NCBI GenBank assembly: GCA_016844605.1
Contig: JAENJD010000017.1
Location: 1-38,595, forward strand
DNA: 38,595 bases
Direction: 5' to 3'
From: Steroidobacteraceae bacterium
GTDB lineage: Bacteria; Pseudomonadota; Gammaproteobacteria; Steroidobacterales; Steroidobacteraceae
Numbering within the stretch: the first letter of the stretch is position 1; each line of letters opens with the position of its first letter. The translations under genes were made by a program, and so were the position numbers. The notes beneath the pieces were generated by a model. It saw only the letters and a program-made list of their open reading frames with translations, ran no database searches and was not told the origin of the DNA. This document shows positions 1 to 38,595 of this stretch, one piece after another.

Positions 1-249
1 TTCATACTCAGCCTCGGCCACTTTTGGTTGGCGCATCATAACAACTATTGTTGCTTGTGCAAGTCAGTGTGGTGAACATGCAACAGAGGGCATGTTTGCT
101 GGGTCTTCCGCAGGAATTAGGGTTGCCGAATGTCTCGCGCCGGCAACCAGCCGAAATCGTATTTGCGAGAATCAGTGCTGCCATGCTGTTGCGCAATGAC
201 AACAGGCCAAGCTCGGGGTTGCTGTCCTGGACCTTTCGCTAATTAACCC

Positions 250-285
250 GGGCCGGCCGGGGAGGAATATCCCCGTCACCGGCCC
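250..285. repeat. Strong GC-rich hairpin
   Basis: The outer stem pairs GGGCCGG (250-256) with CCGGCCC (279-285). The inner stem pairs CGGGG (258-262) with CCCCG (271-275) around an 8-nt loop. There is no T-tract on either side, so it does not look like an ordinary intrinsic terminator. It could still slow transcription leaving the DUF192 gene or be an element end. Confidence 0.45.
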
Positions 286-320
286 CTGTTCCCCAAGGCA
301 CTTATTCTGCATCAGGGGCG

Positions 321-405
321 TGTGATTATTCCAGTTTACCCACCCAGTGGATGAAATCTGGACTTATTTGGCACTCAGGACCCACTTTATTACCACTCAA
401 CCCAC
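321..405. mobile_element. Possible relic of an insertion-sequence end
   Basis: The stretch starts with TGTGATTATTCCAG and contains two imperfect copies of one unit, 362-385 and 384-405, sharing CTTATTT/CTTTATT followed by CACTCA and CCCAC. A related CCAGTTTACCCACC lies at 332-345. Short repeats of this type inside a TG-starting end recall the multiple terminal repeats of IS21-family elements. That resemblance is from memory and unverified, and no transposase is present in the window. Another simple repeat is equally possible. Confidence 0.22.
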
Positions 406-415
406 GATCTTTGGC

Positions 416-1377
416 TCAAGGGTGACTGGGCGGCGTTCCAAAGGCCGGGTGTAGCAGACGATCACCGGCGGCCAGGCTGATTTTCGCTGCGGTACCGGCA
501 ACCAGCTCGAGCACACCCTTCACGGGTGCAGCCGACTGAATGGCCTTGAGTGAAAGGGGCTCGGTGTCGCGGGCGATATTGACGATGACACCGTCCGGAC
601 CGATGAACACGATGTCGAGCGACTCCAGAAGGACGCGAACTGCGGCCGCTCGAACAGGAACAGCATCCCGTGATCTGCCGGCAGAGACTTGACGAACATC
701 AGGCCGCGCTCCCGGCTCGGCTCGGTGTCGGCAATCCAGACCTTGAAGTCGTGCCGGCCGCCGGCTGTGATCACCTGGATCCCGGCGCGCGGCAGATCGG
801 GGAAGGGCGCCGCCGCGCCCGGTGTTGCAGCATCAACTTCGCTGTATGTCACGCGTCCCGTGAAATCGAATCGCGTCAGCAAGACGGCGCCATCGCCGTC
901 CAATGCGCGCGCGGGCACGATGCAGAATCCCCTTGCGCTGACCCTGAAGCTCCTGGGTGGCAGCAACGGGTCGGTCAGCGCAAGCTGTTCGACTTCGTCG
1001 AACTGGCAGCGGCTATCGCCCTGGGTGCCATAGATGCGTTCGCCGGCTTCGTCCAGCAGCGTGATATTCACCGGTACGCCGTGCGCCGACAAACCCATGC
1101 CGAGTTCAGGCGCCGCGAAAACGATGGCGAGTTCTCCGGCGCCGGGTAATGGTCCCGAAAAACGCAACCGCAGTCCGCGGCCGTCGGGACGCGGCATGCC
1201 GGTGCAGTCGAGTTCCGGCTCGCGCCATTCGATGTCGGCTTCGATGCTGCCGCGCAGCCGCATCGACAGGAATCCGGCATCACCCGGCAGGCAATGCTCC
1301 TCGGTTGCCGCAGCCGGGGCTTGCGGCACGACGGTCCCCGGCACGCCGAGCAGCAGCAGCGCGATCAGCCCTGGCAT
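416..1377 (-). pseudogene. DUF192-domain exported protein, frameshifted
   Basis: The first frame runs from ATG 1377 and gives a signal peptide (MPGLIALLLLGVPG), then about 190 residues I do not recognise. It then enters a DUF192 domain (HDFKVWIADTEPSRERGLMF, then ASFW). DUF192 normally continues FWMKNT...LD. Here the DNA goes from the FW codons straight to TCG CTC GAC, about 16 nt short, so the frame shifts near 625-635. The rest of the domain (DIVFIGPDGVIVNI to AAGDRLLHPAFG) is read in another frame, ending at 416. Reading the first frame on gives an unrelated tail to 520. Either the gene is inactivated in its most conserved motif or the assembly lacks bases. A longer start at 1446 overlaps the upstream gene by 50 nt; 1377 leaves a 19-nt gap and suits the signal peptide. 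It is probably the last gene of the PadR operon. Confidence 0.75.
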
Positions 1378-1396
1378 GACACGCGCGCGATCCGGC

Positions 1397-2311
1397 TCAA
1401 GCCGCGCCTCTTGGCGCAACCAGCAGATGCTTGGCGAGCGTGCCATGGGCCCGGCCGATGCCGCGCACCAGATGCATGACAGCAGTCAGCAGCAGGATTC
1501 CGGCGATGAAGAGCAGCGGCGCGAGCGCCGGTGAAGGGCCGAAGTAGACGGCGTTGTCGATGCTGATATGGCCGAAGCCCGTGTCCAGCAGCAGGCTCGC
1601 GATCGAACCGACCGTCAAGCCGAGGCTGACCGCAATGCCGGTGATCGCGGTCGTGAAATACAGGATGCCGAGCGGCAGCATCAGCAGGAAATAGAACATC
1701 GTGGTCCAGGTGCGCCGGTCCGTCAGCATGTCCTTGATGCGCTCGAAGATCGGCGTTCCCTTGCTGGGGTACACGGGCCGGCGCGGCATGCGCTGACCCA
1801 GCAGCCCTTCGACCAGCCGGCCTTCTGCAAGGGCCAGCACGCGCGTGAATCCGACGAACAGCAGGAACACCGGGATGCCGATGATCATCACCATCAGGCC
1901 GGCCGACATGGATAGTCCCGCGACGGTGGCTGTGAAGTAGAAGATGCCAGTCACCAGCGCCAGCAGCATGTAGAAGAGCGCGGTCCAGGTCCTGGAGTCG
2001 CCGTAAACGGCGAAGAACCGGCCGAAGGCAGTCCGCGAGACCTTGCGCGGCGGCGGCGCGAGGGCCGTGCGGACCTGTTTCTCGGTCGTGCGATACGCCC
2101 CTGCGACTTCATCGGGTGCGCCATAGGTGCTGGCGATGAGTTCGAGTGTGTCGGCTTCGCTGCGATCCGGATTCGCTGCGACTTCAGCGCGCAGGTACTC
2201 CTCGGCATCGTAAAGGGCATCCTGCACCAATGCCGGGTCTTCTCCGGCGAGCGCAGCGCGGAGCGCCTCGAGGTATTGCTCGATCGAGCGTGGCGCGGAC
2301 CGTTCGTTCAT
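1397..2311 (-). CDS. HAAS-domain membrane protein with duplicated sensor-like module
   Basis: The 304-aa protein begins with a soluble segment (about residues 5-75: SIEQYLEALRAALAG...YDAEEYLRAE) typical of the HAAS/DUF1700 domain commonly encoded beside PadR regulators. Two similar membrane modules follow. One starts DSRTWTALFYMLLALVTG (about 105) and the other DRRTWTTMFYFLLMLPLG (about 199); each has a hydrophobic pair separated by a short polar turn. The repeat suggests internal duplication of a putative-sensor-type module. A final membrane span lies near residues 262-285. The ATG overlaps the padR stop by 4 nt, so translation is likely coupled. By family habit it may act in envelope-stress or small-molecule sensing with PadR; no ligand can be deduced. 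Confidence 0.8.
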   Translation of the reverse strand: MNERSAPRSIEQYLEALRAALAGEDPALVQDALYDAEEYLRAEVAANPDRSEADTLELIASTYGAPDEVAGAYRTTEKQVRTALAPPPRKVSRTAFGRFFAVYGDSRTWTALFYMLLALVTGIFYFTATVAGLSMSAGLMVMIIGIPVFLLFVGFTRVLALAEGRLVEGLLGQRMPRRPVYPSKGTPIFERIKDMLTDRRTWTTMFYFLLMLPLGILYFTTAITGIAVSLGLTVGSIASLLLDTGFGHISIDNAVYFGPSPALAPLLFIAGILLLTAVMHLVRGIGRAHGTLAKHLLVAPRGAA

Positions 2312-2718
2312 GACGATGCTCCCTTGGATTCCGTGAATTCATCGACAAAATCGCGTGTTGCGTGCCAGATGCCGCGCCACTCGCCAAGCGTCCTGCGCCC
2401 GGCATCCGTGATCCTGTAGTAGCGGCGCGGCGGGCCAGAGTAAGACGGCACGATTCGGCTCGCCAGCAGGCCATTGGCCGACAACTGGCGCAGGACCGGG
2501 TACAGGGCACCCTGTTTGACCGGTGAACTGCCTTCGGCGAGCTGCTGCAGGCGCTTGGCAATCTGGTAGCCGTAGAGGTCTTCGTCTGCCTGATCCAGAA
2601 CCGCGAGCAGCACCAGGCCTACCAGGCCCGCATTCAGTTCCCGCTGGAATTTCTGCGAGAGCCGCTCCAGTTCGGAGGCGTCCTCGGTGCCGGTCATCGC
2701 TGCGGTCTCTTGCTCCAC
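2308..2718 (-). CDS. PadR-family transcriptional regulator
   Basis: The 136-aa protein has a PadR winged helix at about residues 30-110. Its hallmarks are LVLLAVLDQADEDLYGYQIA, then QGALYPVLRQLSANGLL, then the wing segment GPPRRYYRITDAGRRTL. PadR proteins are usually repressors that act on the adjacent operon and sense small molecules or envelope stress. The GTG at 2718 has AGGT about 9 nt upstream; an ATG at 2697 is the alternative start. The next gene overlaps by 4 nt. A sigma70-type promoter with a palindrome in its spacer lies just upstream, so autoregulation is likely. Confidence 0.88.
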   Translation of the reverse strand: MEQETAAMTGTEDASELERLSQKFQRELNAGLVGLVLLAVLDQADEDLYGYQIAKRLQQLAEGSSPVKQGALYPVLRQLSANGLLASRIVPSYSGPPRRYYRITDAGRRTLGEWRGIWHATRDFVDEFTESKGASS

Positions 2719-2752
2719 GAAGGGCTACCTATCTGCCAGCATGATGGAGCAG

Positions 2753-2780
2753 ATAATACTACTAAGTTAGTACTAGTCAA
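2753..2780 (-). promoter_or_regulatory. Promoter of the padR operon with embedded operator
   Basis: On the minus strand, TTGACT (2780-2775) and TATTAT (2758-2753) are separated by exactly 16 bp, close to sigma70 consensus. The spacer is occupied by a 19-bp near-perfect palindrome (2757-2775, core ACTAAGTTAGT, one mismatched pair). A bound dimer there would block RNA polymerase. The predicted transcription start is about 2746, some 28 nt before the padR GTG. Confidence 0.75.
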
Positions 2781-2848
2781 GCCCTGGCTCCATTCTTGAC
2801 CCGACGGGCTCTGTGACCTCCTCGGCACGGCTCCGTTAAGATCCGGCC

Positions 2849-3331
2849 ATGAAGTCAATCGTGGCACTCGTGCTGGCAGCGGGGCTGGTCGCCTGCGCGG
2901 GTTTCGGGACCAAGCTCGAGACCCCGCGGGTGTCATTCGTGGGGGTGCGGGCGCTCGAGGCGAATATTCTGGAGCAGAAGCTCGAAGTGCGGCTGCGCGT
3001 GCGGAATCCAAACCAACGGGATATCCCGGTCAATGGACTGGATGTCGACGTGGAGCTCGCGGGTGAGCCATTTGCGCACGGCATTTCGGCGCGCGAATTT
3101 ACCGTGCCGGCCAATGGCGAGGCGGAATTCGACATGATCGTGACCGCCAATGCGGCGACGGCACTACTGCGGATCCTCGGCAGTGACCGCAAGTCGCGCG
3201 AGGCGGTCGAATACCGGTTGAAGGGCAAGCTGTCGACGCACCTCGGCATGTGGCGTTCGATCCCGTTCAACGAAACCGGGACGCTGCCGATCGGCAGCAT
3301 CACCGGAAAGAAAGCCCGCAAGACAGATTGA
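2849..3331 (+). CDS. LEA14-like (LEA type 2) lipoprotein
   Basis: The 160-aa protein has a lipoprotein signal peptide with lipobox LVAC (lipidated Cys16), followed by a single LEA14/WHy-type beta-sandwich. The typical features are the VRVRNPNxxxIPVxGLDVDVELAG-like segment at about residues 46-72 and VPANGEAEFDM at about 90-100. Bacterial LEA type 2 lipoproteins are widespread and their role is poorly defined; protection of proteins or the envelope under water stress is inferred from plant LEA14. Its neighbour downstream is a DNA-repair regulator 58 nt away, and I see no functional link. Confidence 0.85.
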   Translation: MKSIVALVLAAGLVACAGFGTKLETPRVSFVGVRALEANILEQKLEVRLRVRNPNQRDIPVNGLDVDVELAGEPFAHGISAREFTVPANGEAEFDMIVTANAATALLRILGSDRKSREAVEYRLKGKLSTHLGMWRSIPFNETGTLPIGSITGKKARKTD

Positions 3332-3389
3332 GAATTCAGCAAGATCCGGGTTGCCGGCGCAGACCCTGCCGCCGCAATGTAGCGTTACC

Positions 3390-4241
3390 ATGACACAGAC
3401 ACCCTCGAGCGAATCTTCCGCATATCGGCGCATGGAACGCGTCATCGCCCACATCGACCGCCACCATGAGCGGCAGCCGCGGCTCGACGAGCTGGCGCGT
3501 GTCGCCGGGCTCAGCGTTTTCCATTTTTCGCGGGAATTCCGTCGCTGGGCCGGACTGTCGCCGACCCGTTACCTGCGAACGGTCGCATTGTCGGTGGCGA
3601 AACAGGAGCTGGATGATCGTGGCTCTGTGCTCGCGGCTGCCTGGGCCGCGGGGCTATCGGGTGGAGGGCGTCTGCATGACCTGTTCGTCAGTTTCGATGC
3701 GGTGACGCCGGGCGAATACAAGGATGGCGGCCTTGGAATCCGGCTGCGCCACGGCTATGCCGCATCGCCATTCGGCCGCATCCACGCGGCCTTGTCCGAG
3801 CGCGGTCTTGCGCATCTCGCGTTCGTGGACGGATCGGACAGTGCGGCGCTCGCCCAATTGAAAGTGCGCTGGCCGCGTGCGACGTTCGATCGCGACGATG
3901 AGGCGATTGCCGCACTCGCTGCGCAGATTTTCATCGAGCGCCGCGGGCAAGTGGCGCTTTCGCTTTCCGGCACAAACTTCCAGGTCAAGGTCTGGCAGGC
4001 ATTGCTGGAGCTCGGCTCGCGCGGGCCGACCAGCTATTCGGAAATTGCGCGCGCCATCGGCCAGCCGTCCGCCAGCCGTGCCGTCGGCCAGGCGGTCGGC
4101 GCGAATCCGGTCGCGTGGCTCATTCCATGCCATCGCGTGCTGCGGCGCGATGGCGGGCTCGGCGGTTATCGCTGGGGAGTCGAGCGCAAGCGGGCGATGC
4201 TTGCCTGGGAACACGCGACGAGCGCCGGCGTGCGCGCCTAG
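3390..4241 (+). CDS. AraC-type HTH / O6-alkylguanine-DNA alkyltransferase fusion (Ada-like)
   Basis: The protein has 283 aa from ATG 3390. Residues about 15-110 form an AraC-family helix-turn-helix domain (DELARVAGLSVFHFSREFRR...TPGEY). Residues about 190-275 form the methyltransferase domain with the PCHRV box, alkyl-acceptor Cys247. It repairs O6-alkylguanine in DNA by suicide transfer, and the HTH suggests it also regulates transcription. Unlike E. coli Ada it lacks the N-terminal zinc/Cys phosphotriester-repair domain, which is Ada's usual methylation switch. Activation, if any, must therefore work differently. A TTG at 3351 could extend the protein by 13 residues that match nothing. Confidence 0.88.
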   Translation: MTQTPSSESSAYRRMERVIAHIDRHHERQPRLDELARVAGLSVFHFSREFRRWAGLSPTRYLRTVALSVAKQELDDRGSVLAAAWAAGLSGGGRLHDLFVSFDAVTPGEYKDGGLGIRLRHGYAASPFGRIHAALSERGLAHLAFVDGSDSAALAQLKVRWPRATFDRDDEAIAALAAQIFIERRGQVALSLSGTNFQVKVWQALLELGSRGPTSYSEIARAIGQPSASRAVGQAVGANPVAWLIPCHRVLRRDGGLGGYRWGVERKRAMLAWEHATSAGVRA

Positions 4242-4257
4242 ATCGTAGATCCGGGAA

Positions 4258-4800
4258 TCAGAGATTGCCCTGACCGGGCGATGCGGCGGTGGCCTGTTTG
4301 TCCGCCTCTTCGGCGCCTTCCGGCTCGCCGGGCGGATGCGCCTTGCGCGGGGAAACCATCATCGCCAGCATCCCTTCCTGCATGCGATTCCACATTTCCA
4401 TGTTCTGGCGGGTCAGCTCTGCCATCGCATTCATCGGTGGCGGCGCGCTGCTCAGCATCTGTGAGATCTGCTGCTGGACGTTTTCCTGCTGGCGCGTGAA
4501 AGATGTCACGCTTTGCTCGAGGTAGCGCGCCATGAAGTCCTGCATCGGGCCGCCGTAGTAGCGGATGATCGACTCCAGCAACTGGGTCGTCAGGATCGGC
4601 TTGCCGAATTGCTCCTGCTCGGCGATGACCTGGAGCAGGATCAGCCGGGTGATATCCTCCCCGGTCTTGTCCTCGACGACCCGGATCTTCTCGCCCTTGA
4701 CGATCAGGTCCCGGATGTCCTCGAGGGTCACATGCTTGCTGATCGAGGCGTCGTAAAGCCGCCGGTTGGCGTACTTCTTGATCAGGCGTTCCTTCATCAT
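4258..4800 (-). CDS. phaR: Polyhydroxyalkanoate synthesis repressor PhaR
   Basis: The 180-aa protein opens with the PHB/PHA accumulation regulator DNA-binding domain (MKERLIKKYANRRLYD... TLEDIRDLIVKGEKIRVVED, about residues 2-65). A PhaR-type second domain follows (KPILTTQLLESIIRYYGGPMQ, about 90-115). The C-terminal part is polar with Met-rich helices. PhaR binds operator DNA and the surface of PHA granules; it leaves DNA as polymer appears and thereby derepresses phasin. ATG codons at 4800 and 4797 fit family N-termini; an ATG at 4821 would add seven residues. It lies downstream of the phasin gene but beyond that gene's terminator, with its own palindrome upstream (4821-4848). Confidence 0.93.
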   Translation of the reverse strand: MMKERLIKKYANRRLYDASISKHVTLEDIRDLIVKGEKIRVVEDKTGEDITRLILLQVIAEQEQFGKPILTTQLLESIIRYYGGPMQDFMARYLEQSVTSFTRQQENVQQQISQMLSSAPPPMNAMAELTRQNMEMWNRMQEGMLAMMVSPRKAHPPGEPEGAEEADKQATAASPGQGNL

Positions 4801-4820
4801 GGCTGGAGTGTACCGGATCA

Positions 4821-4848
4821 TGCCGCAGTGCGATAACGCACTGCGGCA
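4821..4848. promoter_or_regulatory. Perfect palindrome before phaR, likely PhaR operator
   Basis: TGCCGCAGTGCG (4821-4832) and its exact complement (4837-4848) flank ATAA. Each arm contains CGCAGTGCG or its complement, a small palindrome built on GCAGTGC. The same core occurs in the phasin promoter at 5358-5364. Known PhaR sites are TGC/GCA-rich, so autoregulation is the simplest reading. The right half could also act as an mRNA hairpin. Confidence 0.6.
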
Positions 4849-4875
4849 TAACGCCCCGTGGCGGCTGGCGCAGCC

Positions 4876-4910
4876 AAAAAAAAGGACGGCGACCCGAAGG
4901 TGCGCCGTCC
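4876..4910 (-). terminator. Intrinsic terminator of the phasin gene
   Basis: On the minus strand, GGACGGCG (4910-4903) pairs with CGCCGTCC (4891-4884). Inside the stem, ACC and GGT enclose a TTCG tetraloop with one bulged C, and eight T residues follow (4883-4876). This is a textbook rho-independent terminator 24 nt after the phasin stop. It separates phasin from phaR. Confidence 0.9.
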
Positions 4911-4933
4911 CGAGGGGGATTGTCAGCGTCCGA

Positions 4934-5293
4934 TCAGGCGGCTTTCTTGGCCGTCTGGGCGGTCTCGGCAACTGTCTTTTCGAAGAGCTTGGTGATCTCG
5001 GCCTGGTGCTCGGTCGAGAGCTTGACCAGATCCTGCGAACGCTGCGTCGCCTTCTCGGCAAACTGCGTCGTCAGCTCGACCTGACGGGCCGTCAGGTCAT
5101 TGAAATCCTTGGCAGTCGTGGCGAGTTGCATCTGCTGCATGGAGAATTCGAGCATCTCACCGACGAAGGCCAGCTGCTGGCGCGCAACGCGCTCGAAACC
5201 CTTCAGGGTCAGCTCGTTGAACTTGGCGGCGGGTGCGAAGGCCTTCTTGCTGGCATCGACAAACGCGCTGAAATCAAAGGTTGGGTTCATCAT
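4934..5293 (-). CDS. phaP: Phasin family protein
   Basis: The protein has 119 aa from ATG 5293. It is amphipathic, helical and Cys-free, with a phasin-type core (FNELTLKGFERVARQQLAF, then MQLATTAKDFNDLTARQVE) and a Lys/Ala-rich tail ending AQTAKKAA. Phasins coat PHA granules and control their size and number. AAGGA at 5306-5302 lies 8 nt before ATG 5293, so that start is preferred over ATG 5302, which the same AAGGA would overlap. It has its own promoter with a likely PhaR site and its own terminator. It is divergent from phaE. Confidence 0.9.
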   Translation of the reverse strand: MMNPTFDFSAFVDASKKAFAPAAKFNELTLKGFERVARQQLAFVGEMLEFSMQQMQLATTAKDFNDLTARQVELTTQFAEKATQRSQDLVKLSTEHQAEITKLFEKTVAETAQTAKKAA

Positions 5294-5337
5294 TTCTGGC
5301 ATCCTTAAACTGTCTGGGCACTAACGAGATGGGCGTT

Positions 5338-5366
5338 ATATTAAATCAATTTGTATTGCAGTGCAA
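5338..5366 (-). promoter_or_regulatory. Phasin promoter with PhaR-type operator over the -35 box
   Basis: On the minus strand, TTGCAC (5366-5361) and TAATAT (5343-5338) are separated by 17 bp. The 11-bp palindrome TTGCAGTGCAA (5356-5366) covers the -35 element and shares GCAGTGC with both arms of the palindrome before phaR. Binding of PhaR here would shut off phasin transcription, which is the known regulatory logic of the family. Confidence 0.65.
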
Positions 5367-5393
5367 CATGAGTTTTCTTCTTGTAGGTGCTGG

Positions 5394-5423
5394 TTGCAGA
5401 ATTGATCATAATATATATATAAA
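5394..5423 (+). promoter_or_regulatory. Candidate phaEC promoter
   Basis: TTGCAG (5394-5399) and TATAAA (5418-5423) are 18 bp apart in a run of alternating A/T (5407-5424). The start site would fall near 5430, only a few nt before the phaE ATG. This agrees with the absence of a Shine-Dalgarno sequence there. TTGCA is also a half-site of the operator seen at 5356-5366. Confidence 0.4.
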
Positions 5424-5435
5424 ACATATAGTTAT

Positions 5436-6116
5436 ATGAATATCTCGGATACATTCGGAGACGGGATTCGCGATATTCCTTTTGCATCGCACGCGGACAC
5501 GGAGTCCGAGGCCGTGCGCAGGATCCGGGATTTCGGCGAAGACTATCTCGGCATCACCCGCGAACTCTGGAAGCTTGTCGAATCACAGTTATCGCAGGAG
5601 GCTGGCACGCCGTCCCAGGCCCTTGAGAAGGGCCTCGATCAACTACGCAATGCGCTGAAAGAAAAATTTGTGCGCCTCTACGTGCCGGCATTTGGTCCGT
5701 TGCACGCGCAACAAGCGGCCACTGAACGCCTGATGAGCACGACATTGCGCTGGCAGCGCGCCGCGGCGCGTGTGAGTGAACTGCTGTCGGCAGTCGCCGC
5801 GGATGCGGTGGCAAGGCTGGTCGCAGTACTCTCTGGCCCGGATGCGTCCGGGCCGCCAGTCACTTCCTTGCGCCAGCTGCATGACCTGTGGGTCGAGTGC
5901 GGCGAACAGGCTTATGCAACGGCTGCCCACAGCGAGGACTTCGCGGCCGCACAGACCGAGTTGCTGACGGCGATGGTCGAGATGCGTTTCGAGCAGCGGC
6001 GGCAAATCGAGGAATGGGCGCGGGCCTTCAACCTGCCGACGCGCGCCGAGGTCGACGCGATCCACCGGCGGCTGCATGAACTGGCCCGCCTGCTGCGTGA
6101 GGCACAGAAGCGATGA
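5436..6116 (+). CDS. phaE: Class III PHA synthase subunit PhaE
   Basis: The 226-aa protein has the PhaE C-terminal signature (RAFNLPTRAEVDAIHRRLHE, about residues 198-217) and a helical body with LHDLWVECGEQAY at about 149-161. PhaE partners PhaC to form the active class III synthase complex and stimulates polymerisation. The length is short against the roughly 350 aa of purple sulfur bacteria but within the range of shorter PhaE forms. The ATG has no SD sequence. A GTG at 5514-5519 (residue 28, preceded by GGAG) might be an alternative start. The stop overlaps the phaC start by 4 nt, so stoichiometric translation is likely. Confidence 0.88.
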   Translation: MNISDTFGDGIRDIPFASHADTESEAVRRIRDFGEDYLGITRELWKLVESQLSQEAGTPSQALEKGLDQLRNALKEKFVRLYVPAFGPLHAQQAATERLMSTTLRWQRAAARVSELLSAVAADAVARLVAVLSGPDASGPPVTSLRQLHDLWVECGEQAYATAAHSEDFAAAQTELLTAMVEMRFEQRRQIEEWARAFNLPTRAEVDAIHRRLHELARLLREAQKR

Positions 6117-7174
6117 CCCGCCTCGCGATCGATGCGATGCAGGCCGCGGGAGAAATCGCCGATTTCTCCCGTCGGATGGCGGCGGGCGCGCTCGCGCTCG
6201 CCACGCTCGAGGCACCGGCAGAAGGCTGCTCAGCGCGCGACATCGTGCATCGCGAGGACGGGATCGTCCTGTACCGCTATCGCCCACAGGCGGCAAGCGC
6301 AGGATTGCCGCCGGTCGTGATCTGCTACGCGCTGGTCAACCGGCCCTACATGATGGATCTGCAACCGGACCGCTCGTTGATCCGCGGGCTGCTCGCGCGG
6401 GGCCTCGATGTCTACCTGATCGACTGGGGATATCCCGGCGCCGCCGACCGCTTTCTCGAACTCGATGACTACGTCAATCGCTACCTCGGTGGCTGCATCG
6501 ACCACGTCCGGCACACGCTCGGGGTCCCTGCGGTCAATCTGCTGGGCGTATGCCAGGGCGGCACGCTTGCGCTGTGCCACGCGGCGCTCCATCCGGAAGG
6601 GGTCCGCAACCTGATCACGATGGTGACACCGGTGGATTTCCACACGCCCGAAAACCTGTTGTCAAAATGGATTCGCGGCGTCGACGTCGACCGGATGGTG
6701 GAAGCATTCGGCAACATCCCGGGTGAACTCCTGAATGCCACGTTTCTGTCACTGATGCCACTCAGGCTGACCAGCCAGAAATACGCAGGAATCGCCGACA
6801 TCGCCGACGATCCCGCCGCGCTCGCAAATTTCCTGCGCATGGAAAACTGGATTTTCGACAGCCCGGACCAGGCCGGGGCCGCCTTCGCGCAGTTCATTCG
6901 CTGGTTTTTCCAGGAGAACCGCCTCGTGCTTGGCGGACTCATGATCGGCGGGGGCCGCGTGGACCTGCGGCAGCTGGATTGCCCGGTGCTGAATATCCAC
7001 GCAGCGCAGGACCATCTCGTGCCGCCGTCGGCAACGCTTCCCCTGCGCGGGCTGATCGGCAGCCATGACTACACGAGTTTCGAATTCGACGGTGGCCACA
7101 TCGGTATCTATGTGAGCGCCAGGGCCCAGGAAATTCTGCCAAGGACAATCGCCGAATGGCTGGAAAAGCGCTGA
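6113..7174 (+). CDS. phaC: Class III PHA synthase catalytic subunit PhaC
   Basis: The 353-aa length is typical of class III. It is an alpha/beta hydrolase with lipase-like box GVCQGG (nucleophile Cys147), Asp300 in AAQDHLVPP and His329 in GGHIG. The family segment ALVNRPYMMDLQPDRSLI lies at residues 73-90. It polymerises (R)-3-hydroxyacyl-CoA, mainly short-chain in this class, releasing CoA at the granule surface. Translation is coupled to phaE. No phaA or phaB is present in the window, so the precursor must come from elsewhere or from the MaoC-type hydratase next door. Confidence 0.95.
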   Translation: MTRLAIDAMQAAGEIADFSRRMAAGALALATLEAPAEGCSARDIVHREDGIVLYRYRPQAASAGLPPVVICYALVNRPYMMDLQPDRSLIRGLLARGLDVYLIDWGYPGAADRFLELDDYVNRYLGGCIDHVRHTLGVPAVNLLGVCQGGTLALCHAALHPEGVRNLITMVTPVDFHTPENLLSKWIRGVDVDRMVEAFGNIPGELLNATFLSLMPLRLTSQKYAGIADIADDPAALANFLRMENWIFDSPDQAGAAFAQFIRWFFQENRLVLGGLMIGGGRVDLRQLDCPVLNIHAAQDHLVPPSATLPLRGLIGSHDYTSFEFDGGHIGIYVSARAQEILPRTIAEWLEKR

Positions 7175-7211
7175 CGCGCGGGCGTGCGGGGCATCGGTTA
7201 GCATCGAGGCA

Positions 7212-7685
7212 ATGAATACGCCGCGTGAACAGGTGCTGGCGCAATTGCAGACTTCAGTCGGCAGGGAAGTGCGCGTCAGCGACTGGCTCGACATCTCGCA
7301 GCAGCGTGTCGATGCCTTCGCGGATGCGATCGACGACCACCAGTGGATCCATTGCGATCCGGCCCGCGCAGCGAAAGATTCACCCTATGGCGGGACGATT
7401 GCGCACGGCTACCTGACACTCGCGCTCTACACGACGCTGCGCGGACTCATGCTGGATGACCGCTCGACGCTTCCCGGTGTGCGCAATGTCATCAACTACG
7501 GCATCAACAAGCTGCGCTTTCCAAGTGCCGTGCGGGTCGGCAGCAGGATGCGCGCGCGGGTGACGCTGGAGGCGGTCGAGGAGGTCAGCGGCGGCCTGCA
7601 GATAACCGAGCAGTACACGGCCGAGGTCGAGGGCAGCAGCAAGCCCGCGTGTGTCGCCGAAGTCATCATGCGGCTCTATTTCTAG
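7212..7685 (+). CDS. MaoC family (R)-specific enoyl-CoA hydratase-like protein
   Basis: The 157-aa hot-dog fold protein carries the hydratase-2 motif (AIDDHQWIHCDPARA, candidate catalytic Asp42 and His47) and GGTIAHGYLTLAL. It resembles the NodN/MaoC single-domain branch. Enzymes of this type convert enoyl-CoA from beta-oxidation into (R)-3-hydroxyacyl-CoA, the PHA synthase substrate. Being 37 nt downstream of phaC supports a PhaJ-like precursor role. Substrate chain length cannot be read from the sequence. The RND adaptor starts 11 nt after its stop. Confidence 0.87.
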   Translation: MNTPREQVLAQLQTSVGREVRVSDWLDISQQRVDAFADAIDDHQWIHCDPARAAKDSPYGGTIAHGYLTLALYTTLRGLMLDDRSTLPGVRNVINYGINKLRFPSAVRVGSRMRARVTLEAVEEVSGGLQITEQYTAEVEGSSKPACVAEVIMRLYF

Positions 7686-7696
7686 CGGGCTTCCAG

Positions 7697-8782
7697 ATGC
7701 TGAATCAATCCAGACGGCCAATGATGATTGTCATCGCGGTGCTGGTGATCGCGGCGGCCGTCTATGCCTACACCAGCCGCCGGCCGGACGCCCCTGCCGC
7801 GGATGCCGCTGTCGAAAGCGCGCCAGAGTCGGTCGCTGTCATCACGGCGCCGGTCGTGCAAAAACCCATCGCGGTCAGGATCGAGGCGTTGGGAACCGCG
7901 CATGCCAACGAGGCGGTCGATATCACGTCGAAAGCCGGTAACAAGGTGATCGAGGTGCGCTTCGACGAGGGCCAATGGGTGCGCCGCGGCGAGGTGCTCG
8001 TCGAACTGGACGGCGCGCAGGACCGGGCCGACCTGGCTGCGGCCGAGGCCGCGCTGGCCGAAAGCAGGAGCGCCTACGAACGTGGCCGCGGCCTGTTTAC
8101 GCAGCAAGCCGTGTCGCAATCGCAACTCGAGCAGATCGAGGCGACGCTGAAAGGCAACTCGGCACGGGTTGCATCAGCGGCGGCGCGCGTGGCCGACACG
8201 GTGATCCGCGCGCCCTTCGATGGCCGTGTCGGGTTGCGGCGCGTCAGTGTCGGCGCCCTGGTGAGCCCGGGTGCGATTATCACGACGCTCGACGATACGC
8301 GCACCATGAAGATCGACTTCGACGTGCCCGAGACGTTCCTTGCGATCCTGAAGCCGGGCCTTGCCGTCGCCGCAAAGAGCATCGCCTATCCTGAGGAATC
8401 GTTCGACGGCGCGGTGGAATCCGTGGATTCACGGGTCGATCCTGTCACGCGTTCGATCAGGGTGCGTGCCCGCCTGCCTAATCCAAAGGGATTCCTGCGG
8501 CCGGGCATGTTCCTGACCGTCGTCGTCAGCCGCGAACCGCTGCCGGGCCTGGTCGTGCCGGAACAGGCTCTGGTGCCCGAGCGTGGCGAGGTCTATGTGT
8601 TCGTGGTCGCGGACGGGCGCGCGTCGCGCCGCGTCGTCACGATTGGCCGGCGCAGCCCCGGTGAAGTCGAGATATTGGCGGGTGTCGCCGCTGGCGAGCG
8701 TGTCGTCATCGAAGGCACGCAGCAGATCCGCGACAACAGCGCCGTGCACGAACTCGAGTCCGCACCGACGGCCGCAGGCTAG
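7697..8782 (+). CDS. RND efflux periplasmic adaptor (membrane fusion protein)
   Basis: The protein has about 361 aa from ATG 7697. An N-terminal membrane anchor (MMIVIAVLVIAAAVYAY) comes first. A lipoyl half-motif follows (VIEVRFDEGQWVRRGEVLVELDG), then a helical hairpin (RADLAAAEAALAESRSAYER to LKGNSARVASAAARVAD). After that come the second lipoyl half (VIRAPFDGRVGLRRVSVGAL) and beta-barrel and membrane-proximal domains. It bridges the inner-membrane pump and an outer-membrane channel. No outer-membrane factor is encoded nearby, so it probably uses a TolC-like partner made elsewhere. The pump starts 12 nt downstream. Confidence 0.92.
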   Translation: MLNQSRRPMMIVIAVLVIAAAVYAYTSRRPDAPAADAAVESAPESVAVITAPVVQKPIAVRIEALGTAHANEAVDITSKAGNKVIEVRFDEGQWVRRGEVLVELDGAQDRADLAAAEAALAESRSAYERGRGLFTQQAVSQSQLEQIEATLKGNSARVASAAARVADTVIRAPFDGRVGLRRVSVGALVSPGAIITTLDDTRTMKIDFDVPETFLAILKPGLAVAAKSIAYPEESFDGAVESVDSRVDPVTRSIRVRARLPNPKGFLRPGMFLTVVVSREPLPGLVVPEQALVPERGEVYVFVVADGRASRRVVTIGRRSPGEVEILAGVAAGERVVIEGTQQIRDNSAVHELESAPTAAG

Positions 8783-8794
8783 CCGGCCCGACCG

Positions 8795-11700
8795 ATGAAG
8801 CTCTCAGAACTCTCGATCAGGCGGCCGGTGTTCGCGACGGTCGTCAGCCTGCTGCTGGTGATCCTGGGCCTCATTTCGCTGACCCGGCTCGCAGTCCGCG
8901 AGTACCCGGAAGTGGATCCGGTGTTCGTGTCGGTCCAGACCAATTACCTGGGCGCAGGCGCCGTGATCGTCGAGAACAAGATCACTCAGGTGATCGAGGA
9001 CCGCATCGCCGGCCTCGAGGGAATTGAAACGCTGCGTTCCAGTTCCCGGGATGGACGCTCGGCGATCAATATCGAGTTCAGCAGCGATCGCGACGTGGAC
9101 GCAGCCGCCAACGACATCCGCGATCGTGTCGGGCGCGTCATCGACGACCTGCCGCAGGAAGCCGATCCGCCAGAGATCCAGAAGGCCGAGTCCATCGGCG
9201 AGGCGGTCATGTACCTCAACCTGTCCAGCGACCGCATGTCGGTGCTGGAACTGACCGACTATGCCGAGCGGGTGCTGGTCGACCAGCTGTCCGCGGCGCC
9301 CGGCGTCGCGCGCGTCAATATCAACGGCGAGCGCCGGCAGGCGGTGCGGATCTGGATCGATCGCCAGGCGCTGGCCGCCCGTGCCCTGACAGTCGCCGAC
9401 ATCGAGAGCTCGCTGCGGCGCGAAAACGTCGAGCTGCCGGCGGGCCGACTCGAATCCAGCGCACGCGAATTCGCATTGCGCACCGACACCGGCCTCTCAC
9501 GGGTCGAGGACTTCCGCAAGCTGTCAATCGGGCGCGGTCCCGACGGCTACCTGGTCAGACTCGGCGATGTCGCGCGGGTCGAGCTCGGCGCGGAGAACGA
9601 GCGCAGCGTGTCCCGTTCGATGGGCCTGCCCGGCATCAGCCTCGGCATCGAGCAGAATTCGAAGGCGAACACGCTGGAAGTCGCGCAGCAGATCTATGCG
9701 ACGCTGGAACGCATCCAGCCCGGACTGCCCGCGGGCATGTCGCTGACCATCAATATCGACCGTGCGGACTCGATCAACGCATCGCTGCGGGAAGTCATGA
9801 TTGCGCTAGGGATTTCGCTGTCGCTGGTCCTGCTCGTCATCTACCTGTTCCTCGGCAATCTGCGTGCAACGCTGGTGCCGGCAGTAACCATCCCGATCTC
9901 GATCATTGCCACATTCATGTTCATGGATGTCATGGGCTATTCGATCAACGTGCTGACGCTGCTCGGCCTGGTGCTCGCGATCGGACTCGTCGTGGACGAC
10001 GCGATCGTCGTGCTCGAGAACATCTACCGCCGCGTCGAGCAGGGTCAGCCGCCATTGCTGGCCGCAATCGACGGCAGCCGCGAAATCGGCTTTGCCGTCA
10101 TCGCAACGACGCTGGTGCTGATCTCGGTATTCGTGCCGATCTCGTTCCTGCCCGGCACCATCGGCCGGTTGTTCCGCGAATTCGGCTTGACGCTCGCGTC
10201 GGCCGTACTGTTTTCGGCGCTGGTGGCGCTGACGCTGACGCCGATGATGACGTCGCGCCTGTTCCGCCAGGGGCAGCAACGCGGCGGGTTCGCACGGCGG
10301 CTCGATCGCTTTTTTCACGCGCTCTCGCAGGCCTACGAACAAAAGCTGCGGATGCTGCTCGATCGGCCGTGGCTGGTCATCGGTGGCACCGTCGTGCTGG
10401 CGGGTGTCGCCGTCATCGCTCTGAATGCACTGCCCCGTGAATTCGCGCCGCCCGGGGATCTCGGTTTCGTGCGCCTCGAACTCGATGCTCCCGAAGGTGC
10501 GAGTCTCGAGTACACCGAACGGCAGATGCTGCAGGCGGAGCGAATCCTGTTCCGCGAGGTGGATCGGTACGGCGACATCCGCCGCTTCATCATGCGCATC
10601 GGCAGCGGCAGCGCCACGGGCAGCACCGAGGTCAATGAGGTGCGCGGCTTCGTGCTGCTCACGGATTGGGGCAAGCGCAAGCGCAGCGCCATCGACGTGG
10701 CAGCTTCGCTCACCACGCAGTTCAAGGACCTGCCAGGCGTGCGCGCCCGCGCCTATGCGATGCAAGGCCTCGGTTCGCGCGGTTTCGGCAGACCGTTGCA
10801 GGTCGTCATCGGCGGTCCCGACTACCCGACACTTTCCGGCTGGAGTGACCGCATCCAGGATCTCGCACGGACGAATCCAGGACTGGTGGGCGTGGATTCG
10901 AATTTCCGGGAGCGCAAGCCTCAGATCGACGTGGCGGTGGACCGCGACCGCGCGGCGGAGTTGGGCATTTCACTGGAAACGGTCGGCCGCACGCTGGAAA
11001 CGGTGCTCGGATCGCGTGTGGTCACGACCTACGTGGATCGCGGCCGGGAATACAGGGTGATCCTGCAGGGCCAGGCACAGGATCGGGTCGTGCCTTCGGA
11101 CCTGCAGAATCTCTACGTCCGCTCCGATCGCAGCGGCGGACTGGTGCCGCTGTCCAATCTGGTGAAGCTGACCGAGACTTCCGGTGCGATGCAGCTGAAC
11201 CGCTACGACCGGATGCGTTCAATCACGATCAGCGCCGGGCTCGCGCCGGGCTACGCATTGGGCGACGCGGTACAGTACTTTCAGGAATTGATACGCACGG
11301 AACTGCCGCCGGCGGCCCGCCTGTCCTTCGACGGCGAGGCGCGCGAGTACCTGCGCACCCAGGGCCAGTTCTGGTCCACCTTCGCATTTGCAATCGCGAT
11401 CGTATTCCTGGTGCTCGCCGCGCTGTTCGAGAGCTTCAAACAACCGGCCGTCATCATGACGACCGTGCCACTCGCCCTGATTGGCGCCATCGCGGGCCTT
11501 GCGATCTTCCGGCTGGCGGGCAGCCCGATGTCGCTCAACATCTTCAGCCAGATCGCGATGATCATGCTGGTCGGGATTGCCGCAAAGAACGGCGTGCTGA
11601 TCGTCGAGTTCGCCAATCAGTTGCGCGACCAGGGCCTCGGGCGTGTCGAGGCAGTCACCCGGGCCGCGACGATCCGGCTGCGCCCGGTGCTGATGACGAG

Positions 11701-11950
11701 CCTGTGCACTGCGTTCGGGTCGCTGCCCTTCCTGCTGGCGTCGGGGGCCGGGTCCGAACAACGCAAGCCGATTGGCGTGGTCGTGTTCTTCGGAACGACC
11801 ATTGCCGTCCTGCTGACACTGTTTGCGGTGCCGGCAGTCTACGCACTGATGGCCGGGGAACACCGCTCGCCGAATTACCTGGCGGGGCTCATCGAGCGGC
11901 TGAGGGCTGCAGCGGCGCCGTCCGTGTCAAGCCGCGCTGACCCGTCTTAA
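8795..11950 (+). CDS. RND multidrug efflux pump, HAE1 family
   Basis: At 1051 aa it has the full AcrB-like length. It begins with MKLSELSIRRPVFATVVSLL, the usual first transmembrane helix, and contains two halves of six helices with large periplasmic loops. The TM4 proton-relay motif (GLVVDDAIVVLENIYRR, about residues 396-412) carries the Asp pair, and the second half has GIAAKNGVLIVEFANQ. It exports hydrophobic or amphiphilic compounds using proton motive force. Residue-level features place it in the MdtB/MexF-type proteobacterial group, but substrates cannot be predicted. Confidence 0.95.
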   Translation: MKLSELSIRRPVFATVVSLLLVILGLISLTRLAVREYPEVDPVFVSVQTNYLGAGAVIVENKITQVIEDRIAGLEGIETLRSSSRDGRSAINIEFSSDRDVDAAANDIRDRVGRVIDDLPQEADPPEIQKAESIGEAVMYLNLSSDRMSVLELTDYAERVLVDQLSAAPGVARVNINGERRQAVRIWIDRQALAARALTVADIESSLRRENVELPAGRLESSAREFALRTDTGLSRVEDFRKLSIGRGPDGYLVRLGDVARVELGAENERSVSRSMGLPGISLGIEQNSKANTLEVAQQIYATLERIQPGLPAGMSLTINIDRADSINASLREVMIALGISLSLVLLVIYLFLGNLRATLVPAVTIPISIIATFMFMDVMGYSINVLTLLGLVLAIGLVVDDAIVVLENIYRRVEQGQPPLLAAIDGSREIGFAVIATTLVLISVFVPISFLPGTIGRLFREFGLTLASAVLFSALVALTLTPMMTSRLFRQGQQRGGFARRLDRFFHALSQAYEQKLRMLLDRPWLVIGGTVVLAGVAVIALNALPREFAPPGDLGFVRLELDAPEGASLEYTERQMLQAERILFREVDRYGDIRRFIMRIGSGSATGSTEVNEVRGFVLLTDWGKRKRSAIDVAASLTTQFKDLPGVRARAYAMQGLGSRGFGRPLQVVIGGPDYPTLSGWSDRIQDLARTNPGLVGVDSNFRERKPQIDVAVDRDRAAELGISLETVGRTLETVLGSRVVTTYVDRGREYRVILQGQAQDRVVPSDLQNLYVRSDRSGGLVPLSNLVKLTETSGAMQLNRYDRMRSITISAGLAPGYALGDAVQYFQELIRTELPPAARLSFDGEAREYLRTQGQFWSTFAFAIAIVFLVLAALFESFKQPAVIMTTVPLALIGAIAGLAIFRLAGSPMSLNIFSQIAMIMLVGIAAKNGVLIVEFANQLRDQGLGRVEAVTRAATIRLRPVLMTSLCTAFGSLPFLLASGAGSEQRKPIGVVVFFGTTIAVLLTLFAVPAVYALMAGEHRSPNYLAGLIERLRAAAAPSVSSRADPS

Positions 11951-12179
11951 CTAGTTGAAAAATAAGAAGTTGATGGCTTCACGGCGGGGTTCCGGCGGCC
12001 CCGGCTGGTAGAATTTGGTCCTGAATGGATCGCTCCCGCTGTTCCTGCGGGCGCATCTCGAGAGGCCAAGGCTGAATATCCAGCCGCAGGCCGCCCGATC
12101 GAGGATGTCCGAACCCGGCGCGCGCCGGTGGCCTGGCCGGTATTTCCCGGTACTGGCTCGTGGGCGGAGGAGTCCGGGA
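11951..12179 (+). other. Intergenic stretch with small hairpins before the M32 gene
   Basis: These 229 nt separate the RND pump from the carboxypeptidase. I see a stem CCCGC/GCGGG (12035-12039 with 12047-12051), a GGCTG/CAGCC pair near 12070-12086 and several GC-rich inverted repeats. No T-tract follows any of them. A plus-strand frame runs through from 12015 but has no domain before the carboxypeptidase start. It could be a structured leader, but no known riboswitch or ncRNA core was recognised. Confidence 0.3.
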
Positions 12180-13625
12180 ATGGCGACCGCAACGCCCTAT
12201 CAGCAGCTCGAACAGGAGTTCCGCCGGCTGCACGCGTTTCGCGGCGTACTGGCGGTCTTGCGCTGGGATGCGGCCGTTACGATGCCGCGCGCAAGCGCCG
12301 ACGTACGCGGCGACCAGCTCGCCGCGCTGCAGATCGAGTGCCACACGCTTCTGGTGTCGCCGCGAATCTCGCGGCTGCGCGAGATGCGCCGTCTGCACGA
12401 TCACGCGATCGCGACGCCACCGACGCTGGTCGCGCGCATCGCGCGATCCGTGGCGCTCGCCGAGGCGCGCTGGCGTGAAGCGCGCGAGCAGAATGACTTC
12501 GGCGTGCTGGCGCCGCACCTCGATGAAGTCATCAAGCTGACGCGCAGCAAAGCCGAGCTGCTCGCCCAGCGATTCGGGCTCGATCCCTGGGACGCGCTTG
12601 CGGACGAATTCACGCCGGGGCTGCTTTCGCACGACATCGACGCGATCTTCACGCCGCTGATGCAGCGATTGCCGACACTCGTGACCGAGGCCATGGAAGT
12701 CCAGGCCGCGCATCCCGTGATCAAGATCGAGGGCCGTTTCTCGGCCAGCCGCCAGCGCGGCCTTTGCACCGACGTCATGAAGGCCCTGGGTTTTCCATTC
12801 GACCGGGGCCGCTTCGACGAAAGCGACCACCCGTTCACGGAGGGCGTGCCAGGCGATATCCGGGTCACGGCCAAATTCAACATTAGAGACCCGTTCCAGG
12901 GTTTGCTCGGCGCCTTGCATGAGACCGGCCAGGCCTTGTATGACCTCGGTCTGCCGGCGGAATGGGTAGACCAGCCGGTCGGCCAGGATCGCGGCATGGC
13001 GCTGGAGGAAAGCCAGTCGCTGCTTCTCGAGATGATCGTGGGCCGCAACAAGTCGTTCGTGTCCTGGCTGCGACCGTTGCTCGAAAAGCACTATGGCGCC
13101 GCGGGCCCGGAATGGTCCGATGAAAATCTCTATCGCCACCTGAATCGCGTCGAACGCGGGCCGAACCGCATGGAAGCCGACGAGCTGACCTACCAGACGC
13201 ACATCGGCTTGCGCTACGAACTCGAACGGCGCCTGCTTTCCGGTGATTTGGCGGTGAAGGATCTGCGTGAGGCCTGGCTTGAACTTTCCGCCGACCGTCT
13301 GGGACTGGTGCCCGCATCGGACCTCGAGGGCTGTCTGCAGGACATACACTGGGCATCGGGATCCTTCGGGCATTTTCCGTCCTATGGCGTAGGCGCCGTG
13401 ATTGCCGGCCAGCTCTGGGAATCGATACGCGAACAGCATCCGGGCATCGAGGCCGAAATCGCGGCCGGCCAGTTCGGCGGGCTGTTCGCCTGGCTGCGGG
13501 AGAGGGTGCATTCGCTGGGCGCAAAGATGGGCGTGCCGCAACTTGTGGAGCATGCGACAGGCCGGCCGCTGTCGGCGGCGCCATTCCTGCGCTATCTCGA
13601 GCGCAAGTACGTCTCGGAATTCTAG
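12180..13625 (+). CDS. M32 family carboxypeptidase (Taq type), altered zinc motif
   Basis: The protein has 481 aa from ATG 12180, preceded by GGAGGAG with a 7-nt gap. The all-helical M32 fold is recognisable from LRWDAAVTMP (about 27-36), FNIRDPFQGLLGALHETGQA (233-252), EESQSLLLEM (276-285) and SGSFGHFPSYGVGAVIAGQL. M32 enzymes are metal-dependent carboxypeptidases that trim peptide C-termini in the cytoplasm. The zinc motif is normally HEXXH; here it reads His247-Glu248-Thr-Gly-Gln251, so the second His ligand is Gln. The later HESQS box reads EESQS and keeps the presumed ligand Glu277. Gln variants may exist in a proteobacterial branch, so loss of activity cannot be assumed. ttcA starts 9 nt downstream. 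Confidence 0.9.
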   Translation: MATATPYQQLEQEFRRLHAFRGVLAVLRWDAAVTMPRASADVRGDQLAALQIECHTLLVSPRISRLREMRRLHDHAIATPPTLVARIARSVALAEARWREAREQNDFGVLAPHLDEVIKLTRSKAELLAQRFGLDPWDALADEFTPGLLSHDIDAIFTPLMQRLPTLVTEAMEVQAAHPVIKIEGRFSASRQRGLCTDVMKALGFPFDRGRFDESDHPFTEGVPGDIRVTAKFNIRDPFQGLLGALHETGQALYDLGLPAEWVDQPVGQDRGMALEESQSLLLEMIVGRNKSFVSWLRPLLEKHYGAAGPEWSDENLYRHLNRVERGPNRMEADELTYQTHIGLRYELERRLLSGDLAVKDLREAWLELSADRLGLVPASDLEGCLQDIHWASGSFGHFPSYGVGAVIAGQLWESIREQHPGIEAEIAAGQFGGLFAWLRERVHSLGAKMGVPQLVEHATGRPLSAAPFLRYLERKYVSEF

Positions 13626-13634
13626 AATACTGCC

Positions 13635-14450
13635 GTGATTCCGCTGCCAAAGGAAACTTCGGCCAATTTCCGGCGCCTCGCCGCGCGCCTGCGCGGCCTG
13701 GTTGGCAAGGCGATCACCGATTTCAGGATGATCGGCGAGGGCGATCGCGTGATGGTCTGCCTGTCTGGTGGCAAGGATTCCTACACGCTGCTCGATATGC
13801 TGCTGTCGCTGCAGCGCGCAGCGCCGGTCAGCTTCGAAATCTGCGCGGTCAACCTGGACCAGAAACAGCCCGGGTTTCCGGCGCGCGTGCTGCCCGACTA
13901 CCTCGAGGCGCTCGGCGTGCCATACCACGTGATCGAGCAGGACACCTACAGCGTCGTGCGCCGCGTGATACCGGAAGGCCGTACGCAATGCGGGCTGTGC
14001 AGCCGGCTGCGCCGCGGTGCCCTGTACCGCTTCGCGCGCGAGAATGGCTATACGCGAATCGCATTGGGTCATCACCGCGACGACATCGTAGAAACCTTTT
14101 TCCTGAACCTGTTTCACGGCGGGCGGCTGAAGGCGATGCCGCCGAAACTCCGGTCCGATGACGGCAGCAATGTCCTGATCCGGCCGCTTTGCTATGTGCC
14201 CGAGCGCGAAATCGCGCGCTACGCGCGTGCGCGCGAGTTCCCGATCATTCCCTGCACGTTGTGCGGCTCGCAGCCGAATCTGCAGCGAGTTGCGATGGGC
14301 AAGATGCTCGAGGCCTGGGACCGCGATCATCCCGGGCGTGTCGACTCGATTTTCACCGCGCTTTGCAATGTCGAGCCCTCGCATCTCGCCGATCCGCAGG
14401 TGTTCGATTTCGCCGCGCTCGAGCGCATGACCGCCGGACCCGGCTCCTGA
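13635..14450 (+). CDS. ttcA: tRNA 2-thiocytidine biosynthesis protein TtcA
   Basis: The 271-aa protein is a PP-loop ATPase ([16 protein letters not shown], residues 41-56) with the TtcA CXXC pairs C119/C122 and C207/C210, which hold the Fe-S cluster. The [20 protein letters not shown] segment at 144-163 is strongly conserved. It thiolates cytidine 32 of several tRNAs. It starts with GTG at 13635, and the N-terminus [20 protein letters not shown] matches family members. It is followed after one base by the phosphatase/ADP-ribosylglycohydrolase fusion, so it may lead the operon that includes the cassette at 14452-18037. Confidence 0.95.
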
Positions 14451-14451
14451 A

Positions 14452-15981
14452 GTGGCGCCACAGCCGCCGCCGCTGCCGAACAGCTATTGGGTCGTGCCGG
14501 GGCGCCTGCTCGCGGGCGAGCACCCGTCGGGACCGAACGGGTTGGCGACGCTTGAGCGGTTGCAGCGCCTGCTCGATGCGGGGATCGACTGCTTCATTGA
14601 CCTGACCGAGCCGGGCGAGCTGGACGCCTATGACAAGCTGCTGCCAAGGGCCCACGCAGCTGACGCGGTCGTCTACCTTCGCAGGCCCATCCGCGATCAC
14701 GGCCTGCCTGAATCCACGGAACAGATCGAAGTTATCCTGGACGCGCTGGATTCGAACCTCACCGACGGCCGGCAAATTTACCTTCATTGCCGCGCCGGCA
14801 TCGGCCGCACGAACCTGGTGACCGGCTGCTGGCTCGCGCGCGGCGGGCTGACAGGTGAGGAAGCGCTTCTGCGTCTCAACAAACTGTGGCGCGAAAGCGA
14901 GCGCTCGCAAACCTGGCCCAGCGTTCCCGAAACGCTGGCGCAGTGCGAATACGTGCGCAACTGGAGATCGCAGAGCCCGCGCGCGGCGACCCCGAATTCG
15001 GCGGCACCCGTGGCTGGCCCGACCTGGGCGGCCGCAACCGCGAGCGGCGATCAGCGCGATCGCTGCCGCGGCCTGCTGCTGGGTCTCGCGATGGGCGACG
15101 CGATCGGGCAGTCCACGCATGGCCTGCGACCGGGTCCGGTCGCGACGGATGGTGAATTGGGCGGCGGCGGTCCATTCAGCCTTCCTGCGGGCGCCTGGAC
15201 CGACAAGACGGCGATGGCCTTGTGTCTGGCGGAGAGTCTTGTGGAGCGCGGAGCGCTGGATGCCCGCGATCAATTGCAGCGATATCAGCAATGGCAGAGG
15301 GAAGGCCGCTGGACCAGCACCGGCAGCTGCATCGGGATCAGTCCGGCGACGGCGCGCGCGATTGCGACCGCGCTATGGACCGGGAATCCGTTCGCCGGCT
15401 CGCATGACCCGGCGCATGCGGATGCGGAACCACTGGCCCGGATCGGGCCGGCGGTCGTCTTTGGCCGCGGCAATCCGTGTGAAGCCGTCGAATCGGCGGT
15501 CAACTGCGCGCGTATCACGCATCAGGCGCCCGTGACACTGGATGCCGTGCGCTACTTCGCCGCGCTGCTCGCGGGTGCGCTTGCAGGCGCCGGCAAGGAA
15601 GAACTTCTCGCACCGTACTTCGCCCCGGCTCCGGGATTCTGGGATTCAGTGACATTGAAGAAGCGTGTCAATGACGTTGCCCTGGGATCGTGGAGGCGCA
15701 GCAAGCCGCGGGCCGTCCAGACCGGTACGAATGCGGCAACAGGCGCACTCGAGACCGCACTGTGGGCATTCGAGCATGGCAGCAGTCCTGCAGAATGCCT
15801 TGGCATCGCTGCGAGCTTCGGCGGTAACGCAGACATCACGGCCGCGATTGTCGGTCAGCTTGCCGGTGCACATTACGGCGCGGCCGCGCTGCCGCCGGCC
15901 TGGCGCACGGCGGTCGCGCGCGGCAGTGAAATCCAGGCGCTAGCCGATGCCCTATACGAGGCCGGGATGCGGCCAGCATGA
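14452..15981 (+). CDS. Dual-specificity phosphatase fused to a degenerate ADP-ribosylglycohydrolase
   Basis: The 509-aa protein (GTG start) has two parts. Residues about 10-170 form a cysteine phosphatase with the loop HCRAGIGRT (nucleophile Cys113, Arg119) and a plausible general acid in the RRPIRDHGLP segment. Residues about 203-500 match the ADP-ribosylglycohydrolase fold: RCRGLLLGLAMGDAIGQ, GAWTDKTAMALCLAESL, LETALWAF and GGNADITAAIVGQLAGA. The usual metal motifs are changed: TDDT to TDKT (250-253), FDIGNTT to IGISPAT, DTLEAALW to ATGALETALW, and GGDADT to GGNADI (457-462). The hydrolase half is therefore likely inactive or altered, perhaps an ADP-ribose or nucleotide sensor. The stop overlaps the next ATG by 4 nt. 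Confidence 0.85.
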   Translation: MAPQPPPLPNSYWVVPGRLLAGEHPSGPNGLATLERLQRLLDAGIDCFIDLTEPGELDAYDKLLPRAHAADAVVYLRRPIRDHGLPESTEQIEVILDALDSNLTDGRQIYLHCRAGIGRTNLVTGCWLARGGLTGEEALLRLNKLWRESERSQTWPSVPETLAQCEYVRNWRSQSPRAATPNSAAPVAGPTWAAATASGDQRDRCRGLLLGLAMGDAIGQSTHGLRPGPVATDGELGGGGPFSLPAGAWTDKTAMALCLAESLVERGALDARDQLQRYQQWQREGRWTSTGSCIGISPATARAIATALWTGNPFAGSHDPAHADAEPLARIGPAVVFGRGNPCEAVESAVNCARITHQAPVTLDAVRYFAALLAGALAGAGKEELLAPYFAPAPGFWDSVTLKKRVNDVALGSWRRSKPRAVQTGTNAATGALETALWAFEHGSSPAECLGIAASFGGNADITAAIVGQLAGAHYGAAALPPAWRTAVARGSEIQALADALYEAGMRPA

Positions 15982-17009
15982 AGCTGCGAGGACACAGTCA
16001 TGCCGCCTGGCAACGGCTCGACGATGAGCGGTTGCTGGACATGCGTCTCTGCGACCTCGGATTGCGAATTGAGGGCTCGCCGGTCGAGTCGCAGGTCGAG
16101 CGTCTGTATCGCGATCTGGAAGCCCGCAGCATCAAATTTCGCCCGCATTGCTGGATTGCGGAAGAATGGTTTTCGCCGGACGGCGTGCCGGGGTTCGCTG
16201 TCCCCTTCTACATCCTGCATCCCCGATTGAAAATATTGCAGCGCCGCTTCATGGGAGAGGTGGAGGGCGGGAACGCGCAGTCGCTAATGAGAATTCTGCG
16301 CCATGAGGCGGGTCACGCCATCGACACCGCCTACCGATTACGCAGACGCAAGAAATGGCGCGAGAATTTCGGCTACGCTTCGACCCCGTATCCGCAGCAC
16401 TACCGTCCGCGGCCCGGCAGCCGGCGCTATGTCCAGCACCTCGGAAACTGGTACGCGCAGAGTCATCCGACCGAGGATTTCGCCGAAACACTGGCGGTCT
16501 GGCTGACACCACGATCGGACTGGCGCAATCGTTACGCCGGCTGGCCCGCCATCCACAAGCTGAATTACGTCGACGAACTGATGCGGGAAATTCACGACGA
16601 GGTGCCGGTATCGCGGGCCCGCTACCATGTCGAGCCGTTGAGGAGTGCGCGCTGGACCTTGCGTGAGCATTACCGGCGCATGGCGCGGCACTACCGCACT
16701 GACGATGCCGAACGGATGGACAGGATTCTGGGGCGCGTATTCACGCCGAATCGAAGTCGCCGCGGCCAGGCGACCGCCGCACGGCGGTTGCGGGAGGATC
16801 TGCCGATATTCAGGCGCCGAATTGCGCGCCGGCTGGGCGCCAGCGAGTACCTGGTACAGGAGGTCGTCGAGAACCTGATATACCGCTGCGCCGCGCATGG
16901 CCTGCTGGTGCGGGACGATTGGCGTGACACGAGGCGCCGCGTGGAACGCCTCATAATCGCGCTGGTGCGCAGGGCGATGCGCAATGCCGGACCCAAGCTG
17001 GCCCTATGA
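15978..17009 (+). CDS. Putative zinc-binding metallopeptidase
   Basis: The 343-aa soluble protein has a clear metallopeptidase motif HEAGH (His109, Glu110, His113) in LMRILRHEAGHAIDTAYRL. A downstream acidic segment, HPTEDFAETLAVWLTP, carries candidate third ligand Glu170. It has no signal peptide, so it is cytoplasmic. The C-terminal third is very Arg-rich and helical (RRLREDLPIFRRRIARRLG). It resembles the family loosely named putative zinc-binding metallopeptidase; no substrate is known to me. It overlaps both neighbours by 4 nt (ATGA), which ties it to the fusion upstream and the ATP-grasp enzyme downstream. Confidence 0.8.
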   Translation: MKLRGHSHAAWQRLDDERLLDMRLCDLGLRIEGSPVESQVERLYRDLEARSIKFRPHCWIAEEWFSPDGVPGFAVPFYILHPRLKILQRRFMGEVEGGNAQSLMRILRHEAGHAIDTAYRLRRRKKWRENFGYASTPYPQHYRPRPGSRRYVQHLGNWYAQSHPTEDFAETLAVWLTPRSDWRNRYAGWPAIHKLNYVDELMREIHDEVPVSRARYHVEPLRSARWTLREHYRRMARHYRTDDAERMDRILGRVFTPNRSRRGQATAARRLREDLPIFRRRIARRLGASEYLVQEVVENLIYRCAAHGLLVRDDWRDTRRRVERLIIALVRRAMRNAGPKLAL

Positions 17010-18037
17010 AAAAGAAAAAACGCATTCTCGTGCTGGTTCACGAAACCCTGGTGCCGCCGGAGAATCTCGATGGCGTCACGGACGCCCAGATAGCCGAGTT
17101 TCGCACCGAGCTCGACGTCATCACGAAGTTGCGCGAATGCGGGCACGAAGTGCAACCACTTGGCATCGGTGACAGTCTCGGCGAGCTGCGCACAATGATC
17201 CGGGACTGGAAGCCGCAGATCTGCTTCAACCTGCTGGAGGAATTCGGCGGTGTCGTGACCTATGACCAGCATGTGGTCGCCTATCTGGAGTTGCTGCGCC
17301 AGCAATACACGGGATGCAACCCCTGCGGCATGATGTTGTCGCGCAACAAGGTACTGTCAAAGCAGATACTTACCTACCACCGCATTCCGACGCCGCTGTT
17401 CGCCGTATTCAAGCGCGGCTCAGCGATTCGCATCCCGGCGCGCCTGCGCTATCCGTTGTTTGTCAAGTCGGCGACGGAGGATGCTTCGCTCGGAATCTCG
17501 CAGGCCTCCGTAGTCGACGATGCCACCAAGCTGCGCGAGCGCATTGCCTTCATCCATGAGCACACCAATTCCGACGCCCTGGTCGAGGAATACATCGAGG
17601 GCCGCGAACTCTATGTCGCGATTCTCGGCAACGAACGGATTCGCACGCTGCCGCCTTGGGAGTTCATTTTCGGTGAACTAAAGGACGGCCGGGTCGCGAT
17701 CGCGACACGCAAAGCGAAGTGGGACCACGCCTATCAAGAGCGCCACAACATTACGAGTCGTGCAGCGGAAGACCTGCCCGAGGGCCTGGCTGAAAAGCTC
17801 GATCGCCTGGCGCGTCGCATCTATCGTGCGCTGCACATGTCCGGCTATGCGCGGGTGGATTTTCGCGTGCGCGCCGACGGCACGCCATTCGTTCTCGAAG
17901 CCAACGCCAATCCAAACCTTGAGAAGGACGAGGACTTCGCGTGGGCAGCGGCGCACGCGGGCGTCGATTATGCGGCACTGCTGGAGCGCGTCATCGCGCT
18001 CGGCTGCGCGTACCGGGCGGAGTGGCGTCAGGATTGA
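17006..18037 (+). CDS. ATP-grasp ligase, D-Ala-D-Ala ligase-like
   Basis: The 343-aa protein has the ATP-grasp pattern. Lys154 lies in LFVKSATEDASLGIS, with EEYIEGRELYVAILG at 194-208. The metal-binding stretch is RVDFRVRADGTPFVLEANAN (283-302; Asp285, Glu298, Asn300). Such enzymes join a carboxylate to an amine through an acylphosphate. The N-terminus (NLLEEFGGVVTYDQHVVAYLELLRQQYTGC) resembles the non-housekeeping DdlA-like group often found beside modification or protease genes. The presence of a coupled peptidase suggests a peptide or amino-acid conjugate rather than cell-wall D-Ala-D-Ala. No regulator is adjacent. Confidence 0.85.
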   Translation: MKKKKRILVLVHETLVPPENLDGVTDAQIAEFRTELDVITKLRECGHEVQPLGIGDSLGELRTMIRDWKPQICFNLLEEFGGVVTYDQHVVAYLELLRQQYTGCNPCGMMLSRNKVLSKQILTYHRIPTPLFAVFKRGSAIRIPARLRYPLFVKSATEDASLGISQASVVDDATKLRERIAFIHEHTNSDALVEEYIEGRELYVAILGNERIRTLPPWEFIFGELKDGRVAIATRKAKWDHAYQERHNITSRAAEDLPEGLAEKLDRLARRIYRALHMSGYARVDFRVRADGTPFVLEANANPNLEKDEDFAWAAAHAGVDYAALLERVIALGCAYRAEWRQD

Positions 18038-18060
18038 CCTGTTGTCCGCCGGTCAGGTCA
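18035..18060. terminator. Inverted repeat between convergent genes
   Basis: TGACCTG (18035-18041) and CAGGTCA (18054-18060) are exact complements with a 12-nt loop. The repeat sits between the convergent ATP-grasp and ABC transporter genes. There is no T-tract, so it is at best a weak bidirectional terminator. Confidence 0.35.
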
Positions 18061-18070
18061 GCCGAGGCGA

Positions 18071-19915
18071 CTATCTGTAAGCCTTTGCCTGCAGGGAAAA
18101 CAGCTGCGCGTAATGCCCGTTCATGCGCATCAGGTCATCATGGCTGCCGCGCTCGATGATGCGGCCGTCCTGCAGGACCACGATCTGGTCGGCCATGCGT
18201 ACCGTGGAGAAGCGATGCGAGATGAGGATCGCAATGCGGCCTTTCGTCAGTGTGCGGAAGTGCTCGAAAATGGTTGCCTCCGCGCCGGCGTCCATGGCGG
18301 CGGTCGGTTCGTCCAGTACCAGGATGTCTGCGCGCGAGCGCATGAAGGCGCGCGACAGCGCGATCTTCTGCCATTGGCCACCTGACAATTCGCGACCGTC
18401 GTTGAACCATTTGCCCAGCGGCGTCCGGTAGCCCTGCGGAAGAGTGTCGACGATCGGTGCCGCCAGGCCTTTTTCGCCAGCCTCACGCCAGCGTTCTTCG
18501 TCCTCGAAGTGCCTTACGTCGCCGGCGCCGATGTTCTCGCCGAGAATGAGTTGATAGCGCGCGAAGTCCTGGAAGATCACTCCGATGCGATCGCGCAACG
18601 CGGCCTCAGCCCATTCACGCAGGTCCAGTCCGTCCAGCGTAATGCGCCCGGCGGTCGGCGAGTACAACCGCGTCAGCAGCTTGATCAGGGTTGTTTTGCC
18701 GGAGCCGTTTTCGCCGACCAGGGCGAGCGACTCGCCCGGCTTGATATGCAGGTTCACATCGACCAGCGTCGGTTGCTCGGCTTCCGGATAGCTGAAGCTG
18801 ACATTTTCGAAGTGGATTCCGTCGTCGGGCCTGGGACCGCGGATAGCCGCGCCCATGCGGTCACCCACCGGCGTATCGAGATACTCGTAAAGCGTCGACA
18901 GATAGAGGTTGTCTTCGTACATGCCGCCGACGGCGGACAGGATTGCGGACACGGCCGATTGCCCTTGCCGGAACAGCATCAGGTACATCGTCATCTGGCC
19001 AAGCGTGATGCGGCTCGCGATCGCGGAGAGGGCAATCCATGCATAGGCTCCGTACAGCGTTGCGATTGCGATCAGCCCAAGGAGAAAGCCCCAGGTGTCG
19101 CGGCGGATCGTGAGATCGCGATCCTCCTTGTAGAGTCTGCGAAAGATGTCGCGGTAACGCTCGAGGAACAGCGGACCGAGCCCGAACAGCTTTACTTCCT
19201 TCACGTGGTCTTCGCGCGCGAGCACGGTTTCCAGATAAAGCTGCATGCGCGTCTCAGGAGAGCGCCAAAGGAACAGGCGGAACGCCTGACCCGAGAATTT
19301 AGCCTCTGCCAGGAATGCCGGCAGTCCCGCGAGAAACAGCAACAGCACCGCCCATGGCGAGAAGCTGAACAGCAAGGTGCCGAAGCTCATCAGCGATACG
19401 GCGTTTTGCCCAAGACCGAAGGTGCGCATGACCAATGAGAGCGGCCGGCTCGAAGCTTCGCGGCGCGCGCGTGTCAGCTTGTCGTAGAAATCCGAGTTTT
19501 CGAAATGCGCCAGCTCCAGCGTCAGCGCCTTTTCCAGAATCATGACGTTCACGCGCTGGCCGAGTTGAGCACGCAGCAGCGACTGGCACAGCGAAATACC
19601 GCGTTGCGCACCGGCGATCGTCGCGATCAGCAGGGCTTCGGCGGCGACGAAAACGAGCGCATTCCTGGAAAGCGCGGCACGCGCCGTTTCGTCCGCCTGA
19701 ATCGCCGCAACGACCGCATCGACGATCAGCGCCCCGACGTACGCAACCGCGGCGGGAAGCGTGCCGGCGACCAGCGTCAGTAATGCGAAGGCAACCGTCA
19801 GTGGCCGGCTGGTGGTCCAGACCAGTTCCAGCGCACGGCGGCTATAGGCAAAAACGCCGAGAAATCCGCGCGTGAGATCGGGCTTTGACAGCGTGGGTCT
19901 GCGCGGTGGATTCAA
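18071..19915 (-). CDS. ABC exporter, fused permease and ATPase
   Basis: The 614-aa half-transporter has a six-helix membrane domain at about 38-335, then an ATPase domain. The ATPase has Walker A GENGSGKT (401-408), Q-loop FQDF (448-451), signature LSGGQ (510-514), Walker B ILVLDE (531-536) and the His switch at 567. The conserved LAHFENSDFYDKLTRARRE loop is shared with exporters of lipids, peptides or antibiotics. It should work as a homodimer in the inner membrane. It starts 28 nt after the S9 peptidase stop and is the last gene of a five-gene minus-strand set. A peptide or peptide-derived cargo would fit the neighbouring peptidase, but that is only inference. Confidence 0.9.
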   Translation of the reverse strand: MNPPRRPTLSKPDLTRGFLGVFAYSRRALELVWTTSRPLTVAFALLTLVAGTLPAAVAYVGALIVDAVVAAIQADETARAALSRNALVFVAAEALLIATIAGAQRGISLCQSLLRAQLGQRVNVMILEKALTLELAHFENSDFYDKLTRARREASSRPLSLVMRTFGLGQNAVSLMSFGTLLFSFSPWAVLLLFLAGLPAFLAEAKFSGQAFRLFLWRSPETRMQLYLETVLAREDHVKEVKLFGLGPLFLERYRDIFRRLYKEDRDLTIRRDTWGFLLGLIAIATLYGAYAWIALSAIASRITLGQMTMYLMLFRQGQSAVSAILSAVGGMYEDNLYLSTLYEYLDTPVGDRMGAAIRGPRPDDGIHFENVSFSYPEAEQPTLVDVNLHIKPGESLALVGENGSGKTTLIKLLTRLYSPTAGRITLDGLDLREWAEAALRDRIGVIFQDFARYQLILGENIGAGDVRHFEDEERWREAGEKGLAAPIVDTLPQGYRTPLGKWFNDGRELSGGQWQKIALSRAFMRSRADILVLDEPTAAMDAGAEATIFEHFRTLTKGRIAILISHRFSTVRMADQIVVLQDGRIIERGSHDDLMRMNGHYAQLFSLQAKAYR

Positions 19916-19943
19916 GGAAGGATGTCAGCGGCCGGACACCGGC

Positions 19944-21989
19944 TCACTGCAGGTGCGCATCGAGCCAGTGCAGCACTTCTTCGTACCACTGCAGGCTATT
20001 GGCGGGTTTCGAAATCCAGTGATTTTCGTCCGGGAAGAACAGGAACCGGCTATCGATCCCGCGACGTTGCAGCGCCGTGAATGTCGCGATGCCCTGAGGG
20101 TACGGAATCCGGTAATCGAGCGCTCCATGGATCACGAGCATCGGCGTCTTCCAGGCGGACACATGGTTGGCCGGATTGGACTTTTCGTGCGCTGCGGGAT
20201 TGTCGTAATAGGGACCGCCCTGGTCCCATTCAACGAACCACAGTTCCTCGGTTGAGTAGTACATCGTCCGGTGATCGAATACGCCGGCGTGGTTCACGAG
20301 GCAGCGAAACCGGTCCGGCCAGTTGCCGGCGATCCAGTTCATCATGTAGCCGCCGTAGGATGCGCCGAGAGCGCAGGCGCGATCACGATCCAGCCAGGGG
20401 TAGCGCTCGGCCGCCGCGGCGAGACCTTTTTTCAGATCCTCCAGCGGCTTGCCGCCCCAGTCGCCGCTGATCGAGTCGGTGAACGCCTGCCCGTAGCCCT
20501 GCGAGCCGTGGAAATCGATGAACACGGCCGCTAAGCCCGCGCCCGCGTAAATCTCCGGGTTCCAGCGATAGCTCCAGGTATTGGCATAGCTTGATTGCGG
20601 CCCGCCGTGCACGATGAAAGCAACCGGATAGGACTTGCCGGGCTCCCAGTTCCATGGCTTGACCACGTAGCCGTAGACCTGCTCGCCGCCGGCGCCGGCG
20701 AAGCTGAATTGCTCCGGCTCTCCGAAGCGGACGTCGGCGAGACGCACAGCATTCACCTCGGTCAATCGCCTCGGTAGCGCGTGGCCCACGATCAGGTATA
20801 GATCGACGGGCGAGATGAGGCTTTGCATCGCGAAGAGAATCCGGTCGCCTGCGACATCGAATTCAGTGACGTTGCCCGGCCCGGTGAGCATCCGGCGCGC
20901 GCCATCCTTGATATTGATTGACCAGATCGGCCGCTGCCCGAGATGTTCGGTCACCGCATAGATCTGCCGGCCATCCGCCGAGAACCTGAAGGCTGCGATC
21001 GAGCGATCCCAGTCGCGGGTGGTGAAGCGCAATGCTCCGGTCGCCGCATCGCGCACGACGAGGTGAAAGCGATCGGCCTCGAAGCCGGGCCGATCCATCG
21101 CAATGTGCGCGAGCAGCCTGCCGTCGGGTGAAAACGCCGGCTGGGCATCCCACGCCGGGTTGTCCGGTGTCAGATTGACCGGCGCAACGCCGCCGTCGGA
21201 CGGCACGCGATAGACGTCGAAATTGGTGGACCAGGGCTCGGTGCGGCCACGGACCCGCGCCGCAAAAACGACCTGGCTGCCGTCTGGGCTGAAGTCGTAG
21301 TCCGGGCGGTCGCCGAATGGCTTCGAGGGCACGTTGGCATCCAGCGACCCGGTCAGTGCGACCGGTGACCCCGATGCGTTGTGCTCGCCGTCGAGTGCGA
21401 ACGCATACAACTGCGACACGCGCCCGTCCTGCCACTTGTCCCAGTGCCGCACGAACAGCTGGTCATAGCCCTGCCCATGCTGCTTCGCGCTTTTCCGCTC
21501 ATCGAGCCGCTTGCGCGTGCAATCGAGGTCGCCGCAGTCAGGGAAGACCTCGATCCCGAACAACAGCCGGTCGCCACGCGGAGAAATCCTGAAGCTGCCG
21601 ACATCGAGCGGCAGGCGCGTGACCTGGGTTGCTTCACCGCCGGCAACCGGCAGGTACCAGACCTGCGTCGAGCCTCCACGCGCCGACAGGAAATAAATGC
21701 CGCCGCCATCGGGCGCCCAGTCGGCTGCCGTGTCGTTCTCCTCGCTGCTCGTCAACCGGCGTGGCGTGGATACGCCATCGGTGCCAATCAGCCAGAGGTC
21801 GCTGCGACCGCGATCAGCCGCGAGATCCGTTTCGCGCAGCGTGTAGACGGCGCTTCGTCCGTTCGGCGAGAGCTGCGCCTCGGAGACGCGCGCAAGCGCC
21901 ACCAGGTCTGCCGCATTCAAGCCGCGGGGTGCGGCGAATGAGGGCAGCGAGAGGGTCGCCATCGCGGCGGCAAGCAGCAGGCGTCGCAT
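19944..21989 (-). CDS. S9 family peptidase (prolyl oligopeptidase / DPP-like), exported
   Basis: The protein has 681 aa from ATG 21989, with signal peptide MRRLLLAAAMATLSLPSFAA. An N-terminal beta-propeller (repeated FSPDG/WAPDG strands to about residue 395) precedes an alpha/beta hydrolase domain. The nucleophile is Ser544 in GASYGG, with Asp625 in ALDYRIP and His657 in DENHW. It is likely a periplasmic or secreted dipeptidyl or acylaminoacyl peptidase acting on short peptides. The upstream ATG at 22031 would overlap the FIST gene stop and put a charged tail before the signal peptide, so 21989 is preferred. Confidence 0.92.
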   Translation of the reverse strand: MRRLLLAAAMATLSLPSFAAPRGLNAADLVALARVSEAQLSPNGRSAVYTLRETDLAADRGRSDLWLIGTDGVSTPRRLTSSEENDTAADWAPDGGGIYFLSARGGSTQVWYLPVAGGEATQVTRLPLDVGSFRISPRGDRLLFGIEVFPDCGDLDCTRKRLDERKSAKQHGQGYDQLFVRHWDKWQDGRVSQLYAFALDGEHNASGSPVALTGSLDANVPSKPFGDRPDYDFSPDGSQVVFAARVRGRTEPWSTNFDVYRVPSDGGVAPVNLTPDNPAWDAQPAFSPDGRLLAHIAMDRPGFEADRFHLVVRDAATGALRFTTRDWDRSIAAFRFSADGRQIYAVTEHLGQRPIWSINIKDGARRMLTGPGNVTEFDVAGDRILFAMQSLISPVDLYLIVGHALPRRLTEVNAVRLADVRFGEPEQFSFAGAGGEQVYGYVVKPWNWEPGKSYPVAFIVHGGPQSSYANTWSYRWNPEIYAGAGLAAVFIDFHGSQGYGQAFTDSISGDWGGKPLEDLKKGLAAAAERYPWLDRDRACALGASYGGYMMNWIAGNWPDRFRCLVNHAGVFDHRTMYYSTEELWFVEWDQGGPYYDNPAAHEKSNPANHVSAWKTPMLVIHGALDYRIPYPQGIATFTALQRRGIDSRFLFFPDENHWISKPANSLQWYEEVLHWLDAHLQ

Positions 21990-22027
21990 GATTCGGGTCT
22001 CCGGCGGGATTCTGACTGGCGATTCTA

Positions 22028-23215
22028 TCAAGCGCTTCCAGCCATGCGCGGCCGGATCAGGCCGAACACGCTCGAGAATCCGTGCAGGAAGGTCGCGCCC
22101 TGGATCGGCGCGATCTCGCCGGCGCAGAACATGCCGGCGACCGGAACATCCACGAATCGACGCAATGCGGCGGAATCATGACCGGGAACGCCAAACAGGT
22201 TGCGGCCGCGTGCCGCACAGGCGAAAAGGAGCGCAGCGACGGGCGGCAGGCGTCCGTCGAGCGCAGTGCCGAGACGCGCTGACAGTTCGCGTGACGCCGC
22301 ATCGCCGTCACGCAGGTGAAATTGCACGACGGCATTTCGCGCGAGGCGCGCCCCGATCCACAGCGCGCCGGTGTCCGGGTCCAGGCCCAGCACATTCCGG
22401 ATCAGGAACTCGCCCGTGCCGACGTTCTGGCCGGGGCCGGGAAGTGCGAGGCCGATGCACAGCGAGTCCCCAAAGAGTTCGCGATCACGCTCGTCGAGAC
22501 TCGCGAACAGGGCGGCGAGCAGTTCCCTCGGCCTGCGGCCATCCAGTTCGTGCAGCAGATTGCCGTCACAGGCGGTCACGAAGAGTGGTTCGCCGATCGC
22601 ACGGCAGCCCTGCGCGATGACCGGATCGATCACGACATTTCCCGTCAGCGCAAGCAGCAGGCCCCCCGACCGGTGGACATCGCGATTTGCGAACAACCGC
22701 GCAGCGCCAGGTTCGGATACGCCGCTGGCCAGGCCGCCAACGACCGTTGCGCCGGGATATGCGCGGTCAATGCCCCGCGCGCAGGCTTCAGCGTCGATGG
22801 TCGCGGGATCTGTCAGGAGCAGGAAGCTTGCGGCCGATTCCGGGGCGAGATCGAGGAGTCTCCACCAGATTTCCCGGGTGGCTGTGAGTGGCGGCAGCGT
22901 CGCCTGCTCGAGATGCAGCGCCGTCAAGGTCACGTCGCCGAGCCGCCCTGCCAGTATCGCGACGCCCGGTTCCTCTTCCACTTCATTGCCACCGCCGATG
23001 AGGCCGCCGGCATTGCAACCGAACAGGATGCCCTTGCCGAGCCAGGGCTCAAGCGCTCCAGGCAGCCCTTCCATGGCCGCGCCGTAGGCGGCCGAAACAA
23101 ATGCAATCACGAGATCCGGCCGGGTCATCCCCGATTCGACCGTCAATCGTTCGAGCGCCTCGTCGGCGGCCGATTCAAGGTCCTGGCCAAGACCGATGGC
23201 GCTGGCCCATTTCAT
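22028..23215 (-). CDS. FIST domain (N and C) sensory protein
   Basis: The 395-aa protein has a FIST N domain (about 30-215) with LVIAFVSAAYG, GKGILFGCNAGGLIGGGNEV and GATVVGGLASG. A FIST C domain follows (about 220-375), ending VPVAGMFCAGEIAPIQGATFLHGFSSVFGLI. FIST domains bind small ligands, often thought to be amino acids or metabolites, and usually feed two-component or cyclic-di-GMP systems. Here it stands alone, with no output domain or kinase in the operon. It has no signal peptide and so is cytoplasmic. It lies 12 nt after the GST gene and 38 nt before the S9 peptidase. Confidence 0.9.
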   Translation of the reverse strand: MKWASAIGLGQDLESAADEALERLTVESGMTRPDLVIAFVSAAYGAAMEGLPGALEPWLGKGILFGCNAGGLIGGGNEVEEEPGVAILAGRLGDVTLTALHLEQATLPPLTATREIWWRLLDLAPESAASFLLLTDPATIDAEACARGIDRAYPGATVVGGLASGVSEPGAARLFANRDVHRSGGLLLALTGNVVIDPVIAQGCRAIGEPLFVTACDGNLLHELDGRRPRELLAALFASLDERDRELFGDSLCIGLALPGPGQNVGTGEFLIRNVLGLDPDTGALWIGARLARNAVVQFHLRDGDAASRELSARLGTALDGRLPPVAALLFACAARGRNLFGVPGHDSAALRRFVDVPVAGMFCAGEIAPIQGATFLHGFSSVFGLIRPRMAGSA

Positions 23216-23227
23216 CGCAAGACCGGC

Positions 23228-23890
23228 TCAGGCGCCGGCGCCGACTTCTTCATGTGGGATGAATATTGATTCCAGCTCCGAGGCCCGTATCCACTGCTGC
23301 AGGTGATCGTCGTCGAGCATTGTTTCCAGATAGCGCGCCGCGAGCGCGCTGAGCGGCAGGCCGTAGGTCCTCACCCGCAGTGCAACCGGTGCATACATCG
23401 CATCGGCGATGCTGAAGTCACCGAACAGCCATGGTCCACGTTCCCCGTGATCGCGACGGCAACCCGACCAGATGGCGTCAATGCGGCGCAGATCCTGTTC
23501 GAGCGGCGGCGTCATCGCGACGCGCCGGCCGGTGGCGCGCGCATTCATCGGACAGTTGTCGCGCAAGGCCGTGAACCCCGCATGCATTTCATGTGCAATG
23601 GAACGGGCCTGGGCACGCAATCCTGGATCGGCCGGCCAGCCACGGCCGCCGGCCAGCTCGGATGCGTATTCGCCGATGGCGAGCGACTCCCATACCCGCA
23701 GTTCATCGTGCAACAGTACCGGTACCCGGCGCGTCGGGGAGATCTTCGGGATTTCGCTTTCGAATTCGGGCGTACCGAAGTGGTACTGCCTTTCAGTGAA
23801 CGCGAGATCGAGGTGCTTCAGCAGCAACCAGGGCCGCAACGACCAGGAACTGTAGTTCTTCGTTCCGATAACCAGCACGAGCCCGCTCAT
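23228..23890 (-). CDS. Glutathione S-transferase family protein
   Basis: The 220-aa protein has an N-terminal thioredoxin-like domain (LVIGTKNYSSWSLRPWLLLK, then RRVPVLLHDELRVWESLAIGEY) and a C-terminal helical GST domain (GPWLFGDFSIADAMYAPVALR). The SSWSLRPW start is typical of a common proteobacterial GST group in which Ser or Tyr near residue 12-16 activates glutathione. ATG 23890 matches family N-termini. An ATG at 23926 that overlaps the previous stop by 4 nt would add 12 basic residues and cannot be excluded. Substrate unknown. Confidence 0.9.
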   Translation of the reverse strand: MSGLVLVIGTKNYSSWSLRPWLLLKHLDLAFTERQYHFGTPEFESEIPKISPTRRVPVLLHDELRVWESLAIGEYASELAGGRGWPADPGLRAQARSIAHEMHAGFTALRDNCPMNARATGRRVAMTPPLEQDLRRIDAIWSGCRRDHGERGPWLFGDFSIADAMYAPVALRVRTYGLPLSALAARYLETMLDDDHLQQWIRASELESIFIPHEEVGAGA

Positions 23891-23922
23891 GCGGGCGAGC
23901 CTGCGCGTCCGGCCGGTGCCGG

Positions 23923-24288
23923 TCAATCCTCTTTGGGCTTGCGGCTCTCAATCCAGGCAGACAGTTTTCGCAGGTCTTTCTTCTTCTTGAATTGCTTCTT
24001 CGCCAACAGCCCGCTGTCGTAGGGGTCGTAGCCTTTTCTCAGGCCCTGGGGGTTCCGCTTGACCGGCTGGTTTGTGCCTTGGGCGAAGTCATCGGTGATC
24101 GCGAGGGTGGGATCCTCCAGCAGGCGCAGCATCACGTCCCCGCTGACCGCCGCGGTGCTCGGGACCCAGATGGCATTGCCGAGTTCATCGAACTCGATCT
24201 TGCCGCGGCCGAGGCGTTGCTCTTCCGCGTAGTGAGTCATCTCGCGCGTGTCGCTCGAGATATTCTTGAGGTTGTCGGCGCCGCCCAT
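23923..24288 (-). CDS. Small conserved-looking basic protein, unknown function
   Basis: The 121-aa soluble protein has no known domain that I recognise. It has a middle part (GRGKIEFDELGNAIWVPS, then LRLLEDPTLAITDD) and a strongly basic C-terminal end (AKKQFKKKKDLRKLSAWIES). The Lys-rich end suggests nucleic-acid or ribosome contact, an inference only. Similar proteins appear, from memory, in other gammaproteobacteria. ATG 24288 is used; ATG 24240 is a possible alternative. It heads the minus-strand set and is divergent from the helicase gene by 156 nt. Its stop overlaps a possible GST start. Confidence 0.75.
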   Translation of the reverse strand: MGGADNLKNISSDTREMTHYAEEQRLGRGKIEFDELGNAIWVPSTAAVSGDVMLRLLEDPTLAITDDFAQGTNQPVKRNPQGLRKGYDPYDSGLLAKKQFKKKKDLRKLSAWIESRKPKED

Positions 24289-24444
24289 GTCGCAAAGGTC
24301 CCTGCAGATAAGGTTTTCCAGGCAAAACGCTATATAAGCGCAGCCCTTGAAACCGAGATTGGCTTCACATATTCAGACCGTACGCCGCCCGTCGCCGACC
24401 GTCGGGGACTGGATGTATATACAGCCGCCCGATACCATGGCCGG

Positions 24445-26517
24445 GTGACGCCGTCCTCCCACCTGCAGCGGCTCAACGAGGCCCAGCGCCAGGCGGCCTG
24501 CTTCGGCGAACGCCACGACGGGGGGCCATTCACGGCGCCAGCGCTGCTGGTCATCGCGGGCGCGGGGACCGGAAAGACGAACACATTGGCGCATCGCGTC
24601 GCGCAGCTCGTGATCGAGGGCGTGGATCCGGCGCGCATCCTGCTGCTGACATTCACGCGCCGGGCCGCGCTCGAGATGACACGCCGCGCAGAGCGCATCG
24701 TCGGCGAAGCACTGCACCATGGCAGGCCTGCAGCTGTGCGCCTGCCCTGGTCCGGCACATTTCATTCCATTGCAAACCGCCTGCTCCGCGAGTACGCACT
24801 GGCGCTCGGCGTCGCGCCGGATTTCAGCGTGATGGATCGCGGCGATGCCGCCGACCTCATCGACCTGCTTCGCCATGAACGCGGCCTCTCGGCGCAAAAA
24901 CGCCGGTTCCCCAGAAAGGACACCTGCCTGGCGATTTATTCGCATCGTGTGAATGGCGGCCGCGCGCTCGAGGAAGTCCTGCGCGAGGACTTTCCGTGGT
25001 GCGAAGACTGGGTGGAAGAACTGCGCGGCCTGTACCGTGAATTCGTGGATCGCAAGCAGGCGAATGCGGCGCTCGACTATGACGACCTGCTTCTGTACTG
25101 GCATGCGCTGATGCAGGAGCAAGCGCTCGCGGCGGAGGTCGGCGCCCGCTTTGATCACGTGCTCGTCGACGAATACCAGGACGTCAACCGGCTGCAGGCC
25201 GACATCGTGCTGGCGCTGAAGCCAGGTGGCGCCGGCCTCACTGTGGTCGGCGACGATGCCCAGGCGATCTACTCATTCCGGGCAGCATCGGTCGGGAATA
25301 TCCTGGAATTCCCGGATCGTTGCGAGCCGCGTGCGGCCGTGATCGCACTGGAGCGCAATTATCGTTCCAGCCAGCCGCTGCTGGATGCGGCAAATGCCTT
25401 GATCGCGGGCGCCGGTCGGCAGTATCGGAAAACGCTTACCGCAGCGCGCGGCGGCGGCGCACGGCCGCGGCTCGTCACCGTGCAGGACGATCGCCAGCAG
25501 GCGGACTATGTCGTGCGGGGTGTGCTGCAGTGCCGCGAGGCGGGCACGCTGCTGCGGCGCCAGGCCGTGCTGTTTCGCAGTTCAGATCACAGCGACTGGC
25601 TCGAGATCGAGCTGATGCGGGCCAATATCCCCTACGTCAAATACGGTGGCCTGCGATTCCTGGAGGCCGCGCACGTCAAGGACCTGCTCGCGGTGCTGCG
25701 TTGGGCCGACAATCCCAGGAACGGCCTTGCCGCATTCCGCGTGCTGCAATTGCCGGCGGGAATGGGACCGGCCAATGCCGCGCGCGTGTGGCAGCGCGTT
25801 GTGGCCGCGGGATTCCGGCTCACGGAGCTGGCGGCCTGCGAGCCGCCGGCGGCGACAGCGCAATCCTGGCCGGCGTTTTGCGAAATGCTGGCGGTGCTGG
25901 CCCATCCGCGTGCCGCCTGGCCAGGCCAGATCGAATGCGTGCGCGCCTGGTATGAGCCGCAACTGGAACGCCTTTACGAATCGGCCGGCGTGCGTGCTGC
26001 CGATCTCGACATGCTGGAGCAGCTGTCACCGCAGTACGGGAGCCGCGAGCGATTCCTGACCGAGCTGACACTCGACCCGCCGAGTGCGAGCGGCGAGCTC
26101 GCGGGTCCTCCCATGCTGGACGAGGACTACCTGGTGCTGTCCACCGTGCATTCGGCCAAGGGCCAGGAATGGGACGCGGTCTATGTGCTGAATGTCACCG
26201 ACGGGAATTTCCCGTCGGAATTCGCGGCCGGCAAGCAGGACGCACTCGATGAGGAGCGGCGGCTCCTGTATGTCGCAATGACGCGTGCGCGCGATGAGTT
26301 GCACCTGATCGAGCCGCAGCGCTACTACGTGACACAGCAGCCGCGCACCGGTGACCGTCATGTTTACGGCGCCCGCAGCCGGTTCCTCGACGCCGCGGTT
26401 CTCGCCACATTCGATCGCGCGAGCTGGCCGGCGGAGTCAGAGGCTGCAGTCGCGCAGATTGCAGCCGCCGCAACAACGCGGGTCGACGTCGCCGAACGCC
26501 TCAAGGCACTCTGGTAG
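24445..26517 (+). CDS. UvrD/Rep-type superfamily I DNA helicase
   Basis: The protein has 690 aa from GTG 24445. Motif I is AGAGTGKTNTL (38-48), Ia is LLLTFTRRAALEM, II is VDEYQD, III is VVGDDAQAIYSFR, and the arginine-finger region is LERNYRSSQ. Then come TVHSAKGQEWDAVYVLNV and RRLLYVAMTRARDEL. It unwinds DNA 3' to 5' with ATP. It has no AddA/RecB nuclease domain and is shorter than typical UvrD, so it is probably an accessory repair helicase rather than the housekeeping UvrD. The frame is open further upstream to 23992 but lies antisense to the small basic gene. No clear SD is visible before the GTG. Confidence 0.92.
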   Translation: MTPSSHLQRLNEAQRQAACFGERHDGGPFTAPALLVIAGAGTGKTNTLAHRVAQLVIEGVDPARILLLTFTRRAALEMTRRAERIVGEALHHGRPAAVRLPWSGTFHSIANRLLREYALALGVAPDFSVMDRGDAADLIDLLRHERGLSAQKRRFPRKDTCLAIYSHRVNGGRALEEVLREDFPWCEDWVEELRGLYREFVDRKQANAALDYDDLLLYWHALMQEQALAAEVGARFDHVLVDEYQDVNRLQADIVLALKPGGAGLTVVGDDAQAIYSFRAASVGNILEFPDRCEPRAAVIALERNYRSSQPLLDAANALIAGAGRQYRKTLTAARGGGARPRLVTVQDDRQQADYVVRGVLQCREAGTLLRRQAVLFRSSDHSDWLEIELMRANIPYVKYGGLRFLEAAHVKDLLAVLRWADNPRNGLAAFRVLQLPAGMGPANAARVWQRVVAAGFRLTELAACEPPAATAQSWPAFCEMLAVLAHPRAAWPGQIECVRAWYEPQLERLYESAGVRAADLDMLEQLSPQYGSRERFLTELTLDPPSASGELAGPPMLDEDYLVLSTVHSAKGQEWDAVYVLNVTDGNFPSEFAAGKQDALDEERRLLYVAMTRARDELHLIEPQRYYVTQQPRTGDRHVYGARSRFLDAAVLATFDRASWPAESEAAVAQIAAAATTRVDVAERLKALW

Positions 26518-26583
26518 TTTTCAAAGCGACTTGCGCGTGCACGGGCTGGTACGATGCCCACGAACGATGCGCGGGTGACTTGT

Positions 26584-27324
26584 ATGAAGTACCGGACCTT
26601 AATTTTGCCATTGATCGTGCACTCGCTGACCAGTGGCTGCAGCAACTTGCCCGTGTCCGGCGAACCGAGCCCCACGAATCCCCCAGCCGAAACCTCGGAG
26701 GTAACGGCGCCTCCACCCCGAGTCGTGATCGCGCGCGATCCGGAGCTCGAAAAGAAGCTTGCGCGGACCGAGTTGCTGCTGCTCGAGAAGGAGGCGCAGG
26801 TCAACGAACTGCAGGCGCGCCTCGACAATGCGCGGCAGGAAGTGGTGCGCGCCATGGCCAAGCAGCAGTCCCTGGCATCGCGCGCTGAAGCGGCTTCCGG
26901 CATGGCCGAGGCGGAGATCGCGCTGCAGTCTCTGAGTGCCACGGCAGGGGCCCTCGGAGTACCGGAAGTGAGCCGCCTGATCAAGCTCTCCAATGCGGAG
27001 TTTGAGAAGCAGAATTACGCTGGGGCGTTGTATCTCGTGAGTCAGGCGAAGGGCGCAGCGTTCGTAGCACGAGGACAGGTCGCGAGCCTGGATCGCGGAT
27101 CTCTGCGGGCCGGAGAACTGGCGTTTGCGAGCCCGCTAAAGCTGCAGACAGCGACACGCGCCAATGTACGGGATGGGCCGGGTGGCGACTTCAAGATCAT
27201 TTTCACACTTCCTGCCGGCGCACTGGTGACTGGATACTCCCATGCGGATCAGTGGGTGCGCATTACCGACGATTCGGGCCAAGGCGGCTGGATCTACCAG
27301 AACCTCATTGGTCGGCGGCCCTGA
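26584..27324 (+). CDS. Lipoprotein with coiled coil and SH3b domain
   Basis: The protein has 246 aa from ATG 26584. A lipoprotein signal peptide ends LTSGC (lipidated Cys19), followed by a Pro/Thr-rich linker. A charged coiled coil (LEKKLARTELLLLEKEAQVN, about 55-95) precedes a bacterial SH3 domain at about 185-243 (ATRANVRDGPGGDFKIIFTL, then WVRITDDSGQGGWIYQNLI). SH3b domains in envelope proteins usually touch peptidoglycan. A role as a cell-wall-binding scaffold is plausible. It is convergent with the diguanylate cyclase gene, with a 20-nt overlap of the 3' ends. Confidence 0.85.
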   Translation: MKYRTLILPLIVHSLTSGCSNLPVSGEPSPTNPPAETSEVTAPPPRVVIARDPELEKKLARTELLLLEKEAQVNELQARLDNARQEVVRAMAKQQSLASRAEAASGMAEAEIALQSLSATAGALGVPEVSRLIKLSNAEFEKQNYAGALYLVSQAKGAAFVARGQVASLDRGSLRAGELAFASPLKLQTATRANVRDGPGGDFKIIFTLPAGALVTGYSHADQWVRITDDSGQGGWIYQNLIGRRP

Positions 27325-29005
27325 CAGGCCCGGTCGCTCGCGACACGGCCACGCGATTGCGGCCGGCGCGTTTCGCCTCGTAGAGCGCCCCGTCTGCGGC
27401 GGCGATCAGTGCTTCGCCGGACTCGCCGTTCACTGGAAATTCGGCCACCCCAAAACTCAGCGTGACGGGCCCGCCCGCCGACGTCTGCTGCGCAAGAAGC
27501 TGTCGGATCCTTTCGGCCAGAATGACGGCGCCAGATGCCTTGATTTCCGGCAAGAGTATGAAGAACTCCTCGCCGCCATAACGCGCGACAAAGTCGACAT
27601 CGCGAATCGCCTCGCGCAGCACGGCGGCCACCTGCTTCAGCACCTCGTCCCCCGCGGGATGACCGTGCGTGTCGTTGTACTGCTTGAAGTGATCCACGTC
27701 AGCGATCAGCACGGCGAAGTTGTGCTCGAGTCGCCGCGATCGCAGCACTTCGTTCTCGAGCGATTCCATCATCCGACGTCGGTTGCTGAGTCCGGTGAGA
27801 TGATCCGTGACCGACTGACGTTCCAGCTCGCCGCGCCCCGCGCGCAATCGCGAGACCATGTTGTTAAAGACTTCGGTGAGATAGGCAACCTCGCCGCCGG
27901 ACTCGACCGGAAGATCGACATCCAGGTCGCCGCCAGCCACTTTTGCCGCGCCCCGGGTCAGGCGATCCAGCGGCCGCACGATGAACAGGCCGAGTGCATA
28001 GCCCAGGCCGCCGGCTACCGCCAGCATGCCCACGACTATCAGCAGCATCACGTCGCGGAGGTGCCGCAGCTGGCTGAACACTTCGGTCGACGGAATCTCA
28101 GCGACCACGATCCAGTCGAGTCCCGGAACGCCCCGCATGCTGCCGAGCACTTTTTCCCCCATGACATTCCTGAACTCGAGCGGGCGGCCCTCGTTGGCAA
28201 GTTGCGACATGGTTGCTTCGCGCGAGTAGCGTAGCGTCATCACCGTCGCAGAACTGTCGCGCGAGCTGACGATGAGGCTGCCGTCTTCCTTCATCAGGTA
28301 GACCTGGCCGGATTCCCCCGGCGCGAAGTGCTTCAGCGTCGCGGTGAGCGAGTGCAGATTGACCCTGGCAGTGAACGCGCCGAGGGACTTGGCGCCGGCA
28401 GCCGCGATCGGCACGGATACAAGTATCTCGGGCCGCTTGATCGCGGCGTTCCAGTACGGCGCGCCGAGCACCAGTTGGTTGTCGCGCATATGCGCCGGCC
28501 AGTCGGGCGGGAGCACCACCGCGTCGGGATGTTCGCTGCTGGAGGCCACGACGCGCCCGCTGGGACCGACGATCAGCAACTCTTCGTAGTCCACGAATCT
28601 TTCGTGCACGGAACGAAGGTAATCGGTTAGATGCTGGTATGGACGTCCGGAGCGAACTGCCTTGCTGCCCTCGCGCGGAAGCCGCTCGAGGTTTTCGGTG
28701 ACCTCATACGAGCTCGCGAAAACGCGGAGGTCGTAGCGCCGTTCCTTGATCCAGAGGTCAACCTCGCGGGCGGCCTGCGTGCTGACACTCAACAGCTCTT
28801 CAGTGGCCTTGGCCGTGAGCGAGCGCTTGGTCTCCAGGTAGGAGAACCACGCGGTGGCGAGGGACGGCAGTAGCGTCGCGAGGACCGCGAACACCAGGAT
28901 CTTGTTTCTAATGCTGTCGGGCCGCAATACGCTCAAGCGCTGCGTGACGCTGATGCGCTGCGTGTCGCTGAAGCGCTGCGTGTCGCTAGGTTCCGGCGAG
29001 TTCAA
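27305..29005 (-). CDS. Membrane diguanylate cyclase (dCache-HAMP-GGDEF)
   Basis: The 566-aa protein has TM1 at about 34-56, a Cache-type periplasmic sensor domain (60-310) and TM2 at about 319-343. A HAMP segment (RPLDRLTRGAAKVAGGDLDV) follows. The GGDEF domain (395-555) has active site GGEEF (477-481) and a product-inhibition I-site RDVD (468-471) five residues upstream. It should make cyclic di-GMP in response to an external ligand. It starts with TTG at 29005. The first 24 residues contain three copies of a six-residue unit (SDTQRF, SDTQRI, SVTQRL) from an 18-bp DNA repeat, so the true start could be later, for example TTG at residue 24 or 27. Confidence 0.9.
   Translation of the reverse strand: MNSPEPSDTQRFSDTQRISVTQRLSVLRPDSIRNKILVFAVLATLLPSLATAWFSYLETKRSLTAKATEELLSVSTQAAREVDLWIKERRYDLRVFASSYEVTENLERLPREGSKAVRSGRPYQHLTDYLRSVHERFVDYEELLIVGPSGRVVASSSEHPDAVVLPPDWPAHMRDNQLVLGAPYWNAAIKRPEILVSVPIAAAGAKSLGAFTARVNLHSLTATLKHFAPGESGQVYLMKEDGSLIVSSRDSSATVMTLRYSREATMSQLANEGRPLEFRNVMGEKVLGSMRGVPGLDWIVVAEIPSTEVFSQLRHLRDVMLLIVVGMLAVAGGLGYALGLFIVRPLDRLTRGAAKVAGGDLDVDLPVESGGEVAYLTEVFNNMVSRLRAGRGELERQSVTDHLTGLSNRRRMMESLENEVLRSRRLEHNFAVLIADVDHFKQYNDTHGHPAGDEVLKQVAAVLREAIRDVDFVARYGGEEFFILLPEIKASGAVILAERIRQLLAQQTSAGGPVTLSFGVAEFPVNGESGEALIAAADGALYEAKRAGRNRVAVSRATGPVRAADQ
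28936..28989. repeat. Three tandem 18-bp repeats
   Basis: Units lie at 28936-28953, 28954-28971 and 28972-28989, each close to AGCGCTGCGTGTCGCTGA with one to three differences. They fall at the 5' end of the diguanylate cyclase gene and keep frame, since 18 is a multiple of 3. Copy number could vary between strains. Confidence 0.9.
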
Positions 29006-29196
29006 ATGCCCTCAGCTGCTTCGAGTATTCGTGCCAAATCCTGACCGACACTACTGCAGGAGAGAGACCGACGACCGTGCGCAGGATCGCGGCGGCAGGC
29101 GGGGGATCCGCGACACAGATCTCGAATTAGTCGTTCACGCAAAGAAAATCAGTAACTTCCAGCGAATGTGCCCCGCTGAGATTGCTCTGGTCATCC

Positions 29197-30063
29197 TCAA
29201 AGCGGCTTGCGGAAACGCAGTGTGAAGCGGTCGCTCTCGCCGATCGCTGCGTAACGCTTGCGGTCAGCATCGCCTTCGCGGTAGGTCGGCGGCAGCGTCC
29301 AGACCCCTTGCGGATAATCCTTGGTGTCCTTCGGGTTCGCGTTCACGTTGCTCGACCCGATCAGTTCGAATCCGGCGGCCTTTGCGAGCGCGATCGCATA
29401 GTCTTCGCGCACATAGCCGGATTTCGCACGCGGATCCTGCGGCACGCTGTCTGACGCGCGGTGTTCGACGATGCCGAGAATGCCGCCGGGTTTCAGCGCC
29501 CTGAACATCGCGGCCAGCATCGGCTCGGCGGCCTCGCGCGACATCCAGTTGTGCAGATTCCGGAAGGTCAACACCATGTCAACGCTGCCGTCGGGAACGG
29601 GTTTCAATTCGTTCGGATACTGCAGCGCCGTGATGGTCGCCTTGCCGTACATGTCGGGTCGCGATGCCAACTTGTCGGCATAGGCCTTGATGTTGTCCAG
29701 GGTGTACTTGCTGTCCGTCTTCGGATCAAAGCTGGCAGCGATGTAGTGGCCGTGATCGCGCAGCACCGGCGCAAGCACCTCGCTGTACCAGCCGCCGCCG
29801 CCCGGCCAGACTTCCATGACCGTCATGTCCTGGCGCAGTCCGAAGAATGTGAGCGTTTCTTTCGGGTGGCGATAGACATCCCGCGCGCGATTGGCCGCGG
29901 AGCGGTGATCGCCGGCGAGCGTTTTCTCGAGCGCGGCGGTCGTCGCCGCGTCGCTCACCGCTGCAGCGCTCGTCCCCGCGGTCGTGGCGCCCTGACCGGC
30001 GCAGGCAGCGAGAAGCGTGCCTGCGATGACGGATGCGGCAAAATAGGTGCGTGGCATGGACAT
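29197..30063 (-). CDS. Exported methyltransferase-fold lipoprotein (COG4798-like)
   Basis: The protein has 288 aa from ATG 30063 (ATG 30057 is also possible). The signal peptide ends LAAC (lipidated Cys21). The rest is a class I methyltransferase fold with VMEVWPGGGGWYSEVLAPVL in place of the usual SAM-binding loop. Other family segments are DMVLTFRNLHNWM and LKPGGILGIVEHRA. SAM is not known to be available in the periplasm, so the activity is puzzling. It is the last gene of the speA-ridA run, 13 nt after ridA. The longer start at 30105 overlaps ridA and lacks a signal peptide. Confidence 0.85.
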   Translation of the reverse strand: MSMPRTYFAASVIAGTLLAACAGQGATTAGTSAAAVSDAATTAALEKTLAGDHRSAANRARDVYRHPKETLTFFGLRQDMTVMEVWPGGGGWYSEVLAPVLRDHGHYIAASFDPKTDSKYTLDNIKAYADKLASRPDMYGKATITALQYPNELKPVPDGSVDMVLTFRNLHNWMSREAAEPMLAAMFRALKPGGILGIVEHRASDSVPQDPRAKSGYVREDYAIALAKAAGFELIGSSNVNANPKDTKDYPQGVWTLPPTYREGDADRKRYAAIGESDRFTLRFRKPL

Positions 30064-30076
30064 GGTGTGACTCCGT

Positions 30077-30481
30077 TCAATTCTTGAGTTCGGCGGTGGC
30101 GACAAGCTCGATCATCGCTTCGGGAAAGTAAAGGCGGGGCACCTCGACTGCGGTTGCGGCCGGCGGCGCAGCGTTGGCCTGCCGGTAGCAGTGATCGCGT
30201 ACATGCGCAGAGCGGCCAAGCGCCACGATGTCGGTCGTGTAGGCGACCTCGCAGACGACATCGGCCAATGTCAGGCCGGCGGCGGCAAGGGCGGTCTGCA
30301 GGCGCTCGTAGATGCGCTGGATCTGCGCCTCCATGTCGCCGGGGCCGACCACTTCCATCGCATCATTGATCGCAGTCATTCCGGACAGGTACAAGGTACC
30401 ATTCGAGCGGACCGCGGCGCTGATATTGAAACGCTCCTCGATCTCGCGACTGATCCGGATCACCTGGTCCCATCGAGCCAT
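30077..30481 (-). CDS. RidA/YjgF/UK114 family protein
   Basis: The 134-aa protein has the RidA fold, with SGMTAINDAMEVVGPGDMEAQ-type central segment and LADVVCEVAYTTDIVALG. The C-terminal AAPPAATAVEVPRLYFPEAMIEL stands where canonical RidA has RPARSxVxVxxLP. The catalytic Arg expected near residue 105 reads as Ala/Pro here, so 2-aminoacrylate deaminase activity is doubtful. It may belong to another Rid subfamily. It starts 5 nt after the speA stop and is probably cotranscribed; a role in handling reactive imines or enamines is inferred. Confidence 0.87.
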   Translation of the reverse strand: MARWDQVIRISREIEERFNISAAVRSNGTLYLSGMTAINDAMEVVGPGDMEAQIQRIYERLQTALAAAGLTLADVVCEVAYTTDIVALGRSAHVRDHCYRQANAAPPAATAVEVPRLYFPEAMIELVATAELKN

Positions 30482-30486
30482 GGATC

Positions 30487-32439
30487 CTATTGTGCGCCGT
30501 CCGGCTCCAGGTAGGTGTAGCCCGCGAGTTCCGATTCATAGAAGCGCTTGAGCGCCTGGCCTTCGGCGACCGACAGGCGGCCGTCGCGCATGGCCCGCTC
30601 GCAGTCGCGCGCAAAGCGGGGATAGAGCTCGTCGGTGTCGTATTGCATGTAGCGGAGCACGGTGCTTGCGGTATCGCCCTTGACGATTTCCTCGATCCAC
30701 CAGCCGTGCTCGTCATCGAGCCGGATGTGCACGACGTTCGTGTCGCCGAACAGGTTGTGCAGGTCGCCAAGCGTCTCCTGGTAGGCGCCGACCAGGAAGG
30801 CGGCGAGGAAGTATTCCTCACCGGACCGCAGCTCATGTACTTCGAGCGCGCGCTTGATGTCGCGCGGGGAAACGAATCGGTCTATCTTGCCGTCCGAATC
30901 ACAGGTGATGTCCGCAAGCACTGCAGTGCGGCCCGGCCGCTCCTCCAGCCGATGCAGCGGCATGATCGGGAACACCTGGTCGATCGCCCAGCTGTCCGGC
31001 AGCGACTGGAACACGGACATGTTGCAGAAATAGGTGTCGGACAGCACCGCCTCAAGCCCTTCGAGCTCCTCGGGTATGCGCCCGAGCCGGCGCGTGACGT
31101 CGCGTACCTTGGCGCAGGTCGCCCAGTACAGGCGTTCGGCGAGGCTGCGCATCTCGATATTGAGGTAGCCGAGGCTGAACATCTGTTGCGCCTGTTCGCG
31201 CGCCTGCTGGGCGTCATGCCAGCACTCGACGAGGCGGCGCTCGGTGACTGTCGCGTGGGCATCGAACAGGTCCGCGATCGGTTGTGGCAGGCGGCCGTCA
31301 TCGGTCGTGGCGCGGTCCGGCGCGCTGAACAGGTCGAGGCGGGATGCTCCCAGCACATTGAAGACCAGCACGCTGTGATGCGCCGCGATCGCGCGTCCGG
31401 ATTCGCTGATGATGACCGGGTGCGCGAGACCGCGGGCGTTACAGACGCTCGCCACCCGGTAGACGACATCGCTCGCATATTCACGCAGCGAATAGTTCGT
31501 GGACGACTCAAAATTGGTGCGCGAGCCGTCGTAGTCGACGCCGAGACCGCCGCCGACGTCGATGTACTCGAGGCCGGCACCGAGCTTTGCGAGTTCCGCG
31601 TAGACCTGCGCCAGTTCGTTGACCGCATCCTTGACGCGCCGGATGTCGTGCAGCTGCGAGCCCGGGTGGCAGTGCACGAGTTTCAGGCAGTCCAGCATCC
31701 CGTGCTTGCGCAGCACTTCGACGAGCTCGAGGATTTCAGTCGTGAACAAGCCGAACTTCGAGCGGTCTCCCGCTGACTCACGCCACCTCCCGGCTCCTTC
31801 GGCTGCGAGCTTGACCCGCACGCCGATCTTCGGACGTACCTGGTACTTTTCGGCGTGGCGCAGGATGTAACCGAGTTCGGAGAAATTCTCGACGACCGGA
31901 ATGATCGAGCGGCCGAGCTTGGTCGCGAGGATCACCGCCTCGATATAGCTGTCGTCCTTGAAGCCATTGCAGATGATCAGGCGGTCCGGCGCATCTTCGG
32001 TCATTGCCATGACGGCGAGCAGCTCGGGCTTGGAGCCGCATTCGAGCCCGAAGCCGAGTTCCGCGCTGGCGCGGTAGACCTCTTCGACGACCAGCCGTTG
32101 CTGGTTGACCTTGATCGGAAATACCGCGGCGTAGCGGTTCTTGTAGTCGTTCTCGGTGATCGCCGCAGCGAATGCGTCGTGCAGCGAACGTAAGCGGTCG
32201 CGAAGGATGTCGGAAAACCGCAGCACCATCGGCGCGGTCAGGTCGCGCGCGCCCAGCTGCTGGACGACTTCATGGATGTCGATCTCGCGGGTTTCGTCCC
32301 TGGCGGGCCGGCAAACGACGTGACCGGCAGCATTGATGCCGAAATAACCGCCGCCCCAGGAGCGCACGGCGTACAGGTCGTTGGAGTCTTCGATGCTCCA
32401 GGGCCGGGGCGTAACCGCGCCACGCGTCGTGCTGTCCAA
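30487..32439 (-). CDS. speA: Biosynthetic arginine decarboxylase SpeA
   Basis: The 650-aa PLP enzyme belongs to the fold-III alanine-racemase-like group. Lys110 in YAAVFPIKVNQQRLVVEEV is the expected PLP lysine. ECGSKPELLAVMA, VHCHPGSQLHDIRRVKDAVN and YIDVGGGLGVDYDGSRT are all present, as is the C-terminal CNMSVFQSLPDSWAI active-site Cys region. It converts arginine to agmatine, the first step towards putrescine. The start is TTG 32439 with GGGGA upstream; no ATG or GTG is available before WSIEDSNDLYAV. Together with hss at 34210 it outlines a path from arginine to homospermidine. Confidence 0.95.
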   Translation of the reverse strand: MDSTTRGAVTPRPWSIEDSNDLYAVRSWGGGYFGINAAGHVVCRPARDETREIDIHEVVQQLGARDLTAPMVLRFSDILRDRLRSLHDAFAAAITENDYKNRYAAVFPIKVNQQRLVVEEVYRASAELGFGLECGSKPELLAVMAMTEDAPDRLIICNGFKDDSYIEAVILATKLGRSIIPVVENFSELGYILRHAEKYQVRPKIGVRVKLAAEGAGRWRESAGDRSKFGLFTTEILELVEVLRKHGMLDCLKLVHCHPGSQLHDIRRVKDAVNELAQVYAELAKLGAGLEYIDVGGGLGVDYDGSRTNFESSTNYSLREYASDVVYRVASVCNARGLAHPVIISESGRAIAAHHSVLVFNVLGASRLDLFSAPDRATTDDGRLPQPIADLFDAHATVTERRLVECWHDAQQAREQAQQMFSLGYLNIEMRSLAERLYWATCAKVRDVTRRLGRIPEELEGLEAVLSDTYFCNMSVFQSLPDSWAIDQVFPIMPLHRLEERPGRTAVLADITCDSDGKIDRFVSPRDIKRALEVHELRSGEEYFLAAFLVGAYQETLGDLHNLFGDTNVVHIRLDDEHGWWIEEIVKGDTASTVLRYMQYDTDELYPRFARDCERAMRDGRLSVAEGQALKRFYESELAGYTYLEPDGAQ

Positions 32440-32505
32440 GAACTCGTCCCCGTGCGGATCCCGGGCGCGGACGATATCAGATCGCGGGCGCCTGTAAACG
32501 GGCTG

Positions 32506-33351
32506 TCAGTCGTCGCGCGCGACGGGCCGCGCCGGATCGCGGATCCATTCGCTCCAGGAGCCGGCGTACAGGCGCCCGCCGGGGTGACCCGCCACCTCGA
32601 GCGCGAGCAGACCCTGGCAGGCAGTTACGCCCGAACCGCACATGCAGGTGAGCCGTGTTCCATCAGTCAATCCGGTACGCTCCCGCCACAGTTTCGCGAG
32701 TTCAGCCTTCGGCCGAAATCGGCTCTTGTCGTCGAGATTTTGCGTGAATGGCAGGTTCACCGCGCCCGGCACATGCCCGGCGACGGTGTCGAGTGGCTCC
32801 ACCCTGCCCGCGAAGCGTTCGGCGCCGCGCACGTCGACGAGGAGTTCGCCGCGCGCCAGGGCCGCCGCGACGCCGGCTGCATCGCAGAGCATCTCCGGCC
32901 GCAGCCGCGCGACGAACCGCCCCGGCCGGCGCTCTACGCTTGCGTCCGAAATGGGGTGCCCTTCCGCAAGCCAGGCGCCGTACCCGCCATCCAGCACTGC
33001 CACCGCGTCATGGCCGAGGTAGCGGAGCATCCACCAGAGTCGTGCGGCATAGGCGCTGTTTCCGGCGTCATAGGCGATGACCTGGGCGCCGCCGGTCACG
33101 CCCCAGCGCGACAGCGTCGCCACGAATGCGTCGATCGGCGGCAATGGGTGACGGCCGGTTTTCGGCGTGACGGGTGCGGACAGGTCACGCTCGAGATCGG
33201 CGTGGATCGCGCCGGGAATATGGCCGGCCTGCCAGGCGCGCGCGCCCGCGTCCCGGTCGCCGAGGTCGAAGCGGCAGTCAAGCACCAGCCAGTCGGGATC
33301 GGCCAGCCGGGCGGCGAGTTCGCCAACGGACACCAGGGTCGTATGCGACAA
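32506..33351 (-). CDS. sseA: Sulfurtransferase, 3-mercaptopyruvate type (SseA-like)
   Basis: The protein has about 281 aa and two rhodanese domains. The first (about 5-130) is inactive in structure. The second carries the active loop CGSGVTA (positions 248-254 of the 291-aa longest form), typical of mercaptopyruvate rather than thiosulfate sulfurtransferases. It transfers sulfur from mercaptopyruvate to acceptors. I prefer TTG 33351, which has AGGAG five nt upstream and fits the usual TTLVS start. GTG 33381 adds ten residues and is the alternative. It lies 66 nt before speA in the same direction. Confidence 0.9.
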   Translation of the reverse strand: MSHTTLVSVGELAARLADPDWLVLDCRFDLGDRDAGARAWQAGHIPGAIHADLERDLSAPVTPKTGRHPLPPIDAFVATLSRWGVTGGAQVIAYDAGNSAYAARLWWMLRYLGHDAVAVLDGGYGAWLAEGHPISDASVERRPGRFVARLRPEMLCDAAGVAAALARGELLVDVRGAERFAGRVEPLDTVAGHVPGAVNLPFTQNLDDKSRFRPKAELAKLWRERTGLTDGTRLTCMCGSGVTACQGLLALEVAGHPGGRLYAGSWSEWIRDPARPVARDD

Positions 33352-33396
33352 GCGCGCTCCTGCAACCCTTTTGACGCTCACCGCATCTTACCTGCG

Positions 33397-33567
33397 ATGG
33401 ACGAGTCGCTAAAACTGGCTGCTTCCGAACTTCGGGACACAGCCCTCGAAATCAGGGTGGGGCACCCGTTGCCGCAGATCAGCGATCCGGAACGCGCGTT
33501 TTGGCGCCGGGCCGTGGAACTCGAGCGCAGGCGCATGGAGGCCCGGTACTTTTCTAAGCGCGCCTGA
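33397..33567 (+). CDS. Possible small protein of 56 aa
   Basis: The frame from ATG 33397 encodes 56 aa with a balanced, charged composition: MDESLKLAASELRDTALEIR, then LPQISDPERAFWRRAVELER. It fills the gap between the divergent sulfurtransferase start and the convergent DUF2238 gene, overlapping the latter by 14 nt. It has no good SD sequence and no recognised domain. A longer frame in this register is antisense to the sulfurtransferase and is not credible. I think it may be real, but weakly supported. Confidence 0.4.
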   Translation: MDESLKLAASELRDTALEIRVGHPLPQISDPERAFWRRAVELERRRMEARYFSKRA

Positions 33568-34198
33568 CTGGCAGGCGACCGGCGATGGCCATTGCGGTCA
33601 CCGCGATCGTGGAGCCTGCCAGTGCAAGCGCCATGTCCTTCTGCCCGTCCCATACATCCCCCTGGGTGCCAAGGTATGCCTGGCCGAGTTCCCCGCCAAA
33701 AATGATCGCGGCGGCGAATTCGATCAACTCGTAGATGACCGCGTGCGAGGCCATGAACAACAGCGGAAAAAAATAGGCCCAGACTCGCGGGTAGCGCCCG
33801 TAGTGCGCGAAGATCTGGACCGCGGCGGGCGCCACCAGCAGGCCATAAAGGAAATGGATCAGCCGGTCAAAATGATTTCGTTCGAAGCCCAGCATCTCAT
33901 TGAGCGACCCGCCGGTCAGCGCCTGGAACCACTGATCGTACGGAACCAGCGAATAGGTGTAGTGCGCGCCGATGGCATGCAGCGAAAAGAATGCGAACAG
34001 GCAGGTATAGGTGAAATTGCTGAATCGCAGGGGGCGCGCAGTCAGCACGAGTATTGGAACGGCAATGAAGACCAGCATGTTTTCGAGCAGCCAGTCCTTC
34101 CGGAAGACGGGCGCGATCGCGAGTACGACCCACAACAGGCCAAAAAGCGAAAGCAGCGTCAGCGGGTAGCGCCACAGCGAGATTGTTTTACGGTACAT
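33554..34198 (-). CDS. DUF2238 (YjdF-like) membrane protein
   Basis: The 214-aa protein has about six hydrophobic helices. The DUF2238 hallmarks are FSLHAIGAHYTYSLVPYDQW, the segment NHFDRLIHFLYGLLVAPA and the tail GTQGDVWDGQKDMALALAGS with conserved acidic and His residues. Its function is unknown; it is an inner-membrane protein. ATG 34198 has AAGG about 7 nt upstream. Its start codon is only 11 nt from the start codon of hss on the other strand. Confidence 0.88.
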   Translation of the reverse strand: MYRKTISLWRYPLTLLSLFGLLWVVLAIAPVFRKDWLLENMLVFIAVPILVLTARPLRFSNFTYTCLFAFFSLHAIGAHYTYSLVPYDQWFQALTGGSLNEMLGFERNHFDRLIHFLYGLLVAPAAVQIFAHYGRYPRVWAYFFPLLFMASHAVIYELIEFAAAIIFGGELGQAYLGTQGDVWDGQKDMALALAGSTIAVTAMAIAGRLPVRRA

Positions 34199-34209
34199 TC
34201 TGCGACCTT

Positions 34210-35631
34210 ATGACCAAGCACACAGTCCATACCCATTTCCCCGGCCGGCTGATTTTCATCGGTTTCGGCAGCATTGGCCAGGGCGTCCTGCCGCTGATCA
34301 TGCGCCATGTCGGGGGCCTGACGGCAGACCGGATCACGATCGTCACCGCCGATGATGCCGGGCGCCAGGAGGCCGAGGACTTCGGCATCCGCTTCGTGAA
34401 TCATCCGTTGACGCGGGAGAATTTCCGGCACGTGCTCGACCCGCTGGTCGGGCGCGGCGATTTCGTGTTGAACCTTTCTGTCGATGTTTCCAGCATTGCA
34501 TTGATCAAGCTGTGCCACGAGAAGGGCGCGTTGTACCTGGACACCTGCATTGAGCCCTGGCCCGGCGGTTACACCGACCCGAATATCCCGGTCAGTCGCC
34601 GCACGAACTACGCGCTGCGCGAGGAATTGCTGGAGGTGCGGAAGACCCAGGCGAATGGGCCCACGGCCGTCATCACGCACGGCGCCAACCCGGGTCTCGT
34701 GTCGCATTTCGTCAAGCAGGCGCTGATCGATATCGCGACTGACACGGGCCATGACGCGCCCGAGCCCTCGACCCGCGAGGAATGGGCCAAACTCGCGATG
34801 GACCTCGGAATCAAGGTCATCCACATCGCGGAACGCGATACGCAGGTTTCGAACCGGCCCAAGATGCCGGGCGAATTCGTCAACACCTGGTCGGTGGACG
34901 GATTCGTCAGCGAAGGCAGCCAGCCCGCCGAGCTCGGCTGGGGCACGCACGAGCGGCACTTCCCGCGCGATGGCCGCCAGCACGATTTCGGGCGCAAGGG
35001 CGCGATTTTCCTGACGCAGCCCGGCTGTGCGACACGCGTGCGCACCTGGACGCCTCGAGCGCAGTCATTCCACGGCTTCCTGATCACCCACGGCGAGTCG
35101 ATCTCGATCTCGGACTTCCTGACGGTGCGGCAGAACGACCGGGCGACCTACCGGCCGACGGTGCACTACGCGTATCACCCCTCCGATAACGCCGTGCTGT
35201 CGGTGCACGAATTCTGCGGGCGCAACTATCACCTGCAGGAAGAGAAGCGGATCATGATGGGCGACATCACGACCGGCATCGACGAACTTGGCGTGCTGCT
35301 CGCGGGGCACGCGAAGAATGCCTATTGGTACGGGTCGCAGCTGTCCATCGACGAGGCACGCGCGCTCGCTCCATTCAACAGCGCGACCTCGCTTCAGGTC
35401 ACCGTCTCCGCGCTGTCGGGCATGATCTGGGCCATCGAGAATCCGGCCAAGGGCGTTGTCGAGCCGGACGAAATCGATTTCCGCCGCAATCTCGAGATCT
35501 GCATGCCCTATCTCGGGCCGGTGGTCGGAAAGTACACCGACTGGACACCGCTCTTTGATCGCGGCCGGCTGTTTCCGGAAGACCTCGACGAAGGCGATCC
35601 CTGGCAGTTCAAGAATATTCGAGTAGTTTGA
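34210..35631 (+). CDS. hss: Homospermidine synthase
   Basis: The protein has 473 aa from ATG 34210. An N-terminal NAD-binding Rossmann motif (IFIGFGSIGQGVLPLIM) is followed by segments conserved in bacterial homospermidine synthases: LYLDTCIEPWPGGYTD, ITHGANPGLVSHFVKQAL, ERDTQVSNRPK and EEKRIMMGDITTGIDELGVL. It joins two putrescine molecules using NAD to give sym-homospermidine. It pairs logically with speA 1.8 kb away; agmatine-to-putrescine enzymes are not in this window. A TTG at 34183 would overlap the DUF2238 gene and is less likely. No SD is visible before the ATG. Confidence 0.93.
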   Translation: MTKHTVHTHFPGRLIFIGFGSIGQGVLPLIMRHVGGLTADRITIVTADDAGRQEAEDFGIRFVNHPLTRENFRHVLDPLVGRGDFVLNLSVDVSSIALIKLCHEKGALYLDTCIEPWPGGYTDPNIPVSRRTNYALREELLEVRKTQANGPTAVITHGANPGLVSHFVKQALIDIATDTGHDAPEPSTREEWAKLAMDLGIKVIHIAERDTQVSNRPKMPGEFVNTWSVDGFVSEGSQPAELGWGTHERHFPRDGRQHDFGRKGAIFLTQPGCATRVRTWTPRAQSFHGFLITHGESISISDFLTVRQNDRATYRPTVHYAYHPSDNAVLSVHEFCGRNYHLQEEKRIMMGDITTGIDELGVLLAGHAKNAYWYGSQLSIDEARALAPFNSATSLQVTVSALSGMIWAIENPAKGVVEPDEIDFRRNLEICMPYLGPVVGKYTDWTPLFDRGRLFPEDLDEGDPWQFKNIRVV

Positions 35632-35633
35632 GC

Positions 35634-36152
35634 CTAAGCGGAAAAGGGGACTGTCCCCTCATACTCGATCGCCTCGATCTTCACGCTGACCGCGCCGGTC
35701 GGTAGCTCGATTTCAAGTTCGTCTCCGACGCGCTTTCCAAGCAGCGCGCGGCCGAGCGGCGAATCCATGCTGATGTAGCCGGTGCCCTGGTCGAATTCGT
35801 CGGGCCCGACGATCCGGTGCCGGCGCACTGCGCCTGCCTGATCGACGACGGTTACCCAGGCGCCGAAAAAAATGCGTGTCTGGTCGGCGGGTGCTTGCGA
35901 GACGATGACCATGCCGTCCAGGCGACCGCGCAGGAAACGCACCCGCCGGTCGATTTCGCGCAGCCGGCGCTTCCCATAAATGTACTCGGCGTTTTCGGAT
36001 CGATCGCCCTGGGCAGCCGCATCCGCGACCGCCTGTGTCACGGCGGGCCGCTCGACGCGCCAGAGCTCGTCGAGTTCGGCCCGCAGGCGCCGGGCACCTT
36101 CGGGTGTCACGTACTTTGAGCCGGAACGCGTCGCTGGCCGTGTGCCCGCCAT
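35634..36152 (-). CDS. greB: Transcription elongation factor GreB
   Basis: The 172-aa protein has an N-terminal coiled coil whose tip is acidic (DAAAQGDRSENAEYIYGKRR, about residues 43-62) and a C-terminal FKBP-like domain (GAWVTVVDQAG to GRALLGKRVGDELEIELP). GreB enters the polymerase secondary channel and stimulates cleavage of backtracked RNA. The RSENAEY tip and Arg-rich helix fit GreB rather than GreA. Its last codons lie inside a perfect palindrome (35645-35659), so the C-terminus EYEGTVPFSA is unusual. It is convergent with hss, with 2 nt between stop codons. Confidence 0.93.
   Translation of the reverse strand: MAGTRPATRSGSKYVTPEGARRLRAELDELWRVERPAVTQAVADAAAQGDRSENAEYIYGKRRLREIDRRVRFLRGRLDGMVIVSQAPADQTRIFFGAWVTVVDQAGAVRRHRIVGPDEFDQGTGYISMDSPLGRALLGKRVGDELEIELPTGAVSVKIEAIEYEGTVPFSA
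35645..35659. repeat. REP-like palindrome at the greB 3' end
   Basis: AGGGGAC-T-GTCCCCT is a perfect 15-nt palindrome embedded in the last codons of greB and 14 nt after the hss stop. On the minus strand it is followed by TTTT, so it may also terminate transcription weakly. Dispersed GGGGAC/GTCCCC palindromes resemble REP elements moved by RAYT transposases; only one copy is visible here. Confidence 0.5.
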
Positions 36153-36351
36153 TTCAATCCCGTTGACTTCTTAACTCATTGAATATCAGGGCTTTTCCAC
36201 CGGGCCTGGCCAGCCGCGCCTTGCTCCGGCGGCGGCCGCCATGGAGGCCCGTTCCAAAGCGAGGTGCAAGGAGTGTGGCACGGTTCACGTTCATCAGCGG
36301 ACGTCGCAGCTACGCTTCATTTCAGTCATTTGTTCTCCGTCAGTATCCCCT

Positions 36352-36387
36352 AGCGGACTTCCTTCCCTTCACCGAAAGTCCGCTTTT
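36352..36387 (+). terminator. First of two tandem hairpins
   Basis: AGCGGACTT (36352-36360) pairs exactly with AAGTCCGCT (36376-36384) across a 15-nt loop and is followed by TTT before the second hairpin. It may be a terminator or a structured 3' domain of a small RNA. Confidence 0.6.
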
Positions 36388-36388
36388 G

Positions 36389-36418
36389 AGCCCCGGGCCA
36401 AAACCCGGGGCTTTTTTT
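36389..36418 (+). terminator. Strong intrinsic terminator
   Basis: AGCCCCGGG (36389-36397) pairs perfectly with CCCGGGGCT (36404-36412) around CCAAAA. Seven T residues follow (36412-36418). The orientation is plus only; the minus side lacks a T-tract. Confidence 0.9.
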
Positions 36419-36437
36419 CGCCCGCTAGAATTGGCGC

Positions 36438-36509
36438 ATAAAATCAACGCCGGCAATCAAGGACCACTTCTCCGGCCAGGCGGGCGACTACGAAAAATAC
36501 CGGCCGCGC
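36438..36509 (+). pseudogene. N-terminal remnant of a SAM-dependent methyltransferase gene
   Basis: In one frame, 36438-36509 reads I-KSTPAI then KDHFSGQAGDYEKYRPR. This matches the usual N-terminus of a class I methyltransferase family (DHFSxxAxxYxxYRPxYP). The codon where ATG is expected reads ATA (36438-36440). After RPR the similarity is lost; a weaker echo (VPAGKRFVAPWNPG) occurs in another frame near 36525-36560. The fragment sits just after a terminator and just before the M13 gene, so most of the gene seems to have been deleted. Confidence 0.55.
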
Positions 36510-36609
36510 CAGCCTTCGTCCCGGCAGGCAAACGCTTCGTCGCGCCATGGAACCCGGGCCTCAAGTGGCTACCCTATACTGCGCGCCCTGCCGATCCTGG
36601 AGACCCGCA

Positions 36610-38595
36610 ATGCACCGTCGCACTGTTCTTGTCGCCCTGGCACTTTTTTCGCTCGCCGCGACCGCAGCCGATGGCGCGACCGCGCCACTCGCCTCCGGCA
36701 TCGACATGACCGCGATGGACAAGAGCGTGCGTCCCCAGGACGACCTGTTCCGCTACGTGAATGGAACCTGGCTCGCGAACACGCCATTCCCGGCGGAATA
36801 CGCGAGCGCGGGCATCGGCATCATGTTGTACGAGAAGGCGCAGGATGACGTGCACGCGATCCTGCTCGAAGCCGCGGCCGCTGGGGATGCGGCGACGCCG
36901 GAAATGCGTCGCCTCGGCGACATGTACACGGGCTTCATGGACGAAAAACGCGTCGAGGAGCGTGGCATCGCCCCACTCGCGCCGCTATTCGCAGATATCG
37001 CCGCCATTGACGGCCCGAAATCGCTTGCAGCGTTTTTCGGCACTGCCCAGGGCCGCGGCATCAGCGTGCCAATCGGCATTTATGTCTCTCCCGATGGGCG
37101 CAACTCGACGCACAACGTCGCCTACCTGACGCAGGACGGCCTCGGCATGCCGAATCGGGACTATTACCTGCGCGAGGACGAAACCTATGCCACGTTCCGC
37201 AGCAAATACGTCGATTACCTCGCGAAACTTCTGACACTCGCGGGTGAGGCGGATGGCGCGGAACGCGCAGCGAAGATTTTGGAACTGGAAACGCAAATTG
37301 CGCGCGACCAATGGACGCCGGTGCAGAATCGCGATCCCGTAAATACCTACAACCGTCATGGGATCGAATCGGCAACCGCATTGGCGCCGGATTACGAATG
37401 GAAGGCATTTTTTGCGGCGACCTTCCTGCCGGCCGGCGACTTCATCATCCGCCAGCCGAGCTATGCGACCGCGCTCGGCAAGCAGATGGGCAGTGCCGAA
37501 CTGTCGGTCTGGAAGGATTACCTGAAGGTACGGACGATCGGTGCCTATGCGCGCGTGCTGCCGGCTGCATTTGTCGAGGCATCCTTCGACTTCAATTCAC
37601 GCACGCTGCGCGGCACGGAAAGCCTGCGGCCGCGCTGGAAGCGCGCCGTCGTCGAGACGGACAACGCAATGGGCGAGGCGATCGGCGCCGCCTACGTCGC
37701 GCGCCACTTCCCGCCGAAAGCCAAGCAGCGCATGGACCGGCTGGTCCGCAACCTGCTGGCCGCATTCGACACCGGCATCGATTCGCTTGCCTGGATGAGC
37801 GCGGCGACCAGGGCCGAAGCGCATACGAAGCTCGACAAGATCAACGTCAAGATCGCCTACCCGGACAAATGGCGAGATTACTCGGGTCTCGAAATCCGCC
37901 GCGACGACCTGCTCGGCAACGTGATGCGCGCCAACCAGTTCGAGTGGAACTGGCAGGCCGCGCGATCTGGCCAGCCCAAAGATCCGACTGAGTGGCTGAT
38001 GACGCCCCAGACGGTCAATGCCTATTACCTGCCGACCAACAACGAGATCGTCTTCCCGGCCGCGTTCCTGCAGCCCCCGCTCTTCAACTTGGAGGCTGAC
38101 GACGCGGTCAACTACGGCGCGATCGGCTCGGTCATCGGCCACGAGATCAGCCACGGTTTCGACGATCGCGGACGCCAGTACGACGGCGATGGCAATCTCC
38201 GGGACTGGTGGACGGCGGAAGACAATGCGAAGTTCAAGGAGCGCGCGGGCGGCCTGGTGCGCCAGTACTCCTCCTTCCAGGCGCTGCCCGACCTCAATGT
38301 GAATGGCGAATTGACGCTCGGTGAGAATATCGGCGATCTGTCGGGCGCGGCGGTCGCCTTTGCCGCCTACCAGAATTCGCTGGGCGACGCCGAAGCGCCG
38401 GTGATCGACGGAAACACGGGTCCCCAGCGCTTCTTCCTGGGCTATGCGCAGTCCCGGCGCACAAAGTGGCGCGACGGACTGATGCGCGAGGTGGTGCTGA
38501 CCGATCCGCATGCGCCGAGCGAATTCCGCGCCAATGGCGTCGTCGCCAACATGGACGAGTTCTACGAAGCCTTCGGCCTGCGCGAGGGGGACAAG
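36610..38595 (+). CDS. M13 family metallopeptidase (neprilysin/PepO type), 3' end cut by window
   Basis: 662 residues are visible from ATG 36610 with no stop before the window ends. A signal peptide (MHRRTVLVALALFSLAATAA) is followed by the M13 N-terminal domain, starting DDLFRYVNGTWLANT. The catalytic domain has NAYYLPTNNEIVFPAAFL and the zinc motif HEISH (His511, Glu512, His515). The third ligand is Glu572 in GENIGD. It is an exported endopeptidase that cleaves small peptides. The final residues shown (DEFYEAFGLREGDK) are those just before the usual C-terminal PEDRVRIW-like end, so only about 10-15 residues are missing. There is no neighbour to suggest a specific role. Confidence 0.95.
   Translation, partial: MHRRTVLVALALFSLAATAADGATAPLASGIDMTAMDKSVRPQDDLFRYVNGTWLANTPFPAEYASAGIGIMLYEKAQDDVHAILLEAAAAGDAATPEMRRLGDMYTGFMDEKRVEERGIAPLAPLFADIAAIDGPKSLAAFFGTAQGRGISVPIGIYVSPDGRNSTHNVAYLTQDGLGMPNRDYYLREDETYATFRSKYVDYLAKLLTLAGEADGAERAAKILELETQIARDQWTPVQNRDPVNTYNRHGIESATALAPDYEWKAFFAATFLPAGDFIIRQPSYATALGKQMGSAELSVWKDYLKVRTIGAYARVLPAAFVEASFDFNSRTLRGTESLRPRWKRAVVETDNAMGEAIGAAYVARHFPPKAKQRMDRLVRNLLAAFDTGIDSLAWMSAATRAEAHTKLDKINVKIAYPDKWRDYSGLEIRRDDLLGNVMRANQFEWNWQAARSGQPKDPTEWLMTPQTVNAYYLPTNNEIVFPAAFLQPPLFNLEADDAVNYGAIGSVIGHEISHGFDDRGRQYDGDGNLRDWWTAEDNAKFKERAGGLVRQYSSFQALPDLNVNGELTLGENIGDLSGAAVAFAAYQNSLGDAEAPVIDGNTGPQRFFLGYAQSRRTKWRDGLMREVVLTDPHAPSEFRANGVVANMDEFYEAFGLREGDK

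Follow-up and report, generated by a model that had tools for sequence, protein, structure and literature searches.

The window, by which we mean the whole analysed stretch of 38,595 nt from a member of the Steroidobacteraceae, contains a close-packed run of genes on the plus strand. Here DSP denotes a cysteine phosphatase domain, ARH an ADP-ribosylglycohydrolase domain, PEP a putative zinc peptidase gene and GRASP an ATP-grasp ligase gene. The features are, in window coordinates:

12171..13625, + strand: M32 carboxypeptidase (Taq type); PF02074, 431.2 bits; open frame from 12015, start provisional
13635..14450, + strand: ttcA, tRNA 2-thiocytidine(32) synthetase; NF007972, 449.8 bits, cut-off 272
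14452-15981, + strand: DSP-ARH fusion ORF; GTG start, 509 aa
14452..14985, + strand: DSP domain; PF22785, PF22784 and PF22741 above cut-offs; HCx5R at residue 112
15022..15978, + strand: ARH-fold domain; PF03747, alignment to solved relatives and motif counts
15978..15981, + strand: ATGA overlap of DSP-ARH stop and PEP start, from the sequence
15978..17009, + strand: PEP, predicted zinc peptidase; ATG start, 343 aa; PF15887
17006..17009, + strand: ATGA overlap of PEP stop and GRASP start, from the sequence; conserved widely
17006..18037, + strand: GRASP, ATP-grasp ligase of D-Ala-D-Ala-ligase fold; ATG start, 343 aa; PF07478

The original prediction had described three genes joined by ATGA overlaps at 15978 and 17006, and these ORFs and both junctions are exactly as it gave them. 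Its assignment of a phosphatase/ARH fusion, an HEAGH peptidase and an ATP-grasp ligase is corroborated by Pfam matches. Since the M32 carboxypeptidase gene lies directly before ttcA, the run comprises five genes (M32, ttcA, DSP-ARH, PEP and GRASP), with gaps of 9 nt, 1 nt, -4 and -4. In the neighbourhoods of 80 named loci, an M32 gene was found upstream of ttcA in many Pseudomonadota; it is the first member of the run by synteny and stands outside the conserved PEP-GRASP pair. Likewise, ttcA is linked by synteny only, and also occurs in relatives without the pair. Promoters inside the overlaps, which had been named as potential counter-evidence, were not detected: 11800-18200 contains two promoter-like sites, both outside the overlaps, and internal promoters were rejected because this number is at chance level (mean of 1.2 in shuffles).

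Domains and conserved residues

The DSP half of the fusion matched PF22785, PF22784 and PF22741 above their cut-offs and CDKN3 narrowly so. Among 46 distinct fusions, 42 retain the HCx5R loop, which reads HCRAGIGR in the window. The ARH half matched PF03747 with 173.8 bits (cut-off 26.2). The dinuclear metal site of ARH enzymes consists of the TDD and DxDT/S motifs. Alignment to solved relatives revealed that this site is incomplete in the window, where TDDT has become TDKT and DADT has become NADI; the motifs were strictly intact in one of the 46 distinct fusions, and the four Asp residues were kept in 14; a relative with intact motifs lies at locus L008. The removal of ADP-ribose proposed earlier is therefore unlikely, and judged by its sequence the ARH domain in the window is probably no longer a hydrolase. 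PHROGs gave matches for the DSP-ARH gene alone, namely to a phage ARH family, an unnamed family and, over the phosphatase half, a "thymidylate synthase" family.

PEP matched Peptidase_Mx (PF15887) with 31.0 bits against a cut-off of 27, over 80 of 236 profile positions and with the HEAGH motif. Residues H109, E110 and H113 (HExxH), Y159 and E166 were invariant in 81 sequences, and we take them to be metal-site residues as in solved enzymes. Together they give the pattern of lethal-factor-like zincins, HExxH followed by Tyr-x6-Glu; lethal factor and PPEP-1 have an equivalent Tyr and Glu. The predicted model (pLDDT 89.2), with a helical C-terminal half, showed a modest match of residues 1-208 to the lethal-factor-like zincin fold (Z 8.4, 5.4 Å rmsd over 169 residues), and its best Foldseek match, a weak one, was the putative zinc metallopeptidase 4l7a (E 0.13). 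We regard PEP as a putative peptidase only, predicted to be zinc-dependent, with residues in a pattern like that of lethal factor.

GRASP matched the C-terminus of D-Ala-D-Ala ligases (PF07478, 100.4 bits), and its predicted model (pLDDT 92.8) matched 1ehi_A over the whole Ddl fold (Z 33.3, 2.7 Å over 312 residues). An alignment of 68 GRASP rows revealed invariant residues and conserved ATP/Mg positions, which presumably serve in ATP and Mg handling. With the Ddl profile TIGR01205, GRASP scored 109.1 bits, under the cut-off of 245.65, and the genome's own separate Ddl (G000:C50) scored 315.1 bits. The latter contains PGMTSHSL, where the GRASP family has NPN(L)...ED without PGMTxHSL, the acceptor loop of Ddl. 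Because the genome has its own Ddl elsewhere, we reject an identity of GRASP as the peptidoglycan Ddl; it is near enough to D-Ala-D-Ala ligases to carry their name, yet very probably not one of them.

Distribution of PEP, GRASP and DSP-ARH

Figures for the 80 named loci cover near relatives, these being the closest 80 of 464 relatives, and the counts are not independent, the loci being related by descent. GRASP sat next to PEP and downstream of it at 78 of these loci, spanning Pseudomonadota, Planctomycetota, Acidobacteriota, Myxococcota and Gemmatimonadota; the planctomycete loci include L084 and L099 of Rhodopirellula. At locus L107 PEP is followed by a different gene, and at L075 by no gene in the 382 nt remaining on the contig. 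At 69 of the 77 loci with a measurable PEP/GRASP junction (the GRASP fragment of L032 being too short), the two genes overlap in frame by 4 nt, as NTGA, and 55 of those 69 overlaps read ATGA; the overlap was found in four of the five phyla. A mirror-tree correlation of 0.74 was obtained, uncorrected for species kinship. In a scan of 398 Pseudomonadota genomes, with five candidates scored per genome, the same nine genomes from two genera had both GRASP (E<=1e-60) and a strong PEP match (E<1e-120), and the two genes were adjacent in the eight other than the window's; weak PEP matches (E 1e-7 to 9e-4) were discounted as belonging to other members of Peptidase_Mx. The occurrence of a ligase and a peptidase in the same order across five named phyla, four of which share the 4-nt overlap, indicates that PEP and GRASP were very probably selected to act together. 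The co-translation and functional coupling originally claimed are supported, most strongly for this pair. Among neighbour clusters of at least four loci, one crossed phyla, an ABC-transporter-like ORF at seven loci; its positions were scattered over both strands, and we take it as chance, not as a third partner outside the lineage. The open-licence PMC literature yielded no description of the PEP-GRASP pair among the matches listed.

DSP-ARH was added in the window's own family, which is Steroidobacteraceae-like, and among its close relatives. DSP and/or ARH occurred near PEP-GRASP in 21 of the 80 named loci, all Pseudomonadota, besides one weak, distant DSP match at L089. Within the window's family, 35 of 36 genomes had DSP and/or ARH matches, and measurements placed these domains beside PEP or GRASP at 49 loci (repeats counted). 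PEP is absent from nine of the 36 genomes. The trio as originally conceived is therefore not the unit. GRASP is kept in eight of the nine PEP-less genomes, and there the gene directly before it, at -4 to 31 nt, is DSP-ARH or, in one genome, ARH without DSP; in six of these eight, GRASP retains all 39 invariant positions. The tree needs seven changes of PEP presence, of which well-supported branches force two. Genome G037 is 82% complete; its PEP is cut off by the end of a contig, and the genome yielded no GRASP. A PEP match in G038 (E 1.9e-4, two stops) was set aside as another Peptidase_Mx protein. GRASP divergence relative to ttcA was slightly greater without PEP (one-sided p 0.013, 8 vs 24 related genomes, leaving out G016 and G032, which lack ttcA), an effect too weak to lean on.

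Proposed function and rival explanations

We tentatively propose, with a probability of about 0.45 for the whole, that an old module of two enzymes, PEP followed by GRASP, forms the unit, and that DSP-ARH was added to it as a control. PEP and GRASP would be produced together through translational coupling, presumably in the cytosol. GRASP would convert a carboxylate to an acyl phosphate and join it to an amine, probably not D-Ala to D-Ala. PEP would most likely cleave the amide made by GRASP, for turnover or as an eraser, since GRASP survives the absence of PEP and PEP seldom occurs without an adjoining GRASP. DSP-ARH, with its decayed ARH domain, joined the operon in one Pseudomonadota lineage, probably as a regulator or ligand sensor. 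The tagging and untagging suggested originally could still operate through the ligase and the peptidase, but not through ADP-ribose chemistry.

It speaks against this explanation that members of the window's family can have GRASP without PEP, and that PEP might equally make the substrate of GRASP. A maturation pathway, not a writer and eraser, would result if PEP acted first and trimmed a cellular peptide or protein, the new end of which GRASP extended or capped. The gene order and tight overlap are consistent with this, and passages of PMC8939145 suggest that peptidases beside some precursor-less ATP-grasps cut cellular proteins for substrates. However, the persistence of GRASP in eight PEP-less genomes, with its invariant residues nearly unchanged, makes PEP hard to hold as the maker of its substrate, and we consider this pathway rather doubtful.

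DSP-ARH could also go with ttcA and M32, or alone, and merely be placed before PEP-GRASP. The order M32-ttcA-DSP-ARH is common to many Pseudomonadota loci; in genome G019 DSP-ARH stays beside M32-ttcA with the PEP start ~20 kb off; and sequence divergence is faster in DSP-ARH than in PEP and GRASP, the spacing of DSP-ARH to PEP in relatives ranging from -4 to 270 nt. By contrast, genome G009 has DSP-ARH-PEP-GRASP on C9 and ttcA on C7, which shows that the set can stand apart from ttcA, and the PEP-less genomes retain DSP-ARH or ARH close before GRASP. We judge such hitch-hiking unlikely.

By analogy, PEP-GRASP might form a reversible C-terminal modification cycle, in which a sequence-specific zinc endopeptidase clips the end of a cellular protein, to be restored or replaced by a Ddl-fold ligase, with control in one lineage by a phosphatase and an ADP-ribose-fold sensor, but we think this quite improbable. 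Tubulin detyrosination and tyrosination would be its eukaryotic parallel.

Very improbable is a trio combining phosphate and ADP-ribose removal or sensing with proteolysis and ligation, perhaps countering ADP-ribosylating enzymes: DSP and/or ARH are nearly constant in the family, and passages of PMC9503650 describe ARG-phosphatase fusions as predicted anti-viral systems, but the ARH motifs are mostly not intact, beyond Pseudomonadota no DSP-ARH adjoins the pair save the match at L089, and the searches were negative: none of the three proteins matched PADLOC, PEP had no match in plasmid and phage collections, and viral contigs, where 23 pattern stretches were tested, yielded no relative of GRASP. 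On these searches a defence or mobile-element reading was likewise rejected.

The preferred reading, a PEP-GRASP module with DSP-ARH as a control, places bond-making and bond-cutting enzymes back to back and so would imply make-and-break chemistry inside the cell. Identifying the amide that they handle would reveal either a small-molecule pathway that is new or a cycle of protein tagging in bacteria. Within a single family PEP can be missing, the phosphatase-ARH fusion has been acquired and the ARH motifs have decayed, a natural series in which the role of each part can be tested.

Comparison with known systems

Passages of PMC9503650 (2022) describe ARG and rhodanese-phosphatase systems in which an ADP-ribosylglycohydrolase is fused or coupled to a cysteine phosphatase; over 42% of these systems have a Nudix or WYL regulator, although this is not strictly required. 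DSP-ARH resembles these in joining ARH to a cysteine phosphatase. Whereas many of those systems have Nudix/WYL regulators, chaperones or nucleases, no Nudix/WYL regulator was found among the two genes on either side of DSP-ARH (M32, ttcA, PEP and GRASP), and the ARH motifs of the window are decayed. The passages of that paper on ATP-grasp or peptidase do not describe the PEP-GRASP pair.

PEP resembles the Peptidase_Mx, lethal-factor-like and Pro-Pro endopeptidase zincins in having HExxH followed by a Tyr and, seven residues on, a Glu; it differs from them in being chromosomal, coupled to a ligase and provided with an extra helical C-terminal half. Lethal-factor-like peptidases and ARG immunity proteins are both covered in passages of PMC3482391. 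GRASP shares with Ddl and Van ligases the whole-length fold, the conserved ATP/Mg positions and PF07478, and differs in its score below the Ddl cut-off, its NPN(L)...ED loop, its peptidase partner and the separate Ddl in the genome.

A RiPP/graspetide cluster would carry a conserved short precursor beside its ligase. Among short ORFs flanking the loci, the 14 largest clusters (5-7 loci each) did not extend beyond related loci, which makes such a reading doubtful. In a survey of amidoligases, Iyer et al. (2009) reportedly noted ATP-grasp ligases genomically linked to peptidases with no evident precursor. An analysis of graspetide-related ligases reports, in passages of PMC8939145, several unrelated peptidase families beside branches 7 and 8 of the precursor-less ATP-grasps. 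PEP-GRASP is like these branches in linking an ATP-grasp to a peptidase with no evident precursor, and unlike them in pairing one Ddl-type family with one peptidase family.

Layout of the gene run

The three open reading frames and the ATGA overlaps at both junctions, which the original prediction had read from the sequence alone, were matched on re-reading of the window (contig C77 of its source assembly; 2.09 Mb, 138 contigs, 87% complete). Because an M32 carboxypeptidase gene and ttcA abut the first of these frames, with gaps of 9 nt (carboxypeptidase to ttcA) and 1 nt (ttcA to DSP-ARH), the run comprises five genes:

12171-14450, M32 carboxypeptidase and ttcA, a tight pair 5' of DSP-ARH
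14452-15981 (+), DSP-ARH, a fusion of cysteine phosphatase (DSP) and ADP-ribosylglycohydrolase (ARH) domains
15978-17009 (+), PEP, a Peptidase_Mx-type protein bearing HEAGH
17006-18037 (+), GRASP, of the Ddl-type ATP-grasp family by profile match

The order M32 then ttcA recurs in many Pseudomonadota loci. A promoter/terminator scan of 11800-18200 found two promoter-like sites (mean of 1.2 in shuffles), neither of which falls in an overlap. A gene 3' of the run (19944-22031, minus strand) appears by eye to be S9-type prolyl oligopeptidase-like; genes of similar appearance also lie downstream in loci L164 and L165, the latter outside f1, the window's Steroidobacteraceae-like family.

GRASP and PEP as a conserved pair

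On the Ddl model, whose cut-off is 245.65 bits, GRASP reached 109, and a true Ddl (315 bits) is encoded elsewhere in the genome, on contig C50; judged by these scores, GRASP is thus a Ddl paralogue with another job. Residues K115, K154, E194, D285, E298 and N300, which we take to be ATP/Mg residues, were unchanged in 68/68 alignment rows. The PGMTSHSL loop of the genome's own Ddl is replaced by NPN(L)...ED in the GRASP family. The predicted structure (pLDDT 92.8) aligned with Ddl enzymes along almost its full extent (Z 33). In genome G049, from another family of the order, two adjacent ATP-grasp genes (C4:483401-485313) are distantly GRASP-like (34% and 28%) and possibly represent a further ligase system.

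Residues 1-208 of the PEP model (pLDDT 89.2) modestly resemble lethal-factor-like zincins and Pro-Pro endopeptidases (Z 8.4, 5.4 Å, 169 residues), with Z 7.1 against PPEP-3 and 4l7a as the top Foldseek match (E 0.13). Z scores of such size would on their own be weak evidence of fold likeness. The HExxH at 109-113, Y159 and E166, the last two seven apart, are invariant in 81/81 rows, and lethal factor and PPEP-1 presumably carry the same HExxH followed by Tyr and Glu at that spacing; this residue pattern lends independent support to the resemblance.

At least 464 PEP relatives from named genomes were confirmed, and the best 80 of these were scanned for the other genes. By record title these loci, mostly metagenome bins, comprise 34 Planctomycetota, 30 Pseudomonadota, 9 Acidobacteriota, 3 Myxococcota, 1 Gemmatimonadota and 3 unassigned. 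GRASP lies directly 3' of PEP in 78/80, the exceptions being L107, where a different gene comes after PEP, and L075, where GRASP is absent from the 382 nt of contig remaining. The PEP stop and the in-frame GRASP start share an NTGA overlap in 69 of the 77 loci with enough GRASP sequence (ATGA in 55), namely in 28/29 Pseudomonadota, 29/33 Planctomycetota, 7/8 Acidobacteriota, 2/3 Myxococcota, 0/1 Gemmatimonadota and 3/3 unassigned loci, and thus in four of the five named phyla. A cruder start-codon rule gave -4 nt spacing in 93/108 loci, some genomes being counted more than once. When 398 genomes were drawn evenly from the phylum, strong PEP and strong GRASP matches occurred in the same nine, namely the window's own genome plus eight from a single further genus; these represent two genera and not nine independent cases. 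The tree of joined PEP and GRASP rows (n=68) sorts by phylum (6 label changes vs 28.2 in shuffles), a grouping that fits an old module with apparently few moves between phyla. Of the neighbour clusters with at least four loci, only a scattered ABC-transporter-like ORF (7 loci) occurs in more than one phylum.

Distribution and motifs of DSP-ARH

DSP and/or ARH matches lie near PEP-GRASP in 21 of these best 80 loci, all Pseudomonadota; L089 adds one weak, distant DSP match. DSP-ARH was undetected in L046, L052 and L087, though M32, ttcA, PEP and GRASP are present there. Between ttcA and PEP, L052 (4639-5823) and L046 (4674-5861), from MAGs (isolates bog_1223 and palsa_1208), have an opposite-strand gene, acetyltransferase-like by eye.

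Among 59 relatives compared, f1 comprises 36 genomes including the window's own, with GRASP (E<1e-100) in 35/36, DSP and/or ARH in 35/36 and PEP in 27/36. GRASP follows straight after DSP-ARH (after ARH alone in G017), at -4 to 31 nt, in eight of the nine PEP-less genomes. In the ninth, G033, DSP-ARH is followed by a stub (L164:3219-3785) that by eye reads like the N-terminus of PEP: SWIRLSDEKLLQMRSCDLTLS. GRASP and the remainder of PEP are missing there, which looks like a deletion. ARH is absent next to PEP in G013 and G016. Outside f1, four relatives matched PEP: G044 and G057 have it with GRASP and without adjoining DSP-ARH, the G037 contig stops inside PEP (GRASP not found), and G038 gave a weak match with two stops. 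From this pattern of absences, GRASP is the most constant member of the gene set. Evidence that DSP-ARH hitch-hikes with M32-ttcA is mixed: in G009 DSP-ARH-PEP-GRASP is on contig C9 and ttcA on C7, whereas in G019 DSP-ARH remains together with M32-ttcA, about 20 kb from the PEP start.

Removal of ADP-ribose, which the original prediction named as an alternative to sensing, is undermined by motif decay. Compared with the solved relatives 2cwc, 6dre and DraG 2woe, the window's ARH has TDKT in place of TDDT, and NADI where they carry DADT or DADS. Of the 51 fusion rows, 46 are distinct; among these, one (L008) has both strict motifs intact, 14 retain all four Asp, and 42 retain the phosphatase HCx5R. 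Of the four rows without HCx5R, one is simply truncated. Since the strict pair is nearly always lost, ADP-ribosyl hydrolysis is unlikely as the conserved ARH function; ligand binding is possible, and activity may persist in fusions that retain the complete set of Asp.

Proposed roles and known systems

Most likely, GRASP would form an amide via an acyl phosphate and PEP would act on the product, as eraser to GRASP's writer; DSP would probably act as a regulator. Loss of an eraser leaves the writer usable and loss of the writer makes the eraser useless, which fits the lopsided pattern observed (eight genomes retain GRASP and lack PEP; in 2/80 loci PEP has no adjoining GRASP). The main rival is the opposite order, with PEP supplying the GRASP substrate. 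PEP presence on the GRASP tree needs 7 changes, of which well-supported branches force 2. Of the eight genomes with GRASP and no PEP, six have all 39 invariant GRASP positions unchanged; two differ at H125, and one of these at F132 as well. H125, invariant in 68 rows and altered in these two (L160, L163), is a candidate position tied to PEP.

Among the matches listed, no description of the PEP-GRASP pair was found in the open-licence literature. PMC9503650 describes ARH-phosphatase fusions as predicted anti-viral systems, and the pair does not appear in its available text. Precursor-less ATP-grasps with linked peptidases appear in an analysis of graspetide-related ligases (PMC8939145).
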